The notes below the pieces were generated by a model. The model worked only from the letters and a program-made list of their open reading frames with translations. It was not told the origin of the DNA and made no database searches. A program made the translations under genes and the position numbers. Of a DNA stretch of 52,208 nucleotides, positions 1 through 52,208 are shown one piece after another. How positions within the stretch are numbered: the stretch's first letter is position 1; every line of letters starts with the position of its first letter. The DNA is from Spirochaetota bacterium (lineage in GTDB: Bacteria; Spirochaetota; Spirochaetia; Treponematales; Rectinemataceae). Location: contig JAKLFE010000033.1 in the NCBI GenBank assembly GCA_022711355.1, forward strand, positions 1-52,208, in the 5' to 3' direction.

Positions 1-39
1 GAGGATACGGCGAACAAGGGAAAGGAGTCTGGCGTATGA
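1..39 (+). CDS. 3' end of an upstream gene, possibly V-type ATPase subunit I (partial)
   Basis: Frame 1 is open from the first base and ends at a TGA (37-39) that overlaps the ATG of the next gene as ATGA. Only 12 codons are visible, so the product cannot be identified from sequence. Subunit I commonly precedes subunit K in V-type ATPase operons, and the tight overlap suits that, but this is inference from context alone. Confidence 0.35.
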   Translation, partial: EDTANKGKESGV

Positions 40-464
40 ATATGATCGAGTTCATCGGGATCGCGGCCGTCTTCGGCCTCTCCGCGCTCGGCAGCGGCAT
101 CGGGGCGGGGATCGCGGGGCAGTCGGCTATCGGGGCCTGGAAGCGCAACTACCTGCAGAACAAGCCCGCTTCCTTCCTCCTCATCGTCTTCGCGGGCGCG
201 CCCCTCACGCAGACGATCTACGGGTTCATCGTGATGAGCTCCATGATCAGCTCGCCCAAGGAGGCGATGTTCAAGCTCGCCCTCGGCATCCTCGCGGGAG
301 CCGCGATCGGCTACTCGGCCGTCGCCCAGGGCAAGTGCTCCGCCGCGAGCTGCGACGCCTTCGGCGAGACCGGCAAGGGCTTCGCCTCCGACCTCATCGT
401 CGTCGGCCTCTGCGAGACCGTCGCCATCTTCGTCCTCGCCTTCTCCCTCGCCGTCATCGGCTAG
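36..464 (+). CDS. atpK: V-type ATP synthase subunit K (membrane rotor subunit)
   Basis: 142 aa. This is the proteolipid of the rotor ring in the membrane sector of a V-type (A/V) ATPase, carrying H+ or Na+ across the membrane. The sequence shows two tandem hairpins, so four membrane segments. The ion-binding Glu is kept in the fourth (GLCETVAIF), while the equivalent place in the first hairpin is Gln (PLTQTIYGF). This matches the duplicated 16-kDa V-type subunit rather than the short F-type c subunit. A good ribosome site (AAAGGAG, 21-27) precedes the ATG. It is the last gene before a terminator, so it probably closes a V-ATPase operon that starts outside the window. V-type enzymes are typical of spirochaetes. 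Confidence 0.93.
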   Translation: MNMIEFIGIAAVFGLSALGSGIGAGIAGQSAIGAWKRNYLQNKPASFLLIVFAGAPLTQTIYGFIVMSSMISSPKEAMFKLALGILAGAAIGYSAVAQGKCSAASCDAFGETGKGFASDLIVVGLCETVAIFVLAFSLAVIG

Positions 465-484
465 AGCGGTCCCGGCGTCCGACG

Positions 485-517
485 AGCGGCGGCCTCGCGG
501 GGCCGCCGCTTCCTTTT
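485..517 (+). terminator. Intrinsic terminator after the V-ATPase operon
   Basis: A perfect 10-bp stem (AGCGGCGGCC at 485-494 with GGCCGCCGCT at 501-510) encloses a 6-nt loop and is followed by the T-rich stretch TCCTTTT. It sits 20 nt after the atpK stop. Confidence 0.75.
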
Positions 518-533
518 CCCGGCCCATCCGCGC

Positions 534-539
534 TATCCT
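534..539 (+). promoter_or_regulatory. Possible -10 element of the ispG promoter
   Basis: TATCCT ends 6 nt before the ispG ATG at 546. No ribosome-binding site lies before that ATG, so transcription starting here would give a leaderless message. No good -35 box is visible 16-18 nt upstream, so confidence is low. Confidence 0.3.
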
Positions 540-545
540 GGGCCC

Positions 546-1601
546 ATGGCTAATCGAGAGACGCGGGCCGTCAAGGTCGGCGGGGTCATCATCGGCGGGG
601 GCTTCCCCGTCTCGGTGCAGACCATGTGGAAGGAGCCGCTGGCCGCGGGGGAGGCCGCCCGCGCGGCCGCCCTCCGGCGCATCGGCTCGCTCAAGGAGCT
701 CGGCTGCGACATCCTCCGCTTCGCGGTGCCCGACCTCGCGTCTGCCGAGGCCCTCGGCGAGCTGGCCCGCGAGTCGCCGATGCCCCTGGTGGCCGACATC
801 CACTTCGACTGGCGCATCGCCCTCCGCTGCCTCGACTATCCCCTCGCCAAGATCCGCCTGAACCCCGGCAACATCGGCGCCCGCTACAAGGTCGAGGAGG
901 TCGTCGCCAAGGCCCGCGGCAAGGGCGTGCCGATCCGCATCGGCGTCAACGGCGGCTCCCTGCCCGAGGACCTGCGTGGCAGGCCCGACCGGGCGGCGGC
1001 CATCGTCGAGGCGGCCGAGCGCGAGATCGCGATCTTCGACGAGCTCGGCTTCGGGGACGTCATCGTCTCGATGAAGTCGAGCGACGCCGCCGAGACCCTC
1101 GCGATCAACCGCGCCTTCGCCTCGCGCCACGGCATCGCCCTCCACCTCGGCGTGACCGAGGCCGGCCCCCTCGTCCAGGGGGTCGCGCGCAACGCGGCCG
1201 CCCTGGTGCCCCTCCTCTCCGAGGGCATCGGGGAGACGATACGCGTCTCCCTCTCCGACAGCATGGAGAACGAGGTCCTGGCAGGCCGGGAGATCCTGTC
1301 CTGCGCGGGCCTGGGGCGGGGCGGGGTGAAGCTCATCTCCTGCCCCCGCTGCGGGCGGGCCTCCTTCGACACCCACGCCTTCACCGCCCGCTGGGCCAAC
1401 CGCCTCTACGCCCTGGGCGCGGACGCGACCATCGCCGTCATGGGCTGCGTGGTCAACGGTCCCGGCGAGGGCAGGCACGCGGACCTGGGCATCACCGGCG
1501 CGGGCGACAAGGTCGTCATATTCAGAAAGGGCGAGATAGCCCGAACGATCCGGCCGGAAGAAGCCGATACTGTATTCGAAGAGGAGTTGAACAAGCTTTG
1601 A
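546..1601 (+). CDS. ispG: 4-hydroxy-3-methylbut-2-enyl-diphosphate synthase (IspG/GcpE)
   Basis: 351 aa. IspG reduces MEcPP to HMBPP in the MEP pathway of isoprenoid synthesis and uses a [4Fe-4S] cluster. The cluster ligands are visible: Cys266 and Cys269 in the CPRC motif and Cys301 in MGCVVNGPGE, with the conserved Glu at 308. Their spacing matches the E. coli enzyme (C270, C273, C305, E312). The N-terminal TIM-barrel half starts directly at VKVGGV, so no extra domain is present. The gene begins 29 nt after the upstream terminator without a Shine-Dalgarno site. Its TGA overlaps the next start (TGATG). ispE of the same pathway lies at 38.3 kb. Confidence 0.96.
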   Translation: MANRETRAVKVGGVIIGGGFPVSVQTMWKEPLAAGEAARAAALRRIGSLKELGCDILRFAVPDLASAEALGELARESPMPLVADIHFDWRIALRCLDYPLAKIRLNPGNIGARYKVEEVVAKARGKGVPIRIGVNGGSLPEDLRGRPDRAAAIVEAAEREIAIFDELGFGDVIVSMKSSDAAETLAINRAFASRHGIALHLGVTEAGPLVQGVARNAAALVPLLSEGIGETIRVSLSDSMENEVLAGREILSCAGLGRGGVKLISCPRCGRASFDTHAFTARWANRLYALGADATIAVMGCVVNGPGEGRHADLGITGAGDKVVIFRKGEIARTIRPEEADTVFEEELNKL

Positions 1602-2929
1602 TGCCGAGATACGGAACCCGGCCGCCCGGGCGGCGCGGCCCGCGCGCCCTCGCCGCCATCCTCGCGCTGGCGGCGGCCCTGCCGGCCTTCGCCGCGGGCG
1701 AGAAGGAAATGGCCGAGGCGGTCGACCTGCCGCCGGTGCCCCGCCTCGTCGTGCCCCTCCCCGCGCCTCCCGCCCCGCCGACCCCTGCCGATCCTTCCTG
1801 GCTCCTGTACGAGGAAGGCCGGGCCCTCTACGGCGAGAAGCGCTTCGGCGAGGCCCTCCAATCCTTCAAGAAGGCCGTCGAGGCCCGCGCGGCCCGCTCC
1901 GACGAGGCGGTGGCCCGGATAGACGCCGCCCTCGCCGACAAGGACGCGGGCCGGGCCCAAGGCTCGATCCGCGCCCTCGTCGGCCTCCTCGCCTCGCGGG
2001 ACCTCGTCTCCAGCGAGCTCGCGCGGATCAGGGCCGAGGCCGGCGGCTCCCTGCTCAAGGAGATGTCGGCCATCGCGTCCCGGAGGGTCTCCGGCCTCCT
2101 CGACTCCTTCCTCCGGGCGGCCAAGCTCGTCGTCGAGCAGCGCGGGGGCGCGCGGATCGGCGACTCCCTGGCCGCGCTCAGGGCCGAGGCCGCGGCCATG
2201 CGCTACTATCCCGAGGCCGAGATGGCCATCGGGCGGATCTACCGCGCCGAGGGCGAGCTCGGCCTGGCCGAGCTGCAGATCAGGCGGGCCCTCGACCTGG
2301 CGGCCTCCCTGGACGTCCCCGAGGACCGCTACGCCATGCTCGAGGAGCTCGCCGAGGTCTACCGCGCCGAGGACCGGCTCCGCGACTACGAGCTCGCCCT
2401 CCGCGAGGTCGCGGACGAGGCCGAGCTCTTCGGCAAGCGGCAGGAGTACCTCCGGCTCGCCATGGAGCGGACTCTCGCCCGCGACGGGATCGATAAATTC
2501 ATGACCCTCTACCGGGTGGAGGACGCCTTCGCGCGCTCGGCCTGCTCGAAGCTCGGCGAGCTCTACCTGCGGAACGGCCGGACGGTCGCGGTCATCTACC
2601 TCGCCGCGGCGGTCAACATGGCCCTGACCCGGCAGATCGCCGGGATCCGCGAGAAGGAGCCGGGCTTCGCCTACCGGGACCTGCGCGGCCTCCTCGGGCG
2701 CATCGGCTCGGACGCGGCGCTCTCGCGCTACGCCGAGGACTCGGGGCTGTATCGCGACATGGTGAATCTCGGCGAGGCCCTGGCCCGCGGCGGGAACCGG
2801 GAGTCGGCCCGCGAGCTGTGGTCCGCGGTGGCTCAAGCGAGGGGAGCGGGGGCTCAGGCGGCCGCGGCGAGGGCCGCCCTCGCCAGGCCGGCCCTGGCGG
2901 CTGGGGCCGCCCAGGCCCCTCGGCCCTGA
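1601..2929 (+). CDS. Exported TPR-like protein of unknown function
   Basis: 442 aa. The ATG overlaps the ispG stop as TGATG, so translation is probably coupled. Residues 15-32 form a hydrophobic signal segment ending in AFAA, so the protein is likely periplasmic. A Pro-rich stretch follows, then mostly helical sequence with TPR-like units, for example around WLLYEEGRALYGEKRFGEAL and a second set near YYPEAEMAIGRIYRAEGELG. No catalytic motif was found. TPR proteins usually serve as scaffolds; the partner is unknown. The alanine-rich C-terminus is low complexity. Confidence 0.8.
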   Translation: MPRYGTRPPGRRGPRALAAILALAAALPAFAAGEKEMAEAVDLPPVPRLVVPLPAPPAPPTPADPSWLLYEEGRALYGEKRFGEALQSFKKAVEARAARSDEAVARIDAALADKDAGRAQGSIRALVGLLASRDLVSSELARIRAEAGGSLLKEMSAIASRRVSGLLDSFLRAAKLVVEQRGGARIGDSLAALRAEAAAMRYYPEAEMAIGRIYRAEGELGLAELQIRRALDLAASLDVPEDRYAMLEELAEVYRAEDRLRDYELALREVADEAELFGKRQEYLRLAMERTLARDGIDKFMTLYRVEDAFARSACSKLGELYLRNGRTVAVIYLAAAVNMALTRQIAGIREKEPGFAYRDLRGLLGRIGSDAALSRYAEDSGLYRDMVNLGEALARGGNRESARELWSAVAQARGAGAQAAAARAALARPALAAGAAQAPRP

Positions 2930-2942
2930 GCGCGGCCGCGCT
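2929..2942. repeat. 14-bp perfect palindrome between convergent genes
   Basis: AGCGCGGCCGCGCT reads the same on both strands and lies exactly between the stop codons of the TPR gene and the ArsR gene. It lacks a T-run in either direction. It may act as a weak transcription barrier, or be a chance product of high GC. Confidence 0.35.
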
Positions 2943-2945
2943 AGC

Positions 2946-3248
2946 CTAGGCCTTCTCCTTCATGATCCGCTTGACCAGGTCCTTGATGAAGGGGTCCGAG
3001 ATCGTGTAGACCCGCTTGGTCTTCTGGACCTCGGCGGCCACCAGGCCGTTGGCCTTGAGGATCGCCAGGTGCTGGGATATGACGGGCTGGGGCTGGTCGA
3101 GGCAGCGCCAGAGGTCCGAGACGCAGGGGTCCACCTCGCGCGCGATGAGGCAGAGGAGCCTGAGCCTGATCGGATGGCCGATGGCTTTCAGCTTGCGCGC
3201 GTATTCGACGAGGTAGTCGTCCGGGCAGTGTCGCTCTTCGGTGGCCAT
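2946..3248 (-). CDS. ArsR/SmtB-family winged-helix transcriptional regulator
   Basis: 100 aa, the usual size for the family. The helix-turn-helix is clear (ISQHLAILKANGLV), followed by the wing (KTKRVYTISD). Such proteins repress their own or nearby genes and release DNA on binding metal or another effector. Four cysteines (8, 33, 42, 49) are present. In the alpha-3 region the classical ArsR CVCDL is here CVSDL, so one of the two metal-binding cysteines is lost. The inducer is therefore unclear. It stands alone, convergent with the TPR gene and downstream of the receiver-PilZ pair. No Shine-Dalgarno site precedes its ATG. Confidence 0.88.
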   Translation of the reverse strand: MATEERHCPDDYLVEYARKLKAIGHPIRLRLLCLIAREVDPCVSDLWRCLDQPQPVISQHLAILKANGLVAAEVQKTKRVYTISDPFIKDLVKRIMKEKA

Positions 3249-3262
3249 GGTGGGAAGCCTAC

Positions 3263-3285
3263 CTTATACGGGAATCCTTGGCAAG
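3263..3285 (-). promoter_or_regulatory. Possible promoter and operator of the ArsR gene
   Basis: On the minus strand TATAAG (3268-3263) is a good -10 candidate 14 nt before the ATG. The small palindrome CTTGGCAAG (3277-3285) lies just upstream and could be an operator. No -35 box with proper spacing is seen. Confidence 0.3.
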
Positions 3286-3316
3286 CTCGCCCGGGCGGGA
3301 GGCGCCGCGGGGCCCT

Positions 3317-4051
3317 TCAGCGGCCGAGGAGGGCCTGCATCTCGCGCTCCGGGCAGGAGGCGAGGTATGCCTCGAAGTAGCGCCGATCCTCCTCGCCCAT
3401 CGCGGTGATGGTCAGGGCGAGGACCCGGTCGGCCCGCGCGATCCTGCAGGAGAGGGAGATGATCCGGTCACCCGCGCGGAGCGAGCAGTCCTCGATGGCG
3501 GAGCCCGCCTCGAGGTCCGAGACGAGGGCGTGGCTGTCGGGGGCGAATGAGAAGCCCGAGGCGGAGACGGTCTCGAGCTTGCCGGCCACCGGGGCGAGGC
3601 TGCGGGGGTGGGCGAACATGAAGTCGAGGCGGTCCCAGGGCTCGGGCGTGACCCGCTCGGCGACCCGGGCCTCGTCGACGACGACGTAGCGCTTCAGCAG
3701 GCGCTGGAACTGGGCCTGCTCCCTGCGGTCGTCGAGGGCGTCGCGCACGACGCCGTTCACGCCGAGGCTCGCGGCCTTGGCGGCCTCCTCGAAGGGGAAG
3801 TACTCGCCCTTCAGGAGGACGATGACGCAATCCTCCTTGCCGCGCTCCGCGCGGATGACGCTCGTCACGATCTTCCAATGCCGGGGGTAGTCGCGGGCGC
3901 TCACGACGACGGCGTCGGGCGCGATCTCGTCGAGGTTGTCGATGGCCTTGACCGGGCTCCGGTAGCGGATGGCCTCGAAGCCGAGGGGGCGGAGGTAGAA
4001 GCGGGCGATATCCGCCACGCGGTCGTCGTCGACGAGGAGGAGGGCCTTCAT
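3317..4051 (-). CDS. Pseudo-receiver and PilZ domain protein
   Basis: 244 aa. The first ~120 residues look like a response-regulator receiver: acidic start (LLVDDDRV), alternating hydrophobic strands and a Lys in VLLKGEY. The place of the phospho-accepting Asp reads VVVSARDYP, so the usual Asp is Ser and normal phosphorylation is doubtful. Residues ~135-240 match a PilZ-type barrel (LETVSASGFSF, then an AGDRIISLSCRI-like strand pair). PilZ domains often bind c-di-GMP, but the RxxxR signature is not clearly present. The start overlaps the stop of the upstream exported protein as ATGA, so the two are translated together. Confidence 0.75.
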   Translation of the reverse strand: MKALLLVDDDRVADIARFYLRPLGFEAIRYRSPVKAIDNLDEIAPDAVVVSARDYPRHWKIVTSVIRAERGKEDCVIVLLKGEYFPFEEAAKAASLGVNGVVRDALDDRREQAQFQRLLKRYVVVDEARVAERVTPEPWDRLDFMFAHPRSLAPVAGKLETVSASGFSFAPDSHALVSDLEAGSAIEDCSLRAGDRIISLSCRIARADRVLALTITAMGEEDRRYFEAYLASCPEREMQALLGR

Positions 4052-5043
4052 TCGGTGCCCTTGTTCAGGACGCTGTAGCCGACCAGGTACCATATCCCGT
4101 CGCGGCGCTCGAGCTCGTAGCTGTATTCCTTGACCATCCGGAGCTGCTGGCTCTGGAATTTCTCGAGGACCCGCACGAAGCCGCGGGAGGGAGTATAGCG
4201 GGTCTCGAGGACCTCGAAGAAGTAGGGCTGGACCACGATGTCCTCGTCGACCACGCTCAGCTGGAGGTCGGCGCGGTAGCGCTCGAGCATGCGGCGCCGC
4301 CCCTCGTCCGACTCGCGGTCGTAGGCGCGCTTCTGGTCGGGATTGCGGGCCATGAGGGACTCGAGGTCGAGGTAGAGGAAGAACTCGTTCCACAGCCCCT
4401 TCTGCCGCGCGGCGATCGTGCGCCTGACGACCTCGTCGGGGGGGAGGGCCTGGGCCTGGAGGACCTCGCCGGTCTGGGCCCGGATCGAGTCGGCCGCGGG
4501 GGGCAGGCCAGGGGAGGGCCTGATCGAGAGGGAGAGGGCGTTCGAGGCCAGGGCGGGGGAGGGGGCGTCGAGCTCGGGCCTGAGGCTGGCCCTGATCGTG
4601 AAGGCGCCCGGGCCCTCTATGCGCAGGTAGCGGCCGAGGCTCTCCACGAAGGAGTACTCCTCGCCCGGCTCGATCGAGAGCTCCCGGTAGAAGACGGGGC
4701 GCGTATCGCTCATCGCGAGGCGGTACTGGTCGCTCGGGTCGAGGAGGCGGTTGGTCGGGGTCCGGGCCTCGAAGGATAGGCTGTGGACCCGGTCGTCGGC
4801 CAGCTTGAAGCGGAAGGCCGAGGGGGCCTTGTTCGCTATCGTGACCTTGATGGGGATATCGCTTTCGGGGAAGTATATCCGCTTGTCGTAGAAGCGGATC
4901 GAGAGCTCCACCCCCGCGGCGGGCGCTTGGGCGGGCGCGGCGGGCGCCTGGGCCGCGGGTCCGGCCGCGAAGGCGGGAGCGAGGGAGAGGGCCGCGGCGA
5001 GGAGGGAGGCGATCCGCGGGCATCGTGCGAGCGACAGTGCCAT
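4048..5043 (-). CDS. Exported protein of unknown function
   Basis: 331 aa from the ATG at 5043, chosen over an in-frame ATG at 5067 because GAAGGA lies at proper spacing before it. An N-terminal signal peptide ends near AFAAGPAAQA, followed by an Ala/Pro linker. The middle resembles a beta-sandwich with bulky strands (IRFYDKRIYFPESDIPIKVT), and the C-terminal ~130 residues are a mixed helical and strand region ending LVGYSVLNKGTE. I do not recognise a named family. It is coupled by ATGA to the pseudo-receiver PilZ gene, so an envelope protein and a cytoplasmic signalling protein are made together. Confidence 0.7.
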   Translation of the reverse strand: MALSLARCPRIASLLAAALSLAPAFAAGPAAQAPAAPAQAPAAGVELSIRFYDKRIYFPESDIPIKVTIANKAPSAFRFKLADDRVHSLSFEARTPTNRLLDPSDQYRLAMSDTRPVFYRELSIEPGEEYSFVESLGRYLRIEGPGAFTIRASLRPELDAPSPALASNALSLSIRPSPGLPPAADSIRAQTGEVLQAQALPPDEVVRRTIAARQKGLWNEFFLYLDLESLMARNPDQKRAYDRESDEGRRRMLERYRADLQLSVVDEDIVVQPYFFEVLETRYTPSRGFVRVLEKFQSQQLRMVKEYSYELERRDGIWYLVGYSVLNKGTE

Positions 5044-5059
5044 CTGGCTTCCTTCGATC

Positions 5060-5089
5060 TGGAACAAGGGCTGCGGTCCGTCGTATACT
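5060..5089 (+). promoter_or_regulatory. Weak promoter candidate for mfd
   Basis: In the divergent gap, TATACT (5084-5089) is a good -10 box. The only -35 candidate at 18 nt is TGGAAC (5060-5065), which matches poorly. Confidence 0.25.
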
Positions 5090-5129
5090 ACGGTCCGGCG
5101 ATGACCTACTCCATTGTCGGAATGTTACG

Positions 5130-8100
5130 ATGAATACCTTACACCCGCAAGCCGTGCTGGATCGGCTCAGAGCCTACCCCCCCCTCGCCTCCCTCGCCGG
5201 CCGCCTGGCCTCGGGGCCCTTCCCCCTGGACCTTGCCGAGGCCGAGGGGCCCTTCGCCGCAATCGTGGCTGCCTCCATCCGCGGCGCCGGCGCCCGGGCG
5301 GGCGGTGGCCTCCTCGTCGTGCTTCCCTCGGACCAGGACGCCGAGGCCCTGGCCTCGGACCTCGGCATCCTCGGCATCGAGGCCCAGATCCTGCCCTGGT
5401 GGCGGACCGCGGCCTACCGTTCCGTAGGGGCCCGGGCCCCGGTCTTCGGCGAGCGGGCGGCCTGCCTGGCCAGGCTCCTCCTCGCGGGGGCCGCGAAGGG
5501 GGGAGGCGCCGGCCCCGTCGTCGTGGCCAGCCAGCGCGCCTTCGTGACCCCGGTCCCGCCTCGCGCCGCCTTCGAGCCCCTGGTCTTCCCCCTCGAGGAG
5601 GGCGGGGCCATCGACCCGAGCGCCGTGGGCGAGCGCCTGGCCTCCTACGGCTACCTCCGCGTGCCCCGGGTCTCCCTGCCGGGCGAGTTCGCCCTCCGCG
5701 GCGAGGTCCTCGACCTCTACATGCCCGGGGATCCGGAGGCCCTGCGCCTGGTCTTCGACTTCGACCGGATCGACCGCATCTCGACCTTCGACCCCGGCCT
5801 CCAGTCGGGGACGGGAAGGCTCGCGCGGGTCGCCCTGCGCCCGATGAAGGAGCTCCTCTGGGACGCCGAGCGGATCGCCGCCCTCGCCGCGGCCCTGCCT
5901 GCCCTGCCCGGCCTCAAGGGCCGCGAGGGGCCGCTGCTCGAGGAGCTCGCCGAGAAGGGCGAGGCGAGAGGGGAGGAGCTCTGGTACCCCCTCGCCCACG
6001 GCCAGGGCCCGGGCTCCATCCTCGACTACCTGCCCGCCGGCTCCTCGGTCTTCCTCGTCGACCACGAGCGCCTCGAGGCCCAGGAGGAGGCCGCGAGGAA
6101 GGAGTACGCAGGGCTCTACCGCCGCGCCCTCCAGGAGTCCCCGGTCCCGCCTCCCGAGCGCTGCCTCCACTCCTTCGCCTCCCTGGAGGGACGGGCCCTC
6201 GAGGGCTTCGCCACGATCCGCAGCTTCGCCCTCAAGGACGCGAAGGAGGAGGGGAGGCTCAAGCTGGGCTCCGAGCAGCCCCGCTCCTTCTTCGGCAACA
6301 TCCAGTACTTCAAGGAGGAGCTCGCCAACCTCCTGAAGTCCGGCTACTCGGCCTACGTCGTGGCCGAGACCGAGATCCAGGCCGAGCGCATAGCCTCCCT
6401 CCTCAAGGACTTCGCTATCGAGGTCCTCGTCGCCCCCCTCTCGGCGGGCTTCGTCCTGCCCTCCTTCAAGCTCCTGGTCATCCAGGAGAACGAGATCTTC
6501 GGGCGCCGCAAGCGCGTGCCCAAGTCGGTCAAGACCGCGCGCTCGGCGGCCATCGACACCTTCGTCGAGCTCGCGCCGGGCGACTACGTGGTCCACGTCA
6601 ACTACGGCATAGGCCGCTTCTCGGCCATCGAGCGCATGAAGGTCCTCGGCCTCGAGCGGGACTACATCAAGGTCGAGTACGCGGAGGACGAGGTCGTCTT
6701 CGTGCCCATCGAGCAGGCCAACCTCGTCCAGCGCTACATCGGGAACGAGGGCGAGGAGCCCAAGCTCGACCGCCTGGGCTCCAAGTCCTGGGAGACGCGC
6801 AAGGCCAAGGTCAAGGCCTCGGTGGAGCAGCTCGCCGAGCGCCTCATCCGCATCTACGCCCGGCGCCGGGCCGCGGCCGGCTACTCCTTCCCCCCCGACG
6901 GGGAGTGGCAGCTCGCCTTCGAGGCCGCCTTCCCCTACGAGGAGACCCCCGACCAGCTGCGCTGCATCGACGAGGTCAAGCAGGACATGGAGAGCCCCAA
7001 GCCCATGGACCGCCTCATCTGCGGGGACGTGGGCTACGGCAAGACCGAGATCGCGATGCGGGCCTGCTTCAAGGCCGCCGCGGCCGGCAAGCAGGTGGCC
7101 TTCCTCGCCCCGACGACCATCCTCGCCGAGCAGCACTTCGAGAACCTCAAGGACCGGCTCGGCGACTTCCCCCTCCACATGGCCATGCTCTCCCGCCTCG
7201 TGGAGCGCAAGGAGCAGCGCTCGACCCTCGCGGGGCTCAAGGAGGGGAAGGTCGACATCGTCGTCGGCACCCACCGCCTCCTCCAGAAGGACGTCGACTT
7301 CAAGGACCTGGGCCTCCTCGTGGTGGACGAGGAGCAGCGCTTCGGCGTCAAGGACAAGGAGCGGCTGAAGGAGATCAAGGCGAGCGTGGACTGCCTCACC
7401 CTCACCGCGACCCCCATACCCCGCACCCTCCACATGTCCCTCCTCAAGATCCGCGACATGTCCGTGCTCAACACCCCGCCGGTGAACCGCCACCCCATCG
7501 AGACGGTCGTGGAGGAGTTCAACCCCGAGCTCGTGGCCCGGGCCATCCGCAAGGAGATCGAGCGGGGAGGGCAGGTCTTCTACCTCCACAACCGCATCGA
7601 GAGCCTCCAGGAGATCCAGACCTTCCTCGCCCAGACCGTGCCCGAAGTCCTCGTCGAGACCGCCCACGGGCAGATGGACCCGAGCGAGCTCGAGGACATC
7701 ATGCACCGCTTCATCCACGGCGGCTTCCAGGTCCTCGTCTCGACGACCATCATCGAGAACGGCATCGACATCCCCAACGTCAACACGATCGTCATCGACC
7801 GGGCCGACATGTACGGCATCTCCCAGCTCTACCAGCTCCGCGGCCGCGTGGGCCGCTCCGACCGCGTCGCCTACGCCTACCTCTTCTACCCGGACAAGCG
7901 CGCCCTCAGCGAGCTCGCCATGAAGCGGCTCCAGATCATCTCGGACTTCACCGAGCTCGGCTCGGGCTTCAAGATCGCCATGAAGGACCTCGAGGTCCGC
8001 GGGGCAGGCAACCTCCTCGGGCGCGAGCAGTCCGGCGACATCTACGCGGTGGGCTTCGACCTCTACCTCAAGCTCCTCGACGAGGCCGTGCAGCGCCTCT

Positions 8101-8567
8101 CCGACGAGCACTACGAGCCCGAGGAGGAGCCCTACCTCGAGCTCGACTACGCGGGCTACATCCCCGACCAGTACATCTCCATGCCGACCGTGAAGATGGA
8201 GATCTACAAGAAGATCGCCTCGATCTTCACCGACCAGGACCTCGAGGCCCTCCGCGCCGAGATGTCCGACCGCTTCGGCCCCCTGCCCGAGGACGTCGAG
8301 AGCCTCCTCGCCCTCGCGGAGATCCGCGTCATCTGCCGCAAGCTCTCCATCGCGAACCTCAAGGAGCGGGGCGGGACCGTCACCGTCGAGTTCTCGAAGG
8401 TCTCCAAGCTCTCGGTGGACAAGGTGCTCCGCCTCATGCGGGAATCCGGCGGCCGCATCAAGCTCGACCCCAAGCGGCCGAACGTCCTGGTCATCAAGAC
8501 CGGCTCGATCGGCCTGCGCGAGAAGAGCGAGTTCCTTCGTGAACGATTAGCCGCATTATTGAGCTAA
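5130..8567 (+). CDS. mfd: Transcription-repair coupling factor Mfd
   Basis: 1145 aa, nearly the length of E. coli Mfd (1148). Mfd displaces RNA polymerase stalled at DNA lesions and recruits UvrA. The order is as expected: N-terminal UvrB-like part, RNA-polymerase-interaction domain (DYVVHVNYGIGRF near residue 490), RecG-like translocase with Walker A GDVGYGKTE (about 632-640) and DEEQRFG (about 731), second RecA lobe with the QLRGRVGRS motif, and a C-terminal TRCF domain. The start is the ATG at 5130; earlier in-frame starts lie in sequence that does not resemble Mfd. Only a weak ribosome site is seen. The stop codon lies inside a large inverted repeat. Confidence 0.96.
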   Translation: MNTLHPQAVLDRLRAYPPLASLAGRLASGPFPLDLAEAEGPFAAIVAASIRGAGARAGGGLLVVLPSDQDAEALASDLGILGIEAQILPWWRTAAYRSVGARAPVFGERAACLARLLLAGAAKGGGAGPVVVASQRAFVTPVPPRAAFEPLVFPLEEGGAIDPSAVGERLASYGYLRVPRVSLPGEFALRGEVLDLYMPGDPEALRLVFDFDRIDRISTFDPGLQSGTGRLARVALRPMKELLWDAERIAALAAALPALPGLKGREGPLLEELAEKGEARGEELWYPLAHGQGPGSILDYLPAGSSVFLVDHERLEAQEEAARKEYAGLYRRALQESPVPPPERCLHSFASLEGRALEGFATIRSFALKDAKEEGRLKLGSEQPRSFFGNIQYFKEELANLLKSGYSAYVVAETEIQAERIASLLKDFAIEVLVAPLSAGFVLPSFKLLVIQENEIFGRRKRVPKSVKTARSAAIDTFVELAPGDYVVHVNYGIGRFSAIERMKVLGLERDYIKVEYAEDEVVFVPIEQANLVQRYIGNEGEEPKLDRLGSKSWETRKAKVKASVEQLAERLIRIYARRRAAAGYSFPPDGEWQLAFEAAFPYEETPDQLRCIDEVKQDMESPKPMDRLICGDVGYGKTEIAMRACFKAAAAGKQVAFLAPTTILAEQHFENLKDRLGDFPLHMAMLSRLVERKEQRSTLAGLKEGKVDIVVGTHRLLQKDVDFKDLGLLVVDEEQRFGVKDKERLKEIKASVDCLTLTATPIPRTLHMSLLKIRDMSVLNTPPVNRHPIETVVEEFNPELVARAIRKEIERGGQVFYLHNRIESLQEIQTFLAQTVPEVLVETAHGQMDPSELEDIMHRFIHGGFQVLVSTTIIENGIDIPNVNTIVIDRADMYGISQLYQLRGRVGRSDRVAYAYLFYPDKRALSELAMKRLQIISDFTELGSGFKIAMKDLEVRGAGNLLGREQSGDIYAVGFDLYLKLLDEAVQRLSDEHYEPEEEPYLELDYAGYIPDQYISMPTVKMEIYKKIASIFTDQDLEALRAEMSDRFGPLPEDVESLLALAEIRVICRKLSIANLKERGGTVTVEFSKVSKLSVDKVLRLMRESGGRIKLDPKRPNVLVIKTGSIGLREKSEFLRERLAALLS

Positions 8568-8583
8568 TCGTTCACGGGGGAGC
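8531..8583 (+). other. Long hairpin overlapping the mfd stop codon
   Basis: CGTGAACGATTAGC (8538-8551) and GCTAATCGTTCACG (8563-8576) form a perfect 14-bp stem around an 11-nt loop. Seven further pairs, some G-U, extend it to 8531/8583. The TAA stop (8565-8567) lies inside the right arm. There is no T-run, so it is not a standard intrinsic terminator. It may protect the mRNA end or assist another form of termination. Confidence 0.7.
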
Positions 8584-8678
8584 GCCCAGACGCGCGGACC
8601 ACGCCTCCTTCATACTCTTCCCTCGCTCCCTTCATAGTCCCTTTACATCTCCCGGATATCCTCTCGGCCATCGCGAAG

Positions 8679-8699
8679 CGCGGCGAGGAGCTCGCCGCG
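8679..8699 (+). other. Hairpin just upstream of the FMN-binding gene
   Basis: A 9-bp perfect stem (CGCGGCGAG / CTCGCCGCG, 3-nt loop) ends 6 nt before the GGAGG ribosome site. The rest of the 8584-8715 gap shows no convincing promoter; TTTACA at 8642 lacks a matching -10. Confidence 0.45.
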
Positions 8700-8715
8700 G
8701 ACTGTGGAGGATACA

Positions 8716-9165
8716 ATGAAGCTCGGATTAAGGCGCCCCGCCGGATTCGCGGGAAAACGAGTGGGTCTGGCCAAGGCCGCGATCGCCTTCGCCGCGCTCT
8801 TTTTGCTGTTGCAGCTGGGAGCCGCGCCCCTCTCCGCCCGCGGCAGGCGCTATTCGAACGCCACCATACCCCAGGGCATCACCTATCCGAGCGGAAGTCT
8901 CAAGGACGGCATGTATCGCGGGACCGCCGATGGCTACATGCCTGGCTTGAGCGTCGAGGTTGCGGTCAAGGGCGGGAAGATCGATTCGGTGCGGATCGCC
9001 GAGAACGACGAGACCCCGCGCTGGCTCAGCATGGTCTCCGGAGTGATTCCCCGGAGGATCGTCGCCGCCCAGGGCACCGAGATCGACATCGTCTCGGGGG
9101 CCACCGCGAGCAGCCACGGCATCATGTCGGCCGTCGAGGACGCGCTCGGGAAGGCCGCGAAATGA
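8716..9165 (+). CDS. Exported FMN-binding domain protein with covalent-flavin motif
   Basis: 149 aa from the ATG at 8716, which has GGAGG (8706-8710) at 5-nt spacing; a GTG 12 nt earlier lacks one. The N-terminus carries a hydrophobic segment (AIAFAALFLLLQLGAAPL), so the protein is secreted or anchored. The rest is a small FMN-binding domain (DGMYRGTADGY, then DIVSGATASS). The motif D124-x-x-S-G-A-T130 is the one in which ApbE attaches FMN to the Thr in NqrC/RnfG-type proteins. It should therefore be a periplasmic flavoprotein acting in electron transfer; its partners are not evident. Its stop overlaps the next gene as ATGA. Confidence 0.88.
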   Translation: MKLGLRRPAGFAGKRVGLAKAAIAFAALFLLLQLGAAPLSARGRRYSNATIPQGITYPSGSLKDGMYRGTADGYMPGLSVEVAVKGGKIDSVRIAENDETPRWLSMVSGVIPRRIVAAQGTEIDIVSGATASSHGIMSAVEDALGKAAK

Positions 9166-10481
9166 GGCTCGTGATGGACCGGCTCGCCCTGATCGCGGCC
9201 CTCCTCGCCTCGGCGGCGGGAAGCGCGGCCGCGGAGGGCCCGGGGACGGCGCGGATCGCGGTGGCCAGCGACCTCCACTACCTGGCGCCCGCCCTCCATG
9301 ACTCGGGCCCGCGTTACGCGACATTGCTCGAGGGGGGCGACTGCAAGAACCTGGCCCAGGTCGAGAACCTGGCCGCCTGCCTAGCCTGGAGCCTCGCGGA
9401 GGGGGCCGATCGGCCCGACTGCCTGGTCATAACCGGCGACCTGACCCTCAACGGCGAGCGCGGGAGCCATCTCGCCCTGGCCGCCCTCCTGCGGGCCCTC
9501 CTCGCCTCGGGGACGCGGGTCCTGGTGCTGCCGGGCAACCACGATCTATCGAATCCTTACGCCCGCCGATTCGAGGGCGAGCTCGCACTCGCGACGGAGT
9601 CGGTCGGTCCCGAGGACTTCGCCGCCATCTGGGCCGATTTCGGCTACGCCGAGGCGCTGGACCGCGACCTCGGGAGCCTGAGCTACGTCGCCCGCGCGGC
9701 CCCTGGCCTGCGCATCCTGATGCTCGACACGACCGAGAGCGAGCGGAACGGGGAGCTCGGCTATCCCGTCTGCGGCGGCTCGGTATCCGACGAGACCAGG
9801 GCATGGATAGGCCGGGCCGCCGCCCGCGCCTCGGCCGCGGGCGAGCGGCTCATCGCCGCCATGCACCATAGCCTTGTCGACCACAACTCGGTCGTCAACC
9901 AAGGCTACACCGTCGAGGGCGCCGAGGAGCTGGCCGAGCTCCTCGCGGGCCTTGGCGTCGGCTTGGTCCTGAGCGGCCACACCCACGTGCAGGACATCGC
10001 CGAGGCCGCGACGCCGAGCGGGAAGATCGTCGATCTCTCGAGCGGCTCCTTGGCCGTCTATCCCCACCTCGTCGGCTCCCTCGAGCTTGGCGCGGATGGC
10101 TCGATCGGCTACTCGAAGGCCTCCCTCGACGTGGCCTCCTGGGCGAGCTCCGAGCGCCCCGGCGATCCGGGCCTCGCAGACTTCGCCGCGAAGGCCGAGT
10201 CCTTCTTTCTCGAGCGGTCGGCGGGCATGTTCTCGTCCCTGATCGAGGGGAGCGACGCCGGCGGGGCCTTGAGCGCGCGCGAGAGGATGGAGCTCGCGGC
10301 CCTGCTCGCGCGGAGGAACGCGCGCTTCTTTTCCGGGGAGGACTTCGAGGCGGCGGCCGATCCCGAGGCGGCGCGGGCGGAGAGCCTGGTATCCCGCCTC
10401 GACGCAGGCTTCCTCGAGGCCTACGCGCGGAGCATTGCCGAGGACGAGACGCCGCTCGCCTGGCCGATGGCGGGGAAGTGA
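9162..10481 (+). CDS. Exported calcineurin-like metallophosphoesterase
   Basis: 439 aa. A signal peptide (LALIAALLASAAGSAAA) precedes the catalytic domain. All motifs of the two-metal fold are visible: SDLHY, GDLTLNGE, GNHD, AMHH and SGHTHVQD. The family includes phosphodiesterases and nucleotidases; the substrate cannot be told from sequence. The C-terminal ~150 residues are helical with no recognised domain. The ATG overlaps the stop of the FMN-binding protein (ATGA), so both exported proteins are probably made together. An in-frame ATG at 9174 is an alternative start. Confidence 0.88.
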   Translation: MRLVMDRLALIAALLASAAGSAAAEGPGTARIAVASDLHYLAPALHDSGPRYATLLEGGDCKNLAQVENLAACLAWSLAEGADRPDCLVITGDLTLNGERGSHLALAALLRALLASGTRVLVLPGNHDLSNPYARRFEGELALATESVGPEDFAAIWADFGYAEALDRDLGSLSYVARAAPGLRILMLDTTESERNGELGYPVCGGSVSDETRAWIGRAAARASAAGERLIAAMHHSLVDHNSVVNQGYTVEGAEELAELLAGLGVGLVLSGHTHVQDIAEAATPSGKIVDLSSGSLAVYPHLVGSLELGADGSIGYSKASLDVASWASSERPGDPGLADFAAKAESFFLERSAGMFSSLIEGSDAGGALSARERMELAALLARRNARFFSGEDFEAAADPEAARAESLVSRLDAGFLEAYARSIAEDETPLAWPMAGK

Positions 10482-10535
10482 AGCATCGGGCGAGGCGAGC
10501 GCAGCGGGAAGGGGGAGGTCGGAAGGGGGCGGGGC

Positions 10536-11312
10536 TTAGGCCCGCCGGCTGGCGACCGAGGCGTAGAAGTAGGCCGACAGGATGTCGACGAGCTCGGCCG
10601 AGAACTCGAGCTTGGCCACGACCTTCTGGACCCCCGAGGGGAGGCGGGTCGCGCTCTGGATCGAGCCGCCGACGTTGAAGCGGTATTTCTGGAAGAAGAG
10701 GTTGAAGGTCGCCTTGGTCCCGACGGCGACGTCGGGGGAGCGGAGGGGCATGAGGAACTCGAGGCGGTCCACGCCGACGGAGAAGAGGGCGAGCTTCTGC
10801 GGCTCGGCGCCCGCGGACATGACGGCGTAGTTGTTGAAGCCGAGCTTCTTGGAGCTGTCGGGGTTGATCTGCACCGACTTGCCGCGGAAGTCCGACCACT
10901 CGGCCTTGAGGCGCTCGAGGCGGAGGAGGTGGCCGCCCAGGAGCTCGGCGAGGGCCGGGGGGATGGGCTTGAAGTCGCAGACGACGAGGCCGACGCAGTC
11001 CCGGCCCTTCATCATGCCGACCGCGGCGATCTGGCAGCGGCAGAAGACCTTCTCCGGCTCGCGGGCGTTGGGGGGCTGGACCGTCAGGGTGAGGCCGGCT
11101 AGAGCGTTCTTGTAGCGCTGGAAGAAGGCGACCTCGTCCTTGGTGAAGGAGCCGAGGAGGACGGCCCTCGTCATGGAGAGCTGGTAGGGGGCGCAGGCGA
11201 GGGTATAGGTATCGACCTTGAGGGCGGTCTGGGATTGGACGATGCCCGTCGACGAGAGCACGTAGGGGCTGAAGGACACGACGGCGTCCTTGAACTGCTC
11301 CTCGTAGCTCAT
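10536..11312 (-). CDS. PilZ-like protein of unknown function
   Basis: 258 aa from the ATG at 11312, which has AGGAAA before it and overlaps the upstream stop as ATGA; an ATG at 11330 with GGAG is also possible. There is no signal peptide, so it is cytoplasmic. The C-terminal half reads like a PilZ-type barrel (VGVDRLEFLMPLRSPD, then GTKATFNLFFQKYRF), and the N-terminal half resembles the extra domain that precedes PilZ in some spirochaete proteins. The classical RxxxR and D/NxSxxG signatures are not evident, so c-di-GMP binding is uncertain. It ends the long minus-strand operon. No clear terminator is visible in the 54-bp convergent gap. Confidence 0.6.
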   Translation of the reverse strand: MSYEEQFKDAVVSFSPYVLSSTGIVQSQTALKVDTYTLACAPYQLSMTRAVLLGSFTKDEVAFFQRYKNALAGLTLTVQPPNAREPEKVFCRCQIAAVGMMKGRDCVGLVVCDFKPIPPALAELLGGHLLRLERLKAEWSDFRGKSVQINPDSSKKLGFNNYAVMSAGAEPQKLALFSVGVDRLEFLMPLRSPDVAVGTKATFNLFFQKYRFNVGGSIQSATRLPSGVQKVVAKLEFSAELVDILSAYFYASVASRRA

Positions 11313-12097
11313 CGTTTCCTGTTTTTGCATACATCTCCACTATGCCCGTAGAAGGCGCCGCGGTCAAGGCTGGTGCCCGGGACGGCGCCGACGAGGAAGA
11401 CCGCGGGGAGCTTTCCCGGGAGCCAGGGCCTCGCCCGCCATTCCGAGACGGGTGCGGATCGGAGCGCCTCGGCGGGCCCGGTGAGGTCGACGGCCACGCA
11501 GAGCCGCGTCCCCGGGGAGAGGGAGGCCAGGCAGTCCTCGAGGAGGCGGGCGTTGCGGTAGGGGGTCTCGATGAAGATGCGCGTGGCCCCGTCGGCGCGG
11601 ACGCCCGCGTCGATCCGCGACAGGGCCGAGCGCCGGGCCGCGGGCTCCTGGGAAAGGTAGCCGAGGAAGGAGAAGCGCTGCCCGTCGAGGCCCGAGGCCG
11701 CCAGGGCGAGGAGGAGGGAGGAGGGGCCGACGAGGGGGACGACCCGGGCGCCCAGGCCGTGGGCGAGGGCGACGAGGGCCGAGCCCGGGTCGGCCACGCA
11801 GGGCAGGCCCGCCTCCGACAGGAGGCCGAGATCCTCGCCCGCCTTCAGGGGATCGAGGAGGGCGGGCAGGGCCTCGGGGGGCGTGTGCTCGTCCAGGCGC
11901 TCCAGCGTCGCGGCCCGCGCGGCCTCCGGGTCGAGGATCCGCCCGAGGAGGCGCCAGGCCGCCTTCTCGCCCTCGACCACGAAGCGGCGCAGGAGACGGA
12001 TTCGGGCCAGGGCCTGGGCGGGGAGGGCAGCCTCGGGGGGGGACTCGGGGTCGAGGAGGTTGGGGACGAGGTAGAGGACGCCGAGCTTCCCTTCCAT
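11309..12097 (-). CDS. RsmI-like SAM-dependent methyltransferase (tetrapyrrole methylase fold)
   Basis: 262 aa from the ATG at 12097, preceded by GAGGTG; a GTG at 12103 is less likely. The core motifs of the RsmI family are present: LLSEAGLPCVADPGS, VVPLVGPSSLLLAL, and SGLDGQRFSFLGYLS followed by an ETPYRN motif. RsmI methylates the 2'-O of C1402 in 16S rRNA. The start (GVLYLVPNLLD) differs from the typical LYVVATPIGN, so this may be a paralogue with another target. It overlaps the PilZ-like gene (ATGA) and is packed against the FAD-subunit gene. Confidence 0.8.
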   Translation of the reverse strand: MEGKLGVLYLVPNLLDPESPPEAALPAQALARIRLLRRFVVEGEKAAWRLLGRILDPEAARAATLERLDEHTPPEALPALLDPLKAGEDLGLLSEAGLPCVADPGSALVALAHGLGARVVPLVGPSSLLLALAASGLDGQRFSFLGYLSQEPAARRSALSRIDAGVRADGATRIFIETPYRNARLLEDCLASLSPGTRLCVAVDLTGPAEALRSAPVSEWRARPWLPGKLPAVFLVGAVPGTSLDRGAFYGHSGDVCKNRKR

Positions 12098-12099
12098 GG

Positions 12100-12927
12100 T
12101 CACCTCGAGAGCATGTCGAGGGCCCCCTCGACGAGGGCCCCGAACTGGAGGGCGAGGGGCTCGGGCAGGGCCGAGCCGGCCTCCCGGTACTCGGCCCCGA
12201 AATAGCTCCGCTCCCGGTCGGAGAGGGGGAGGCTCCGGCCGATGATGCGGGCCTCGATCTCCCGCAGCCTGAGCGATCGCTCGCCGGCGAAGGCGAGGCG
12301 GAACTCCGAGAGCAGGCCCTTGTCGGCGCGCGCGGCGAGGGCGAAGACGGCCGTGTCCGGGCCGGGGTAATCGCGGTTGCCGACCTTGCGGAGGGCCAGG
12401 GCGTCCCAGCGCTCGAGGGGGACCCGTATCCTCGTGAGGAGGGCCCCCACGGGGAAGGCCGGCTCGCCGCCGGGCCCGGCGAGCCGGTTGACGTTCATCC
12501 AGGCCGCCCCGCCCTGGTCCCGGAGCTCGACGAGGGCATCGAGGCAGGCGAGGGCCGGCCAGGCGTCCATGAAGCGCTCGCGGCAGGCCAGGTTCCCGCC
12601 GAGGGTGGCGAGGTTGCGGATCGCGGGGCTGCCGACTCCCTTGAGGGCCTGGGCGAGGAGGGAAGGCAGGGCGCTCTCGCCGAGCTCGAGGGCCTCGGCC
12701 AGGGTGACCGAGGCGCCGATCTCGAGGAAGCGCTCGGTCAGGCCGGCCCGCCTGAGCTCGGGGACGGCGTGGAGGCAGACGACGACGGGCGGCAGGTCGA
12801 GGCCGCGGCCCCCCTGCTCGCGGAGGATATCCGTGCCCCCGGCGTAGAGGAGGGCCCCGGGATGGCGGGCCATGATCTCGAGGGTCTCGGCCAGGTCCTT
12901 GGGCTGATGGATCTCACTGACGAGCAC
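12100..12927 (-). CDS. FAD-binding subunit of a xanthine dehydrogenase-type hydroxylase
   Basis: 275 aa. This is the medium, flavin subunit of a molybdenum hydroxylase, passing electrons from the iron-sulfur subunit to the final acceptor. The two FAD motifs of the CoxM/CutM family are clear: LLYAGGTDIL near residue 27 and IRNLATLGGNLA near residue 100. The C-terminal domain is also present. The GTG start at 12927 has AGGAGG ten bases upstream, inside the end of the iron-sulfur gene, which it overlaps by 14 nt. The electron acceptor and substrate are not predictable. Confidence 0.88.
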   Translation of the reverse strand: MLVSEIHQPKDLAETLEIMARHPGALLYAGGTDILREQGGRGLDLPPVVVCLHAVPELRRAGLTERFLEIGASVTLAEALELGESALPSLLAQALKGVGSPAIRNLATLGGNLACRERFMDAWPALACLDALVELRDQGGAAWMNVNRLAGPGGEPAFPVGALLTRIRVPLERWDALALRKVGNRDYPGPDTAVFALAARADKGLLSEFRLAFAGERSLRLREIEARIIGRSLPLSDRERSYFGAEYREAGSALPEPLALQFGALVEGALDMLSR

Positions 12928-13402
12928 GGCGGTACAGCCTCCTGGCCCGGAGCTCGGCGGCGGCCTGGACCGCGGCGATCATCGTGACGGGATCGGTGCA
13001 GCGGCAGGATACGGAGGAGAGCTGCTCGAGGATCTCGTCGGGCGAGGGCCTGGTCTTCCGCTCGAGGAGGGCGCCGACGGCCATGATCTTGCCCGACTCG
13101 CAGAAGCCGCAGGTCTCGACGCGGGCCTCGGCGAAGCCGTCGAGGATGTCGTGGTACTCGTCGGTGAGGGCGAAGCCCTCGATGGTGACGATCTCGCAGC
13201 CTCGGACCCGGAAGGCGGGCAGGAGGCAGGAGGGGACGAGCTCGCCGTCGAGGAAGACCAGGCAGCGGCCGCAGCGGCCGCAGCGGCAGTCCGACTGGAG
13301 GCCGAGGAGGCCGAAGCCATCGCGGAGGAGGTCGGAGAGCCGATCGCCGGTGCGGGCGCGGATCGAGACGTCCTCGCCGTTGAGGATGAAGGAGAGGTTC
13401 AT
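12914..13402 (-). CDS. [2Fe-2S] subunit of a xanthine dehydrogenase-type hydroxylase
   Basis: 162 aa, typical for CoxS/XdhC small subunits. The plant-type cluster is built by CRCGRCGRC plus the Cys in LVPSCL. The second cluster is formed by CGFC and CRCTDPVTM. All eight expected ligands are visible, and an extra Cys sits inside the first motif. It carries electrons from the molybdenum centre to FAD. It overlaps the large-subunit stop by ATGA. The intact ligands suggest a working electron chain even though the large subunit has altered motifs. Confidence 0.9.
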   Translation of the reverse strand: MNLSFILNGEDVSIRARTGDRLSDLLRDGFGLLGLQSDCRCGRCGRCLVFLDGELVPSCLLPAFRVRGCEIVTIEGFALTDEYHDILDGFAEARVETCGFCESGKIMAVGALLERKTRPSPDEILEQLSSVSCRCTDPVTMIAAVQAAAELRARRLYRRARQ

Positions 13403-15495
13403 GAGGTCTCCAGGGCCCGGATGAGCTCGGCGGCGGGGACGGGCAGGCGGGAGAGGGCGGCCCCCGAGGCCTGGGAGAGGGCGGAGAGGAAGGCCGCCGG
13501 CAGGGCGTCGAAGGGCAGCTCGCCGATGCCCTTCACGGGAGCTCCCTTCGCGGCCGGGAGGAATTCGACCTCGAGGGCGGGCAGCTCGCGGAGGCTCTGG
13601 AGCCCGTAGCGGAAATACTCGGTCCCCGGGGACCCGGGCGAGGCGCACTCCATCCGCTCGAGGAGGCAGGAGCCGAGGGCGTCGGCCATGCCCGATCGCA
13701 GGGAGGAGGCGGCGCGCTCGGGCGAGACCACCTGGCCGCCGTCCACGCAGAGCCAGGCCCCGAGGGGCCGGGGCTCGAGGCTCCACTCGTCGAGCTCGAG
13801 CTCGACCACGGCCCCCGCCCAGGCCGCCGTATCGAAGGGCGAGCCGGATACCCGGCCCTCCTCCCAGCGGATGGGGCGGGGTACGCGGTAGAGGCTCCTG
13901 GCCGTGAGGGGCAGGGGATCGCGGAAGCGGCGCTTCTGGATGGCCTGGCAGGCCCGCTCGACGAGGCGGTTGACCACGGTGACGTTCCGCGAGAGGGTGC
14001 TCGGCCCGGAGTTGGGCACCTCGCCCGTCTGGGGCTCGGCCACCGAGACCTTGTCGGCCTCGATGCCGAGGATGGCGGCGGCGCTCCGCTTCCAGATCTC
14101 GATCACCCCCCCGCCCGAGGCGGCGGCGCTCGTGCGGAGGAGGAGGCGGAGCTCCTTGTCGAGGGTGGCCTCGACCGTGTAGGAGTTCGAGGCGTCGCCG
14201 GAGAGGAAGGGGCCCGCGCCCTGGTAGGCGAAGGCCAGCCCGATGCCGCGCAGGGGGCGGTCGGAGGCGCCGGAGCGGCGCTTGCGGACGAGCTCGTAGC
14301 AGGCGTACTTGCGGCGGAAGTCGCTCGAGGCGGCGAGGCGCTCGGTGATCGCCTGGTAGGGGACGGCCTCCCGGAGGGCCTCCCCGGTGAGGAGGGAGGA
14401 GCCCTTTCGCAGGACGTTGCGCGATTTCCAGTCGATGGGGTCCTCTCCCAGGAGGGAGGCGAGGCGGTTCGCGTGGGCCTCCACGGCGAAGAAGGAGTGG
14501 GAGGCCCCGAGGCCGCCGAAGGCCCCCGAGGGCACCGTGTCCGTCTTGACGGCGTAGCCCTCGACGCGGAGGTTCGGGCAGGAGTAGGCGCCCGTGGCGG
14601 CGAGGACGGCCTGGGAGACGATCTCCTCGGCGAGGGGGCCGTAGGCCCCGATGCCGAGGGCGATGCGTACGTCCATGGCGGCCAGGTTCCCGGCGGGATC
14701 GAGGGCTGACCTGACGCTCACCGAGCTGCGCGCCCGCTTGGGCGTGTAGAGGAAGTCCTCCTCGCGGCTGAGGAGGATCTTCACGGGCCGGGAGCAGGCC
14801 ACCGAGGCGACGGCGGCCTGGCAGGCGAGGAGGGAGGGGTACCAGAGCTTGCCGTCGAGGTGGACCCCGAGCCTCGTCGGGCGCACCGAGACCTCCTCGG
14901 CCTTGCAGCCGAGGGCGAGGGCCACCGAGTCCCGCACGTGATAGGGCCACTGGGTGGCGCACCAGATGCCCATCTTGTCGTAGTCGTAGGCGGCCGCCGC
15001 CCCCTGGGGCTCGCTGTAGTAGTGCTCGAGGGCCCCGCTCGTGAAGGAGTCCTCGCGGGTCACGGACGCGATGGAGAAGGCGAGGTCGGGATCGCCCACG
15101 ACGGCGACCCGCTTGGCCGCGACCTGCTCGGATGAGAAGCTCTCCCAGGAGAGGCGGGGCTCCTCCGCCTCGCACTCGACGACGGAGCCGGCCACGAGCT
15201 CCTCGAGGAGCAGGGGATCCGGGCCCGCGATGAGGGCCACCGGCTCCCCCGCGTAGGAGACGCGCTCGGCCGCCAGGACCGGGAACTCGGCGCCGAAGCA
15301 GACCAGGCGGTTCTGGCCGGGGATGTCGGCGGGGAGGACGGCGCGGTAGCCCGAGGGGAGGCGGGGGAAGCGGATGGAGAGGATGGAGCCGCGGGCGGCG
15401 GGGGAGCGGAGGGCCAGGGCGTAGATCATGCCCTCGGCCCGGAAGTCCGTCAGGCAGGGGCGGCCCCCCGCCTCCGCGCCCATGCGGCGCCGCAC
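13399..15495 (-). CDS. Molybdopterin-binding subunit of a xanthine dehydrogenase-type hydroxylase (divergent)
   Basis: 698 aa, slightly short for the family. Family signs include WCATQWPYHVRDSVA, PVKILLSREED, SGPSTLSRN and the C-terminal KGIGELPFDALP with the catalytic Glu. Two normally conserved cofactor-site motifs are altered: GGGFGGK is replaced by TRLGVHLDGK, and RGFG reads GAFGGLGAS, losing its Arg. The protein may bind a variant cofactor or substrate, or have lost activity. The substrate is unknown; purines, aldehydes or N-heterocycles are all handled by this family. The GTG start is 3 bases after the upstream stop; an ATG at 15483 is an alternative. Confidence 0.8.
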   Translation of the reverse strand: MRRRMGAEAGGRPCLTDFRAEGMIYALALRSPAARGSILSIRFPRLPSGYRAVLPADIPGQNRLVCFGAEFPVLAAERVSYAGEPVALIAGPDPLLLEELVAGSVVECEAEEPRLSWESFSSEQVAAKRVAVVGDPDLAFSIASVTREDSFTSGALEHYYSEPQGAAAAYDYDKMGIWCATQWPYHVRDSVALALGCKAEEVSVRPTRLGVHLDGKLWYPSLLACQAAVASVACSRPVKILLSREEDFLYTPKRARSSVSVRSALDPAGNLAAMDVRIALGIGAYGPLAEEIVSQAVLAATGAYSCPNLRVEGYAVKTDTVPSGAFGGLGASHSFFAVEAHANRLASLLGEDPIDWKSRNVLRKGSSLLTGEALREAVPYQAITERLAASSDFRRKYACYELVRKRRSGASDRPLRGIGLAFAYQGAGPFLSGDASNSYTVEATLDKELRLLLRTSAAASGGGVIEIWKRSAAAILGIEADKVSVAEPQTGEVPNSGPSTLSRNVTVVNRLVERACQAIQKRRFRDPLPLTARSLYRVPRPIRWEEGRVSGSPFDTAAWAGAVVELELDEWSLEPRPLGAWLCVDGGQVVSPERAASSLRSGMADALGSCLLERMECASPGSPGTEYFRYGLQSLRELPALEVEFLPAAKGAPVKGIGELPFDALPAAFLSALSQASGAALSRLPVPAAELIRALETS

Positions 15496-15497
15496 GC

Positions 15498-16691
15498 CTA
15501 GGCCCCCGCCGCGGCCGGGCCCGGGGCTCCCGCCTCGGCCGCCGTCTCGAGCGCCGCCTCGACGACGCGCTCGACCTGGGCGGCCGACATGCCCTGCCAG
15601 ATCGGCAGGGAGATGGTCCGGGAGAAGCGGTCGAGGGCATTGGGGAAGGCCTCGGGCCTGAGGCCGTAGCGCTTGGACCAGTAGGCCATGGTGTGGAGGG
15701 GTATGAAGTGGACCGAGAGGCCGATGCCCTTGGCCTGGAGGCGCTCGAAGAACTCGTCGCGGCCGACGCGGAGGGCCTCGGGCCTGAGCCTGAGGCTGAA
15801 GAGGTGCCAGGCGTGGGCCGGGTGGACCGGCGGGAGCTCGAAGGCGGGATGGCCGCCGAAGGCCTCGAGATAGCGCGAGGCGATGGAGCGCCGCTCCTCG
15901 AGGAAGCGCCCGGCTTTCTTGAGCTGCTCCCTGCCGATGGCTGCGAGGAGGTCGGGAAGGTTGTACTTGTAGCCGGCCTCGACGACGTCGTAGCGCCAGG
16001 AGGCCTTCTTGGAGGTGTAGCGGTCCCAGGCGCCCCGGTCGAAGCCGTGGGAGCGCATGGTGGCCATGCGCTTGCGGAGCTCCTCGTCCCGGGCGAGGAC
16101 CATGCCTCCCTCGCCCGTGGTGATGGTCTTCGTGGCGTAGAAGGAGTAGACGCCGAGGTCGCCGAGGGTCCCGGCGAAGCCCTCCTCGAGCCGGACGGGG
16201 AAGGCGTGGGCGCAGTCCTCGACCACGGCGCAGCCGTGGCGGCGGGCCAGCTCGAGGATCTCCCCCATCCGGCAGGGGTAGCCGCCGACGTGGATGGGGA
16301 TGATGGCCTTGACGCCCTTGTTCATCCGCAGGACCGCCTCGAGGGCCTCGGGGTCGAGGTCGTAGCCCGCGGGCGTCACGTCGCAGAAGAGGACCTCCGC
16401 GCCGAGGTGCCGGGCTACCGCGGCCGTGGAGACGAAGGTGTAGGGGCTCGTGACGACGAAGTCGCCGGGGCCGACCCCGAGGGCCTCGAGGGCCAGGTGG
16501 AGGCCCGAGGTCGCCGAGTTGACCGCGAGGGCGGCGGGGGCGCCGACGTAGGCGGCGAATTCCGCCTCGAAGGCGAGGGTGGCCTTGCCGGTCGTGAGCC
16601 AGCCGGAGCGCAGGACCGCGAGGACGGCTTCCTCCTCCTCGGGGCCGATGGAGGGGAGGGCGAAGGGGACGAAATCAGAGCTCTGGCTCAT
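15498..16691 (-). CDS. DegT/DnrJ/EryC1-family PLP aminotransferase
   Basis: 397 aa. This family transfers an amino group to a keto-sugar nucleotide for surface polysaccharides, glycoproteins or secondary metabolites. Visible features are SGWLTTGKAT near the start, SATSGLHLAL for phosphate binding, VVEDCAHA with the PLP-pyridine Asp, and the PLP-binding Lys in SFYATKTITTGEGG. The C-terminal domain is full length. It follows the 4,6-dehydratase gene with a 17-nt overlap, and that enzyme's product is the usual substrate of such aminotransferases. Together they would make an amino-deoxy sugar. Confidence 0.92.
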   Translation of the reverse strand: MSQSSDFVPFALPSIGPEEEEAVLAVLRSGWLTTGKATLAFEAEFAAYVGAPAALAVNSATSGLHLALEALGVGPGDFVVTSPYTFVSTAAVARHLGAEVLFCDVTPAGYDLDPEALEAVLRMNKGVKAIIPIHVGGYPCRMGEILELARRHGCAVVEDCAHAFPVRLEEGFAGTLGDLGVYSFYATKTITTGEGGMVLARDEELRKRMATMRSHGFDRGAWDRYTSKKASWRYDVVEAGYKYNLPDLLAAIGREQLKKAGRFLEERRSIASRYLEAFGGHPAFELPPVHPAHAWHLFSLRLRPEALRVGRDEFFERLQAKGIGLSVHFIPLHTMAYWSKRYGLRPEAFPNALDRFSRTISLPIWQGMSAAQVERVVEAALETAAEAGAPGPAAAGA

Positions 16692-18168
16692 GGTCCGGAA
16701 CGATAAGCGTCGGGACGTATTTTTTCAAGACGGCCCGGATCGAGCGGCGGTTGCGGTAGAGCTTCTCCGAGCCCGCCTTGAGCAGGCAGTGGGGCTCGAG
16801 CTCGGAAAGGAGGCTTTCGAGCTCCCCGTCGGCCTCTTCCCGACGCTCCAGCCTGTTGATCCGGGGATACTCCGTCGGCACGAGGACCTCGTCGGCGGCG
16901 TAGAGGCGCTCCTCGAGGCGCTCCCCGGGGCGGAGGCCCACGTACTCGATCCGGATGTCCCGCCCCGGCTCGTAGCCGTAGAAGCGGATCATCTGCTCGG
17001 CGAGCTCGCGGATCATGACCGGCTCGCCCATGTCGAGGATGTAGCAGCGCCCCCCCTTGCCCACGCCGCCGGTCTTGAGGACGAGGGAGCAGGCCTCGGG
17101 GATGGTCATGAAGTAGCGGCTGGCCTCGGGGTGGGTCACGGTGACCGGGCCGCCGGTCTCGATCTGGCGCCGGAAGAGGGGGACGATGGAGCCGCGCGAG
17201 CCTAAGACGTTGCCGAAGCGGACGACCATGTACTCGCGGCCAGGGGCGGCCTTGGCGCTCGCCGCGAGGACGATGCGCTCGGCGATGCGCTTCGAGGCGC
17301 CGTAGACCGAGACGGGCTCCACGGCCTTGTCGGTCGAGACGAGGACGAAGCGGCGCACCCCGGCGGCCATGGAGGCCTCGACGAGGTTGCGCGTGCCGAT
17401 GACGTTGTTGTGGATCGCCGCGACCGGGTTCTCCTCGGTCATCGGCACGTGCTTGTAGGCCGCGGTGTGGAAGACGGCGTCGGCCTTGAGGCGGCCGAGG
17501 ACCCAGGCCATGTAGTCGGCGTCCTTGAGCTCGCCGATGACCGGGACGATGGAGGTCTTCTCGCCGACCCCCTCGCCCCGGAGGAGGCGGAGCTCGCGGT
17601 CGATCTGGTAGATCGAGTTCTCCCCGTGGCCGAGGAGGTAGAGCCGGGACACGCCCGCCGAGAGGAGCTGGCGGGAGAGCTCGGAGCCGATGGAGCCGCC
17701 GGCGCCGGTGATGAGGACGCGCTTGCCCCGGAGGTAGGAAAGGCTCTCCTTGAGGCCGATGGCGACGGGATTGCGGCCGAGGAGGTCCTGGCTCTCGATC
17801 TCACGGGCCTGGATGAGGTGGGCGTCGCCCTCGACGATCTGGGCGATTCCGGGAACGATGCGGATGCGGACGAAGCCCGCGCGCTTTAAAAGGAAGTAGA
17901 GCTCGCGCAGGGCCTCGCGGCCGGCGCTCGGGATGGCGATGATCGCCTCGTCCGCGGGGGTGCGGCGGAGGAGGCTGACGACTTCCTTGATGGGGCCGAG
18001 CACGGTGATGCCGTCGATCTTCTCGCCGATCTTGGCCGCGTCGTCGTCGAGGAAGGCGACGACCGTGCCGAAGACGGCCTTCTCCTTGATCTCGCGCGCT
18101 ATCGCCCTGCCGGCGAAGCCCGCCCCGATTATGTAGATACGCGCGTTTTCCCTATCGCTCATCCTCAT
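16675..18168 (-). CDS. UDP-sugar 4,6-dehydratase of the FlaA1/PglF/CapD family, without membrane segments
   Basis: 497 aa. The first ~125 residues form a Rossmann-like CoA-binding/FlaA1_2 domain (YIIGAGFAGRAIA). The SDR catalytic domain starts at VLITGAGGSIGSEL near residue 150. The active-site Thr-Asp-Lys is in VSTDKAVEP, followed by a Tyr in VYGASKR. The four membrane helices found in PglF and CapD are missing, so this is a soluble form. It should convert a UDP-hexose to the 4-keto-6-deoxy form for the aminotransferase encoded next. It overlaps the LoaP-like gene. The start could also be the ATG at 18162. Confidence 0.92.
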   Translation of the reverse strand: MRMSDRENARIYIIGAGFAGRAIAREIKEKAVFGTVVAFLDDDAAKIGEKIDGITVLGPIKEVVSLLRRTPADEAIIAIPSAGREALRELYFLLKRAGFVRIRIVPGIAQIVEGDAHLIQAREIESQDLLGRNPVAIGLKESLSYLRGKRVLITGAGGSIGSELSRQLLSAGVSRLYLLGHGENSIYQIDRELRLLRGEGVGEKTSIVPVIGELKDADYMAWVLGRLKADAVFHTAAYKHVPMTEENPVAAIHNNVIGTRNLVEASMAAGVRRFVLVSTDKAVEPVSVYGASKRIAERIVLAASAKAAPGREYMVVRFGNVLGSRGSIVPLFRRQIETGGPVTVTHPEASRYFMTIPEACSLVLKTGGVGKGGRCYILDMGEPVMIRELAEQMIRFYGYEPGRDIRIEYVGLRPGERLEERLYAADEVLVPTEYPRINRLERREEADGELESLLSELEPHCLLKAGSEKLYRNRRSIRAVLKKYVPTLIVPDHEPEL

Positions 18169-18700
18169 CGACCGGTCCGCCTTTCTCCGCGGCGCGCTCG
18201 ACGACCTCGAAGCTCAGATCGATGAGGAAGCCCGTCTCGCACATGTCCAGGGCCACCTTGGCGCGGCCCTTGCGGCGATCGACCTTCCTGATCCGGCCCT
18301 CGAGGCCCTTGAGCGGGCCCTTGAGAACGACGATGCGGTCGTTCTCGTCGAAGCTTACCTTCGATGTATCGGCGTATTCGCCGAAGGACATGAAGTGCCG
18401 AAGGAGGGTGAGCTCGCGCTCGCTCAAGGGGGTGGGGGAGGCGTTGTTCCTGAGGAAGCGGATGAAGCCGGAGGTCCTGCGGAGGACCCAGTAGGCGTCG
18501 AGCTCGGAGAGGAGGTCCTCGGCGGCCATGAAGACGTAGCCGGGGAAGACGGGGAGGAGCTCCTTCCGGGTCTTCCCCCTCCTGCGTATGCTCATCATGC
18601 GCTTGGGCACGATGAGGGGGCGCTCGGGAAGCCGCAGGGCCGCGAGCTTCTGGTAGTCGTCCTCGGACCTCGTCATCACCTGGATCGCGTAATACTGCAT
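18152..18700 (-). CDS. NusG-paralogue antiterminator, LoaP/RfaH-like
   Basis: 182 aa. The N-terminal NGN domain begins YYAIQVMTRSEDD, and a KOW motif lies near the C-terminus (RIVVLKGPLKGLEGRI). Specialised NusG paralogues such as RfaH, LoaP and UpxY let RNA polymerase read through terminators in long polysaccharide or natural-product operons, and they are often encoded first in that operon. Here it is first in an eight-gene minus-strand run that starts with two nucleotide-sugar genes, which fits that role. The housekeeping NusG would normally sit beside secE and rplK, which are absent here. No Shine-Dalgarno site precedes the ATG. Confidence 0.87.
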   Translation of the reverse strand: MQYYAIQVMTRSEDDYQKLAALRLPERPLIVPKRMMSIRRRGKTRKELLPVFPGYVFMAAEDLLSELDAYWVLRRTSGFIRFLRNNASPTPLSERELTLLRHFMSFGEYADTSKVSFDENDRIVVLKGPLKGLEGRIRKVDRRKGRAKVALDMCETGFLIDLSFEVVERAAEKGGPVDEDER

Positions 18701-18712
18701 CTAAGGAAGGAA

Positions 18713-18742
18713 ATGGTAGCACGGCGGCGGCGGCCGACGCAA
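18713..18742 (-). promoter_or_regulatory. Possible promoter of the LoaP-headed operon
   Basis: On the minus strand, TTGCGT (18742-18737) and TACCAT (18718-18713) are separated by 18 nt. A start about 7 nt downstream would leave only ~6 nt before the ATG. The boxes match consensus only partly. Confidence 0.3.
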
Positions 18743-18818
18743 TGGAAGGCCGGGAACGAAATTGCTGTAAGGCGGGGGCGGCCCCCGGCCGATAGTCAAA
18801 ATGCACAGGAAGGTACAC

Positions 18819-19346
18819 GTGAGATCTGCCGCACTAGCCCTTTTTTCCCTCCTCCTCCTCGCCGCGAGGGGGGCCCCGATCCTCGCCCTGACGGTGAGCA
18901 TCGCCCCGGCCCAGGAAAGCTCCGCAGCCGAGGCCGAGACGCCCGCCCCGATGGACAGCGTCGTCTCCGGCTGCATGGGCTCCTTCTTCGACGCCGGCCT
19001 CATCGCCACCGACGCCGCCTGCGCCTCGCTGCGACGGGCCGAGTGGGGCGGCGGTGCCGAGGTCCTCGGCCCCGCCCGGGAGGGCCGCGTCGATTACGTC
19101 GTGGGCATCTTCGTCGCCTGGAGGCCGAGCGCCTTTAAAAAGGACGCCTGGATACCGGGCTCGGCAGAGTATCGCATCCTGCGCGTCTCCGACGGCGAGC
19201 TGGCCGCCTCGGGAAGGCTCGAGGGGCCTGCCGATTCTGAATCCGTCGCGGCCGCGGCAGCGCGGAACGCGGAAAGCTTCGGCGCCTCGCTCGGCGCCCT
19301 CTGCCTCGCCGTCTTCGAGGCTCGCATTCCGGGAGGGAAACCATGA
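18819..19346 (+). CDS. Small exported protein of unknown function
   Basis: 175 aa from the GTG at 18819, chosen because AGGAAGG lies 5 nt before it; an ATG at 18801 has no ribosome site. A signal peptide (ALALFSLLLLAARGAPILA) is followed by a compact domain with an aromatic strand (VDYVVGIFVAWRPSAF) and an Ala-rich C-terminus. I do not recognise the family. Its stop overlaps the start of the DPBB-SPOR gene (ATGA), which links it to cell-envelope work by context only. Confidence 0.65.
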   Translation: MRSAALALFSLLLLAARGAPILALTVSIAPAQESSAAEAETPAPMDSVVSGCMGSFFDAGLIATDAACASLRRAEWGGGAEVLGPAREGRVDYVVGIFVAWRPSAFKKDAWIPGSAEYRILRVSDGELAASGRLEGPADSESVAAAAARNAESFGASLGALCLAVFEARIPGGKP

Positions 19347-21448
19347 ACAGGCGGCTCTGCTTCGCGGCTATCGTCCTCCTCGCCCTGCTCGCCGGCGGCG
19401 CCTCGACCTGGGAGGGCAGCGCCGTGGTCGGCGGCGCGAACGATTTCCCCGGCGAGGGGCTCTACGCGGCCTGCAACTCCTTCCCCCGCGACGCCTCGGT
19501 CGAGGTGCGCAACCTCGAGAACGGCAAGGCCGTCACCGTCGTCGTCACCAAGAACGTGGACAATCCGGGCGTCTTCATAGCCCTTTCGCCCAAGGCCGCC
19601 GCCGAGCTCGGGATGCGGCAGGGCGCGGCAGCCCGCGTGCGCGCGACCACCCTCTCCCTTTCCAAGACCGAGGCGAGCCTCCCCGCGGCGAGGGCTGGCG
19701 AGACCGCCGATCCCGACTTCAATCCGAAGGTCTACGTCGAGCGGGACAAGAGCGCGTCAGCCAAGGCCGCGGCTCCGGCAGCGGCGGCTGCCACTGCCCC
19801 GGAGGCGGTTCCCGCGCCGGCCCCCGCGCCGGCAGCCGCGCTCGCGGCGGCTCCCCTTCCCCCCGCCGAGGCGCCGGCCGAGCCTTCCCCGGCCCCGAGC
19901 CCCGAACCCGCCGCCGAGATCATCGCCCAGGCTTCGGCGCCCAAGCCCGCCGCGCCGAGCGCCGCGGCTCCCGCCGAGCCAGCCGCCGAGGCCGCTGTCC
20001 AGGAGAAGCAAGCCCTGAGCGCCGAGGCCAAGCCCGCCGCGAAACCCGTCGCGGATCCCTATCCCCTGCCCGAGCTGGCTTCGGCCTCTCCCGGCGAACC
20101 CCGGCCCGATATGCTCGCCCTCGAGCTTCCCAAGCCCGAGGCCGCGCCCATACCCGTGACCAAGGGCAGCCCTCCCGCCCGCAGCTTCCCCGCAAGCCGT
20201 CCCGAGCTCGTCGGCGGCTCCGTACCCAAGCCCAAGGCCGAGGCCATGGCCCGGGTCTACCTCCCCGAGCCCAGCGAGCGCGCGGAGCCCTCGGCGCCCG
20301 CCCTGGAAGCCCAGGCGGGCGAAGCGAGCCCCGGGGCGCCCGCCGCCGAGGAAAGCGCCAGCCTCTACGAGCTGGCCAGGCCGGCCCTCCCCGGGTCCCG
20401 CGAAGAGGCCGGTCTCTCCGAGCCCGAGCTGGTCTTCGCTCCCGACGAGCTGCCCGAGGAGCTCCTGCCTCGCCTCGCTGGCCCGAAGCCCGAGCTGCCT
20501 GATATGGCCCTCGACGAGATCGTGATCTCGGAGGAGCTCGCGGCCGGCGCCGAGGCTGGAGGGCCCCAGGCTCTCTCTCTCGAGCGTCCCGCGAGGGAGG
20601 AATCGGTCGCCGAGATAGGGGAGGATGAGCCCGAGCTCGCCCTGCTCGAGTCGGCCGGGCCCGAGGCCCTGGCCGCGGAGCGGCCTCAGGGAGAGGCCTC
20701 GGCCCTCGCCCTTCTCGCGGACCCTAATCCGCCCCGGCCCTCCGAGAGCCTCGCCGCCGAGCCCCCGGTCCGAGAGGCCTCGGCGGGCCAGGCAGAGCTC
20801 GAAGAACCCGCGTACATCGAATACGCCCAGGAGCAGGGCCCCGCGGCCGTGGCGGTCGAGGTCCCCGCTCGCGGCGAGGGAAGCGAGGCCGAGCTCGGCG
20901 AGCCTGCGGCCCCCCTTCCCGCGGAGAGCCTTGGGGTCGATCGACCCGCGGAGGGGCCTGCGTCAGGGGAAGGCGAGGTGGTAGTGGCCCTCGAGCCCAC
21001 CGCTCCCCGTCCTCCCGAGGCGGCTCCCGCCCCCGCTTCGGCGCCGATCGCCCAGGCTCCCGCCCAGCCCAAGCCCGAGCCGGCCAAGCCCGCCGCGGCG
21101 CCGGCGGCTCAGCCGAGCCCCTCGGCCCCCGTCGCCGCCGCGCCAGCCGCGAAGCCGGTCCCCGGCAAGCCCCTGGCTCCGCCGGCTTCCGTGCCCGTCC
21201 TCGTTTCCCTCGCGCGGGGCTCGTACTATGTCCAGATCGGCGTCTACGGGACGAGCGATTCCCTCGACGGAGCGGTCAAGGGTTTCCGCTCGACCTACCC
21301 CCTCGCGGTCGAGAAGATCGTGGCCAAGGGCGGGCGCGACGCGTATCGCCTCTACATCGGCCCCTTGAGCCGCGACGAGAGCGGCACGATCCTCTACCGG
21401 ATCAAGTCGATGGGCTACCGCGACGCCTTCGTGAAGCAGGGCAGCTGA
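19343..21448 (+). CDS. Exported DPBB-linker-SPOR protein (RlpA-like architecture)
   Basis: 701 aa. A signal peptide is followed by a ~75-residue region that resembles the double-psi beta-barrel of RlpA (VEVRNLENGKAVTVVVT, then ALSPKAAAELGM). A low-complexity Ala/Pro/Glu-rich linker of about 480 residues comes next. The C-terminus is a SPOR domain (SYYVQIGVYGTSD to the end), which binds denuded peptidoglycan glycan strands, commonly at division sites. The catalytic NDRGP-like segment of RlpA reads TKNVDNPG here, so transglycosylase activity is doubtful. ATGA-coupled to the small exported protein upstream and closed by a strong terminator. Confidence 0.82.
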   Translation: MNRRLCFAAIVLLALLAGGASTWEGSAVVGGANDFPGEGLYAACNSFPRDASVEVRNLENGKAVTVVVTKNVDNPGVFIALSPKAAAELGMRQGAAARVRATTLSLSKTEASLPAARAGETADPDFNPKVYVERDKSASAKAAAPAAAAATAPEAVPAPAPAPAAALAAAPLPPAEAPAEPSPAPSPEPAAEIIAQASAPKPAAPSAAAPAEPAAEAAVQEKQALSAEAKPAAKPVADPYPLPELASASPGEPRPDMLALELPKPEAAPIPVTKGSPPARSFPASRPELVGGSVPKPKAEAMARVYLPEPSERAEPSAPALEAQAGEASPGAPAAEESASLYELARPALPGSREEAGLSEPELVFAPDELPEELLPRLAGPKPELPDMALDEIVISEELAAGAEAGGPQALSLERPAREESVAEIGEDEPELALLESAGPEALAAERPQGEASALALLADPNPPRPSESLAAEPPVREASAGQAELEEPAYIEYAQEQGPAAVAVEVPARGEGSEAELGEPAAPLPAESLGVDRPAEGPASGEGEVVVALEPTAPRPPEAAPAPASAPIAQAPAQPKPEPAKPAAAPAAQPSPSAPVAAAPAAKPVPGKPLAPPASVPVLVSLARGSYYVQIGVYGTSDSLDGAVKGFRSTYPLAVEKIVAKGGRDAYRLYIGPLSRDESGTILYRIKSMGYRDAFVKQGS

Positions 21449-21469
21449 GCGAGCATCCCCTTCATACGC

Positions 21470-21496
21470 GGGGAGCCCCGAGGGGCTCCCCTTTTT
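21470..21496 (+). terminator. Intrinsic terminator after the SPOR gene
   Basis: GGGGAGCCCC (21470-21479) pairs with GGGGCTCCCC (21482-21491) and is followed by five T. It lies 22 nt after the SPOR stop. Its T-run overlaps the stop codon of the convergent CapA-like gene. Confidence 0.88.
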
Positions 21497-22985
21497 ATTT
21501 TCGCTCCAAGCCCGCGCAGAGGGCGGCGAAACGCCGCTCCGCCGCCCGCCGATCGGGATCGAGGGAGCTGCCCCGCGGGTCCACGATGACCGGGAGGATG
21601 CGGATGCCCCGGGCTATGCCGCGGTAGAGGAGGAAATCGAGGGCGGCGCTCCGCCTGGCGATGGGCGGCTCCTCGAGGCCGGTGAAGAGGAAGTTCCCCA
21701 GGGAGTAGGCGATGAGGGTATGGCCATGGGCCTCCACGCCCTGGAGGACGTGGGGATGGGAGCCGATCACGAGCGCCGCGCCCGCCTCGGCGAAGCGGCG
21801 GTAGCGGTCGCGGAGCTCGGGGGGCGGCGCCGGGACGTATTCGTGGCCGCCGTGGGCCAGGACGATGAGAGCCTCGTCCCCTCTCGTCCGAGCCTGGTCG
21901 GCGGCGGCGCGGATGGAGGCAAGAGTCGCCTCCTCGTCGGCGTTGATCCCGCGCCGCCCCTCGCCGGCCGCCGCTTCCCCCGTCGTGAAGCCCAGTCGCT
22001 CGCGAGGATAGGCGGCGAAGCCGAAGGCCAGGATGGCTCCCCCTGCCGGCAGCTCGAGCCGCCGCGGCGCGAGGGCCGACTGCGCGTCGGGGCCCGCTCC
22101 CACGAAGGGCAGGGCCTCCTGCGCGAGCTCGCCGAGGGTATCGTCGAAGGCCTCGGGCCCGAAGTCGAAGGCGTGGTTGTTCGCGAAGAGGAGGAGGTCG
22201 AAGCCCGCCGAGGAGAAAGCGCGGGCCGAGCCGGGAGGCATGCGGAAGAGGAAGCGCTTGCGGGGGTTGGGCGAGCCCCGGGAGCTGATCGGCCCCTCGA
22301 GGTTGCCCAGGAGGAGGTCGGCCTTGCGGAGCTCCTCGAGGAGCCCCCCCCGGAAGAGCTCGGCCATGCGGCTCCCCCCCGAGGCGAGGATGGAGAGCTC
22401 CGCCGGGCCGGCCTGGAGATCGCCGACGGCGCGGAGGGCCGAGGGTCCCCCATCCCGGGCCGCGGCGGCCGCGGCGGCCCTTTCGGCCCAGGCGGCGAGC
22501 TCGCGGGGAGGGGGCAGGCGGCCTTCGCCGCGGAGGACGAGGGCGAGCTCCTCGACGAAGGGGTAGCCTTCCTCCCCGGGCCAGCGCCCCTCGACCGAGG
22601 GCGCCCGGAGGGGTGGGAGGATAGACTCGAGGGGCCTGAGGCCGAACTCCCGCGCCTCGGACTCGCCGAGGTCGAAGCGCGGATCGGCGAGCTCGAGGGC
22701 GGGCGCCGACCAGAGCCTGCCGGCTCCCCGGCCCCCTGCGCCTGCCGCTTCGGCCGGGACGAGGGCGAGGACCGCGCGCGCCTTCTCGGCCGGAGCGGCG
22801 AGGGACCAGCGCCCGGGCAGGGGCCCCGCCTCGAGGATGGCCCGGAGCCGCGGCTCGAGGCGGGGCTCGGCCTCGAGCCGGAGCTTTGGCGGGTCCGCCC
22901 GGCAGGCGGGCAGGGCGAGGCTGGCCCCCAGCGCGGCGGCGGCGAGGAGGAGGGCGGCGGGAGGGCGGCGGAGACGCGGCCTCAT
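21495..22985 (-). CDS. CapA-family (PGA_cap) metallophosphatase-like lipoprotein
   Basis: 496 aa. The N-terminus is a lipoprotein signal with a lipobox-like ALPAC. Residues from ~185 on match the CapA fold of calcineurin-like enzymes: AVGDLQ, LLGNLEGPI, FANNHAFDFG, LAHGGHEY, GSHPHVLQG and YSLGNFLF. CapA/PgsA is needed for poly-gamma-glutamate export in Bacillus, but the fold is widespread and no capB or capC gene is nearby. It overlaps the second ABC exporter gene (ATGA), so it is the last gene of a MarR-ABC-ABC-CapA unit, and a role with the exported compound is possible. Confidence 0.87.
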   Translation of the reverse strand: MRPRLRRPPAALLLAAAALGASLALPACRADPPKLRLEAEPRLEPRLRAILEAGPLPGRWSLAAPAEKARAVLALVPAEAAGAGGRGAGRLWSAPALELADPRFDLGESEAREFGLRPLESILPPLRAPSVEGRWPGEEGYPFVEELALVLRGEGRLPPPRELAAWAERAAAAAAARDGGPSALRAVGDLQAGPAELSILASGGSRMAELFRGGLLEELRKADLLLGNLEGPISSRGSPNPRKRFLFRMPPGSARAFSSAGFDLLLFANNHAFDFGPEAFDDTLGELAQEALPFVGAGPDAQSALAPRRLELPAGGAILAFGFAAYPRERLGFTTGEAAAGEGRRGINADEEATLASIRAAADQARTRGDEALIVLAHGGHEYVPAPPPELRDRYRRFAEAGAALVIGSHPHVLQGVEAHGHTLIAYSLGNFLFTGLEEPPIARRSAALDFLLYRGIARGIRILPVIVDPRGSSLDPDRRAAERRFAALCAGLERK

Positions 22986-24814
22986 ATCGCCTGCCCCTTG
23001 AACTGGCTCACGTAGAGCCGATGGTAGAAGCCCCTGCGTTCCAGAAGCTCCTGATGGCTTCCCTTCTCGACGATCCTCCCTCCGTCGATGACGACGACCA
23101 GGTCGGCGTCGCGTATCGTGGAAAGTCGATGCGCGATCACGAAGCTCGTGCGCCCCTCCATGAGGTGGAGCAGGGCCTTCTGGATACGCAGCTCGGTCCT
23201 CGTGTCCACGCTGCTGGTGGCCTCGTCGAGGATGAGGATGGCCGGGTCGGCGAGGATGGCGCGGGAGATCGACAGGAGCTGGCGCTGTCCCTGGCTCAGG
23301 TTGCCCGCGCGCTCGGAGAGCATGGTCCCGTAGCCCTGGGGGAGCTGGCGTATGAAGTGGTCGGCCTCGGCCAGGGCCGCGGCCTCGAAGCAGTCCTCGT
23401 CGCTCGCCCCGAGCCGGCCGTAGCGGATGTTCTCCAGGACCGAGTCGGCGAAGAGGAAGGTGTCCTGGAGGACGAGGCCCAGGCCCCGTCGCAGATCCTC
23501 CTTCCGCATCTGCCGTATGTCCCTCCCGTCGATCTCGATGCGGCCGCCCGAGAGCTCGTAGAAGCGGGTCAGGAGGTTGATCAGGGTCGTCTTGCCCGCG
23601 CCGGTCGGGCCCACGAGGGCTATGGTCTGGCCGGCCCTGACCTCGAGGTCGAAGTCGCGGATGACGGGGAGGCCGGGCAGGTAGGAGAACTGGACGCCGC
23701 TGAAGCTGAGGTCCCCGCGGATCGATGGCCCCGGCCCAGCGTCCCCGGGCGCGTCGGGCTCGGGCGGGGAGTCGATTACCTCGAAGACCCGCTCGGCGCC
23801 CGCCAGGGCCGCTTGGATCGAGTTGTAGAGGTTGGCGAGCTGCCGTAGGGGCGAGGTGAAGTTCTGGCCGTAGTTGATGAACGTCGCGATCGTGCCGACG
23901 CTCGCCTTCCCGCGGAGGGCCAGCCAGCCGCCCAGGCCGGCCAGGACTATGACGAAGAAGTTGCCGAGCACCTCGATGAGGGGCATGAGGAGCATGGCGT
24001 AGGAGTTGGCCTGGACGGCGGCCTCGAAGACCGCCTCGTTCTTCCGGCGGAAGGCCTCGATGGCCGCGTCGTCGCGCTTGAAGGCCTTGATGACCCGCTG
24101 CCCGCTGATGGCCTCCTCGGCGATGGCGTTGAGCTCGCCGAGCTCGCCCTGGAGGCGGCGGAAGCCGGCGCGGGTGAAGCGAGCGATGAAGCCCGAGAAG
24201 GCGTACATGAGCGGCACGACCAGGACGCTCCCGAGGGCGAGCGCGGGATTGAGGGCGAACATCGCCGCGAGGATGCCGAGCATGGTGATCGCGCTGGTCA
24301 GGAGGGAGATGACGTTCTGCGAAAGGGCCTGGTTGACGGCGTCGATGTCGTTCGTGAGCCGGCTCATGAGGCCGCCGGCCGAGTGGGCGTCGAAGAAGGC
24401 CATAGGGAGGGCCTGGAGCCGGGCGAAGAGCTCGGCGCGGAGGGAGCGGAGGGCCTCCTGGGATACCCGCGCCATGATCCGGTTCGCGAGGACGAGGAGG
24501 GCGTTCGAGAGGAGGTAGGAGCCGAGCATGAGGAGGGCCGTCCTCCCCAGGCGGGCGAGCTTCCCGCCCGCAAGGCTTGAGTCGATGGCCCTTCCCATGA
24601 GGTAGGGGCCAGCGAGCCCGAGGAGGGAGGAGGCGAGGACGGCCGCCGAGACGAGGAGCATGGGCCGCGCCTGGGCGGCGAAGAAGGGCAGGAGGCGCCC
24701 GAGGGCGCGCCGCGGGTCGCGGGCCCGCTCGATCTTGGGCGGCCTGCCGCCGCGGCGCTGCATGCTCTGCCGCAGGTCGGGGGCGGGCGAGAAGGGGGCG
24801 TCGCGCTCGCTCAT
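22982..24814 (-). CDS. ABC exporter half-transporter, canonical ATPase half
   Basis: 610 aa. It has six membrane helices (residues ~50-330) and a C-terminal nucleotide-binding domain with Walker A GPTGAGKTT, signature LSQGQRQ, Walker B ILILDEATSSVD and H-loop AHRLS. The catalytic Glu and His are intact, while the signature has Gln in place of the usual Gly. This pattern is known for the TM288/LmrD-type half of heterodimeric multidrug exporters. It overlaps the partner gene by ATGA. The N-terminal ~40 residues are a charged cytoplasmic extension. Confidence 0.94.
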   Translation of the reverse strand: MSERDAPFSPAPDLRQSMQRRGGRPPKIERARDPRRALGRLLPFFAAQARPMLLVSAAVLASSLLGLAGPYLMGRAIDSSLAGGKLARLGRTALLMLGSYLLSNALLVLANRIMARVSQEALRSLRAELFARLQALPMAFFDAHSAGGLMSRLTNDIDAVNQALSQNVISLLTSAITMLGILAAMFALNPALALGSVLVVPLMYAFSGFIARFTRAGFRRLQGELGELNAIAEEAISGQRVIKAFKRDDAAIEAFRRKNEAVFEAAVQANSYAMLLMPLIEVLGNFFVIVLAGLGGWLALRGKASVGTIATFINYGQNFTSPLRQLANLYNSIQAALAGAERVFEVIDSPPEPDAPGDAGPGPSIRGDLSFSGVQFSYLPGLPVIRDFDLEVRAGQTIALVGPTGAGKTTLINLLTRFYELSGGRIEIDGRDIRQMRKEDLRRGLGLVLQDTFLFADSVLENIRYGRLGASDEDCFEAAALAEADHFIRQLPQGYGTMLSERAGNLSQGQRQLLSISRAILADPAILILDEATSSVDTRTELRIQKALLHLMEGRTSFVIAHRLSTIRDADLVVVIDGGRIVEKGSHQELLERRGFYHRLYVSQFKGQAI

Positions 24815-26550
24815 GCGAGCCCTCCCCCGAGCTGGGAATCGTAGATCTCGCGGTAGATCGTGCTCGAGCCCAGGAGCTCGGCGTGACGGCCCTCGGCGAC
24901 GATCCGCCCCTCGTCGAGGACGAGGATCTTGTCCGCGCCCAGCACCGTGGAGATGCGCTGCGCGACGATGAAGCAGGTCGATCCGCCGAGGAGCGCGGCG
25001 ATGCCCTCGTGTATCCTGGCCTCCGTCTCCACGTCGACGGCGCTCGTCGCGTCGTCGAGGATGAGGATGCGCGGCCGGAGGAGGAGGGCGCGGGCTATGG
25101 CCAGGCGCTGGCGCTGCCCGCCCGAGAGGTTGACTCCCCGCTCCTCGACCCGCGACTCGTAGCCCCGCGGCAAGCCGAGGATGAAGCCGTGGGCCTGGGC
25201 CGCCTTGGCCGCGGCGACCGCCTCGGCCTCGCCCGCCTCGGGCTTGCCGTAGCAAATGTTCTCCCGGATCGTCCCGGAGAAGAGGATGCTCTCCTGGGGC
25301 ACCATGGCGATGCGGCCGAGGAGCTCCCCTCGCCTGAGGCGGCGCAGGTCGATCCCGTCGATCTCCACCCTTCCCGAGACGGGGTCGTAGAAGCGGGGAA
25401 TGAGGTTGGCGAGGGTGGACTTGCCCGAGCCCGTGGATCCCAGGAGGGCTATCCTCGAGCCGGGCTCGGCGGCCGCCTCGATGGAGTCGAGGACGGTAGA
25501 GGAGGCCTCGCCGGCGTAGCGGAAGGAGACTCCCTTGAACTCGAGGCGGAAGGGGGAGCCCTCGGGCAGGCCGGCCGCGTCGGGCGCGTCGGCGACGGAG
25601 GGAACCCTGTCGAGGACCTCGCCGAGGCGCTTGGCCGAGGCCATGCCGTTGGCCCAGACGTTCGAGAGCTGGCTCAGCATCGTGAGGGGATGGAGGAGGG
25701 CGAGGAGGTAGTTCGCGAAGGCGACGAGGCGGCCCAGGGAGAGGCGTCCCTCGGCGGATTGGATCCCGCCGAGCCAGACGACGAGGACGATGCCGAGGTT
25801 GACGAGGAAGGTCAGGAGGGGGGAGAGCAGGGCCGTGGCCCGCATGACGCTCGCCGTCCCCTCGGCGAGCTCGCCGTTGGCCAGCTCGAAGCGCTCGGAC
25901 TCCCTGCCGGCGCGGACGAAGGCCTTGACGAGCCGCGCCCCGGCTATGTTCTCCTGCAGCACCGTGTTCAGCCGGTCGAGCTTGCCCTGGGCCGAGCGGT
26001 AGAGGGGCTCCATCCTCGCGCTGAAGCGGGCGATGACCGCGATGGAGCCGAGGAGGATAGGCAGCATGGCCGCGGCGAGGAGGGGGCTCGTGACGATCAT
26101 GAGGGCGATGCAGCCGATCATCGTGAGGGGAGCCCTCGTGCCGATCCTGAGCGAGATCTGGAAGAGCCGCTGCACGGCGCCCGCGTCGCTCGTCAGGCGG
26201 ACCATGAGCTGGCCGGTGGAGAAGCGGTCCATGTCCGCGTGGGAGAAGGAGAGGATCTTGGCGAAGGCCGCCTCGCGCAGGTCGCGTCCGACGCTCTCGC
26301 CGACCCGTATGGACCAGTTGCTGTTGAGGACCGTGGCCAAGGCGCTCAGGGCCGACAGCCCCAGCATGAGGGCGGCCGTCCTGAGCGTCTCCCCCAGGTC
26401 CCCGCGCCTGACTCCCTCGTCGATGAGCCGCTCCACGAGCCGGGGCAGCGCCAGGCTCAGGGCCACCATCGCGAGGAGGGCGAGGAGGGAGAGGGCGGCC
26501 AGCCCCCGGTAGGGCCGCACGAAGGCGAGGAGCTTCCGGAGGTCCCGCAC
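24811..26550 (-). CDS. ABC exporter half-transporter, degenerate ATPase half
   Basis: 579 aa, with a membrane domain followed by a nucleotide-binding domain. Walker A is GSTGSGKST and the signature is canonical LSGGQRQ. The residue after Walker B is Asp instead of Glu (ILILDDATSAVD) and the H-loop is Gln (VAQRIS). This is the TM287/LmrC-type half, which forms the non-hydrolysing site with its partner. The GTG start at 26550 has AAGGAGGG eight bases upstream inside the MarR gene. Exporters of this kind pump drugs, lipids or peptides; substrate unknown. Confidence 0.94.
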   Translation of the reverse strand: MRDLRKLLAFVRPYRGLAALSLLALLAMVALSLALPRLVERLIDEGVRRGDLGETLRTAALMLGLSALSALATVLNSNWSIRVGESVGRDLREAAFAKILSFSHADMDRFSTGQLMVRLTSDAGAVQRLFQISLRIGTRAPLTMIGCIALMIVTSPLLAAAMLPILLGSIAVIARFSARMEPLYRSAQGKLDRLNTVLQENIAGARLVKAFVRAGRESERFELANGELAEGTASVMRATALLSPLLTFLVNLGIVLVVWLGGIQSAEGRLSLGRLVAFANYLLALLHPLTMLSQLSNVWANGMASAKRLGEVLDRVPSVADAPDAAGLPEGSPFRLEFKGVSFRYAGEASSTVLDSIEAAAEPGSRIALLGSTGSGKSTLANLIPRFYDPVSGRVEIDGIDLRRLRRGELLGRIAMVPQESILFSGTIRENICYGKPEAGEAEAVAAAKAAQAHGFILGLPRGYESRVEERGVNLSGGQRQRLAIARALLLRPRILILDDATSAVDVETEARIHEGIAALLGGSTCFIVAQRISTVLGADKILVLDEGRIVAEGRHAELLGSSTIYREIYDSQLGGGLA

Positions 26551-26554
26551 GCGC

Positions 26555-27025
26555 TCAGCCCTCCTTCCCGAGAAGGCCCGCGGGCGCGAAGGTCCGCTTC
26601 AGGACCTCCATGGCCTCGCTGACGCAGTCGAGCTCGGCCGGCGAGAGGCCGGACATCATCGACTTCATCCAGGAGCGGTTGGCCTCGTAGTTGGCCTCCA
26701 AAGCCTCCCGGGCGTAGGGCGTGAGCTCGAGGAGGTGGCAGCGCCGGTCCCCGCTCGAGGGGCTGCGGGTCACCAGGCCCTTGGCGACCAGGGCCTCTAC
26801 GGTCTGGCTGACCGCGGGCCGGCTGACCTGCCGCCTCTCGGCGAGCTCCCCCGCGGAGCGGCAGCCGCGGCGTATGTGCCGGAGCGTGTGGAACTGATCC
26901 AGGGTGATGCCGAATTCCTCCGTCGCGGCCGCCCGCAAGTTGGCGCGGGTCCGTTCCCAGACCGGCGGCATCGTGTCCAGGAGGCTGTCCACGGCGCGCT
27001 CGAGCAAAGCTCTCTGATCCTTCAT
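26555..27025 (-). CDS. MarR-family transcriptional regulator
   Basis: 156 aa, normal family size. The winged helix-turn-helix is clear (SAGELAERRQVSRPAVSQTVEALVAKGLVTR cut short here to its ends), with the DRR motif of the wing at SSGDRRCHLLELT. MarR proteins are dimers that usually repress an adjacent exporter and their own gene until a small phenolic or drug-like ligand binds. The ABC exporter begins 4 nt downstream. Two palindromes lie in its own promoter region, so autoregulation is likely. Confidence 0.92.
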   Translation of the reverse strand: MKDQRALLERAVDSLLDTMPPVWERTRANLRAAATEEFGITLDQFHTLRHIRRGCRSAGELAERRQVSRPAVSQTVEALVAKGLVTRSPSSGDRRCHLLELTPYAREALEANYEANRSWMKSMMSGLSPAELDCVSEAMEVLKRTFAPAGLLGKEG

Positions 27026-27038
27026 GCCTCGACCCGCT

Positions 27039-27071
27039 TTAAGATAGGTGTCTTAACAAATAAGATACTTA
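27039..27071. promoter_or_regulatory. Paired palindromic operator for the MarR regulator
   Basis: TTAAGATAGGTGTCTTAA (27039-27056) has perfect 6-bp arms with a 6-nt centre. TAAGATACTTA (27061-27071) has 4-bp arms with a 3-nt centre and shares the TAAGATA half. The second overlaps the predicted transcription start and the first lies inside the leader. AT-rich palindromes of this kind are typical MarR sites and stand out in this GC-rich sequence. Confidence 0.7.
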
Positions 27072-27100
27072 ACCATATTCCCGTATCGGGACCCCGTCAA
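27072..27100 (-). promoter_or_regulatory. Promoter of the marR-ABC-capA operon
   Basis: On the minus strand TTGACG (27100-27095) and TATGGT (27077-27072) are spaced by exactly 17 nt. Transcription would start near 27065, within the operator. Confidence 0.72.
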
Positions 27101-27128
27101 GCCGCGCGGCTCCGCCGGGGCTCGGCCT

Positions 27129-27158
27129 TTGACAGGGAAGGCGGGCCGCGCGTAGTAT
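27129..27158 (+). promoter_or_regulatory. ligA promoter giving a leaderless or near-leaderless mRNA
   Basis: A perfect TTGACA (27129-27134) is followed after 18 nt by TAGTAT (27153-27158). The ligA ATG begins 9 nt after the -10 box, about where transcription should start. No Shine-Dalgarno site is present. Confidence 0.68.
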
Positions 27159-27166
27159 TGGGCCAC

Positions 27167-29143
27167 ATGGCAAGGAATGAAGAAGGCGCCGAGGCCCCGA
27201 AGGCGGCTCGGGCCCGGCCCGGCAGCGGCTCAGCGAAGCGCGTCGCCGAGCTCGAAGCCCTCGTAGCTCGCCACCAGGACCTCTACTACAACGGCCAGCC
27301 CGAGCTCAGCGACGCCGAATTCGACGAGCTCTGGGACGAGCTGGCCGCCCTCGACCCGGGGAACGCCCTGCTTTCGCGGGTCGGCGCCGACCTCGCCGAC
27401 GGCTGGCCCAAGGCTCGGCACCTCATGCCCATGGGCAGCCAGGCCAAGGCCTCCAACCCCGAGGATTTCCTCGCCTGGTGCGCCAAGACCGCCCATCCGG
27501 AGTACCTGGTCCAATACAAGCTCGACGGCGCGAGCCTCGAGCTCCAGTACGAGGAGGGCCGCCTCCTCCGGGCGGTGACCCGCGGCGACGGGGAGGTCGG
27601 GGACGATATCACGCCCAACGCCAGGCGGATGCGCGGCGTCCTTTCCTCCCTGCCCGAGCCCTTCTCCGGCGGCCTGCGCGGCGAGGTCCTCATGACGCGC
27701 GAGGTCCACGCCTCGAAGTACGCCGACAAGGCCAACTGCCGCAACGCCGCCAACGGCCTGATGAAGCGCAAGGACGGGCTCGGCTCCGAGGACCTCCTCG
27801 TCCTCTGCTACGACGCCCTGGGCAGCGTGCCCGCGCGGGGGCAGGGCGATCTCTTCGGAGGCCCCGCCCGCGTTTCCCCCTTCTCCGACGAGCTGCAGAA
27901 GCTCGAGTGGCTCTCCCGCATGGGCTTCCAGACCGCACCCCTGCGCCTGTGCGCGACGGGCGAGGAGGTCGTCGCCTACCGGGCCCAGGTCATGGACCTC
28001 CGGCCCTCCCTGCCCTACGACATCGACGGCCTGGTCGTGAAGGGCAGGGACATCGACCCCGAGGACATGGCCCGCTCCCGGCCCGACAAGCAGATAGCCT
28101 TCAAGTTCAGCCTCGAGGAGGCGGTCTCGACCCTCCGCGCCGTCGAGTGGAGCGAGTCCGGCTCCCTCTACACGCCCATCGGCATCATCGATCCCGTGCG
28201 CCTCGCGGGCACGACCGTCCAGCGCGCCAACCTCTGCAACACGAACATCATCGGCTCCCTGGGGCTCAAGCTCGGCAGCCGCGTCGTCATCACCAAGCGC
28301 GGCGAGATCATCCCCAAGATCGAGGGCCTCGTCGAGAATCCCCCCGGAGCCGCCGAGATCGAGGCGCCCGCCCGCTGCTCCTGCGGCGCCGAGCTCGTCG
28401 ACGAGGGCACGAGGCTCTACTGCCCCAACGAGGGCTGCCCCAAGAAGGAGCTGCACCGCCTGGAGAAGTGGCTCTCGGTCCTCGACGTGCGCGACTTCGG
28501 CGTGGGCATCATCGGCAAGCTCCACCAGTCCGGCCGCGTCCGCGAGATAGCCGACCTCTACGGCCTGGGGACCGAGGAGCTGGCCGGCTACGAGCGCATG
28601 GGCGAGAAGTCCGCGGCCAAGATCCTGCGAAACCTCGCGGCCAAGGCCGAGGTGGGCCTCGCCCAGTTCGTAGCGGGCTTCGACATCGAGGGCATCGGCG
28701 AGCTCCTCGCCCAGAAGGCCGTGGACGCGGGCTTCGACAGCCTGGACAAGCTCAGGGCCGCGAAGCTCGAGGAGCTCGCCCGCGTCGACGGCTACGCGGA
28801 GATCACGGCGAGGACCCTCGCCGAGGGCCTGGCCTCCCTCGGCCCCGCGATGGACCGCCTCCTCGCCACCGGGGCCCTTCGCATCAAGGCCCCGGCCCGG
28901 GGCGGGGCCCTCGCGGGCAAGAGCTTCTGCTTCACCGGGGAGCTCGCCTCCATGAAGCGCCCCGAGGCCGCCGAGCTCGTGAAGGAGTTAGGCGGAACCG
29001 TGAAGGCCTCCGTCACCAAGGGGCTGTCCTACCTCGTGACGAACGACCCCGGCTCGGGCTCCGACAAGAACAAGAAGGCGGCGGCCTACGGCGTCGCCCT
29101 CATCGACGAGGAGGCCTTCCTCGCCCTGGTCGGGCGGCGATGA
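27167..29143 (+). CDS. ligA: NAD+-dependent DNA ligase LigA
   Basis: 658 aa, usual length. LigA seals nicks in replication and repair using NAD+. Domains in order: Ia NAD-binding (YYNGQPELSDAEFDEL), adenylation domain with the active-site Lys118 in YKLDG, OB fold, a four-Cys zinc finger (CSCG and CPNEGC), helix-hairpin-helix repeats, and a C-terminal BRCT domain (SFCFTGELASMKRPEA). The ATG at 27167 is chosen because upstream in-frame sequence lies across the divergent promoter region. Its stop overlaps the next gene (ATGA). Confidence 0.96.
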   Translation: MARNEEGAEAPKAARARPGSGSAKRVAELEALVARHQDLYYNGQPELSDAEFDELWDELAALDPGNALLSRVGADLADGWPKARHLMPMGSQAKASNPEDFLAWCAKTAHPEYLVQYKLDGASLELQYEEGRLLRAVTRGDGEVGDDITPNARRMRGVLSSLPEPFSGGLRGEVLMTREVHASKYADKANCRNAANGLMKRKDGLGSEDLLVLCYDALGSVPARGQGDLFGGPARVSPFSDELQKLEWLSRMGFQTAPLRLCATGEEVVAYRAQVMDLRPSLPYDIDGLVVKGRDIDPEDMARSRPDKQIAFKFSLEEAVSTLRAVEWSESGSLYTPIGIIDPVRLAGTTVQRANLCNTNIIGSLGLKLGSRVVITKRGEIIPKIEGLVENPPGAAEIEAPARCSCGAELVDEGTRLYCPNEGCPKKELHRLEKWLSVLDVRDFGVGIIGKLHQSGRVREIADLYGLGTEELAGYERMGEKSAAKILRNLAAKAEVGLAQFVAGFDIEGIGELLAQKAVDAGFDSLDKLRAAKLEELARVDGYAEITARTLAEGLASLGPAMDRLLATGALRIKAPARGGALAGKSFCFTGELASMKRPEAAELVKELGGTVKASVTKGLSYLVTNDPGSGSDKNKKAAAYGVALIDEEAFLALVGRR

Positions 29144-29832
29144 GCCTCCTCGCCAGGGCGAAGGCCGCCCTCCTCCTCCTCCTCGCCCTCCTGGCCGCCG
29201 CCGGCCTCGCGGCTTACCTCTACCTCGGGAGCGCGGGCCGCGCCCAGGCGCGGCGCATCGCCGAGCTCGAGTCCCTGGCTTCCCGCCTGACCGCCGGGAC
29301 CGTGCCCGCGCGCTTCATGCTCCTCTCGCGCGAGGGCGGCTCCCTCCGCTTCCGGCTCAGGCTCTACGACCTCGCCGGCGCCGAGCTCGCCCTCCTCGAG
29401 GAGGAGCTGCCTGGCAGGGAGCTCTACCTCGACTTCCTCCTCCTCCCCCTGCCGGGGCAGGGGCCCTCCGAGTCCTGGCTGGCCTTCCCCTTCCGCCTCT
29501 TCACCGACGAGCTGCCCGCCGCCGACGGGCCCCGGCTCTTCGAGGCCTACGACCGCGGCGGCTTCCCCGCCATCTTCGGCGGGGCCGAGGGCAGCGAGGC
29601 CGCGGGCGGCTCCCCCGCGGCCCGCGAGGCCCTCGTCGAGCTCTTCGCCCGGGCCCGGGAGGCCGCCGAGCTCCCCCCCGAGCCCGGGAAGGCCGCGCCC
29701 GGCCGGGGCTCCCGCGACCGGGCCTACGGCTCGGCGCTCCACGACGTCTCCGCCCTCGCGCGCTTCGAGCTCGGCGTCACCTACCGCGTCGTATGCCGGG
29801 CGAAGGGCGGCATCGAGATCATGGAGGACTGA
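29140..29832 (+). CDS. Single-pass membrane protein, first of two related genes
   Basis: 230 aa. One N-terminal membrane segment (residues ~9-29) is followed by a mostly beta domain outside the cell. Shared blocks with the next gene are GRELYLDFLLLPL, FPFRLFTDELP and the C-terminal YGSALHDVSALARF region. I do not recognise the family. It is translationally coupled to ligA (ATGA), but a functional link to DNA ligation is unlikely; it is probably just co-transcribed. Confidence 0.7.
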   Translation: MSLLARAKAALLLLLALLAAAGLAAYLYLGSAGRAQARRIAELESLASRLTAGTVPARFMLLSREGGSLRFRLRLYDLAGAELALLEEELPGRELYLDFLLLPLPGQGPSESWLAFPFRLFTDELPAADGPRLFEAYDRGGFPAIFGGAEGSEAAGGSPAAREALVELFARAREAAELPPEPGKAAPGRGSRDRAYGSALHDVSALARFELGVTYRVVCRAKGGIEIMED

Positions 29833-29834
29833 CG

Positions 29835-30761
29835 ATGAGCGACACCATCGGCCTCGAGCGCCTCGGCTCCCTGAAGCCCCTGCTCTACGGGCTCGCCGAC
29901 CTCCTGTCCTTCCTCTTCGGCAGCTCCCTCGGACTCTGCGTCGCGGCGGCCCTCCTCGCCCTAGCCGCGGCCCTGAGGCTCGGCGGGAGCCTCGCGGGGC
30001 GCAGGCTCGCGGCCAAGGCGGCGGGCGAGAGCTTCGGGCGCGGCGCGGCCCTGGGCCTGGCCCTGCGCGAGCTGGCGGCGATGGGCCTGCGCGCCGCCGC
30101 GGCCCTGCCGGCCCTCCTCGCCGCGGCCGTGGCGGCCCTGGGCGTCGTCGCCCTGGCCGACTCCTCGCGGCGCCTCGACGAGTACCTCGCGGGCCGCGAG
30201 CGCGTCGCCGAGCTCAGGGCCACGGTCCGGAACCTCGAGCGCCGCTGCCGGGCCATCGACGTCGCCGTCCTGGAGGCTTCGGGCGGCCGGCTCCGGGTCG
30301 AGCTGGCCTACTACGACTATCGTTCGCCCAACGCGCCCGCGAGGAGGCAGGAGCTCGTCCTCCCCGGCCGCGAGCTCTTCATCGACGCGATCGTCTGCAA
30401 CTTCGACTACTCGGAGATCGCCGCCGGACGCGCCGTGAACCTGGCCATACCTTACCGGGCCTTCACCGACCTCCTGCCCCAGTCCGAGGGCCAGGAGCTC
30501 GGCCTCCTCGACGCCCGGGGGGTACCCCTCATGTACCGCAGGCCGCCCGAGGGGCTCTACGGGATCGAGGCGGCGGCCTACGACGAGCGGCTCGCCGAGC
30601 TGTCCGCCATACTGCGCAGCGACGAGGCCGCGCGCGGCGAGGGCATCGTGCGCAGCCTCTACGGCAACGCCGTGCACCGCCTCGTCCGCGCGGGCGACCG
30701 CTTCTCGGTCTGGGTCGAGCAGTCGGGCGGCCTCAGCATCAGGGAGGACAGGGCCTTCTGA
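29835..30761 (+). CDS. Membrane protein, second of two related genes
   Basis: 308 aa from the ATG at 29835, which has GGAGG (29823-29827) at 7-nt spacing. The N-terminal third holds two or three hydrophobic segments (LGLCVAAALLALAAAL and ALPALLAAAVAALGVVAL), followed by a short coiled region (ERVAELRATVRNLERR) and a beta-rich domain. That domain repeats the blocks of its neighbour: GRELFIDAIVCNF, IPYRAFTDLLP and SLYGNAVHRLVRAGDRF. It is thus a diverged paralogue with an added membrane domain. Function unknown. Confidence 0.7.
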   Translation: MSDTIGLERLGSLKPLLYGLADLLSFLFGSSLGLCVAAALLALAAALRLGGSLAGRRLAAKAAGESFGRGAALGLALRELAAMGLRAAAALPALLAAAVAALGVVALADSSRRLDEYLAGRERVAELRATVRNLERRCRAIDVAVLEASGGRLRVELAYYDYRSPNAPARRQELVLPGRELFIDAIVCNFDYSEIAAGRAVNLAIPYRAFTDLLPQSEGQELGLLDARGVPLMYRRPPEGLYGIEAAAYDERLAELSAILRSDEAARGEGIVRSLYGNAVHRLVRAGDRFSVWVEQSGGLSIREDRAF

Positions 30762-30800
30762 GCCCGGCGCGGCGGGCCGGCATCGCGTCCCGGCCTCCGG

Positions 30801-30830
30801 TTGAAAGCCTTCGACGCTCCGCGCTACACT
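30801..30830 (+). promoter_or_regulatory. argS promoter
   Basis: TTGAAA (30801-30806) and TACACT (30825-30830) are separated by 18 nt. The leader to the ATG at 30868 is about 30 nt and contains GGAAGGAG. Confidence 0.6.
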
Positions 30831-30867
30831 GCCCGCGACAAGCCGCATTCGGAAGGAGCCGTTATCC

Positions 30868-32631
30868 ATGGTCGAGACCAAGGCCGCGTGGAAGAGGATA
30901 GTCGCCCGGGCGATAGCCGAGTACATCAAGGAGAAGGGCTCGCCCGTCCAGGCCCCCGCGCCCGAGTCCGTCGTGCTCGAGCGGCCTCCCAAGCCCGAGC
31001 TCGGCGACTTCGGCTTCCCCATGTTCCCCTACGCCAAGCTCCTGCGCGCCGCCCCCGCCCAGGTCGCCGCCGCCCTGGCCGCCATCGTCGCCCGCGACCC
31101 CGAGGCGGCCAGGCTCGGGGCCGCCCTGCCCGAGGGCCCCTACCTCAACGTCCGCCTCGCCCGCGGGCCCGAGGCGGCCGCCGTCCTCGCCGCGGCCGCC
31201 TCGGCCTCCTGGGGCAGGACCGGAAGCCTCGCGGGCAAGCGGGTCCTCGTCGAGTTCTCGAGCCCGAACACGAACAAGCCCCTCCATCTCGGGCACCTGC
31301 GCAACAACGTCCTGGGCGAGTCCCTCTCGAGGATCCTCGGGGCCGCGGGGGCCGAGCTCCGCAAGGTCAACCACATCAACGACCGCGGCATCCATATCTG
31401 CAAGTCCATGCTGGCCTACGAGCGCTACGGCGAGGGCCGCACGCCAGCCCAGGAGGGCCTCAAGGGAGATCACTTCGTCGGCAAGTACTACGTCCTCTTC
31501 AACAAGCTGAAGGAGGAGGACCCGAAGGCCGAGGAGAAGGCCCAGGCCATGCTCCTGGCCTGGGAGCAGGGCGACCCCGCCGTCAGGGCCCTCTGGCAGA
31601 AGATGAAGGACTGGGTCATGGAAGGGATCAAGGAGACCTACGCCCGCACCGGCGTCTCCTTCACCCTCTACGACTTCGAGAGCGACACCTACGACCTGGG
31701 CAAGCGCGAGGTCCTGCGCGGCCTCGAGTCCGGCGTCTTCTTCCGGCAGGAGGACGGGGCCGTCAGCGTCAAGCTCGAGGACGTGGGCCTGGACACCAAG
31801 GTCCTCCTGCGCAAGGACGGGACGAGCATCTACATCACCCAGGACATCGGGACGGCCATCGCCCGCCACGAGGACTGGCCCTACGACCGCCTGGTCTACG
31901 TGGTGGGCAACGAGCAGAAGTACCATTTCCAGGTCCTCTTCGAGATCCTCAAGCGCCTCGGCTTCGGCTGGGCCTCCGACCTCCACCACCTGGCCTACGG
32001 CATGGTCAACCTCCCCTCGGGCCGCATGAAGACCCGGGAGGGCACGGTCGTCGACGCGGACGACCTCGTCGACGAGGTCGCCGCCCTCGCGGCAAAGGAG
32101 ATCGAGGCCAAGGGCCGGGAGGGGGCCGTGGGCGACCTCGCCGCCGTGGCCGAGAAGATAGCCCTCGGCGCCCTCCACTACTACCTCCTCCAGACCTCTC
32201 CCATGAAGGACATCCTCTACGACCCGGAGCTCTCCCTCTCCTTCACCGGCGACACGGGCCCCTACATCCAGTACATGGGCGCCCGCGCTTCCTCCATCAT
32301 CCGCAAGCACGAGGGAGGGGAGGGGAACGCGGCCAAGGGGAAGGCCGAGCCGGCCCTCCTGGGCTCCGATGCGGACTGGGCCCTCATCTCCCGCCTCGCC
32401 GCCTTCCCGGAGGCCGTCGACGCGGCCGCGGCCGGCCTCGAGCCCTCGGCCTTGGCCGGCTACCTCCACGACCTCGCCGCCGACTTCGGCACCTGGTACC
32501 GTGACAATCCCGTCCTCGCGAACCCCGACGCGAACCTGGCCGCCAGCCGCCTCGAGCTCGTCCGGGCGGTCAGGCGGACCTTCGAGGCCGGCATGGGCCT
32601 GGCCTGCATACCATTCCTCGAGTCGATGTAA
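30868..32631 (+). CDS. argS: Arginyl-tRNA synthetase
   Basis: 587 aa, a class I synthetase charging tRNA-Arg. The N-terminal ~110 residues form the additional Arg-tRNA-binding domain (ERPPKPELGDFGFP). The catalytic Rossmann fold has the HIGH equivalent HLGH in SSPNTNKPLHLGHLRNN. The KMSKS loop is degenerate, at GRMKTREGTV, as is common for ArgRS. The C-terminal anticodon-binding DALR domain is present and ends ACIPFLESM. A strong ribosome site GGAAGGAG precedes the start. Confidence 0.96.
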   Translation: MVETKAAWKRIVARAIAEYIKEKGSPVQAPAPESVVLERPPKPELGDFGFPMFPYAKLLRAAPAQVAAALAAIVARDPEAARLGAALPEGPYLNVRLARGPEAAAVLAAAASASWGRTGSLAGKRVLVEFSSPNTNKPLHLGHLRNNVLGESLSRILGAAGAELRKVNHINDRGIHICKSMLAYERYGEGRTPAQEGLKGDHFVGKYYVLFNKLKEEDPKAEEKAQAMLLAWEQGDPAVRALWQKMKDWVMEGIKETYARTGVSFTLYDFESDTYDLGKREVLRGLESGVFFRQEDGAVSVKLEDVGLDTKVLLRKDGTSIYITQDIGTAIARHEDWPYDRLVYVVGNEQKYHFQVLFEILKRLGFGWASDLHHLAYGMVNLPSGRMKTREGTVVDADDLVDEVAALAAKEIEAKGREGAVGDLAAVAEKIALGALHYYLLQTSPMKDILYDPELSLSFTGDTGPYIQYMGARASSIIRKHEGGEGNAAKGKAEPALLGSDADWALISRLAAFPEAVDAAAAGLEPSALAGYLHDLAADFGTWYRDNPVLANPDANLAASRLELVRAVRRTFEAGMGLACIPFLESM

Positions 32632-32637
32632 GGATGA

Positions 32638-32667
32638 TTGACATCGCAAGTCCTTGCGGTGTATAAA
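32638..32667 (+). promoter_or_regulatory. Promoter of rplU-prp-rpmA
   Basis: A perfect TTGACA (32638-32643) and TATAAA (32662-32667) are spaced by 18 nt, just after the argS stop. The leader to the rplU start is about 30 nt and contains GAGG. Confidence 0.78.
32645..32658. promoter_or_regulatory. Palindrome within the rplU promoter spacer
   Basis: CGCAAGTCCTTGCG is a perfect inverted repeat (6-bp arms, 2-nt centre) filling most of the space between the -35 and -10 boxes. A protein bound here would block or reshape the promoter. Confidence 0.5.
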
Positions 32668-32704
32668 TGCCAGCCCGACCATAGTTTTTACCGAGGTTAC
32701 CGGA

Positions 32705-33013
32705 ATGTACGCAGTCGTAGAGTTCAACGGAAAGCAGTACCGCGCCGAGAAAGGCGCTCTCCTCAAGGTCGACCGCTTCGACGCCGACAAGGGCGCCGCC
32801 GTCTCCCTGGACAAGGTCGTCCTCGTCTCGGGCGAGCAGATCAAGGTCGGCTCCCCCTACGTCGCCGGCGCCGCGGTCAAGACGACGGTGCAGGACGAGG
32901 TCAAGGGCGACAAGGTCGTCGTCTTCAAGTACAAGCCCAAGAAGGACTACCGCCGCAAGCAGGGCCATCGCCAGCTCTACACCCTCCTCAAGGTCGAGGA
33001 GATCGTAGGCTAA
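32705..33013 (+). CDS. rplU: 50S ribosomal protein L21
   Basis: 102 aa, standard length. The family start MYAVVEFNGKQYR and the C-terminal KYKPKKDYRRKQGHRQ, which contacts 23S rRNA, are clear. The ATG at 32705 is preferred over upstream in-frame codons because it matches the conserved N-terminus and has GAGG before it. First gene of the rplU-prp-rpmA operon, the standard order in bacteria that have Prp. Confidence 0.97.
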   Translation: MYAVVEFNGKQYRAEKGALLKVDRFDADKGAAVSLDKVVLVSGEQIKVGSPYVAGAAVKTTVQDEVKGDKVVVFKYKPKKDYRRKQGHRQLYTLLKVEEIVG

Positions 33014-33021
33014 GCGGGGCC

Positions 33022-33360
33022 ATGATCGCCGCGAAGGTGGTCCTCGACGCCGAGGGGCGGCTCGTCCGCTTCGAGGCCTCGGGGCACGGCGGGGCTCCCG
33101 CCGGCAGCGACATAGTCTGCGCCGCCTTCACGGTCCTCGCGAGGACCGCCTACGAGGCTCTCGCCGCCCTGCCGGGCGCCGAGGTCGAGGGGGCGGCCCC
33201 CGGGCCGGGGCTGCTCCGCTTCTCCGTGAGGCGGATCGAGCCCGGCCAAGCCGCCAAGGCCGAGGGGATCGCCGATTTCCTGCTGACCGGGATATCGGGA
33301 CTCGAGCGCGAGTTCCCCGGCCGGGTGGGGCTTTCGATAGAACGTTATTGGAGGGAATGA
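33022..33360 (+). CDS. prp: Ribosomal-processing cysteine protease Prp
   Basis: 112 aa. Prp cleaves an N-terminal extension from L27 in Firmicutes and some other phyla. The catalytic His22 (SGHGG) and Cys33 (GSDIVCAAF) are present with the normal spacing. It lies between rplU and rpmA as in species that need it. The L27 encoded next, however, has no extension to cut, so its present substrate is uncertain. Confidence 0.9.
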
Positions 33361-33361
33361 T

Positions 33362-33610
33362 ATGCCACACAAGGGCGTAAACGGCCGCGATTCCAACCCC
33401 CAGCACCTCGGCGTCAAGACCTACGCCAACGAGGTCGTCACCGCGGGGACCATCATCGTCCGCCAGCGCGGCACGAAGATCCACCCCGGCCTCAACGTCG
33501 GGCTCGGCAAGGACGACACCCTGTACGCCCTCGTCGACGGCACGGTCTTCTTCAAGGAATTCAAGGGCAAGAAGTTCGCCGGCGTCGAGGCCAAGGCCGC
33601 GGCCGAGTGA
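33362..33610 (+). CDS. rpmA: 50S ribosomal protein L27, with a short N-terminal arm
   Basis: 82 aa. The core is typical: [24 protein letters not shown] and [11 protein letters not shown]. The N-terminus is [11 protein letters not shown], about five residues shorter between HK and NGRD than E. coli L27, and there is no Prp cleavage motif. A stop codon (33338-33340) closes the frame upstream and no ATG, GTG or TTG lies between, so a longer form is not encoded. The ribosome site GGAGGGA supports this start. In L27 the N-terminal arm reaches the peptidyl-transferase centre. Confidence 0.95.
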
Positions 33611-33661
33611 GTCCGGGCCCGCCTCCGCGGGCCGCCTTCAGTCGAGCGGTACTCGATCAAG

Positions 33662-33700
33662 GACCGTCCCGCGCCCGAGCGCCGGGGCGGTCGCGTTTTA
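33662..33700 (+). terminator. Intrinsic terminator after rpmA
   Basis: GACCGTCCC at 33662-33670 pairs with GGGGCGGTC (33684-33692, one G-U), capped by GCGC-CCGA-GCGC, with one bulged base. It is followed by GCGTTTT. A smaller 7-bp hairpin without a T-run lies before it (33616-33633). Confidence 0.7.
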
Positions 33701-33745
33701 TGGGGCCCAGCGCCGCCCCCCCCCCGGCTGTCGAAGCCGCCCGAG

Positions 33746-33756
33746 TATAGTACAAT
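33746..33756 (+). promoter_or_regulatory. -10 region upstream of obg
   Basis: TACAAT (33751-33756) overlaps TATAGT (33746-33751); both are good -10 matches. No clear -35 is seen. A start near 33763 would give a ~30-nt leader that holds GAGGAG. Confidence 0.4.
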
Positions 33757-33794
33757 GCGCCCGTCCAAGGACCCGCAAGAGGAGCTCTAGCCCC

Positions 33795-34904
33795 GTGATC
33801 AGATTCGCCGACGAAGCCACCATCACCGTCAGCTCCGGCAAGGGAGGGGACGGCTGCGTCGCCTTCCGCCGCGAGAAGTACGTGCCTATGGGCGGGCCCG
33901 CGGGCGGCGACGGGGGCCGCGGCGGCGACGTCGTCTTCGAGGTCAGGCGCAATCTCCGCACCCTCGCCCAGCTCCGCTACCAGCAGAGCTTCAAGGCCGA
34001 GAACGGGCAGCCGGGCATGGGCAAGAACATGCACGGCCGCGACGGGGCCGATATCGTGGTGGCCGTGCCCCCGGGCACCATCGTCAAGGACGCCGACTCG
34101 GGCGAGCTGATCAAGGACTTCGGCGCCGGCTCCCTCGCCGCGGCTTCCTCCCGCGAGGGCGAGCGCTGGGTCTTCCTCAAGGGCGGCAAGGGGGGCTGGG
34201 GCAATACCCACTACAAGACCTCGGTCAACCAGGCGCCGCGGACCTTCCAGCCCGGCCAGCCGAGCCTCACGGCCCGCCTCCGCGTCGAGCTCCAGCTCCT
34301 CGCGGATATCGGCTTCGTGGGCTTCCCCAACGCAGGCAAGTCCTCCCTCCTCGACAAGTTCACCAACGCCCGGCCCAAGATCGCCCCCTATCCCTTCACC
34401 ACCAAGATCCCCAACCTCGGCATGCTCCGGATCCACGATCGGGATATCGTCCTGGCCGACATCCCCGGCATCATCGAGGGCGCCCACGAGGGCGCCGGCC
34501 TCGGCCTGCGCTTCCTGAAGCACGTCTCGCGGGCGGCCGCCCTGGCCTTCCTCGTCGACCTCTCCGACGAGAACTGGGAATCGGCCTTCGGCGTCCTCCT
34601 CGAGGAGCTTCGCTCCTACGCCCCCTTCCTCGCCGACAAGCGCCGACTCCTCGTGGCCACGAAGCTCGACCTCCCCGAGGCCGCCGAGCGCTTCGAGGCC
34701 TTCGCCGCGGCCCATCCGGGCGAGCGGGTGCTCGGGCTCTCGGTCTTCTCTGGCAGGGGCGTCGAGGAGCTCGGCGAGGCCTTCCTCGCCATGGTCCTCG
34801 AGGGCGAGAAGGCTCCCGCGGCTCCCGGAGAGCCGGGGGAGGACTTCTTCGGCCCCGAGGACGCTGGTCCCGAGGACGAGGCGGCGCCGGGAGAGGCCGA
34901 GTGA
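33795..34904 (+). CDS. obg: GTPase Obg
   Basis: 369 aa. Obg/CgtA is a GTPase that works in late 50S assembly and stress control. The Gly-rich Obg fold (residues 1-158; GGDGCVAFRREKYVPMGGP) is followed by the G domain with GFPNAGKSS (G1), DIPGIIEGAHEG (G3) and ATKLDLP (G4). The C-terminus is a short acidic tail rather than a TGS or OCT domain. The start is GTG with GAGGAG upstream. Its stop overlaps nadD (GTGA). Confidence 0.96.
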   Translation: MIRFADEATITVSSGKGGDGCVAFRREKYVPMGGPAGGDGGRGGDVVFEVRRNLRTLAQLRYQQSFKAENGQPGMGKNMHGRDGADIVVAVPPGTIVKDADSGELIKDFGAGSLAAASSREGERWVFLKGGKGGWGNTHYKTSVNQAPRTFQPGQPSLTARLRVELQLLADIGFVGFPNAGKSSLLDKFTNARPKIAPYPFTTKIPNLGMLRIHDRDIVLADIPGIIEGAHEGAGLGLRFLKHVSRAAALAFLVDLSDENWESAFGVLLEELRSYAPFLADKRRLLVATKLDLPEAAERFEAFAAAHPGERVLGLSVFSGRGVEELGEAFLAMVLEGEKAPAAPGEPGEDFFGPEDAGPEDEAAPGEAE

Positions 34905-35476
34905 GGCTCCTCCTCCTCGGCGGGTCCTTCAATCCCGTCCACCTCGGGCACCTCGTCATGGCCGACGAGGTCCGCGTCCAGTTCGGCTACGACCTCGTCG
35001 TCCTGGTGCCCGCCTCCAGCCCGCCCCACAAGGGCCTGGAGGGAGACCCCGGCCCCGAGCGGCGCCTGGTCATGCTCAGGCTCGCCGTCGAGGGCGACCG
35101 CGCCATGGCCGTGGACGACGCCGAGATCTCGCGGGGCGGGATATCCTACACGATCGATACGATACGCGACCTGGCCTCCCGCTACCGTCCCGAGGGCAAG
35201 CCCGGCTTGATCCTCGGCGACGACCTCCTCGCCGGCTTCCCCTCCTGGCGGGAGCCCGAGGCCATAGCCGCCGAGGCCGACCTCATCTGCGCGCGCCGCC
35301 TCTCGGCAGCCCGCCCGAGCTTCCCCTTCCCGCACCGCTGCGCCGACAACAGCCTCCTGCCCATCTCCTCGAGCCTCGTGCGCGAGCGCGTCGCCTCGGG
35401 GGGGGCCTGGGCCTACCTCGTGCCCGCGGGGGTCCGCGACTACATCACGGAGAACCGCCTCTATGGACTACGCTGA
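34901..35476 (+). CDS. nadD: Nicotinate-nucleotide adenylyltransferase
   Basis: 191 aa. NadD joins NaMN and ATP to make deamido-NAD. The nucleotidyltransferase motif is GGSFNPVHLGH with His14 and His17, and the C-terminal ISSSLVRERV motif matches ISSTxIR. The GTG start overlaps the obg stop (GTGA). The order obg-nadD-yqeK-lytR-rsfS is seen in spirochaetes and, in part, in Firmicutes. Confidence 0.94.
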   Translation: MRLLLLGGSFNPVHLGHLVMADEVRVQFGYDLVVLVPASSPPHKGLEGDPGPERRLVMLRLAVEGDRAMAVDDAEISRGGISYTIDTIRDLASRYRPEGKPGLILGDDLLAGFPSWREPEAIAAEADLICARRLSAARPSFPFPHRCADNSLLPISSSLVRERVASGGAWAYLVPAGVRDYITENRLYGLR

Positions 35477-36053
35477 GCTGGCCTCGCGCGTCGAGGCGCG
35501 CATCTCGGGAGGCCCGGCGGCCCTCTCGCCCCGCCGCCTCGGGCATTCGCGCCGCGTGGCCGAGCTCGCCGCCCGGCTCTGCGAGCGGGCGGCGATAGAC
35601 CCCGAGCGGGGCAGGGCCGCCGGCCTCGCCCACGACATGTGCAAGGAGCTGCCCAAGGAGGAGCAGGCGGCCCTCGCCGCCGCCTATCCCGGCGCGGCCG
35701 CCTCGGCCTTCCTCCGCGACAAGGCCTCCCACGGCCCCGCCGCGGCCTTCCTCCTGGCGCGGGACTTCGGCGTCGACGACGCCGAGCTCCTCGGCGCCGT
35801 CGCCCACCATACCCTCGGCCGGCCGGGCATGTCCGACCTCGAGGTCATCGTCTACTGCGCGGACAAGCTCGAGCCCGGCCGCGGGGAGCTCGAGGCTGGC
35901 TTCCGCGAGCGCTGCCTCGGCCTGGCCCCGGGGCCCCTCCTGGCAGAGGTCGTGCCCCGCTCCGTCCGCTGGCTCGAGTCCGAGGGCCTCGCCGTGGCGC
36001 CCGAGACCCGCGAGCTCCTCGAGTACCTCGAAGGGAAGAAGATCGCATCATGA
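35463..36053 (+). CDS. yqeK: HD-domain hydrolase YqeK (Ap4A hydrolase)
   Basis: 196 aa. YqeK splits diadenosine tetraphosphate symmetrically to two ADP. HD-domain metal ligands are visible in LGHSRRVAE, LAHDMCKE, SHGPAAAFL and AHHTLGRPGMS, with the YCADKLEPGR motif typical of YqeK. It overlaps nadD by 14 nt and lytR by ATGA. Confidence 0.92.
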   Translation: MDYAELASRVEARISGGPAALSPRRLGHSRRVAELAARLCERAAIDPERGRAAGLAHDMCKELPKEEQAALAAAYPGAAASAFLRDKASHGPAAAFLLARDFGVDDAELLGAVAHHTLGRPGMSDLEVIVYCADKLEPGRGELEAGFRERCLGLAPGPLLAEVVPRSVRWLESEGLAVAPETRELLEYLEGKKIAS

Positions 36054-37234
36054 AACGCCTCGCGTTCGAGAAGAGCTCCATCCTCCTCCTCGTCATCTGC
36101 GCCGTCCTGGCCGGGGCCGTCCTCTTCCTCTATCTTTCCCTCCGCTCGGACGCGGTGGACCAGGCCATGAAGTCGGACCGCATCCTCAACCTCGCGATCA
36201 TCATCGAGCGGGATGGCAAGCCGGCCTCGACCCAGGTCTTCCTCTTCTACCCGGCCAACTCCCGCGCCGCCCTCCTCGACGTGCCCGGCGAGACGGGCCT
36301 CATCATCAAGTCCCTCAACAAGGTAGACCGGATCGACGTGCTCTACGACCGGCGCCGCCCGGGGGCCTACGTGGCCGAGATCGCCGGCCTCGTCCAGGCC
36401 GAGCTGCCCTACTGGATCGTCTTCGACGAGGAGGGCCTCCGCGACGCGACCGACCTCCTCGACGGCATCGAGATCTTCGTACCCGAGGCGGTCGACAAGC
36501 CGGGACCGCCCCGTGCACTCCTCCCCGCCGGGGCCCTCCTCCTCGACGGGGACAAGGCCGCCCAGTACGCCTTCTACGCCGACCCCGAGGAGGCCGAGGC
36601 CGACCGCGCCGCGCGCCGGCAGCGGCTCTTCCAGGCCCTCATCCGGCGTATCGGCGAGAAGGCCCCCTGGCTCGCCCGGCGCGAGGTCTACCCGGCCTTC
36701 CGCGGCTCCCTGCGCACGAACCTCTCGGACGATTCCCTCAGGCGCTTCCTGCCCGAGCTCGCCAAGATGGACGCCGACCGGCTCCTCCTCCAGCGCGTCA
36801 CCGGAGCCTACCGGAGCGTCGACGGGCAGCGCCTCCTCTTCCCCCACTACGACGGCGAGCTCGTCCGGGACATCGTCAAGCAGACCCTGAACGCCCTCGC
36901 CAACTCGGGCTCGGCCTCCCCGGCCGACAAGATATTCACCCTCGAGGTCCTGAACGGCACGCCGATCAAGGGCCTGGCCAAGCGCGCGGCCGAGATCTTC
37001 CAGAGCTTCGGCTACGACGTCGTTTCCGTGGGCAACGCCGAGCGGGACGACGTCGACCGGACCTCCGTCGTCGACCGCTTCTCCAACGCCGAGGCGGCCA
37101 AGTCGATAGCCGGCGTGATCCGCTGCGAGAACCTGAGCCTCGTCGGGGGCGCCCTCGAGGAGGGAGCCAAGGCGGAGGCCGATTTCACCGTCATCCTGGG
37201 GAAGGACTTCAATGGAAGATACTGCATCCGATAG
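36050..37234 (+). CDS. LytR/CpsA/Psr-family protein with LytR_C domain
   Basis: 394 aa. One N-terminal membrane helix (residues ~10-30) places the rest outside. The LCP-type domain (KSDRILNLAIIIER to about 290) is divergent: the usual DSR motif is not clear. The C-terminal LytR_C domain is recognisable (LEVLNGTPIKGLAKRA, then GYDVVSVGNA). LCP enzymes transfer glycopolymers to peptidoglycan in Gram-positives; in spirochaetes the role is not established. Coupled by ATGA to yqeK and overlapping rsfS by 23 nt. Confidence 0.82.
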   Translation: MKRLAFEKSSILLLVICAVLAGAVLFLYLSLRSDAVDQAMKSDRILNLAIIIERDGKPASTQVFLFYPANSRAALLDVPGETGLIIKSLNKVDRIDVLYDRRRPGAYVAEIAGLVQAELPYWIVFDEEGLRDATDLLDGIEIFVPEAVDKPGPPRALLPAGALLLDGDKAAQYAFYADPEEAEADRAARRQRLFQALIRRIGEKAPWLARREVYPAFRGSLRTNLSDDSLRRFLPELAKMDADRLLLQRVTGAYRSVDGQRLLFPHYDGELVRDIVKQTLNALANSGSASPADKIFTLEVLNGTPIKGLAKRAAEIFQSFGYDVVSVGNAERDDVDRTSVVDRFSNAEAAKSIAGVIRCENLSLVGGALEEGAKAEADFTVILGKDFNGRYCIR

Positions 37235-37589
37235 CAGGACGAAGGCCCTCGGCCTCGCCCGGGTCCTCGCCGACCACAAGGGCGGGGACGTCCTGGCCCT
37301 CGACCTGGCCGCCCAGGCCGGCTGGACCGATTACTTCGTCATCGCCACGGCCTCGAGCGGCACCCACCTCCGCTCCCTCGCGCGCTTCGCGGACGAGTAC
37401 GCCGCCGAGCGGGGCCTCGGACGGATCAACCGATCCTCGCTGGCGGAGGACGAGGAGTGGGCCCTCGCCGACTACGGCGACGTCGTCGTCCACGTCATGA
37501 CCGAGCGCGCCAGGGCCTTCTACGAGCTCGAGAAGCTCTGGTTCCAGTCCAAGGCCACCCGCGTGGAAGCCTCGGGCAAGCCGCTTTAA
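37212..37589 (+). CDS. rsfS: Ribosome silencing factor RsfS
   Basis: 125 aa. RsfS binds L14 and blocks joining of 30S and 50S subunits when nutrients are low. The core is clear: WTDYFVIATASSGTHLRS and EWALADYGDVVVHVMTERARAFYELEKLW. The ATG lies within the end of the lytR gene, with GGAAGG before it. Confidence 0.94.
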   Translation: MEDTASDSRTKALGLARVLADHKGGDVLALDLAAQAGWTDYFVIATASSGTHLRSLARFADEYAAERGLGRINRSSLAEDEEWALADYGDVVVHVMTERARAFYELEKLWFQSKATRVEASGKPL

Positions 37590-37626
37590 AATGCGGGGGG
37601 CCGCCCCTTGAGAGGACGGCCCCCGC
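37588..37626 (-). terminator. Intrinsic terminator for the acidic-protein gene
   Basis: A GC stem (arms 37593-37603 and 37617-37626, one bulged base) is followed on the minus strand by ATTTT. On the plus strand no T-run follows, although the hairpin may also slow transcription coming out of rsfS. Confidence 0.65.
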
Positions 37627-37649
37627 CTTCCCGCCTACTGATCCGAGGC

Positions 37650-37988
37650 TCACTCGTCGAAATCGTCGTAGTCTATGTCGTCCTCATAATCGTAATCCGC
37701 GTCTTCCTCGTCCTCTTCCTCGTCGTCGAAGTCGTCGCCCGACTCATCGTCCTCGTCGTCGAAATCGTCGTCCTCGTCGTCGAAATCGTCGTCGGCGTCG
37801 TCCACGTCCTCGTCCTCGAGGTCGTCGAATTCCTCTTCTTCCTCGAAATCGTCGTCTTCGTAGTCGTCGTAGCTGTCGTCGAAGAGCAGGATGCCCGGCT
37901 GGGGGCCCTCAGTCCCCTCGCCGGCGATCGGCAGGAGCGCCAGCTCGGGGGCTTCGAAAGAAGCGGATTCGCCGTAGGTGGGAGCCAT
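37650..37988 (-). CDS. Extremely acidic protein of unknown function
   Basis: 112 aa. The first ~37 residues are ordinary (ending PQPGILLFDDS); the remaining ~75 are almost only Asp and Glu with spaced Phe and Tyr, including repeats of DDFDDED. No signal peptide or known domain is present. The gene is supported by AGGAGG 9 nt before the ATG, a consensus-like promoter and a terminator. Acidic tails of this kind can mimic nucleic acid, bind basic proteins or metal, or tune RNA polymerase; nothing here decides between these. Confidence 0.72.
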   Translation of the reverse strand: MAPTYGESASFEAPELALLPIAGEGTEGPQPGILLFDDSYDDYEDDDFEEEEEFDDLEDEDVDDADDDFDDEDDDFDDEDDESGDDFDDEEEDEEDADYDYEDDIDYDDFDE

Positions 37989-38050
37989 ATCTTATATCCT
38001 CCTGAGGAAAAGTGGCGCCTCCGGTCTGCTGAGGCCCGGGACGAGCGGTG

Positions 38051-38078
38051 GGGGCGGCTTCGAGCCTCGTTCCGCCCC
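38051..38078 (-). promoter_or_regulatory. Hairpin in the leader of the acidic-protein gene
   Basis: GGGGCGG and CCGCCCC (7 bp, 14-nt loop) lie in the ~95-nt leader, just after the predicted transcription start. A second weaker stem (GCCTC/GAGGC) lies nearer the ribosome site. The leader might regulate translation; no known riboswitch class is recognised. Confidence 0.35.
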
Positions 38079-38089
38079 TAGCCAATCGA

Positions 38090-38119
38090 AATCTAAAAGA
38101 GTAATCGCCGGTCTGTCAA
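38090..38119 (-). promoter_or_regulatory. Promoter of the acidic-protein gene
   Basis: On the minus strand TTGACA (38119-38114) and TAGATT (38095-38090) are spaced by 18 nt, giving a start near 38083. Confidence 0.62.
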
Positions 38120-38301
38120 CTACGAATATGAAATAAATGACGGCCGCGAAAGGGGCCTCGCGGGCGGCCGGAGGGTGCCGCCGAGGGCCTCGAGGCTCCG
38201 GCCGCGGGCAGTGGGCGGGGCGGGGGAGGAAGCCTGGACCGCGAGCTCCCCGCGAGGCCGGGGAATCCCCCGCAGCCCTGGCCGCGCATGCCCCGCGGGG
38301 T
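38120..38301. other. Non-coding GC-rich gap between divergent promoters
   Basis: About 180 bp lie between the promoter of the acidic-protein gene and that of ispE. Open frames here are short, Arg/Pro-rich and lack ribosome sites, so none is called. Several short GC inverted repeats occur, as expected from composition. I see no RNA gene or known regulatory element. Confidence 0.5.
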
Positions 38302-38329
38302 TTGACAAGGCTTTGTTTATCGGTATAAT
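38302..38329 (+). promoter_or_regulatory. Consensus promoter of ispE, giving a near-leaderless mRNA
   Basis: TTGACA (38302-38307) and TATAAT (38324-38329) both match sigma-70 consensus perfectly, with 16-nt spacing. The ispE ATG starts 11 nt after the -10 box, so the leader would be only a few nucleotides, with no Shine-Dalgarno site. Confidence 0.82.
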
Positions 38330-38339
38330 GACGCCCTCG

Positions 38340-39218
38340 ATGGCGGCAAGCGTCCGCGTTCAGGCTCCGGCCAAGATCAATCTCCATCTCCGCGTCTACG
38401 GTCGGCGGCCTGACGGTTTCCATGGGATTTCGAGCCTCTTCCAGGCCCTGACCCTCTCGGACACGATCGTCGTCCGTTCTTTGAAAAAGCCCGATGCCGT
38501 CGAGGTCGACGGCGTCTTCGATTGTCCGCCCGAGCGAACGACCCTCTACAAGGCCGCCCTCGCGTTCCGGGAGGCCACCGGCATCAGGGAGGGGCTTCAC
38601 CTCGCGGCCGAGAAGCGCGTGCCGGCCGGCGCCGGCCTGGGCGGGGGCTCGGGCGACGCGGCCGCGGTCCTGCGCGGCCTCGACGCCCTATTCGGCACGG
38701 CCCTGCCCAAGGAGGAGCTCGAGCGCCTCGGCGCCTCCGTGGGGAGCGACGTTCCCTTCTTCCTATCCTGCGGGGCGGCCCTCGTCTCGGGGAGGGGAGA
38801 GGCGGTGGAGAGCATAGCCTGCCGCGGGGACCTGGCCTTCGTGGTCATCTTCCCCGGCTTTCCGGTCGGGACCGCTTGGGCCTACGCCCTCCTCGACGAG
38901 GAGCGCCCCGACGACTCACGGGAGCCCGATCCTGGCCCCTCCGTGCTGGAGGCCGCCTATCGCGCCGGGCCCCCTGCCTGGCCCTTCGCCAACTCCTTCG
39001 AGCCCTACGTCGCCTCCCGGCGCCCCGCCATCCTCGCGGCGCGGGAGCGCCTCCTGGCCGCGGGAGCCGGCTTCGCCGCCATGAGCGGCTCCGGCAGCGC
39101 CCTCTTCGGGGCCTACGAGGATCCGGAAGCCGCGCGCTCGGCCCGCGCCCGGCTCGCGGCGGAAGGCTTCCAGGCCTACCTGGCCCTGCCGCTTGCGCGC
39201 CCGCCTGCCCTCGATTAG
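38340..39218 (+). CDS. ispE: 4-diphosphocytidyl-2-C-methyl-D-erythritol kinase (IspE)
   Basis: 292 aa. IspE phosphorylates CDP-ME in the MEP pathway. GHMP-kinase motifs are visible: [11 protein letters not shown], the ATP loop [15 protein letters not shown] and the C-terminal [12 protein letters not shown]. The ATG at 38340 is preferred because the earlier in-frame ATG (38328) lies inside the -10 box and would be upstream of the transcript. Confidence 0.95.
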
Positions 39219-39221
39219 AAT
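39193..39221 (+). promoter_or_regulatory. Possible promoter of spoVG
   Basis: TTGCGC (39193-39198) and TAGAAT (39216-39221) are spaced by 17 nt; the -10 overlaps the ispE stop codon. The -35 box is weak. Confidence 0.33.
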
Positions 39222-39264
39222 CGTAGCCGGTACAAAGCGTGGGCCGTCAAGGAGTGTCGCCGCC

Positions 39265-39549
39265 ATGGAGATCACGGACATCCGCATCCGCAGGGTCACG
39301 ACCGAGGGCAAGCTCAAGGCGTACGTGACGGTGACCTTCGACGACTGCTTCGTCGTGCATAACGTGAAGATAATAGAGGGTAAGAGCGGCGTCTTCATCG
39401 CGATGCCGAGCAGGAAGACGAGGAACGGCGAGTACAAGGACATCGCCCATCCCATCCATCCCGATTTCCGCTCCCGCCTCCAGGAGAAGATCCTCGAGGC
39501 CTTCGAGACGGCCCCGCTCACCGACGCCACCCCGGCGGACTTCGACTAG
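39265..39549 (+). CDS. spoVG: SpoVG-family nucleic-acid-binding regulator
   Basis: 94 aa, full length. The family core is nearly canonical: [31 protein letters not shown] and [20 protein letters not shown]. SpoVG binds DNA and RNA and acts as a global regulator in Bacillus, Listeria, Staphylococcus and Borrelia. AAGGAG lies 10 nt before the ATG. It is followed after 33 nt by a tRNA gene. Confidence 0.95.
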
Positions 39550-39582
39550 CTCCCTTCATCGGGCGTCCAGCGCTTTCGTTAT

Positions 39583-39654
39583 TGGGACGTCGGCAAGCGG
39601 TAAGCCCTCGGACTTTGGCTCCGATATTCGCAGGTTCGAATCCTGCCGTCCCAG
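39583..39654 (+). tRNA. tRNA-Gln (anticodon UUG)
   Basis: A complete cloverleaf is formed: acceptor TGGGACG/CGTCCCA, D arm GGC/GCC, anticodon stem TCGGA/TCCGA with loop CTTTGGC (anticodon TTG at 39615-39617), and T arm GCAGG-TTCGAAT-CCTGC. The discriminator base is G and the CCA end is not encoded. It lies between spoVG and the L25 gene with short gaps on both sides and no own promoter visible. Confidence 0.95.
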
Positions 39655-39690
39655 CTTTCACATAGAATTTCTAGGGCAAGGAGACTTTAC

Positions 39691-40398
39691 ATGAATCATC
39701 CCGTTCTTAACGCCGTCGCGCGCGCGCAGACGACGAAGGGCGAGCTTCGCGGCCTCCGCGTGAGCGGAAAGATCCCCGCCGTCATCTACGGCGGCGGCGA
39801 GGCCGCCACCGCGATCCTCCTCGACGAGAAGGACTTCGCCCAGGCCACCTCGGGCATCTCCGAGAGCACCATCATCTCCATCGACGTCGGCGGCAAGAAG
39901 ATGCAGGCCTTCGTCAAGGAGCGCCAGCGCGAGCCGGTCTCCGGCAAGATCATCCACGTCGACTTCATCGAGGTCGTCAAGGGCCGCGCCATCCACGCCA
40001 AGGTCTCCATCCACCTCGTCGGAACGCCTGTCGGCGTCCGCGAGGGCGGCATCCTCGAGAACCCCGCCCACGAGATCGAGGTCGAGTGCGATCCCTCCGT
40101 CCTCCCCGAGAAGATCGAGATCGACGTCTCCAACCTCGCGGCCAACCACTCCATCCACGTCCGCGACATCCCGGCTATCGCCGGAGTCAAGGTGCTCACG
40201 AGCGCCGAGCTCGTGGTCGCCGCGGTGAAGTACGCCAAGGCCGAGGCTGAGCCCGAGGCCGCCGCCGCCGCTCCCGCCGAGGGCGCCGAGGCCGCCGCCG
40301 CCGGGGCCGCTCCCGCCGCGGGCGCCGCTCCCGCCGCCGGGGCCGCCGCCGCCGCCGGGGCAGCCCCCGCCGCCGAGAAGAAAGCCGAGAAGAAGTAA
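39691..40398 (+). CDS. rplY: 50S ribosomal protein L25 (Ctc/TL5 type) with Ala-rich tail
   Basis: 235 aa. The 5S-rRNA-binding N-terminal domain (KGELRGLRVSGKIPAVIYGG) is followed by the TL5-type beta domain (EIEVECDPSVLPEKIEIDV). The last ~55 residues are a low-complexity Ala/Pro/Gly tail with GAAPAA repeats and a basic end. AAGGAG precedes the ATG. The gene starts 36 nt after tRNA-Gln, so it is probably transcribed through it. pth, its usual neighbour, is not here. Confidence 0.94.
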   Translation: MNHPVLNAVARAQTTKGELRGLRVSGKIPAVIYGGGEAATAILLDEKDFAQATSGISESTIISIDVGGKKMQAFVKERQREPVSGKIIHVDFIEVVKGRAIHAKVSIHLVGTPVGVREGGILENPAHEIEVECDPSVLPEKIEIDVSNLAANHSIHVRDIPAIAGVKVLTSAELVVAAVKYAKAEAEPEAAAAAPAEGAEAAAAGAAPAAGAAPAAGAAAAAGAAPAAEKKAEKK

Positions 40399-40436
40399 AG
40401 CTCCGGCGCGGCCTCGGCCGCGACCGAAGGCCGGAA

Positions 40437-40482
40437 GGGGAGGGGAGGCCGGGCCGAGGCCCGGACCCCTCCCCCTTTTTTT
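40437..40482 (+). terminator. Strong intrinsic terminator after L25
   Basis: A 9-bp outer stem (GGGGAGGGG / CCCCTCCCC) continues into a 7-bp inner stem (CCGGGCC / GGCCCGG) and is followed by seven T. Confidence 0.92.
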
Positions 40483-40494
40483 CGCGAGGAGAGC

Positions 40495-41883
40495 ATGGAG
40501 CGGGGGAAAGCGCGAGCCGTCGTGGAGGAGCGCCTCCGAGACCGCCTCCGCGAGGCGGGCCTGGCCGGGGGCCGCGGCTTCCTCGTGGCCTACTCGGCGG
40601 GGCCGGACTCCTCGGCCCTCCTCGCGGCCGCCGCGGCCCTCGGCCTCCCCGGCCTCGCGGCGGCCTACGTCGACCACGGCATCCGCCCCCTGGCCGAACG
40701 CGAGGCCGAGCTGGCCCTCGCCCGGCGCGCCTGCGCGCGGCTGGGCCTGCCGCTCTGCGCGGCCCGCGTGCGGCCCGGGGCCGTCCTCGAGCTCGCCCGC
40801 AGCGAGGGCCTCGGCGTCGAGGCGGCCGCGAGGCGCTTCCGCTACCGCGCCCTCCTCGCGATCATGGATCGGCGGGGCTCCCGCTGCGTCCTCACCGCCC
40901 ATTGCCTCGACGACCAGCTGGAGACGATCCTCATGCGCCTCCTCGGAGGCTCAGGCTCGGGCGGCCTGCGCGGCATCCCCCGCCGCAACGGCCCCTTCCT
41001 CCGGCCCCTCCTCGACCTGCGCAAGAGCGAGCTGGCCGCCTACGCCGAGGCCCGGGGCCTCGAGTATTCCATCGATTCGACTAACGCGTCACGGGACTAT
41101 GCCCGCAACCGCGCCAGGCTCGACCTCGTGCCCGCCCTGGACCGCTCCTTCCACGGCTGGGCCCGCGGCCTCCTCCTCGCCTCGCGCAAGGCCGAGCTGG
41201 AGGACGAGGCCCTTTCCCGGGCCGCGGCCGGCCTGGCCTTCTCCCTCGAGGAGGGCGGCCGCAGCGCCCGCGCCCCCGCCGCGCCGCTCGTCGCGGCGCC
41301 GCGGGCCCTGGCCCTGCGGGCCCTGGTCGAGGCCTCGGGCCTCGTCCTCCGCGCGGCGCCTCGGCCGAGGGGGGGCGGCGCCCGCGGGGAGCGGGCCTCC
41401 GCCCGCCTCGCCCTCGCCGCCCTCGACGCGCTTTCCCGAGGCTCCTCCCATCGCGCGGGGGGCCTGGCCTTCGCCCTCGAGGGCGATTCGGTCGTTATCT
41501 CGCCATGCCTTGATTTTCCGGGCCGCGGCGGATATTTTGTACTCATCGAAGGGCCCGGCACGATCCGCGCCGGCGGCCTGGTCGTCAGCGCCTCGTGGTC
41601 GCCGGACCGCGGGATACGGGCGGACGCCTTCGACTTCCCCCTCGTCGTCCGTTCGCGGAGGCCTGGCGACGAGATAGCCTTGCCCGGCGGCACGAAGCGC
41701 CTGGACGTGCTCCTCTCAGAGATGAGCCTGCCCTCCGATGAGCGCGACCGCGTTCCCGTGGCGGAAGACCGCCGGGGGATCGTGGCCCTGCTCGGCGGCT
41801 GCCTCGGATCCAAGGACCGCTATAGGCGGGGCCCTTCCTTAGGCGATCCGCCCCGCCTCGCCATCGACGTGAAAGGAGCCTGA
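40495..41883 (+). CDS. tilS: tRNA(Ile)-lysidine synthase TilS
   Basis: 462 aa. TilS converts C34 of tRNA-Ile(CAU) to lysidine so that it reads AUA. The PP-loop reads AYSAGPDSS (usually SGGxDS), followed by AAYVDHGIRP and CLDDQLETILMRLLGG. The C-terminal TilS_C domain is present (VRSRRPGDEIALPGGTKRL). It begins 13 nt after the L25 terminator; AGGAGAG precedes the ATG but no clear promoter is seen. tilS-ftsH is a common pair in bacteria. Confidence 0.94.
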   Translation: MERGKARAVVEERLRDRLREAGLAGGRGFLVAYSAGPDSSALLAAAAALGLPGLAAAYVDHGIRPLAEREAELALARRACARLGLPLCAARVRPGAVLELARSEGLGVEAAARRFRYRALLAIMDRRGSRCVLTAHCLDDQLETILMRLLGGSGSGGLRGIPRRNGPFLRPLLDLRKSELAAYAEARGLEYSIDSTNASRDYARNRARLDLVPALDRSFHGWARGLLLASRKAELEDEALSRAAAGLAFSLEEGGRSARAPAAPLVAAPRALALRALVEASGLVLRAAPRPRGGGARGERASARLALAALDALSRGSSHRAGGLAFALEGDSVVISPCLDFPGRGGYFVLIEGPGTIRAGGLVVSASWSPDRGIRADAFDFPLVVRSRRPGDEIALPGGTKRLDVLLSEMSLPSDERDRVPVAEDRRGIVALLGGCLGSKDRYRRGPSLGDPPRLAIDVKGA

Positions 41884-41890
41884 GCAGCAT

Positions 41891-43756
41891 ATGGATTTCA
41901 ACGACCAGAACGAGCCGCCGCAGCGGAGGCAGGGTCCCGAGGGTCCCGCGAGGGGCAGCCGGGCCGCCCTCGCGCTCTTCCTGAGCCTCGCCGTGCTCTT
42001 CTCCGTCTTCTTCGTGTTCAACGACAAGGGCGGCCCCGCGGAGATCAGCTACTCCTCCTTCCTCTCCCACCTCGAGCAGGGCGAGGTGCACAGCGTCCGC
42101 ATCCTCGATCAATCCGAGATCCAGGGCACGCTCAAGGGCAAGACCGGGGCCCAGGCCCTCTTCCGCACCACCATCCCCTACGCCGACCTCGACCTCCTGG
42201 CCAAGCTCCGCGACAAGGATGTCCAGGTCTCCGGAGCCTCGAAGGGCGCGAGCCCCTGGCAGATACTCGTCGAATTCGTGCCCTGGTTCTTCGGCTTCTT
42301 CATCATCTGGATCATGCTCAGGCAGGTCCAGGGCAACAACAAGGCCTTCACCTTCGGCAAAAGCCGGGCCAAGCGCTACGTCGAGCCGGCCAAGAAGGTG
42401 ACCTTCTCCGACGTCGCCGGCCAGAAGGAAGCCAAGTACGAGCTCCAGGAGGTGGTCGACTACCTCAAGAACCCCCAGAAGTTCGTGAAGATGGGGGCCC
42501 GGATCCCCAAGGGCGTCCTCCTCGTCGGCATGCCCGGCACGGGCAAGACCCTCCTGGCCAAGGCCGTGGCGGGGGAGGCCAACGTCCCCTTCTTCCACAT
42601 GTCGGGCTCCGACTTCGTCGAGATGTTCGTCGGCGTGGGCGCGAGCCGGGTGCGCGACCTCTTCGACCAGGGCCGCCGCTCGGCGCCCTGCATCATCTTC
42701 ATCGACGAGCTCGACGCCGTGGGCCGCACCCGGGGCGCGGGCTACGGCGGGGGCCACGACGAGCGCGAGCAGACCCTGAACCAGATGCTCGTCGAGATGG
42801 ACGGCTTCGACACCAAGGACGGGGTCATGATCCTCGCGGCCACCAACCGCCCCGACGTCCTCGACCCGGCCCTCCTCCGGCCCGGCCGCTTCGACCGCCA
42901 GGTCGTGGTCGCCATGCCCGACGTCAAGGAGCGCGAGGCCATCCTCTCCATACACATGAAGCGGATACCGGTGGACGGCGAGGTCGACGTGTCCCGCCTG
43001 GCGCGCGCCACCCCCGGCACCTCGGGGGCCGACCTCGCCAACCTCGTCAACGAGGCGGCACTCTTCGCGATCCGCAAGGACAGGTCCACGGTCACGATGG
43101 CCGACTTCGAGGAGGCCCGCGACAAAATCCTCATGGGGGTCGCCCGCACGAGCCTCGTGATCACCGACGAGGAGAAGCGCGCCACGGCCGTCCACGAGGC
43201 CGGCCACGCCCTCATCCACTACCACCTCGCGCACTCCGATCCCCTGCACAAGGTCACCGTCGTGCCCCGGGGCAGGGCCCTCGGCCTAACCCTCTCCCTG
43301 CCCGAGAAGGACGTCTACTCCCGCTCCCGCTCCTGGCTCGACGACCGCATCGCCGTCATGTACGGAGGATTCGCCGCCGAGAGGATCGTATATGGCGAGA
43401 CCACGACGGGCACCGCCCAGGATATCAGGCAGGCCACGGACTTCGCGCGCAAGATGGTCTGCGAGTGGGGCATGGCCGACGAGCTGGGGCCCGTCGCCTT
43501 CGGCGAGGAGGAGGAGCCCATCTTCATCGGCAAGGAGATCGCCCAGCACAAGGACTACTCCGAGGATACCGCCCGCCGCATCGACGCCGCGGTCAAGGGC
43601 ATCCTCGAGCGGGCCTTGGGCCGGGTCATGTCCCTCCTCACCGAGCACCGCGACCAGCTGGTCAAGCTGGCCGACGAGCTCGTCCTCAAGGAGACCCTCG
43701 AGGACGCCGACGTCCGGCTCCTCCTGGGCTTCCCTCCCCGGGAGGCCAAGGCCTAG
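41891..43756 (+). CDS. ftsH: ATP-dependent zinc metalloprotease FtsH
   Basis: 621 aa. FtsH is a membrane AAA+ protease that degrades misfolded and regulatory proteins. It has an N-terminal helix ([17 protein letters not shown]), a periplasmic domain, and a second helix ([13 protein letters not shown]). These are followed by the AAA module with Walker A GMPGTGKT (213-220) and the second-region motif RPGRFDRQV, and by the zinc site HEAGH (435-439). AAAGGAG lies 12 nt before the ATG at the end of tilS. The next gene begins one base after its stop. Confidence 0.97.
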
Positions 43757-43757
43757 C

Positions 43758-45695
43758 ATGGCCGCGCCCCGGCTCCGCGGCCTCATCCTCGGCCTGGCCC
43801 TCGCGGCGGCCGCGGCGGCGCCGCCTCCCCTCGCCGCGGCGCCCGACGAGGCATCGCGGGCCCTGGCCCGCGCCCTTTTCGACGAGGCCCTGTCCCAGTC
43901 CGAGGCCGGGGCCTGGGCGGCCGCCGCGAGCCTCCTGGCCGAGGCCCGGGCCCTCGACGGCTCCGATTCCGACATCCGCTACCTTTCCGCCCTCGCGGCC
44001 CGGGCTGCCGGCCTCGGCCGCGAGGCCGCCCTGGCCGAGCTCGACGCGGCCCTGGAGGCGGGGCGCTTCTCCGACTGCGACGAGGCCGAGGCCCGCCTCC
44101 TCGCCGGGGAGCTCCTCGCCGACCTGCGCCGCTGGCCCGAGGCCCTCCGCGTCCTGCCCCCGGCCGCCCCGGGCTCGGCCCTCGAGCCGGGGCGCCGCCT
44201 CGTCCGGGCAAGGGCCTTCCTGGGCCTCGCCGACGAGGCGGCCTACGCCTCCGAGCTCGCCGAGGCCCTCCGCCGCTATCCCGAGGATCCGCGATTCCCC
44301 CGCCTCCTCTTCTCGCGCCTGCCGCCCTCCTCGGCGCCGGCCGCCCTGCGCCCCCTCGTCGAGCTCGCTCTTTCGCGCGTCGCGCGCCTCGGCGCCGCCG
44401 ACCCCGAGCTGGCGGCCATCGCCACGCCCTTCATGCCCGACCGCGCGGCCGCCCTCGACGCCCTCAGGGCCTTCCGGGCCGCCGGGGGCTCGAGCCCGGC
44501 CGCGACCCTCCTCGCCCTGGAGCAGGGCCTGGTCGGCGAGGCCGGAGCGGCGGCCGAGCTCCTCTCCGGAGCCAGGCCCCCCCGCCTCGAGGAGCTGCGC
44601 CGCGCCCTCGCCCTGGCCCGGAACGAGGCTGGCCGCGACGAGCTCGCCGCGGCCCTCGGCCGCTACGAGGGCATGATCGAATCGGACCCCGACGGCGACG
44701 GCATCGTCGAGGCTCGGACCGCGGTGGCGGGCGGCCTCGTCCTCTCCTACTGGCTCGACGCCGACCAGGACGGGCTGGCCGAGCTGGAGCTCTCCTTCTC
44801 CGACGGCCTGCCCCGCTCCGGTCTCGCCCGCAGCTCTGGCGCCGATATCGGCTTCGACTACGCGGCCTATCCCCTGCTCTCCTCGGCCACGCTCCGCGGG
44901 CCCGGGGGCGCCTCCTCCTACGAGCTCGCCCAAGGCGAGCTCTCCTACGCCCCCCTGCGGATATCGAGTATCGCGGGCAGGGGCCGCTCCTCGATACTCC
45001 TCCCCGAGCCGACGGGAGAGCCGGCTCCGAGCCCCCGCGCCCTCGTGGCGGCCTCCCTGGTCCGTGAGGCCGAGACCGAGGAGGGGCTCGAGCGCCTCTA
45101 CCTCGACCGCGGCATTCCCGAGCGGCGGGAGATCGTCCGCGATGGCCGCCTCCGCGCCGTACGGGAGTATCGCCTCGGCCGGCCCGAGCTCGAGCGCGCC
45201 GACCTGGACGGGGACGGCCGCTTCGAGACCGAGCGCGGCTTCGCTCCCGCCGGCGCGGGCGCCCAGGCCGGGCCCTTCGGGGCCGAGCCTGTCGCCTGGG
45301 CGCGGGTGGACGCGGACGGGGACGGGATTTTCGAGTACCGTGAGGAGAGCGCCTTCCCCTTCCGGAAGGAATGGGATCTCGACGGGAACGGCTCGATCGA
45401 CGCGCGGAGCTTCGAGCTCCGGGACGGGAGCCTGCGCTGCGAGTACTCCTCGCGGCTCGACGGCCGTTTCGACGAGGTGCTCCTCCTCCGCGGCGGCGAG
45501 ATCGTCGCCCTCGAGAAGGGGGGCCGTCCCCTCGACCTCGTGCCCGACGCCAATCCGGCTCTTTGCTGGATCGGCCGCAAGCCCTTCGATCTCGGTCCCG
45601 AGCTCCCCGAGGGCGAGGGTATCTTCCGTTCGAGGGGCATTCGCTACCGGCTCGTCAGGGCCGGATCCCGAGCCTTCGCCGAGGTGCTGCCGTGA
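43758..45695 (+). CDS. Exported helical-repeat protein with calcium-binding-like DxDxDG motifs
   Basis: 645 aa. A signal peptide (LILGLALAAAAAAPPPLAAA) is followed by ~280 residues of helical, TPR-like sequence. After that at least five acidic loops occur: DPDGDGIVEA (~310), DADQDGLAE (~335), DLDGDGRFE (~483), DADGDGIFE (~519) and DLDGNGSID (~541). Loops of this form bind Ca2+ in EF-hand, dockerin and thrombospondin-3 repeats. The C-terminus is beta-rich. I know no named family with this layout. It starts one base after ftsH and overlaps the protease gene by GTGA. Confidence 0.75.
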   Translation: MAAPRLRGLILGLALAAAAAAPPPLAAAPDEASRALARALFDEALSQSEAGAWAAAASLLAEARALDGSDSDIRYLSALAARAAGLGREAALAELDAALEAGRFSDCDEAEARLLAGELLADLRRWPEALRVLPPAAPGSALEPGRRLVRARAFLGLADEAAYASELAEALRRYPEDPRFPRLLFSRLPPSSAPAALRPLVELALSRVARLGAADPELAAIATPFMPDRAAALDALRAFRAAGGSSPAATLLALEQGLVGEAGAAAELLSGARPPRLEELRRALALARNEAGRDELAAALGRYEGMIESDPDGDGIVEARTAVAGGLVLSYWLDADQDGLAELELSFSDGLPRSGLARSSGADIGFDYAAYPLLSSATLRGPGGASSYELAQGELSYAPLRISSIAGRGRSSILLPEPTGEPAPSPRALVAASLVREAETEEGLERLYLDRGIPERREIVRDGRLRAVREYRLGRPELERADLDGDGRFETERGFAPAGAGAQAGPFGAEPVAWARVDADGDGIFEYREESAFPFRKEWDLDGNGSIDARSFELRDGSLRCEYSSRLDGRFDEVLLLRGGEIVALEKGGRPLDLVPDANPALCWIGRKPFDLGPELPEGEGIFRSRGIRYRLVRAGSRAFAEVLP

Positions 45696-47596
45696 GGATC
45701 TCCCGCCGCCCCCCCTCCTCCATTCGCGGCAGGAACCTCCTCCTCGCCGCGGCTATCCTTTCCCTCGGCGCCTGCGGGGGCCTGCCCAAGCCCCCCAAGG
45801 ACGCCGCCGGGAAGCTGGGCCCCTCCTACGGGAGCATGAAGCTCGAGGAGCTCTCAGCCCTCTCGACCGAAGAACCCGAGGCCTTCCTCGAGGCCTTCGC
45901 CGCGATCTCCAGGAGCCCCCGGGCGGCCGGGGCCACGGCCGGCCCCGGGGATCCCGCCGCCCTCGAGCCCCTCGCCGGCGCGGCCTCGGCCAAGATCTAC
46001 GCCGCCTATCGCGAGGCCCTCGGGGCCAAGGATTACCCGAGGGCCCGCGCCTCGATCGAGAGCCTGACCGCCCTGGCCGCAGACGCCTTCACCGCGAAGA
46101 CCCTCGCGCCCGAGGCCGCCGAGGCCGCTTCCCGGGGACGGTCCATCGTGGCGGAGCTCCATGCCGCCGAGGCCGAGGACTACTTCGCGCGCAAGCTCTC
46201 CACGCCCGCCTTCCTGGCCTATCGCCAGGCCCTCCGCGAGGGCCGGGCCGAGGGCCCCGGCTTCGATCCGCGGGAGCTCGGCATCTGGGCCTCGCGGGCC
46301 CTCGCGGCCAAGGACCGCTCCGCGCTCAAGGCCTTCGGCGAGGCGGCGAAGGCCGCCGGCATCCCCCTGCCCGAGGGGGCCGAGGGCTTCAGCTCCTCGC
46401 GCGACTCGGTGAGCCTCATGAGCAAGGGCGTGGTGACCGTCCGCGTCGATCGGGGGATGAAGATCCAGCAGGGCGTGGGCGTGCCCGATCGTGTCCTCGG
46501 CTCGGCCTTCTTCGTCGATCCCGCGGGCTACCTCCTCACGAACTACCACGTGATCGAGAGCGAGGTCGATCCCGGCTACGAGGGCTACTCCCGGCTCAGC
46601 ATCCGCATCGCCGAGGATCCCGAGGCCCGCATCGCCGCCAAGGTGGTCGGCTGGGACCGCATCCTGGACCTCGCCCTCATCAAGGTGGACCTCAAGCCGG
46701 CCTACGTCTTCTCCCTCGCCGACGACGAGAAGCTGGCGCCCGGCGACAAGATACTCGCCATCGGCTCCCCCGTGGGGCTCGAGAGCACCGTCACCTCGGG
46801 CATCGTCAGCGCCGTCGGGCGCAAGCTCTTCCAGGCCGGGCAGGCCGTCCAGGTGGACGCCGCCCTCAATCCCGGCAACTCCGGGGGGCCCCTCATCGAC
46901 GAGGAGGGCCGGGCGGTAGGCATCGTCTTCGCCGGCCTCAACCAGTACCAGAACCTCAATTTCGCCATATCCTCGGCCTGGGCCCTCCGCGTCCTCCCCG
47001 AGCTCTTCCGCGGCGGCGAGCTGAAGCGGGCCTGGCTCGGCCTCTCCCTGGCCGAGAGCCACGGCGGCCTTGAGGTCGTGTACCGCCACCCCCGGGCCGC
47101 CGAGGGAATCGAGGGCGGCGACCGGCTCCTGGCCCTCGGGGGCGAGCCTATCAAGGAGATCCCCGAGGCCCAGGCCCTCATGGCGGGCCGGAGCCCGGGA
47201 AGCCTCGTCTCCCTCCGGCTCGCCGGGCCCGGCGCGGGGGAGGGGGAGCGCATCCTCCTCCGCCGCCTCGGGGAGCGCCCCTTCTCGCCCATCGAGGACG
47301 CCTTCGGCCTCGATCGCCGGGACCGCCTCCTCGCGCCCCTGTTCGGCATGGAGGCCGCGAGGCAGCCGGGCAGCTTCCTCGAGCCGGATTCGTACAGCGT
47401 CGTGCGGGTCTGGCCCGGCACCATAGCCGACGAGGCCGGCCTCTCGGCGAACGATCCCTTCGCCCTCCGCCGATTCTTCCTCGACGAGGAGAGCCGCGCC
47501 GCCGTGATCCAGATCCGGGTCAAGAAGCGGAAGGCCGGTTTCCTCGAGAGCATCCTCCAAATCCCCGCTCCCCTCGAGGTTTCCGCCTTCCTCTAG
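45692..47596 (+). CDS. Trypsin-like (S1C/DegP-type) serine protease lipoprotein
   Basis: 634 aa from the GTG at 45692, overlapping the previous stop as GTGA. A lipoprotein signal with LGAC indicates anchoring in the envelope. About 220 residues of helical sequence precede the protease domain. The triad is complete: His286 (LTNYHVIES), Asp326 (ILDLALIKVD) and Ser397 (NPGNSGGPL). PDZ-like sequence follows (GGDRLLALGGEPI), and a second degenerate PDZ may lie near WPGTIADEAGL. The helical N-terminus distinguishes it from HtrA. It may process proteins with its coupled neighbour. Confidence 0.87.
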   Translation: MRISRRPPSSIRGRNLLLAAAILSLGACGGLPKPPKDAAGKLGPSYGSMKLEELSALSTEEPEAFLEAFAAISRSPRAAGATAGPGDPAALEPLAGAASAKIYAAYREALGAKDYPRARASIESLTALAADAFTAKTLAPEAAEAASRGRSIVAELHAAEAEDYFARKLSTPAFLAYRQALREGRAEGPGFDPRELGIWASRALAAKDRSALKAFGEAAKAAGIPLPEGAEGFSSSRDSVSLMSKGVVTVRVDRGMKIQQGVGVPDRVLGSAFFVDPAGYLLTNYHVIESEVDPGYEGYSRLSIRIAEDPEARIAAKVVGWDRILDLALIKVDLKPAYVFSLADDEKLAPGDKILAIGSPVGLESTVTSGIVSAVGRKLFQAGQAVQVDAALNPGNSGGPLIDEEGRAVGIVFAGLNQYQNLNFAISSAWALRVLPELFRGGELKRAWLGLSLAESHGGLEVVYRHPRAAEGIEGGDRLLALGGEPIKEIPEAQALMAGRSPGSLVSLRLAGPGAGEGERILLRRLGERPFSPIEDAFGLDRRDRLLAPLFGMEAARQPGSFLEPDSYSVVRVWPGTIADEAGLSANDPFALRRFFLDEESRAAVIQIRVKKRKAGFLESILQIPAPLEVSAFL

Positions 47597-47597
47597 C

Positions 47598-47614
47598 GCC
47601 TGGCGGCGCCAGGC
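47598..47614 (+). terminator. Possible terminator hairpin after the protease gene
   Basis: GCCTGGC and GCCAGGC form a 7-bp stem with a 3-nt loop. The nearest T-run (TTTTT) is about 17 nt further on, so it is a weak candidate. Confidence 0.35.
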
Positions 47615-47627
47615 CTACCCTCCGACC

Positions 47628-47655
47628 TTGCTTTTTCATCGCCAGGCTTTATAGT
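47628..47655 (+). promoter_or_regulatory. Possible promoter of the chemotaxis operon
   Basis: TTGCTT (47628-47633) and TATAGT (47650-47655) are spaced by 16 nt. The -10 is good and the -35 is weak. The start to the ATG at 47680 is ~20 nt and contains GGAGG. Confidence 0.45.
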
Positions 47656-47679
47656 GGATTCACGGAGGCAGCGATTTCA

Positions 47680-48009
47680 ATGGAACACGAGAGCTCTCCG
47701 ACGATCGTCAAACCCTCAGGCTCGCTGATGGTGGACAAGGCCGCCCCGCTCCGGGACGAGCTCCTCGCCGCCCTCGACGCGTCGGACGCTATCATCCTCG
47801 ACCTTTCCCTGGTCGAGGATATAGACCTCGCCTGCCTGCAGGTGCTCTACGCCGCAGCCCGGTCGGCCTCGGCCCGGGCGAAGCGGCTGCGGTTCCAGGG
47901 TACGGTGCCCGCCCGCGTGGCGAAGCGCCTCGCGGCCAGCGGCCTCTCCCGGGGAAGCTCGGATCGGGCCGAGGACCTCGAGGCCTCGCTCGTCGATTTC
48001 ACGGCTTGA
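47680..48009 (+). CDS. STAS-domain protein at the head of the che operon
   Basis: 109 aa, a single STAS domain of the MlaB/SpoIIAA fold. The loop that normally carries the phospho-accepting Ser or Thr (D-S/T-A/S) reads DIDLACLQVL, with Leu50 in that place, so classical phosphorylation by an anti-sigma kinase is not possible there. Small STAS proteins are often encoded before cheA in spirochaetes and other bacteria; their role in the receptor array is not settled. The cheA start lies 11 nt after its stop. Confidence 0.82.
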   Translation: MEHESSPTIVKPSGSLMVDKAAPLRDELLAALDASDAIILDLSLVEDIDLACLQVLYAAARSASARAKRLRFQGTVPARVAKRLAASGLSRGSSDRAEDLEASLVDFTA

Positions 48010-48019
48010 GGGGAGACCG

Positions 48020-50155
48020 ATGCTCGATAAATTCAAGGCGACGTTCCGAGAGGAGGCCCTCGAGCTCCTCAGCCAGCTCGAGGATACCCTCCTCGAGCTC
48101 GAGTCCCAGCCCCTGAACGGGGAGCTGATCAACGCCGCGTTCAGGGCCATCCACACGATAAAGGGCTCCTCGAGCATGTTCGGCTACGACTCGGTCTCCA
48201 AATTCACCCACGAGGTGGAGACGGTCCTCGACAAGTGCCGCAACGGGGAGCTCCCGATCACCAAGGACTTCATCGGCCTCACGCTGAAGGCCCGCGACCA
48301 TATCCGCATCCTCCTCGACCGCGAGGGCCCCCCCGAGCCCCCGATCGCCGAGGAGGGCGAATCCCTCCTCCAGCGCTTCCGCGACTTCGCCCAGGGCGGG
48401 CCGGGGCCCCGCCCGGCCAAGGCCGGCCGCGGCGCCGAGGGCGCGGGCGGCGGAAGCCCCTCCGCGGCTCCGGCCGCCGATGCCGAGGCCGAGAGCGCGA
48501 CCTACCGGGTCGTCCTCAAGCCGAAGCCGGAGATCTTCAGGAACGGGACGCGGGTCCTGAACCTCGTCCAGGAGCTCGCCGAGCTCGGCCAGGCCGGCGT
48601 GTTCCCCCATACCGAGTCGATCCCCCCCCTCGAGGAGCTCGATCCCGAGCGCTGCTACTGCTCCTGGGACGTCCTGCTCACCACCGACAAGGGCACGAAC
48701 GCGATACGCGACGTCTTCATCTTCGTCGACGACCTCGTCGAGCTCGGGATCGAGCCCGTCGCCGAGCAGCTCGCCGCCGAGGGGGGCAGGCGCCTGGGCG
48801 AGATCCTCGTCGAGCGGGGGGCCGTCAGCGCCGAGGATCTCAGGCAGGCCCTCGGATCCCAGAAGCGCCTGGGAGAGGTCCTCGTCGAGAAGAACATCGT
48901 CTCGAGGCCCCAGGTGGAATCCGCCCTGGTCGAGCAGGAGCACCTGAAGAAGGTCCAGGAGCGGGCCGAGACCTCCGTCGGCTCCATCCGCGTCGCGAGC
49001 GACAAGCTCGACGCCCTCGTCGACCTCGTCGGCGAGCTCGTCACCCTCCAGGCCCGGCTCTCGCGCACCTCCTTCGACCTCAAGGACGGGCCCCTCTCCT
49101 CCATAGCTGAGCAGTACGAGCGCCTGATCTCCCAGCTCCGCGACAACACCATGTCGATCCGCATGCTCCCCATCGGCTCGACCTTCAACAAGTTCCGCCG
49201 CGTCGTGCGCGACCTCTCCCTCGAGCTGGGCAAGGAGGCAGAGCTCCTCACCGAGGGGGCCGAGACCGAGCTGGACAAGACGGTCATCGAGAAGCTCGGC
49301 GATCCCCTCGTCCACATCATCCGCAACTCCCTCGACCACGGGATCGAGCTGCCGGCCAAGCGCGAGGCCGCGGGCAAGCCCCGAGCGGGCCATATCCTCC
49401 TGGCGGCGCGGCATTCGGGGGCCTACGTCCTCATCCAGGTCTCCGACGACGGCAAGGGCCTGGACCGGGACGCCATCCTCGCCAAGGCCATCGAGCGGGG
49501 CATCGTCTCCCCCGGCCAGGACCTCTCCGACGCCGAGGCCTACCAGCTCATCTTCGCGCCGGGCTTCTCCACGGCCAAGGTCGTGACCCAGGTCTCCGGC
49601 CGCGGGGTGGGCATGGACGTCGTGAAGCGGGAGATCGACTCCCTCGGCGGCTCCGTCCAGCTCGCCTCCGAGGCCGGCAAGGGCATGACGGTCACCCTCA
49701 AGATCCCCCTCACCCTGGCCATCATCGAGGGCCTCCTCGTGCGCATCGACAAGGAGTTCTACGTCGTGCCCCTCTCCTCCGTCGACGGCTGCATCGAGAT
49801 ACCCAAGGAGGAGCTCGCCGCCAAGGGGGAGCGCAAGATCATCAGCTACCGCGACGAGCTCGTGCCCTACGTCGACCTGCGCACCTTCTTCGAGTCCGGC
49901 GGCGAGGAGCCCTCGATCCAGCAGATCGTCATCGCGGCGGCCCAGGACTCGCGGGTGGGCTTCATCGTGGACCAGGTCGTCGGGGACTACCAGACGGTCA
50001 TCAAGCCCCTCGGCCGCATGTACAAGGACGTCGAGGGCGTCTCGGGGGCGACGATCCTCGGCGACGGCAGGGTCGCTCTGATCCTCGACGTGAACCGGCT
50101 CGCGCAGGTGGTCCAGCGCGAGGGGCTGCGGCGGAATTCGGCCGCGGGGGCCTAG
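48020..50155 (+). CDS. cheA: Chemotaxis histidine kinase CheA with MshEN-like insert
   Basis: 711 aa. CheA autophosphorylates at His and passes phosphate to CheY and CheB. Domains: P1 (Hpt) with His45 in AIHTIKGSSS; P2-type CheY-binding region (~160-245; ERCYCSWDVLLTT); an unusual segment at 258-306; P3 dimerisation (ASDKLDALVDLVGELV); P4 kinase with the N box HIIRNSLDHGIE, DDGKGLD and GRGVGMDVV; and P5 CheW-like domain (VPLSSVDGCIEI). The insert between P2 and P3 holds two tandem 24-residue units starting RLGE. The gene lies between STAS and cheR in an operon. Confidence 0.96.
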   Translation: MLDKFKATFREEALELLSQLEDTLLELESQPLNGELINAAFRAIHTIKGSSSMFGYDSVSKFTHEVETVLDKCRNGELPITKDFIGLTLKARDHIRILLDREGPPEPPIAEEGESLLQRFRDFAQGGPGPRPAKAGRGAEGAGGGSPSAAPAADAEAESATYRVVLKPKPEIFRNGTRVLNLVQELAELGQAGVFPHTESIPPLEELDPERCYCSWDVLLTTDKGTNAIRDVFIFVDDLVELGIEPVAEQLAAEGGRRLGEILVERGAVSAEDLRQALGSQKRLGEVLVEKNIVSRPQVESALVEQEHLKKVQERAETSVGSIRVASDKLDALVDLVGELVTLQARLSRTSFDLKDGPLSSIAEQYERLISQLRDNTMSIRMLPIGSTFNKFRRVVRDLSLELGKEAELLTEGAETELDKTVIEKLGDPLVHIIRNSLDHGIELPAKREAAGKPRAGHILLAARHSGAYVLIQVSDDGKGLDRDAILAKAIERGIVSPGQDLSDAEAYQLIFAPGFSTAKVVTQVSGRGVGMDVVKREIDSLGGSVQLASEAGKGMTVTLKIPLTLAIIEGLLVRIDKEFYVVPLSSVDGCIEIPKEELAAKGERKIISYRDELVPYVDLRTFFESGGEEPSIQQIVIAAAQDSRVGFIVDQVVGDYQTVIKPLGRMYKDVEGVSGATILGDGRVALILDVNRLAQVVQREGLRRNSAAGA
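48791..48937 (+). other. Tandem MshEN-like motif inside CheA
   Basis: Residues 258-281 fit RLG-x6-G-x6-L-x3-L-x2-Q exactly, and 283-306 fit with Asn for Gly and Val for the first Leu. One Lys separates the copies. The pattern resembles the paired c-di-GMP-binding motifs of MshE-type N-terminal domains of secretion ATPases. Binding is inferred, not shown; the spacer is shorter than I would expect in MshE. Confidence 0.6.
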
Positions 50156-50156
50156 C

Positions 50157-51035
50157 ATGGCGAACGGAAAGGACGAGGAGCTCCTCAGGCCGGTGCCCGC
50201 CTCGGCCACTCTCTCCCAGGCGGACTTCTCCCGGCTCGCGAAATACATCGAGAGCGAGCTCGGCATCCGCATGCCGGACACGAAGCGGGTCATGCTCGAG
50301 TCCCGTCTGCAGAAGCGCGTGCGGCACTTCAAGCTCTCGGGCTTCGGCGAATACGTCGACTTCGTCTTCTCGCCCCAGGGCCGGGAGTCGGAGCTCATCA
50401 ACATGATCGACGCGGTCACGACCAACAAGACCGACTTCTTCCGCGAGGCCGACCATTTCGACTACCTCCTCGAGTCCATCGTGCCCGAGGCCGAGCGCCG
50501 CTTCGGCTCCGGCATCGCCAAGCCCTTCAACGTCTGGTCCGCCGGCTGCTCGACGGGGGAGGAGCCCTACACCATCGCCATGGTCCTCGAGGAGCACCGC
50601 GACAAGGAGCCCCGCTTCAGCTACCGGATCTTCGCGAGCGACCTCTCCACCCAGGTCCTCGGCAAGGCCAAGGAGGGGGTCTACGCGGCGGAGAAGGCCG
50701 AGGTCGTGCCCATGAGCTTCAAGCGCAAGTACATGCTCAGGGGCAAGGACCCCCAGGCCCAGCTCGTCCGCATGAAGCCTGAGCTCCGCTCGCGCCTCTC
50801 CTTCGCCCGCATCAACTTCATGGACGACCGCTATCCCGCCGCCGAGGATTTCGACGTGGTCTTCTGCCGCAACGTCATCATCTATTTCGAGCGCAAGATA
50901 CAGGAGCAGATCCTCGGCAAGCTCTGCCGCCACGTGCGTCCCGGCGGCTGGCTGGTGCTCGGGCACTCGGAGACGCTCACCGGGATGGACGTCCCCCTGC
51001 GGAACGTCGCGCCCACGATCTATTGCCGTACCTAG
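50157..51035 (+). CDS. cheR: Chemotaxis protein methyltransferase CheR
   Basis: 292 aa. CheR adds methyl groups from SAM to glutamates of chemoreceptors. The N-terminal helical domain ([16 protein letters not shown]) is followed by [15 protein letters not shown], the SAM site [32 protein letters not shown] and the C-terminal [13 protein letters not shown]. The ATG lies one base after the cheA stop, so the two are coupled. Confidence 0.96.
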
Positions 51036-51051
51036 CCGAGCGGGGGTGAGG

Positions 51052-52134
51052 ATGCCGAAAGCCATACGGGTGCTGATCGTGGACGATTCCGCCGTCGTCC
51101 GCCAGACGCTCAAGGAGATACTCGACTCCGACTCGGAGATCGAGGTCATGGGGACGGCAGCCGATCCCATCTTCGCGCTCAAGCGCATGGAGTCCGACAA
51201 GCCCGACGTCATCATCACCGACGTCGAGATGCCCCGGATGGACGGCCTGACCTTCCTCCGAGGCGTCATGGAGAAGGATCCCGTCCCCGTGGTCGTCTGC
51301 TCGAGCAAGACCGAGGAGGGATCGGAGAACGCCATGCGGGCCCTCGAGTACGGCGCGGTGGAGATCATCCAGAAGCCCAAGCTCGGCACGAAGCAGTTCC
51401 TCGAGGAATCGCGGATGCGGATCTGCGACGCGGTCAAGGCCGCCGACCTGAGCCGGCGCAAGCTCGGCAAGCCCCGGGAGCGGGCCCCGATCCCCGAGGT
51501 CGCACCCAAGCTGACCGCCGACGTCATGCTCCCCAAGCCCGACTCCGGCCACGTCTTCGTGGAGACGACCGAGAAGGTCGTCGTCGTGGGCGCATCCACG
51601 GGCGGCACCGAGGCCCTCAAGGAGTTCCTCGAGGCCTTCCCCGAGGACGCGCCCGGCATCGTCATCGTGCAGCACATGCCCGAGCACTTCACCGCCGCCT
51701 TCGCCATGCGCCTGGACGGGCTGTGCCGCATCAACGTCAAGGAGGCCGAGGACAACGATACCGTGATCCGCGGCCGCGCCCTCATAGCCCCGGGCAACCG
51801 GCACACCCTCCTCAAGCGCTCGGGCGCGCGCTATTATGTCGAGGTGAAGGAGGGGCCCCTGGTCTGCCGGCACAGGCCGAGCGTAGACGTGCTGTTCCGG
51901 TCGGCCGCCCGCTACGCGGCGCGGAACGCGGTGGGCGTCATCATGACCGGCATGGGCGACGACGGCTCCCGGGGCATGAAGGAGCTCCACGACGCCGGCG
52001 CCTATACGATCGCGCAGGACGAGGCCTCCTGCGTCGTCTTCGGGATGCCCAACGAGGCCATCAAGCTCGGCGGGGTCGACATGGTACTTGGCCTGGGCGC
52101 GATCGCCCAGGAAGTGCAGCGCCGCGCCCGCTGA
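51052..52134 (+). CDS. cheB: Chemotaxis response regulator and methylesterase CheB
   Basis: 360 aa from the ATG at 51052; a GTG two codons earlier is an alternative. CheB removes methyl groups from (or deamidates) chemoreceptors when phosphorylated by CheA. The receiver domain has DDS at 11-13 and phospho-Asp57 ([11 protein letters not shown]). The linker (~125-172) leads to the esterase domain with catalytic Ser182 (GASTGGTEA), His208 (QHMPEHFT) and Asp303/304 ([10 protein letters not shown]). Encoded between cheR and cheY. Confidence 0.95.
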
Positions 52135-52165
52135 AGGGCGCGTCTAGATACGCAAGGAGCGATCG

Positions 52166-52208
52166 ATGCCAAAGAAAATCCTGATAGTCGACGATTCGGC
52201 GGCCATAC
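52166..52208 (+). CDS. cheY: CheY-like response regulator (5' end only)
   Basis: The ATG at 52166 has AAGGAG before it and encodes MPKKILIVDDSAA, the typical start of a CheY receiver with its acidic pocket. The gene runs out of the window after 14 codons. Position after cheB supports CheY, the motor-switch regulator, but another receiver protein cannot be excluded. Confidence 0.75.
   Translation, partial: MPKKILIVDDSAAI

Follow-up and report, generated by a model that had tools for sequence, protein, structure and literature searches.

A homologue of the c-di-GMP-binding MshEN motif pair, with a short spacer, between the P2 and P3 domains of a spirochaete CheA

The cheA gene described here raises the question of whether the central kinase of chemotaxis can itself carry a sensor for cyclic di-GMP (c-di-GMP). 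It lies at 48020-50155 (+) of the window, by which we mean the whole stretch of 52,208 nucleotides that was analysed, and encodes a protein of 711 aa with the order P1, P2-like domain, MshEN-like module, P3, P4 and P5 (Table 1). P1, P3, P4 and P5 were recognized as Hpt, H-kinase_dim, HATPase_c and CheW, every one above its Pfam cut-off. The Pfam scan gave no P2 match, and the P2-like domain was assigned from its position and its predicted fold (AlphaFold2 pLDDT block means of 88-95). Two further candidates for the protein, DUF4388 (E 0.0067; 16.9 bits, where the cut-off is 25) and FumaraseC_C (below cut-off), were dropped. The protein P0003 of a Spirochaetia bacterium is near-identical to the window CheA (99% over its length).

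The operon has the order STAS-CheA-CheR-CheB, and the window contig stops at 52208. Downstream of the operon, relatives carry a CheW, as checked in L045, and a receiver-histidine-kinase protein, as checked in L042, L045, L050 and L053. Upstream of cheA (41891-48009 in the window) lie ftsH, a trypsin/PDZ protease or other long ORF, and often a small STAS-like ORF; a similar upstream order appears in L042, L045, L050, L053 and L120, with a receiver-HisKA-HATPase protein downstream in relatives, the order being taken from Pfam for the window and read by eye for the relatives. The long ORFs at 43392-45692, 27478-29829 and 29793-30758 have no Pfam match at E <= 0.01, and some may be shadow frames.

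Table 1. Features of the window CheA, its operon and the PilZN3-domain protein.
Feature	Position	Strand	Residues and evidence
PilZN3-domain protein	10536-11327	-	E 2.5e-7; sole PilZ-type protein among 34 window ORFs scanned
STAS-domain protein, directly 5' of cheA	47680..48009	+	PF13466, E 8.8e-14
P1 (Hpt)	48038..48277	+	residues 7-86; PF01627, E 2.9e-16
P2-like alpha/beta domain	48497..48757	+	residues about 160-246; position and predicted fold
MshEN-like unit 1, RLGEILVERGAVSAEDLRQALGSQ	48791..48862	+	residues 258-281; exact consensus; NF053729
Spacer Lys282, one residue	48863..48865	+	canonical MshEN spacer is 5 residues
MshEN-like unit 2, RLGEVLVEKNIVSRPQVESALVEQ	48866..48937	+	residues 283-306; NF053729
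Last bundle helix, predicted to reach P3	48905..48979	+	residues 296-320; AlphaFold2 models
P3 dimerisation domain	48983..49159	+	residues 322-380; PF02895, E 1.5e-10
P4 ATPase domain	49301..49714	+	residues 428-565; PF02518, E 2.1e-16
P5 CheW-like domain	49727..50107	+	residues 570-696; PF01584, E 3.4e-27
cheR	50157..51035	+	PF01739, E 6e-58
cheB (receiver and methylesterase)	51046..52134	+	PF01339, E 9.1e-66; PF00072

An earlier note on this DNA, made from its letters, had claimed a tandem of 24-residue units between P2 and P3 of the CheA, and both units could be located (48791-48937). Unit 1 is, as claimed there, an exact match to RLG-x6-G-x6-L-x3-L-x2-Q. R1, L2, G3, L17, L21 and Q24 are found in both units, the one exception being Val299 at position 17 of unit 2, which replaces the first of the two later Leu residues. 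Unit 2 starts with RLGE and ends in Q, and its middle Gly, which is Gly267 in unit 1, is replaced by Asn292. The same note had held the one-residue gap and the missing Gly of unit 2 against its own proposal; both features are indeed present, and they are common to close relatives. More specifically, the motif spans 49 residues with a spacer of one, where the canonical definition has 53 residues, a spacer of five and two middle Gly residues. The module is classed as a variant of MshEN-like modules and not as canonical MshEN, since neither its spacer nor its second middle residue fits that definition.

Four lines of evidence strongly support homology to MshEN: a family profile, the sequences of solved MshEN/GSPII domains, profile-profile comparison and the predicted fold. 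The NCBIfam model NF053729 (MshE-related c-di-GMP motif) matched the CheA with 50.4 bits (E 1.4e-13, cut-off 38) in two halves, unit 1 aligning to profile positions 26-53 and unit 2 to positions 1-26. In the 4.1 Mb assembly, which is 79% complete, this is the only place above cut-off. The profile search that the earlier note had proposed as a check gave a split answer, as the Pfam MshEN model PF05157, on the other hand, found no match in the CheA at E <= 1. This silence carries little weight because PF05157 likewise gave no match in two CheAs whose spacer has the canonical 5 residues. A search of PDB sequences with residues 246-320 returned PilF (6.8e-11) and MshE 5HTL (1.5e-5); of the 16 matches, the top 13 were all chains of PilF, MshE or PilB, and two cullins and one PilB made up the remaining three (E 0.47-0.65). 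The CheA segment is collinear with 5HTL, with one four-residue gap placed at the spacer. When the short-spacer CheA inserts were compared, profile against profile, with 25 non-CheA MshEN pairs, the probability was 99 and the score 79, against scores of 11.6 or less in 20 of 20 column-shuffled controls; the reference pairs were chosen by motif pattern, which favours a match, a bias of which the PDB search is free.

The module is predicted to form a four-helix bundle, with AlphaFold2 pLDDT block means of 84-91 over both units. The helices of unit 1 are placed at residues 259-265 and 271-278, and the last helix of the bundle is predicted to extend to the start of P3. A Foldseek search with the 241-residue P2-P3 model gave weak alpha/beta matches (S6, PII and CutA among the best), none at E <= 0.001, and the insert was therefore modelled alone. 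The best PDB match of this isolated insert was 5HTL by both Foldseek (rmsd 1.7 over 53 columns, E 0.21) and VIA. The overlay on the MshE N-domain thus agrees with the proposed likeness, and a plain coiled coil was not seen; together with the PDB sequence matches, the two AlphaFold2 models exclude a plain coiled coil or low-complexity linker. That the units represent a chance or low-complexity likeness in a helical linker, as the silent Pfam model and the Foldseek E of 0.21 might be taken to mean, is hardly credible in the face of the NCBIfam score, the PDB matches headed by PilF and MshE, and a module free of internal indels in 183 of 201 CheAs (among the matches listed), which together refute it. 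Residues 258-306 are homologous to the MshEN motif pair that binds c-di-GMP, with a shortened spacer.

All 201 CheAs that were aligned have the tandem, and their module is 49 residues long in 183, 46 in 18 and 53 in none; this set (P0001, 120 of 196 protein matches and 80 of 124 named loci, with some duplicates) favours the window CheA's own kind because both searches started from that protein. There are 164 distinct modules among the 183 with 49 residues, and the position of Lys282 is Lys or Arg in 174 of these 183. The short-spacer form is conserved across several phyla, the records being labelled Spirochaetes, Nitrospirae, Deltaproteobacteria, Deferribacterales and Magnetococcales. All 18 CheAs with a 46-residue module are labelled Magnetococcales or Candidatus Magnetaquicoccus. 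In the 46-residue modules (Magnetococcales; for example L077, L082 and L118), unit 1 lacks its end, Gln included, and unit 2 starts with Pro in 17 of 18.

The canonical spacing is also found in CheAs. All of twelve CheAs elsewhere in the phylum, from regions picked because they hold a frame of CheA size in which the motif matches in full, have a 53-residue module, and both units fit the motif pattern in 11. With a canonical-spacer CheA as the query, the protein search also retrieved MshEN-ATPases directly. Over 247 CheAs, the module lengths are 49 (183), 53 (39), 46 (18), 52 (3), 50 (3) and 54 (1), and the spacers of modules at the same place form a series of 6, 5, 4, 2 and 1 residues, and shorter. 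A tree of the P3-P5 cores was built for 243 of these (226 unique cores; three CheAs with 49 residues and one with 53 were left out for short cores). The 41 CheAs with 52/53 residues form a group with a support of 0.999, and the 49/46-residue forms make up a separate group of 198 with a support of only 0.643. The residue changes given below were counted on this short-spacer branch, and the canonical-form counts come from the 243-CheA tree.

In the same order, matches came from 49 of 58 genomes; of the 30 loci read, one being the window CheA, 24 have the module, and the linker of the remaining 6 lacks it and is mostly Ala/Pro-rich. The second CheA of the genome (contig 63) likewise has an Ala/Pro-rich linker before P3 and no NF053729 match; a third CheA-like place (contig 82) lies outside the linker comparison. 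Some variants were observed alongside these. Three divergent CheAs of the same order (L141-L143) have a 48-residue module, with unit 1 one residue shorter in the helix-helix loop. Short open frames of about 60-165 aa with little beyond one MshEN-like motif pair are numerous in genomes of the same phylum, L021 and L022 having two pairs in a row, and could be stand-alone c-di-GMP-binding modules.

Binding of c-di-GMP by the module is plausible but unproven, as judged from its residues. Apart from a Val that takes the place of one Leu, the window CheA has the expected residue at each contact position named in the available text of Wang et al. (PMC5013675), and 76 of 87 close relatives have it at all 12. 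In the short-spacer branch, position 258 is Arg or Lys in 196 of 198, and Gly260, Gly285 and Gln306 are each kept without exception (198 of 198); across all forms on the tree, each of the 243 CheAs has Gln at the place of Gln306. Other positions are looser, Gln281 being kept in only 138 of 198 (21 changes), Arg/Lys283 in 163 (12 changes) and the middle Gly of unit 2 in 71, and in none of the 87 close relatives. According to the available portions of the published work, replacing the middle Gly of VcMshEN with Leu or Ile lowers c-di-GMP binding, and Ile at positions 17 and 21 cost PilF little affinity (PMC12002112). A cut-down PilF GSPII-A bound measurably again once it had Q24 in both motifs and R1 in motif II, and the addition of G3 gave high affinity (PMC12002112); the window CheA has all four of these residues. 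For the whole GSPII-A, a perfect consensus was not enough for binding (PMC12002112).

A considerable possibility, though one we hold somewhat below even, is that the module is MshEN-derived but has lost c-di-GMP binding, and keeps P2 fixed relative to P3 by acting as a rigid spacer or as a bundle for protein docking. The short spacer, in a module of 46 or 49 residues, runs throughout the 198-member branch, the unit-1 Gln has been lost repeatedly and the unit-2 middle Gly is a minority state, and non-binding MshEN-type domains exist, namely XpsE (PMC5013675) and PilF GSPII-A (PMC12002112) in the parts of those papers at hand. A scaffold, however, would not obviously need the near-invariant polar contacts at 258, 260, 285 and 306. 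Furthermore, the accessible text of PMC11731258 describes binding PilF domains with Lys, Leu or Pro at first positions: among GSPII-C and GSPII-B, Pro opens motif II and Lys or Leu stand at first positions. With a single Gln-to-Glu change, GSPII-B still has a KD of 460-950 nM.

The uneven conservation, with Arg258 and Gln306 near-invariant and Gln281 and Arg283 not, together with the position of the module next to the P3 dimerisation domain, could also be read as a bundle that binds another nucleotide, or that binds c-di-GMP only across the CheA dimer with half a site per protomer. We regard this as unlikely, since the single-chain model already makes an intramolecular bundle that superposes on 5HTL, and the affinity of VcMshEN for cGAMP is about 660-fold lower than for c-di-GMP (330 against 0.5 uM, in the available text of PMC7288161).

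The 31 GGDEF matches of the genome also count in favour of c-di-GMP binding. GGDEF is found in 49 of 49 genomes of module-bearing CheAs (the genomes of 50 of 80 named loci), a co-occurrence that discriminates poorly because such bacteria commonly have GGDEF. Of the two PilZ-type proteins that the earlier note had placed in the window, a Pfam scan of 34 ORFs recovered one, the PilZN3 protein. A genome search with the classic PilZ model matched at 7 places, all of them outside the window contig.

Our preferred reading, to which we give a probability of about 0.5, is that the short-spacer MshEN homologue forms a four-helix bundle between P2 and P3 that lets c-di-GMP change kinase activity. In this mechanism, c-di-GMP would sit between the two hairpins and contact Arg258, Gly260, Arg283, Gly285 and Gln306, with Gln281 a less certain contact. 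Its binding would stiffen or turn the bundle, and the change might pass through the last helix and alter both the dimer geometry of P3 and the reach of P1 to P4. Phosphotransfer would then be tuned by c-di-GMP alongside receptor input. Direct sensing of c-di-GMP by this CheA appears to us evenly balanced, and is a testable proposal. More tentatively, and with odds that we consider to lie against it, there may be a CheA class in several phyla in which a compacted MshEN sensor is locked onto the P3 helices, with c-di-GMP as a direct allosteric input ranking with the chemoreceptors and the short spacer as an adaptation of affinity or switching and not decay.

Links between c-di-GMP and chemotaxis are known that act through partners other than CheA. 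MapZ is reportedly a PilZ adaptor acting on CheR, the CheY-like Cle proteins provide another link, and chemoreceptors with a PilZ domain are said to provide a third. A sensor inside CheA, if true, would bring the second messenger to bear on the central kinase, at the point where the phosphate-carrying part joins the dimer. The series of spacer lengths in CheAs also amounts to a natural test of how much an MshEN site can be shortened without ceasing to work.

Compared with the N-subdomain of Vibrio cholerae MshE (5HTL), the CheA module shares the two 24-residue units, the consensus, a collinear alignment and the predicted four-helix bundle. It differs in its spacer of one residue instead of five and in Asn instead of the second middle Gly; in addition, the MshE module stands at the start of an ATPase together with the MshEN C-subdomain, whereas that of the CheA lies between P2 and P3. 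Canonical-spacer CheAs (L153-L164, P0122-P0151) have their module at the same P2-P3 place and differ from the window CheA in a 5-residue spacer (4 in three) and a separate tree branch. In the four of them that were scanned (L155, L156, P0138 and P0143), NF053729 matched in one piece, profile 1-53, and CheAs with 52-54 residues keep the middle Gly in 41/42 and 40/42, unlike unit 2 of the window CheA.

Histidine kinases that sense c-di-GMP themselves, as proposed here, are found in SgmT, ShkA and CckA, none of which is a CheA. CckA is a known c-di-GMP receptor, and SgmT and the hybrid kinase ShkA have reportedly been described as such; to our knowledge, none of the three senses c-di-GMP via an MshEN module.

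The GSPII domains of Thermus thermophilus PilF (8PDK, 9G1W) belong to a pilus ATPase, and its GSPII-A shows, in the available text of PMC12002112, that an MshEN-like domain need not bind. The association of MshEN with CheA was already published by Wang et al. 2016 (PMC5013675), where one clause, citing a supplementary table, says that MshEN occurs with CheA; the short spacer and the P2-P3 place are absent from the available text of that paper on MshEN-CheA. Apart from this clause, a literature search of titles and abstract openings found no published account of CheA with an MshEN module; within the reach of that search, neither the short-spacer class nor its constant location between P2 and P3 has been described before. 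A parallel in a spirochaete is CheWS of Treponema denticola (PMC10653840), in which, according to its available text, a sensor of an intracellular metabolite is likewise fused to a chemotaxis-array protein, but S-adenosylmethionine is sensed via a CheR-like domain on CheW, not via a module in CheA.
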